Shown: piece after piece, positions 1-7,377 of the stretch
How the letters are laid out: each line of letters opens with the position of its first letter
Position numbering within the stretch: position 1 is the stretch's first letter
Assembly (NCBI GenBank): GCA_002348005.1
Contig: DDYQ01000145.1
Span: 1 to 7,377 of the forward strand
Length of the DNA stretch: 7,377 bases
Reading direction: 5' to 3'
Origin: Desulfobacteraceae bacterium UBA2230
Lineage (GTDB): Bacteria; Desulfobacterota; Desulfobacteria; Desulfobacterales; Desulfosarcinaceae
Program-made: the position numbers and the translations under genes
The notes under the pieces: model-generated
What the model saw: the letters and a program-made list of their open reading frames with translations, nothing else
What the model was told of the DNA's origin: nothing
Databases searched by the model: none

Positions 1-1330
1 CGCTGCCGTCCCAGCGCTCATGGTGCTGCCAGGCCACCACCACCGCCGCCTCCATGATGTCGCGGTGCGAGTTTTTCAGGATCTGGTGACCGATTTCAGT
101 GTGGAATTTGATTGTTTCATATTCATCGAAGGTCAACTGGGCGTGCTTGAGCAAAATGGCGTCGGGGATACCCACTTTGCCGATGTCGTGCATGGGCGCC
201 GCCAGGCGCAGCAGATGGGCCTGTTTTTCGTCCAGGCCGGCTTTCAGGGCCAGCAAATGGGAGAATTCGGCCACGCGGCGCACATGGTTGCCGGTTTCCT
301 GAGAACGGCTTTCGATCACTTCGCCGAGGGTGAAGATCACTTCCTTCTGCGTGTCGATAATCTCCTGGTTGAGGGCGATATTTTCAAACGCGGCAGCCAC
401 GTTGGAAGAGAAGATGGTGATCAGGTACTTGTCCATGACGCTCAGGCGCCGGCAGCCCTTCAGGTACAGAAGATGGGTATGGCCATCGCGGGTGGCGAAA
501 AAGCCGGTGAACATATCTTCGATGAAGAAGCTGCGGCGCTCCTCGATGGCGCGTGCCAGGTGAGGCATCACATCGTCCGCAACGGCCTGCTGAACTGTTC
601 GGCCGACGCAGTGCTGGTATTTGCCCGTGCCGGCCACGATGACGTAGTGGTTGTCCAGTCGCGAGGCAGTGAACGCCGAGCCCAGAAAAATCGCCGTGGA
701 GGGGTCCAGCTGTAGAATCGATACCAGCTGCATTAAAATTCCCTGGGCGAACTTGCGCAGGGATTGGACTTCGAAGAGATTGGCCGTGGCTTCGATGATC
801 TTTTCCAACCCCAGACGGTTCTGCTCGATGATTCGCATATCGCGGTAGGTACGCAAGGAAGAGGTGAGCGTGGTAAACAGCTTCTGGACGGTCAGTTCCG
901 TTTTCTCCTTGTAATCGTTGATGTCATAGCGTGAAATCACCTGATTTTCGGGGGCCTTGCCCGGTTGTCCGGTGCGCAGGACGATGCGCACGAAGCGATT
1001 GTTGAGCTCCCGACGGATCGCGTGGACGACCTTCAGGCCCGCGTCGTCGCTTTCCATGACCACGTCCAGCAGAATCATTGCCGTTTCGGGATGGCGGCGC
1101 ATCATGTTCAGGGTCTCGGCTCCCGAATAGGCGCTCACAACCTTAAGGCCCATGCCGTCGAACGCATAATCGCTCAGCACCAGGCGCGTCATGGTGTGAA
1201 CTTCTTCTTCGTCGTCGGCGATGATGACGGTCCACTTGCGTGCTTGCGTGCTTTCGACTGCCGCGAGGTGGGAACTCCTGACCGGCAGACATTCCGGTTC
1301 CTGGGCGCTCGAGATATTTGGGCTCTCCAT
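1..1330 (-). CDS. Response regulator, REC-DUF3369-HD-GYP (c-di-GMP phosphodiesterase type), 3' end cut off
   Basis: A response regulator whose output is probably hydrolysis of cyclic di-GMP in the cytoplasm. 443 residues lie inside the window and the frame is open throughout. A receiver domain (about 34-160) shows the acidic pair D39/D40, the phospho-acceptor D89 in ILLDVV, the switch threonine T120 in LRTGQP and the conserved lysine K141 in NDYKEK. The RTGQP and YDINDYK motifs are typical of regulators carrying a DUF3369 segment, which occupies about 175-330. The HD-GYP domain follows: H349 (NHVRRV), HDIGK at 381-385 with metal ligands H381/D382, H410 (FHTEIGH) and HHERWDGS at 436-443. The window ends at the codon where GYP would follow, so that motif cannot be read. 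The ATG at 1330 has a good AAAGGAG Shine-Dalgarno 7 nt upstream, overlapping the kinase stop codon. It is the cognate partner of the kinase, inferred from the 14 nt gap. No DNA-binding domain is seen. Confidence 0.93.
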   Translation of the reverse strand, partial: MESPNISSAQEPECLPVRSSHLAAVESTQARKWTVIIADDEEEVHTMTRLVLSDYAFDGMGLKVVSAYSGAETLNMMRRHPETAMILLDVVMESDDAGLKVVHAIRRELNNRFVRIVLRTGQPGKAPENQVISRYDINDYKEKTELTVQKLFTTLTSSLRTYRDMRIIEQNRLGLEKIIEATANLFEVQSLRKFAQGILMQLVSILQLDPSTAIFLGSAFTASRLDNHYVIVAGTGKYQHCVGRTVQQAVADDVMPHLARAIEERRSFFIEDMFTGFFATRDGHTHLLYLKGCRRLSVMDKYLITIFSSNVAAAFENIALNQEIIDTQKEVIFTLGEVIESRSQETGNHVRRVAEFSHLLALKAGLDEKQAHLLRLAAPMHDIGKVGIPDAILLKHAQLTFDEYETIKFHTEIGHQILKNSHRDIMEAAVVVAWQHHERWDGS

Positions 1331-1344
1331 GAAAACAGACTCCT

Positions 1345-2625
1345 TTAAGGCGTATCGCAGGCGAATGTGATGGTGAATGTCGTTCCCCCTCCCAGCGCAC
1401 TGGTGCATTCGATCGATCCATTCAGGCGGCTCGTGATCAGGTTGTAAACAATGTGCAGGCCCAGGCCCGAACTCTCCTGAGAGCGTCGGGTGGTGAAGAA
1501 AGGATCCCAGATCCTGGCGATGTGTTCGGGAGCAATGCCCCGGCCATTGTCGCTGCAGCGCAGGGTGCACTGGTTGCCGGCCCGGGATACTTCCAGTACA
1601 ATCCGACCCCTTTCGACCCCCTCGAAGCCGTGGATGAGCGAATTGATGACCAGGTTGGTGACGATCTGCGACAGGGCGCCGGGATAACCGGTAATCTCGA
1701 TCTCCGGTCCCAGTACTTCGACGCTGTGGCCGGTTCGCCTGTATTTGGGGCGCAGGCTCAGCAGAACTTTCCCGATGTAGTCTTTCAGCGCGAAGCGCCG
1801 TTTCTTTTCCGAGACCTGGTCTACGGCGACCTGCTTGAAGCTTTTGACCAGATCGGCGGCGCGGTTCAAATTGGTGGTGATGCTGGCGAGGGCTTCGGTC
1901 ATCGTGCGCAGATACTTCTGCAGTGCACCGGGCTCCAATGCTTCGCCGGCAATTGTTGCGGAGAGTTCGCTCAGTTTGAGTTCCAGGTAGGAGGCGGCCG
2001 TCACGCATACGCCCAGCGGCGTGTTGATTTCGTGCGCCACGCCCGAAACCAATGTTCCCAGAGCGGCCATCTTTTCACTTTGCACCAGTTGTTTCTGAGT
2101 CCGGCGCAGGTCGGCCAGTGATGTCTGCAGGGCGCTGTTCAGTTCCTGCAGTTCGGTCGTGCGGCGGCTGACGCGCAGTTCCAGTTCTTCGTTCAACCGG
2201 AGCATTTCCTCTTCGGTGGTTTTGCGGGCGGTGATATCCCGCAGGATGCCGATGAATTTTCGCTGGCCGCCCCAGCGGGTTTCGCTCACCGCCAGGTCCA
2301 GTGGAAAAACCTGACCGTTTTTGCGCAGTCCGCGTACTTCGCGGCCGATTCCGATGATCCTGGCGTGGCCCGTGCGAAGATAATTCTGCACGTAGGTGTC
2401 GTGTTCGCTGCGGTAGGGCTCCGGCATCAGCATGCTGATATTGCGGCCGATCACTTCGGCGGCGGTGTAGCCGAAAATGCGTTCGGCAGCCGGATTGAAT
2501 GTTTCTACGACACGATCTTCATTGATGCTGATGACGCCATCCAGAATGTTGTCCAGAACTGCCTTCAGATAGGACTGGCTTCTTTGCAGGGCTTCATCCG
2601 CAAGGGGGGAACGATCCGGATCCAT
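1345..2625 (-). CDS. PAS sensor histidine kinase with FixL-like heme-binding signature
   Basis: A soluble 426-residue sensor kinase with no membrane segment. Domains in order: PAS (about 15-133), a coiled coil rich in Glu/Leu/Arg (135-185), a dimerisation/phosphoacceptor helix with H198 in VAHEINTPLG, and an HATPase domain with N-box N324/N328, G1 box DNGRGI (359-364), F box WDPFF (373-377) and G2 box GLGLHI (388-392). The PAS domain contains MPEPYRSEHD and RIIGIGREV. H75 and R95 are 20 residues apart, as are the proximal heme histidine and distal ligand-sensing arginine of rhizobial FixL (H200/R220 in Bradyrhizobium), and the surrounding residues match closely. Heme binding and oxygen sensing are therefore inferred, not proven. 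The start at 2625 is the only ATG possible, since an in-frame TGA lies eight codons upstream, but it has no clear Shine-Dalgarno. The response regulator follows in the same operon. The physiological signal could also be NO, CO or redox state. Confidence 0.95.
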   Translation of the reverse strand: MDPDRSPLADEALQRSQSYLKAVLDNILDGVISINEDRVVETFNPAAERIFGYTAAEVIGRNISMLMPEPYRSEHDTYVQNYLRTGHARIIGIGREVRGLRKNGQVFPLDLAVSETRWGGQRKFIGILRDITARKTTEEEMLRLNEELELRVSRRTTELQELNSALQTSLADLRRTQKQLVQSEKMAALGTLVSGVAHEINTPLGVCVTAASYLELKLSELSATIAGEALEPGALQKYLRTMTEALASITTNLNRAADLVKSFKQVAVDQVSEKKRRFALKDYIGKVLLSLRPKYRRTGHSVEVLGPEIEITGYPGALSQIVTNLVINSLIHGFEGVERGRIVLEVSRAGNQCTLRCSDNGRGIAPEHIARIWDPFFTTRRSQESSGLGLHIVYNLITSRLNGSIECTSALGGGTTFTITFACDTP

Positions 2626-2637
2626 GATAGAATGATG

Positions 2638-2658
2638 TGCATTTTGACTTCAAATGCA
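2638..2658 (-). promoter_or_regulatory. Inverted repeat directly upstream of the kinase start
   Basis: Perfect 7-base arms TGCATTT and AAATGCA are separated by 7 bases, 12 nt upstream of the kinase ATG. A second, overlapping symmetry (TTTGA-AG-TCAAA) is nested inside. The position suits an operator or a 5' leader hairpin controlling the kinase-regulator operon. No convincing -35/-10 pair was found around it, so the role is unassigned. Confidence 0.35.
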
Positions 2659-2810
2659 ACGCCCGACGATCCGTGTTGAACGTACGGAACCGGCTACAAT
2701 TCTTCGCGTTCTGCTCTGAAAACGAAGGTGCAAGCCGCCGGGCGGACCCACGGACGGGATCGATCCCCTCGTGATCGACAGATCGCTCACGTTCAGTTTC
2801 GGGCTTCAAT

Positions 2811-2834
2811 GCCGGGCGCCTCTCAGGGCCTGGC
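2811..2834 (-). other. GC-rich hairpin after the nitroreductase operon
   Basis: Imperfect dyad GCCGGGCGCC / GGGCCTGGC around the loop TCTCA, beginning 7 nt past the nitroreductase stop codon. On the minus strand it forms a GC stem with a bulge and one mismatch. No T-run follows, so it is at most a weak or factor-assisted terminator or an mRNA 3' stabiliser. Confidence 0.25.
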
Positions 2835-2841
2835 GGACCGC

Positions 2842-3381
2842 TTACCAGCGGTCGTAGTGTGTGAAGTCGGCCGCCTCACGCCGGTTGGGTGCACCGCCGA
2901 CCTTGGCCGGCCGGCCCACCGGCACCATCGTGACCACTTCATACCCGGCCGGCAGACCGAGCGCCGCCCGGGCTTTGTCATGGTCGAACAGTCCCACGAT
3001 CACCGTTCCCAGTCCGAGGCTGTGGGCCGCCAGGCATAGATTCTGGTTGGCCAGCCCCAGGTCGTACATCATCCAGTCGCCGAATTTGGTCGTGACCTGT
3101 TCTTTATAGAATCCTGAACTCCCCATCCTGGCGCACAGCACCAGCACCACCGGCGCCTGCACGACGGAGTTGGTCGCCGGATTGCGCGACAGACAGGCTT
3201 GCAGCTGCGCCTTCACCTCGGCCGATTTGACCACCACCACTTCCCAGCATTGGGTATTGGCCCATGACGGCGCCCAGCGCACCGCCTCAAGAAGAAGATG
3301 CAACTCCTCATCGGTTACCGGACGATTTTCGAAGTGGCGAATACTGCGCCGCTGCCGGATGGCATCCATTAAATCGCTCAT
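2842..3381 (-). CDS. Nitroreductase-family FMN oxidoreductase
   Basis: A 179-residue single-domain protein of the nitroreductase fold. Family members bind FMN, usually as dimers, and use NAD(P)H to reduce nitro compounds, quinones or other substrates; the substrate here is unknown. Visible FMN-site features are RRSIRHF (11-17), PSWANTQCW (38-46) with N42 and Q44, the GLG segment of LGLGTVIVG (122-130) and the C-terminal VGRP (155-158). The length fits short family members (about 165-190 residues) and no ferredoxin domain is attached. The start at 3381 has an AGGAGA Shine-Dalgarno, and its ATG overlaps the TGA of the preceding small gene (ATGA), which indicates translational coupling. It is the last gene of a three-gene operon with the crotonase and the small membrane protein. 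This gives a hint, but no proof, of a role in acyl-CoA or aromatic metabolism. The C-terminal tail HYDRW, with few residues beyond the core, is complete. Confidence 0.93.
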   Translation of the reverse strand: MSDLMDAIRQRRSIRHFENRPVTDEELHLLLEAVRWAPSWANTQCWEVVVVKSAEVKAQLQACLSRNPATNSVVQAPVVLVLCARMGSSGFYKEQVTTKFGDWMMYDLGLANQNLCLAAHSLGLGTVIVGLFDHDKARAALGLPAGYEVVTMVPVGRPAKVGGAPNRREAADFTHYDRW

Positions 3382-3566
3382 CGGAAGGTTCTCCTCTCAG
3401 GATCGCGGCGTCTGGCCGCGTTTGTAGCAATCGCATGTTGTTCACCGCAATGGGGGCAGACGTAGGTTTCCGGTTTGGACGGCGGCGGCGCGTGCAGGGT
3501 CAGGACGCGCCACAGAATGAAAATGAATACCGCCGCAAAAAGCAATCCCAGCGTCACGTAAAGCAT
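3378..3566 (-). CDS. Small membrane-anchored CPxCG protein, unknown function
   Basis: A 62-residue protein that I do not recognise as a named family. Residues 2-23 form one hydrophobic helix (LYVTLGLLFAAVFIFILW), followed by a proline-rich linker and a single zinc-knuckle-like motif, YVCPHCGEQHA, with C37, C40 and H44 as possible metal ligands. A basic tail (RRR at 52-54, ERRTFR at the end) completes it. One knuckle gives only half of a zinc ribbon or rubredoxin site, so metal binding might need a dimer or a partner protein. The lack of arginine or lysine before the helix and the basic residues after it suggest that the knuckle domain faces the cytoplasm. The gene is believable despite its size: it has an AAGGAG Shine-Dalgarno at good distance, sits 12 nt after the crotonase stop, and overlaps the nitroreductase start by 4 nt. 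Confidence 0.8.
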   Translation of the reverse strand: MLYVTLGLLFAAVFIFILWRVLTLHAPPPSKPETYVCPHCGEQHAIATNAARRRDPERRTFR

Positions 3567-3578
3567 GGTCCGGCTCCT

Positions 3579-4295
3579 TCAGGCCACGACGTACCGGCCG
3601 CCTTCGATATAGGGGGTGTCGGCCTCATCCATAACCCGGATGATTTCCCGATTGCTTCGGGATTTGATTTCCGCGACGATGGCGCGCTGTTTGTTCACCT
3701 GGCGGGCAAACGCCAGGCTGACGGTCAGCAGTTCGTGCAGCGGGCAGGCCTTTTGCACGATGTGGTGCCGCTCGCAGCTCTCGCCGGTCAGGCGCACGCC
3801 GGTTAACTGCATTTCACGCAGCACATGGGATGGAATGGCGCTGCGCAGCAATGCAATCATGCCGGGCAGGAAAGGCACACCCACATCAACCTCGGGCAGA
3901 CAGAAAAAACCGCGGTCGGAGCGCATGAAACGGAAATCGAAGGCGCACGCCAGGATGGCCCCGCCACCGAAGGCATGTCCCGTGATCGCGGCGATGGTCA
4001 CCAGCGGGTAGGTCAGCAGACGCTTGAAGAGCCGGTTCAGCTGATGGAAAAACTGCTTGGCCGCATCCAGATTGTTTTGCTGCAGGAGCGGTTGAAGCCA
4101 ATCCAGATCGATCCCATTGGAAAAGATCTTATCATGGCTGCTGCGGACGAGCAGGGTGCGCGCCTGGCTGCCCTGTTCGATGTGATCCAGCACCTCGAGC
4201 AAAGCCTCCAGGAAAGGCGGATTGAATCGGTTGTCGCGGTCATTCAGCGTCACCAAGGCCACATGCTCCTGGATCGTGTACTCGACCAGGCCCAT
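3579..4295 (-). CDS. Crotonase-fold enoyl-CoA hydratase/isomerase family protein, isomerase-like active site
   Basis: A 238-residue cytoplasmic protein of the crotonase superfamily, acting on acyl-CoA thioesters. Oxyanion-hole segments are visible as FSNGIDL (58-64) and GHAFGGGAI (106-114). At the position of the first hydratase glutamate (E144 of rat enoyl-CoA hydratase, in the GGGCEL context) there is I114. The second glutamate is kept as E135 in CLPEVD. One retained glutamate and the GFFCLPEVDVG segment recall delta3,delta2-enoyl-CoA isomerases, including plant peroxisomal ones, rather than hydratases. This assignment is inference. An ATG six codons upstream (4313) is possible, but the ATG at 4295 has GAAGGAG 6 nt before it and the homology-like region begins just after, so I chose 4295. 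It is the first gene of an operon with the small CPxCG protein and the nitroreductase. Possible roles include unsaturated fatty-acid or aromatic acyl-CoA metabolism. Confidence 0.9.
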   Translation of the reverse strand: MGLVEYTIQEHVALVTLNDRDNRFNPPFLEALLEVLDHIEQGSQARTLLVRSSHDKIFSNGIDLDWLQPLLQQNNLDAAKQFFHQLNRLFKRLLTYPLVTIAAITGHAFGGGAILACAFDFRFMRSDRGFFCLPEVDVGVPFLPGMIALLRSAIPSHVLREMQLTGVRLTGESCERHHIVQKACPLHELLTVSLAFARQVNKQRAIVAEIKSRSNREIIRVMDEADTPYIEGGRYVVA

Positions 4296-4301
4296 TTCAG
4301 T

Positions 4302-4308
4302 CTCCTTC
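4302..4308 (-). promoter_or_regulatory. Ribosome binding site deciding the crotonase start
   Basis: GAAGGAG lies 6 nt before the ATG at 4295 and inside the coding region that an ATG at 4313 would give. The upstream ATG has no Shine-Dalgarno of its own, so translation very probably begins at 4295. Confidence 0.7.
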
Positions 4309-4314
4309 TTCATG

Positions 4315-4334
4315 TACGATTGGAATGGATCGTA
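4315..4334 (-). promoter_or_regulatory. Inverted repeat/possible operator before the crotonase operon
   Basis: Perfect 6-base arms TACGAT and ATCGTA are separated by 8 bases, 19 nt upstream of the chosen crotonase start. On the minus strand the first arm, TACGAT, resembles a -10 box (4 of 6 to TATAAT), though no good -35 was found at the right distance. A repressor of TetR or GntR type could bind such a site. This is inference from position and symmetry only. Confidence 0.35.
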
Positions 4335-4426
4335 TCGACGTGCGGAAGCTGACAGCCCCCTACCACACCGTCGCCGGAACCGTCAATTCACGCGAACCGC
4401 TCACCCCGTCAAAGCCCCTGAAACAG

Positions 4427-4458
4427 AAGGGCGCCATCCAGACAAGCATGACGCCCTT
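4427..4458 (-). terminator. Hairpin terminator behind the HesB-like gene
   Basis: On the minus strand an 11-base-pair stem (AAGGGCGTCAT / ATGGCGCCCTT, one T-G wobble) with a 10-base loop starts 22 nt after the HesB-like stop codon. The tail CTGTTTC is only moderately T-rich, so termination may be partial. It separates this gene from the crotonase operon. Confidence 0.55.
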
Positions 4459-4480
4459 GAATTACGCTTTAAACGGGTCC

Positions 4481-4804
4481 TCAGCAACCACAGGATCGCT
4501 TCTGATCGGTGCTGCAGGCGCAACCCGCTCCCGATCCAAATTGCATTCCCGAATCCAGTTTAAAGCCGTACATGTGGAAGTCGACCGAAATGGGTTGGGC
4601 GCGTTCCAGGAACTCCTTGTTGACGAGATACTTGAAACCGTCGATATCGAACTGGGTGTCGGCATCATTCGGCTCATCCAGAGCCATGGCCAGGCCGGGG
4701 CCGCCTCATCCGCCCTCATTTAGAAAGATACGGATCGGCCGGACCTCTTTGCCCTTGAAATACTGGGAGATTTGTTCAGTGGCCGCAGGTGTGACTGTGA
4801 GCAT
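4481..4804 (-). CDS. HesB/IscA-like selenoprotein (in-frame UGA read as selenocysteine)
   Basis: A 107-residue A-type iron-sulfur-carrier-like protein when the UGA at 4706-4708 is read as Sec33. The two halves are in the same frame and join as IRIFLNEGG-U-GGPGLAMALDEP, so the Sec sits exactly where IscA/HesB proteins have their first cluster-binding cysteine. The other ligands are near the C terminus: C95 and C97 in GAGCACS (the usual CxC pair), plus C105 and C107 in a terminal SCGC. Sequence after the UGA is clearly conserved (DIDGFKYLVNKEFL, SVDFHMYGFKLDSG), ruling out a true stop. A hairpin fitting the bacterial SECIS rules lies behind the UGA. The start at 4804 has a perfect AAGGAGG 6 nt upstream. 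HesB-like selenoproteins are an established bacterial family; their precise role (cluster binding or redox) is not settled. The final stop is also TGA. A one-base sequencing error (TGC to TGA) is the main alternative. Confidence 0.9.
4671..4708 (-). promoter_or_regulatory. Bacterial SECIS-like element with its UGA
   Basis: Behind the UGA (4706-4708), a perfect 5-bp stem GGCTC/GAGCC (4681-4685 and 4671-4675) closes the loop TGGAT. The loop begins 25 nt after the UGA and has G at its second position. Published bacterial SECIS rules ask for a loop about 16-37 nt downstream with a G among its first two bases. SelB with Sec-tRNA would bind here. A competing GC-rich pairing nearer the UGA (GCGGCC with GGCC and GC) is possible. 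Confidence 0.7.
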
Positions 4805-4910
4805 GCTATCCTCCTTGAATGGTAAGAATCCCGCGCTCGCGGGGTATCGCGGCGGAGCCCGCTTGAAAACCTGTTGGCCACAACGGGAGCCTGTCCGCTG
4901 ACGACGCGCA

Positions 4911-4939
4911 AAACTAACCATAATGCCGTAAAAAGTCAA
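4911..4939 (-). promoter_or_regulatory. Probable sigma-70-type promoter of the HesB-like gene
   Basis: TTGACT (4934-4939) and TAGTTT (4911-4916) on the minus strand are separated by 17 nt, in a locally AT-rich patch about 110 nt before the start codon. The -35 is near consensus, the -10 weak (3 of 6). Confidence 0.4.
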
Positions 4940-5020
4940 TCATTCAGCGCGCTCTGGTCGAACTGCGTGCGGGCTGCGGCAAACGTTGATCTGTTGGTCG
5001 GCTTTTTATCGGCTTCGCTC

Positions 5021-5040
5021 GATCTGAACCGGTTGGGATC
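5021..5040. repeat. Interrupted palindrome after the macrodomain gene
   Basis: GATC-TG-AACC/GGTT-GG-GATC: an 8-base perfect core palindrome AACCGGTT flanked symmetrically by GATC, starting 5 nt past the macrodomain stop. No T-run follows on the minus strand, so it is not a standard terminator. It may be a protein-binding site or chance. Confidence 0.3.
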
Positions 5041-5045
5041 AGCGC

Positions 5046-5570
5046 TTATTTCAAACCGGCCAGGTACCGTTTGTAGGTCGCATGGTCGCCGGCGGAGAAA
5101 AGGACGAAAATGACCTGGGCCGGAAAGTCGTTGGACGCCAGAAACTCGAGGCAGGTATCCACGGCAATCCGGCACGCCGCTTCGATGGGGTATCCGTAAA
5201 CACCGCAGCTGACCGCCGGGAACGCCACGCTTCCCAACTTTCGGCCGGCCGCCAGCTGGAGGCTGCGCAAATAGCAGGAACGCAACAGGCGGGCATCTTC
5301 GGGCCGGCCCCGATAAACCGGTCCGACGGTATGAATCACATGGCGCGCCGGCAGCCGGTAGCCACGGGTGAGGCGCGCCTCGCCTGTAGGGCATCCGCCC
5401 AGGGTGCGGCATTCGGCCAGCAGTTCGGGGCCCGCCGCGCGGTGAATGGCGCCGTCCACCCCCCCGCCGCCCAGCAGCGACCGGTTGGCGGCGTTTACAA
5501 TGGCATCCACCCGCATGCGGGTAATATCGCCCTGCTGCGCGGAGATTCTTTCCAAAACGGCGCTGTCCAT
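5046..5570 (-). CDS. MacroD-type macrodomain protein (O-acetyl-ADP-ribose / ADP-ribosyl hydrolase)
   Basis: A 174-residue stand-alone macrodomain, the usual length for bacterial YmdB-like proteins. Proteins of this type remove the acetyl group from O-acetyl-ADP-ribose, and many also cleave ADP-ribose from modified acidic residues. The ADP-ribose site is plain: GDIT (14-17), VDAIVNAANRSLLGGGGVDG (21-40) with N26, N29 and D39, then AIHRAAG (41-47), and the second phosphate loop SCGVYGYP (121-128). N29/N26 and D39 correspond to the catalytic Asn/Asp region of YmdB and MacroD. No additional domain or toxin-like partner is present. The start at 5570 has a strong GAGGAGG Shine-Dalgarno 5 nt away. 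It follows the FmdB-type gene by 21 nt and is probably co-transcribed with it; a functional link between the two is not obvious. The frame ends with TAA at 5046 and no clear terminator follows. Confidence 0.93.
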   Translation of the reverse strand: MDSAVLERISAQQGDITRMRVDAIVNAANRSLLGGGGVDGAIHRAAGPELLAECRTLGGCPTGEARLTRGYRLPARHVIHTVGPVYRGRPEDARLLRSCYLRSLQLAAGRKLGSVAFPAVSCGVYGYPIEAACRIAVDTCLEFLASNDFPAQVIFVLFSAGDHATYKRYLAGLK

Positions 5571-5591
5571 AAAAGCCTCCTCAGGGCCGAT

Positions 5592-6080
5592 TCACAAGTC
5601 GTAGAGGGTTTCATCGTGCCGGGGCGCGCTTCGCCCCGGTCCTCGCCCTCCTTTGCGGGTCGGCATCAGGAATGGATCTTCCTTTTCAAGGATGTCGCCC
5701 ATCTCGGCTTCAATCTGTTCGGGATTTTCTCCGCGCTCCATACGCTGCAGGGCCTCCTGCATTCCCGGTCCCAGTTGCAGTCCTGTCATGCCGGTCAGCT
5801 TGCGCATCAGATCGGCCGCCTGCTTGGGGTCATCCTCGTTGATGTGCTCCGCTTCTCCCGCCAGCATCTGCATGGCCTGCTCCATCTTGCTTTCATCAAC
5901 GGGCAGGTCGTCGGACAGATCGTTCTCTCTGGCGCGTCCGGTGACGGCGAAGGCCGACATCCGCCGCTCCAGCGTCCCTTCGCAGCGCGGGCAGGGCGGC
6001 CGCCGGGTGGTGTTGACCGTTTTGGAATAGAAGTTGAAGATGGTGTTGCAGTCATCGCAGAAAAATTCGTAGATGGGCAT
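5592..6080 (-). CDS. FmdB-family zinc-ribbon protein with extended helical C terminus
   Basis: A 162-residue protein beginning with the FmdB/CxxC_CxxC zinc-ribbon signature: MPIYEFFCDDCNTIF with C8/C11, and CPRC with C30/C33, a four-cysteine site expected to hold zinc. The family was named after a putative regulator of formylmethanofuran dehydrogenase, but its function in most bacteria is unknown. Typical members are about 60-110 residues. This one has a longer acidic, Met/Glu/Lys-rich segment (about 60-138) predicted by eye to be helical (DESKMEQAMQML, QAADLMRKL, GMQEALQRMERGENPEQIEAEM), then a basic glycine/arginine patch (TRKGGRGPGR, 141-150). The SAFAVTG segment after the ribbon (42-48) is typical of such proteins. 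The start at 6080 follows GAGG at 6 nt. It is the first gene of a probable operon with the macrodomain gene. Nucleic-acid or protein binding is plausible but inferred. Confidence 0.85.
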   Translation of the reverse strand: MPIYEFFCDDCNTIFNFYSKTVNTTRRPPCPRCEGTLERRMSAFAVTGRARENDLSDDLPVDESKMEQAMQMLAGEAEHINEDDPKQAADLMRKLTGMTGLQLGPGMQEALQRMERGENPEQIEAEMGDILEKEDPFLMPTRKGGRGPGRSAPRHDETLYDL

Positions 6081-6102
6081 CCTTCACCTCATGGTTTCGC
6101 AG

Positions 6103-6124
6103 GTGCCCCGCACGGGCGGTGCAC
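6103..6124 (-). promoter_or_regulatory. Leader hairpin upstream of the fmdB-type gene
   Basis: On the minus strand GTGC-A-CCGC, loop CCGT, GCGG-G-GCAC folds into two 4-bp GC-rich helices with a single A/G mismatch. It lies in the 5' untranslated region 22 nt before the start codon, outside the Shine-Dalgarno. It may protect the mRNA or modulate translation; no known riboswitch was recognised. Confidence 0.4.
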
Positions 6125-6153
6125 GGAAGTTCTGTGTGCTCAAACTGTCGAAA

Positions 6154-6182
6154 TAAATAGGCTTCAAGCCTTTTTTTGTCAA
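6154..6182 (-). promoter_or_regulatory. Promoter of the fmdB-macrodomain operon with palindrome in the spacer
   Basis: A perfect -35 TTGACA (6177-6182) is followed after 17 nt by TATTTA (6154-6159); a TTTATT alternative gives a 19-nt spacer. The spacer holds the palindrome AGGCTT-G-AAGCCT (6159-6171). The predicted start of transcription is about 65 nt before the ATG. A palindrome between the boxes suggests a bound regulator, as in MerR-type promoters, but no regulator gene is adjacent. Confidence 0.5.
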
Positions 6183-6229
6183 CCGCGGGCTGCCGGCATC
6201 CGTGGTTCACAGCGATGCGATCCCGCCAA

Positions 6230-6258
6230 TTGACTTGCCCCTGACCATCTGCTATGCC
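6230..6258 (+). promoter_or_regulatory. Probable sigma-70-type promoter of ndk
   Basis: TTGACT (6230-6235), a 17-nt spacer, then TATGCC (6253-6258) preceded by TGC, an extended -10 element that would compensate for the weak -10 hexamer. It lies about 60 nt before the ndk start and diverges from the fmdB promoter. Confidence 0.45.
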
Positions 6259-6317
6259 ACCGGCACCATTACATTTCGCCGCGCGGCGGTGGAATTTATC
6301 AGAAAGGATCGGCAGCA

Positions 6318-6737
6318 ATGCAGCACACTTTGGCCATTATCAAACCGGACGGCGTGGCCCGGGGACTCACCGGCGAGGTCATCAGGCGCATCGAAGGCGA
6401 TGGGCTCAGGATCATCGCCATGAAAATGATCCAGATGACTCAGGCCCAGGCCGAAGGGTTCTACGCCGTTCACAAGGCGCGTCCATTTTTCGCCAGCCTG
6501 ACCGCTTTCATGTGCTCCGGACCCGTTGTGGTGATGATTCTCGAAGGCGACAATGTGATCCAGCGCTGGCGCGACAGGATGGGGGCCACCAACTTCAAGG
6601 AGGCGGCCGAAGGCACGATTCGGCGCCAATTCGCCACCGACATCGAAAAAAACGTGGTTCACGGATCGGATGCCCCCGAAACGGCGGCTTTTGAAACGTC
6701 TTACTTCTTCAATGCCTTCGAACGGATGGCCGGGTGA
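6318..6737 (+). CDS. ndk: Nucleoside diphosphate kinase
   Basis: A 139-residue cytoplasmic enzyme that transfers the gamma phosphate of ATP to nucleoside diphosphates through a phosphohistidine, keeping NTP and dNTP pools balanced. The length is standard for bacterial NDK (about 140). It opens with [11 protein letters not shown], containing the conserved KPDG (9-12), and shows the signature [12 protein letters not shown] (112-123) with catalytic H115. Further family motifs are F64-M65 and [11 protein letters not shown] (67-77), R84-RMGATN (88-92) and [12 protein letters not shown] (101-112). The C-terminal ETSYFF is also typical. The ATG at 6318 is preceded by AAAGGA at about 9 nt. The TGA stop overlaps the GTG start of the downstream methyltransferase, so the two genes are probably coupled. 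It is transcribed away from the fmdB-type gene. Confidence 0.98.
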
Positions 6738-7377
6738 CCCTGCGCGTACGCCTCGACAATGTGGCGCTCGTTCTGCACCGGCCGCATTTTTCGGGTAACA
6801 TCGGCTCGGCCGCGCGGGCGGCCTGGAACATGGGCATCGAACGCCTGCTGGTCGTGGCCCCCGAGAATTACGACCACGAGCGCGTGCTGCCCATGGCCAC
6901 GCATGCCGCCCGCCGGGTGGTGGATGGCATCCGGTTTTACGATGAACTGGCCGAGGCCCTTTCATCTTTCACCTACGTGGTGGGAACCACAGCCCGGCGC
7001 GGCGGGGAGCGACAGATCGTTTTGTCACCGGCCCAGATGGCGCAGGGCCTGATCGCCATCTCCCAGGACAATCAGGTGGCGATCCTTTTCGGCCCCGAGG
7101 ACCGTGGGCTGACCAACGAAGAGCTGCGGCTGTGCCACCAGCTCGTCACCATTCCCACCGCCGACTTCGCTTCTCTGAACCTGGCGCAGGCGGTGATGGT
7201 GCTGTGCTACGAGCTTTTCACCGCCGGCAGCCCGACGCCGCGGACCACTGTGCCGCGGCTGGCCACCCGTCATGAACTGGACGGCATGTACGCGCAACTC
7301 AAGGACGTGCTGGTGCGGATCAATTACATTCAGCCTGAAAACCCCGATTACTGGATGAACAAGCTGCGCCGCTTTTT
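6734..7377 (+). CDS. trmJ: TrmJ-type tRNA 2'-O-methyltransferase (SPOUT/TrmH family), 3' end cut off
   Basis: 214 residues of a SpoU/TrmH-family (SPOUT) enzyme. E. coli TrmJ methylates the ribose at tRNA position 32 using S-adenosylmethionine and is about 246 residues long, so roughly 30 residues should be missing beyond the window edge. Motif 1 is [17 protein letters not shown] (18-34), with the conserved N22 and R28. Motif 2 is [17 protein letters not shown] (115-131), with E122 and G125. Motif 3 is [22 protein letters not shown] (140-161), forming the trefoil-knot cofactor pocket. The C-terminal extension reading [24 protein letters not shown] is typical of TrmJ rather than TrmL or TrmH. 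The GTG start at 6734 overlaps the ndk TGA (GTGA), and its Shine-Dalgarno is weak, which suggests translational coupling. No internal ATG start leaves motif 1 intact. Substrate choice (Cm32/Um32) is by family only. Confidence 0.9.

What the first reader, a model, noticed from the sequence alone, without database searches (positions are those of the whole stretch)
4481..4804. HesB/IscA-like selenoprotein that ordinary gene calling would break in two
An in-frame UGA falls exactly on the first cluster-ligand cysteine (EGG-U-GGPGLA), with strong family-like coding sequence on both sides, a perfect Shine-Dalgarno at the true start, and a SECIS-like hairpin behind it. Sec in place of a cluster or redox cysteine would change both the nucleophilicity and the metal-binding chemistry. 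HesB-like selenoproteins are a known family of uncertain function, so this is a new member rather than a new family. The four C-terminal cysteines (95, 97, 105, 107) are worth comparing with other members.
Basis: partly seen in the sequence, partly recalled or inferred. Interest (0 to 1): 0.75.

Follow-up and report, generated by a model that had tools for sequence, protein, structure and literature searches.

The report
HesB/IscA selenoprotein, a known family
A small iron-sulfur-carrier-like protein whose internal UGA stop codon is very probably read as selenocysteine; the family is already catalogued, so this is an ordinary, well-supported new member that gene callers split in two.

Summary
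On the minus strand, 4804-4481 encodes a 107-residue IscA/HesB-type protein interrupted only by TGA at codon 33 (4708-4706), with AGGAGG five bases before the ATG. The joined product passes NCBI's cut-off for the existing family NF038090 IscA_HesB_Se (106.7 bits against 85). Comparison decides: of 90 relatives whose DNA I read (window included), 75 have TGA here and 15 a Cys codon. Codons +8, +9 and +11 are almost frozen at synonymous sites and form a hairpin (4685-4671) that meets the published bacterial SECIS rules; at least 4 of its 5 pairs form in 74 of 75 Sec and 0 of 15 Cys relatives. Ten genomes holding relatives carry selB and selD (10 of 10), selA (8 of 10) and tRNA-Sec over cut-off (8 of 10); the window's own genome is not held. 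The predicted fold is IscA's. Database copies are mostly single halves (86 of 111 hits). A new member of a known selenoprotein family of unproven function, most likely an A-type iron-sulfur carrier or a redox relative of one.

The parts
4481..4804 (-). Coding sequence, 107 aa plus stop TGA, IscA/HesB-type selenoprotein (Sec at residue 33)
   Evidence: NF038090 106.7 bits, cut-off 85
4706..4708 (-). In-frame TGA, Sec codon 33
   Evidence: TGA in 75 and a Cys codon in 15 of 90 relatives whose DNA was read, window included; aligns with the first conserved Cys of PDB homologues 1nwb and 2d2a
4671..4685 (-). Bacterial SECIS hairpin GGCUC-UGGAU-GAGCC inside the coding sequence
4810..4815 (-). Shine-Dalgarno AGGAGG, 5 nt before the ATG
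   Evidence: AGGAGG in the 20 nt upstream in 56 of 68 Sec rows
4427..4458 (-). GC-rich hairpin behind the gene (possible terminator, no clear U run)
   Evidence: -20.3 kcal/mol; the terminator scan did not report it
5046..5570 (-). Upstream neighbour: macrodomain (ADP-ribose) protein
   Evidence: upstream on the same strand in 19 of 33 loci with at least 1400 nt of flank
3579..4313 (-). Downstream neighbour: enoyl-CoA hydratase/crotonase family protein
   Evidence: downstream on the same strand in 19 of 35 loci with at least 1400 nt of flank

Best explanation
The gene encodes a selenocysteine-containing member of NCBIfam NF038090 (IscA_HesB_Se), by its relatives from a Desulfatitalea-like bacterium. 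UGA-33 is decoded as Sec by SelB and tRNA-Sec, guided by the hairpin 25 nt downstream. The protein folds like IscA/SufA, with Sec in the place of the first conserved cysteine and a flexible cysteine-rich tail. Its most likely work is as an A-type iron-sulfur carrier or a redox-tuned version of one: Sec 33 and tail cysteines would hold or pass a cluster, and the selenolate would ease release or resist oxidation. Shown by comparison: family, predicted fold, TGA/Cys exchange, conserved SECIS, Sec machinery in relatives. Inferred: Sec incorporation in this very organism, cluster binding, and the carrier role. The confidence given is for the selenoprotein identity; for the carrier role I would say about 0.6.
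Against: The window's genome is not held, so its own sel genes are untested. In some relatives part of the machinery was not found: no selA in G007, a selA fragment in G002, no tRNA-Sec over cut-off in G006 and G009. Over-cut-off controls among 14 genomes are 2 (selB), 1 (selA), 2 (selD) and 5 (tRNA-Sec), so the tRNA-Sec cut-off is the least selective; the relatives' best eight score 72-77 bits against 47. The lowest-energy fold of 51 nt shows the hairpin in four of the six Sec sequences folded (window, L001, L005, L009), not in L007 or L008. The model's tail (residues 90-104) has pLDDT under 50, pTM is 0.60, and Cys stood for Sec, so the site geometry is not shown. The window fails the IscA, SufA, ErpA and TIGR00049 cut-offs, so a carrier role is by resemblance only. 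In Methanococcus maripaludis a hesB-like disruption mutant was not impaired in nitrogen fixation (given there as an unpublished observation) and the function is called not clear (PMC11097638 passages).
Confidence: 0.95

Rival explanations
1. A real selenoprotein of this family, but not an iron-sulfur carrier: a selenol/thiol redox protein or selenium/metal-binding protein on the IscA fold.
For: A review thinks it likely that most uncharacterised prokaryotic selenoproteins serve redox functions (PMC13188914 passage). The tail is rich in cysteines, and the protein misses the IscA, SufA and TIGR00049 cut-offs.
Against: The fold matches include cluster-bound IscA. No match over the TIGR00049 cut-off is found in the ten relatives' genomes. 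Of four Cys-form paralogues whose neighbours were looked at, L091 has a formate-dehydrogenase-type gene two genes on, L092 is followed by a small protein with 2Fe-2S and molybdopterin-binding domains, and L088 is followed by a double-cubane-cluster reductase; these are iron-sulfur proteins. The fourth, L093, gives no such sign.
Confidence: 0.35
2. The TGA is a true stop: a broken or sequencing-damaged IscA gene with two non-functional halves.
For: Automatic gene calling treats it so: 86 of 111 database hits are single halves.
Against: The same TGA at the same codon in 75 relatives, synonymous freezing of the downstream hairpin, both halves conserved as protein, and AGGAGG upstream in 56 of 68.
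Confidence: 0.02
3. The organism reads TGA as tryptophan (code 4), and 13 database proteins with Trp at this position reflect that.
For: 13 of 111 hits show W at the position.
Against: In the 90 relatives whose DNA was read the site is TGA or a Cys codon; none has TGG. TGA also ends this gene in 39 of 68 Sec rows. selB and selD are present in the ten relatives' genomes. The Trp rows probably come from gene calling under code 4 (inference; their DNA was not seen).
Confidence: 0.01

Closest known systems
NCBIfam NF038090 IscA_HesB_Se (IscA/HesB family protein)
   Same: Match over the cut-off along the whole profile (residues 1-97); Sec or Cys at the same site among relatives
   Different: Nothing of substance seen; the window's tail is CxC...CxC where most relatives listed have a CxxC-type start
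HesB-like selenoprotein family as listed in reviews (TIGR01911 HesB_rel_seleno)
   Same: Sec in a UxGP motif (window U-G-G-P; PMC13188914 Table 1 passage); HesB-like selenoproteins counted in 86 organisms, 90 proteins (PMC5029168 Table 3 passage)
   Different: 24.3 bits against a cut-off of 66.35: a related but separate subfamily model
A-type carriers IscA / SufA / ErpA
   Different: Sec instead of Cys; the CGCG tail (CXnCGCG motif, PMC5471300 passage) replaced by a longer cysteine-rich tail; below their cut-offs
Desulfatitalea alkaliphila M08but homologue (L001)
   Same: 75% identity, same TGA and hairpin
   Different: Tail CSGC...CGC instead of CAC...CGC; a Cys-form paralogue is also present in that genome

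Membership tests
NF038090 IscA_HesB_Se | Profile score over curated cut-off | tested here: met
   106.7 bits, cut-off 85; 0 of 14 control genomes over it
NF038090 IscA_HesB_Se | Sec (TGA) or Cys at the first conserved cysteine column (my reading of the family's name; the model's own text was not seen) | tested here: met
   TGA 75, Cys 15 of 90 relatives read, not all of which were scored on the model
Bacterial selenoprotein gene | SECIS: 3-9 nt loop, upper stem of 4-16 bp, G in first two loop bases, 16-37 nt from UGA, MFE at most -7.5 kcal/mol (rules as in PMC13188914) | tested here: met
   5 bp (6 with a U-G pair), 5-nt loop UGGAU, 25 nt, hairpin alone -7.6 and with short flanks -9.1 kcal/mol
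Bacterial selenoprotein gene | selA, selB, selC, selD in the same genome | not testable with these tools
   Own genome not held; in ten relatives' genomes 8, 10, 8 and 10 of 10 over cut-off
Bacterial selenoprotein gene | Selenium in the protein (75Se or mass spectrometry) | not testable with these tools
   needs the organism
TIGR01911 HesB_rel_seleno | Profile score over cut-off | tested here: not met
   24.3 against 66.35 bits
A-type carrier (TIGR00049, IscA, SufA, ErpA) | Profile score over cut-off | tested here: not met
   34.3 against 58.8; IscA 30.6 against 150.6; SufA 29.2 against 136.2; ErpA 18.1 against 117
A-type carrier (TIGR00049, IscA, SufA, ErpA) | IscA fold | tested here: met
A-type carrier (TIGR00049, IscA, SufA, ErpA) | Binds and transfers Fe-S clusters | not testable with these tools
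   needs biochemistry

The most novel reading that the evidence does not exclude
In these bacteria the NF038090 proteins are the main or only A-type carriers, and the cell runs a Sec isoform and a separate Cys isoform side by side (both found in 7 of 10 relatives' genomes, with tandem Sec/Cys copies in three more), perhaps switching between them with selenium or oxidant supply. The Sec isoform would be an iron-sulfur carrier with a selenolate ligand.
Probability: 0.25. Interest if true: 0.5.

Novelty: new member of a known kind. Interest (0 to 1): 0.22.

Why it matters
It is one more clean case of a gene that standard annotation cuts in two, and it pins down a SECIS element that can be used to find and re-join the others. 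If the protein is the main A-type carrier of these bacteria, selenium supply would reach into iron-sulfur cluster delivery, which could be tested in a cultured relative such as Desulfatitalea alkaliphila.

Tried and rejected
A second Sec at the terminal TGA was considered and rejected: the stop is TGA in 39, TAA in 25 and TAG in 3 of 68 Sec rows (one cut by the locus end), and in the window and eleven loci printed past the stop I see no conserved extension by eye. A SECIS in the hairpin behind the gene was rejected in favour of the in-gene hairpin; 4458-4427 may be a terminator, but the scan did not report it. Rfam gave nothing relevant in the window: one sub-threshold mir-490 match at 7220-7132, 24.8 against 84 bits. 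No tRNA in the window. No plasmid record matches the protein. The tree (quick, 82 rows, 106 columns, 38 of 79 inner branches open) needs 5 Sec/Cys changes at best, of which starred branches force 2; it gives no direction, and its paired test of hairpin against Sec has only 2 supported pairs. The binomial p-values ignore relatedness and are not to be read as probabilities. The order-wide search found a match in 173 of 194 genomes; of the matches it listed (the list was cut) all but five carry at least one in-frame TGA, but the codon position was checked only in fetched loci. Neighbour conservation is from loci chosen as relatives of the window and may reflect common descent. The ten genomes searched were chosen because they hold a relative of the window's protein, so they are not a random sample. 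That NF038090 proteins are the only A-type carriers is not shown: other IscA-like matches below the cut-offs exist (G004:C46, G010:C6, and TGA-bearing ones in G001, G002, G004). A paper on dual code expansion in marine Deltaproteobacteria (PMC8318568, text search only) does not hold the words HesB or IscA.

Full report
What is there. The minus strand 4804-4481 reads MLTVTPAATEQISQYFKGKEVRPIRIFLNEGG-U-GGPGLAMALDEPNDADTQ...GCACSTDQKRSCGC, 107 residues with one internal TGA at codon 33 (4708-4706), a TGA stop, and AGGAGG five bases before the ATG.

Is the TGA read as Sec? I read the DNA of 90 relatives: the window, relatives from genome contigs, loci from the order of D. alkaliphila's genome and paralogues. 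They count as relatives by similarity to the window's protein or to the family models; not all were scored on NF038090, and near-copies were not removed. TGA stands at the site in 75 and a Cys codon in 15. In the first 68 Sec rows codon +8 is GCT in 66 of 67 Ala codons (20% elsewhere in the same genes), +9 CTG in 67 of 68 Leu codons (34%), +11 GAG in 67 of 68 Glu codons (39%); +10 is GAT in 60 of 68 (59%). Other nearby codons show weaker bias, for example +1 GGC in 49 of 63 (43%) and +13 AAA in 28 of 31 (55%). Codons +8 to +11 make most of GGCUC-UGGAU-GAGCC. Five of five pairs form in 68 of 75 Sec relatives, at least four in 74 of 75, and at most three in the 15 Cys relatives. The exceptions among Sec rows: L072, L078, L019, L046 (second copy), L076 and L080 (second copy) have four pairs and L081 two. 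The helix meets the published bacterial SECIS rules as quoted in PMC13188914 (passages read): 25 nt from the UGA, 5-nt loop, G in second position, hairpin -7.6 kcal/mol. On the window alone it would be weak: 10.5% of synonymous redraws satisfy spacing, loop and G rules with 5 or more pairs somewhere, the 51-nt fold has z -1.08, and the lowest-energy folds of L007 and L008 do not show the hairpin.

Decoding machinery. The window's genome is not held. In ten genomes that hold relatives (L010's is not held), selB is over cut-off in 10, selD in 10 (the best match in each with an in-frame TGA), selA in 8 (fragment in G002, none in G007), and tRNA-Sec in 8 (G006 and G009 only below the gathering score). 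Of 14 named control genomes, 2 are over cut-off for selB, 2 for selD, 1 for selA and 5 for tRNA-Sec. The record titles of the eleven loci name Desulfatitalea, Desulfosarcina, Desulfosarcinaceae, Desulfobacteraceae and less exactly placed Deltaproteobacteria, Proteobacteria and Thermodesulfobacteriota bins; that the window comes from such an organism is inferred from similarity.

Annotation. Of 111 database hits, 82 are C-terminal halves that start at the internal MALDE ATG, 4 are N-terminal halves, 13 hold both sides with Trp and 12 with Cys at the site. The search takes only candidates of 0.55 to 1.75 times the query's length, so short N-terminal halves are missed. The nearest half (P0005, 97% identity over 63% of the query) sits on contigs of up to 84 kb and has no name.

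Function. Ten of ten relatives' genomes have a TGA form of NF038090 over cut-off; seven of ten also have a separate open-frame copy over cut-off, whose site codon is Cys in all seven genomes. Three further genomes have Sec and Cys copies side by side (L042, L046, L080). No genome of the ten has a match over the TIGR00049 cut-off, against 8 of 14 controls; weaker IscA-like matches exist besides NF038090 in G001, G002, G004 and G010. Of four Cys-paralogue neighbourhoods examined, L091 has a formate-dehydrogenase-type gene two genes on, L092 is followed by a small protein with 2Fe-2S and molybdopterin-binding domains, L088 is followed by a double-cubane reductase with a VhuD/FlpD-like subunit further off, and L093 lies near an OS_HP2-like (DUF1573) protein. 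This fits, but does not show, an A-type carrier role. The window gene's neighbours are fairly conserved: macrodomain upstream on the same strand in 19 of 33 loci, FmdB-type protein upstream (either strand) in 23 of 33, crotonase downstream on the same strand in 19 of 35 loci with at least 1400 nt of flank.

What is known. HesB-like selenoproteins are in the 2006 survey of 25 families, with 11 selenoproteins and two Sec-to-Cys changes counted and a remnant SECIS-like structure drawn for a Cys form in Desulfitobacterium hafniense (PMC1794560 passages), stand sixth in a 2016 table with 86 organisms and 90 proteins (PMC5029168 passages), and are listed with a UxGP motif in a 2026 review (PMC13188914 passages). 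In Methanococcus maripaludis the HesB-like selenoprotein was identified via mutagenesis and 75Se labelling, and its function is called not clear (PMC11097638 passages). Whether the residue at this position binds the cluster is itself unsettled: E. coli crystal work took Cys35 as idle, and the one fully resolved holo IscA is 1X0G (PMC5471300 passages). No paper in the held library mentions NF038090 by number.

Verdict. A well-supported new member of a known selenoprotein family. What is open is the function of the family, not the nature of this gene.

Noticed in passing
L042 (501 and 1015), L046 (500 and 900), L080 (127 and 501): Tandem Cys-form and Sec-form copies of the family side by side in three genomes; the Sec copies pair 4 or 5 of 5 in the SECIS-like hairpin, the Cys copies 2.
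   Followed up: partly
genomes G001, G002, G003, G004, G006, G007, G010: A Sec copy and a separate Cys-form copy of NF038090 in one genome.
   Followed up: partly
G001:C45, G002:C437, G004:C48: A further HesB-like match with an in-frame TGA, below the cut-offs of NF038090, TIGR00049 and TIGR01911: possibly a second HesB-type selenoprotein.
   Followed up: no
G004:C22:173696-174945 (coordinates within that contig): A second selB-like gene (286.5 bits, over cut-off) directly beside a second tRNA-Sec-like gene (52.2 bits); a selD lies about 5.6 kb further on, and the Cys-form HesB paralogue about 3.7 kb before.
   Followed up: no
window 2842-6080: Neighbourhood FmdB-type zinc ribbon, macrodomain, HesB-Se, crotonase, 62-aa protein, nitroreductase, conserved in part across relatives; a functional link is not known to me.
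   Followed up: partly
L093:3893-4936: Near the Cys-form paralogue lies a protein close to the OS_HP2 (seleno)protein family model, 96.7 against a cut-off of 100 bits.
   Followed up: no
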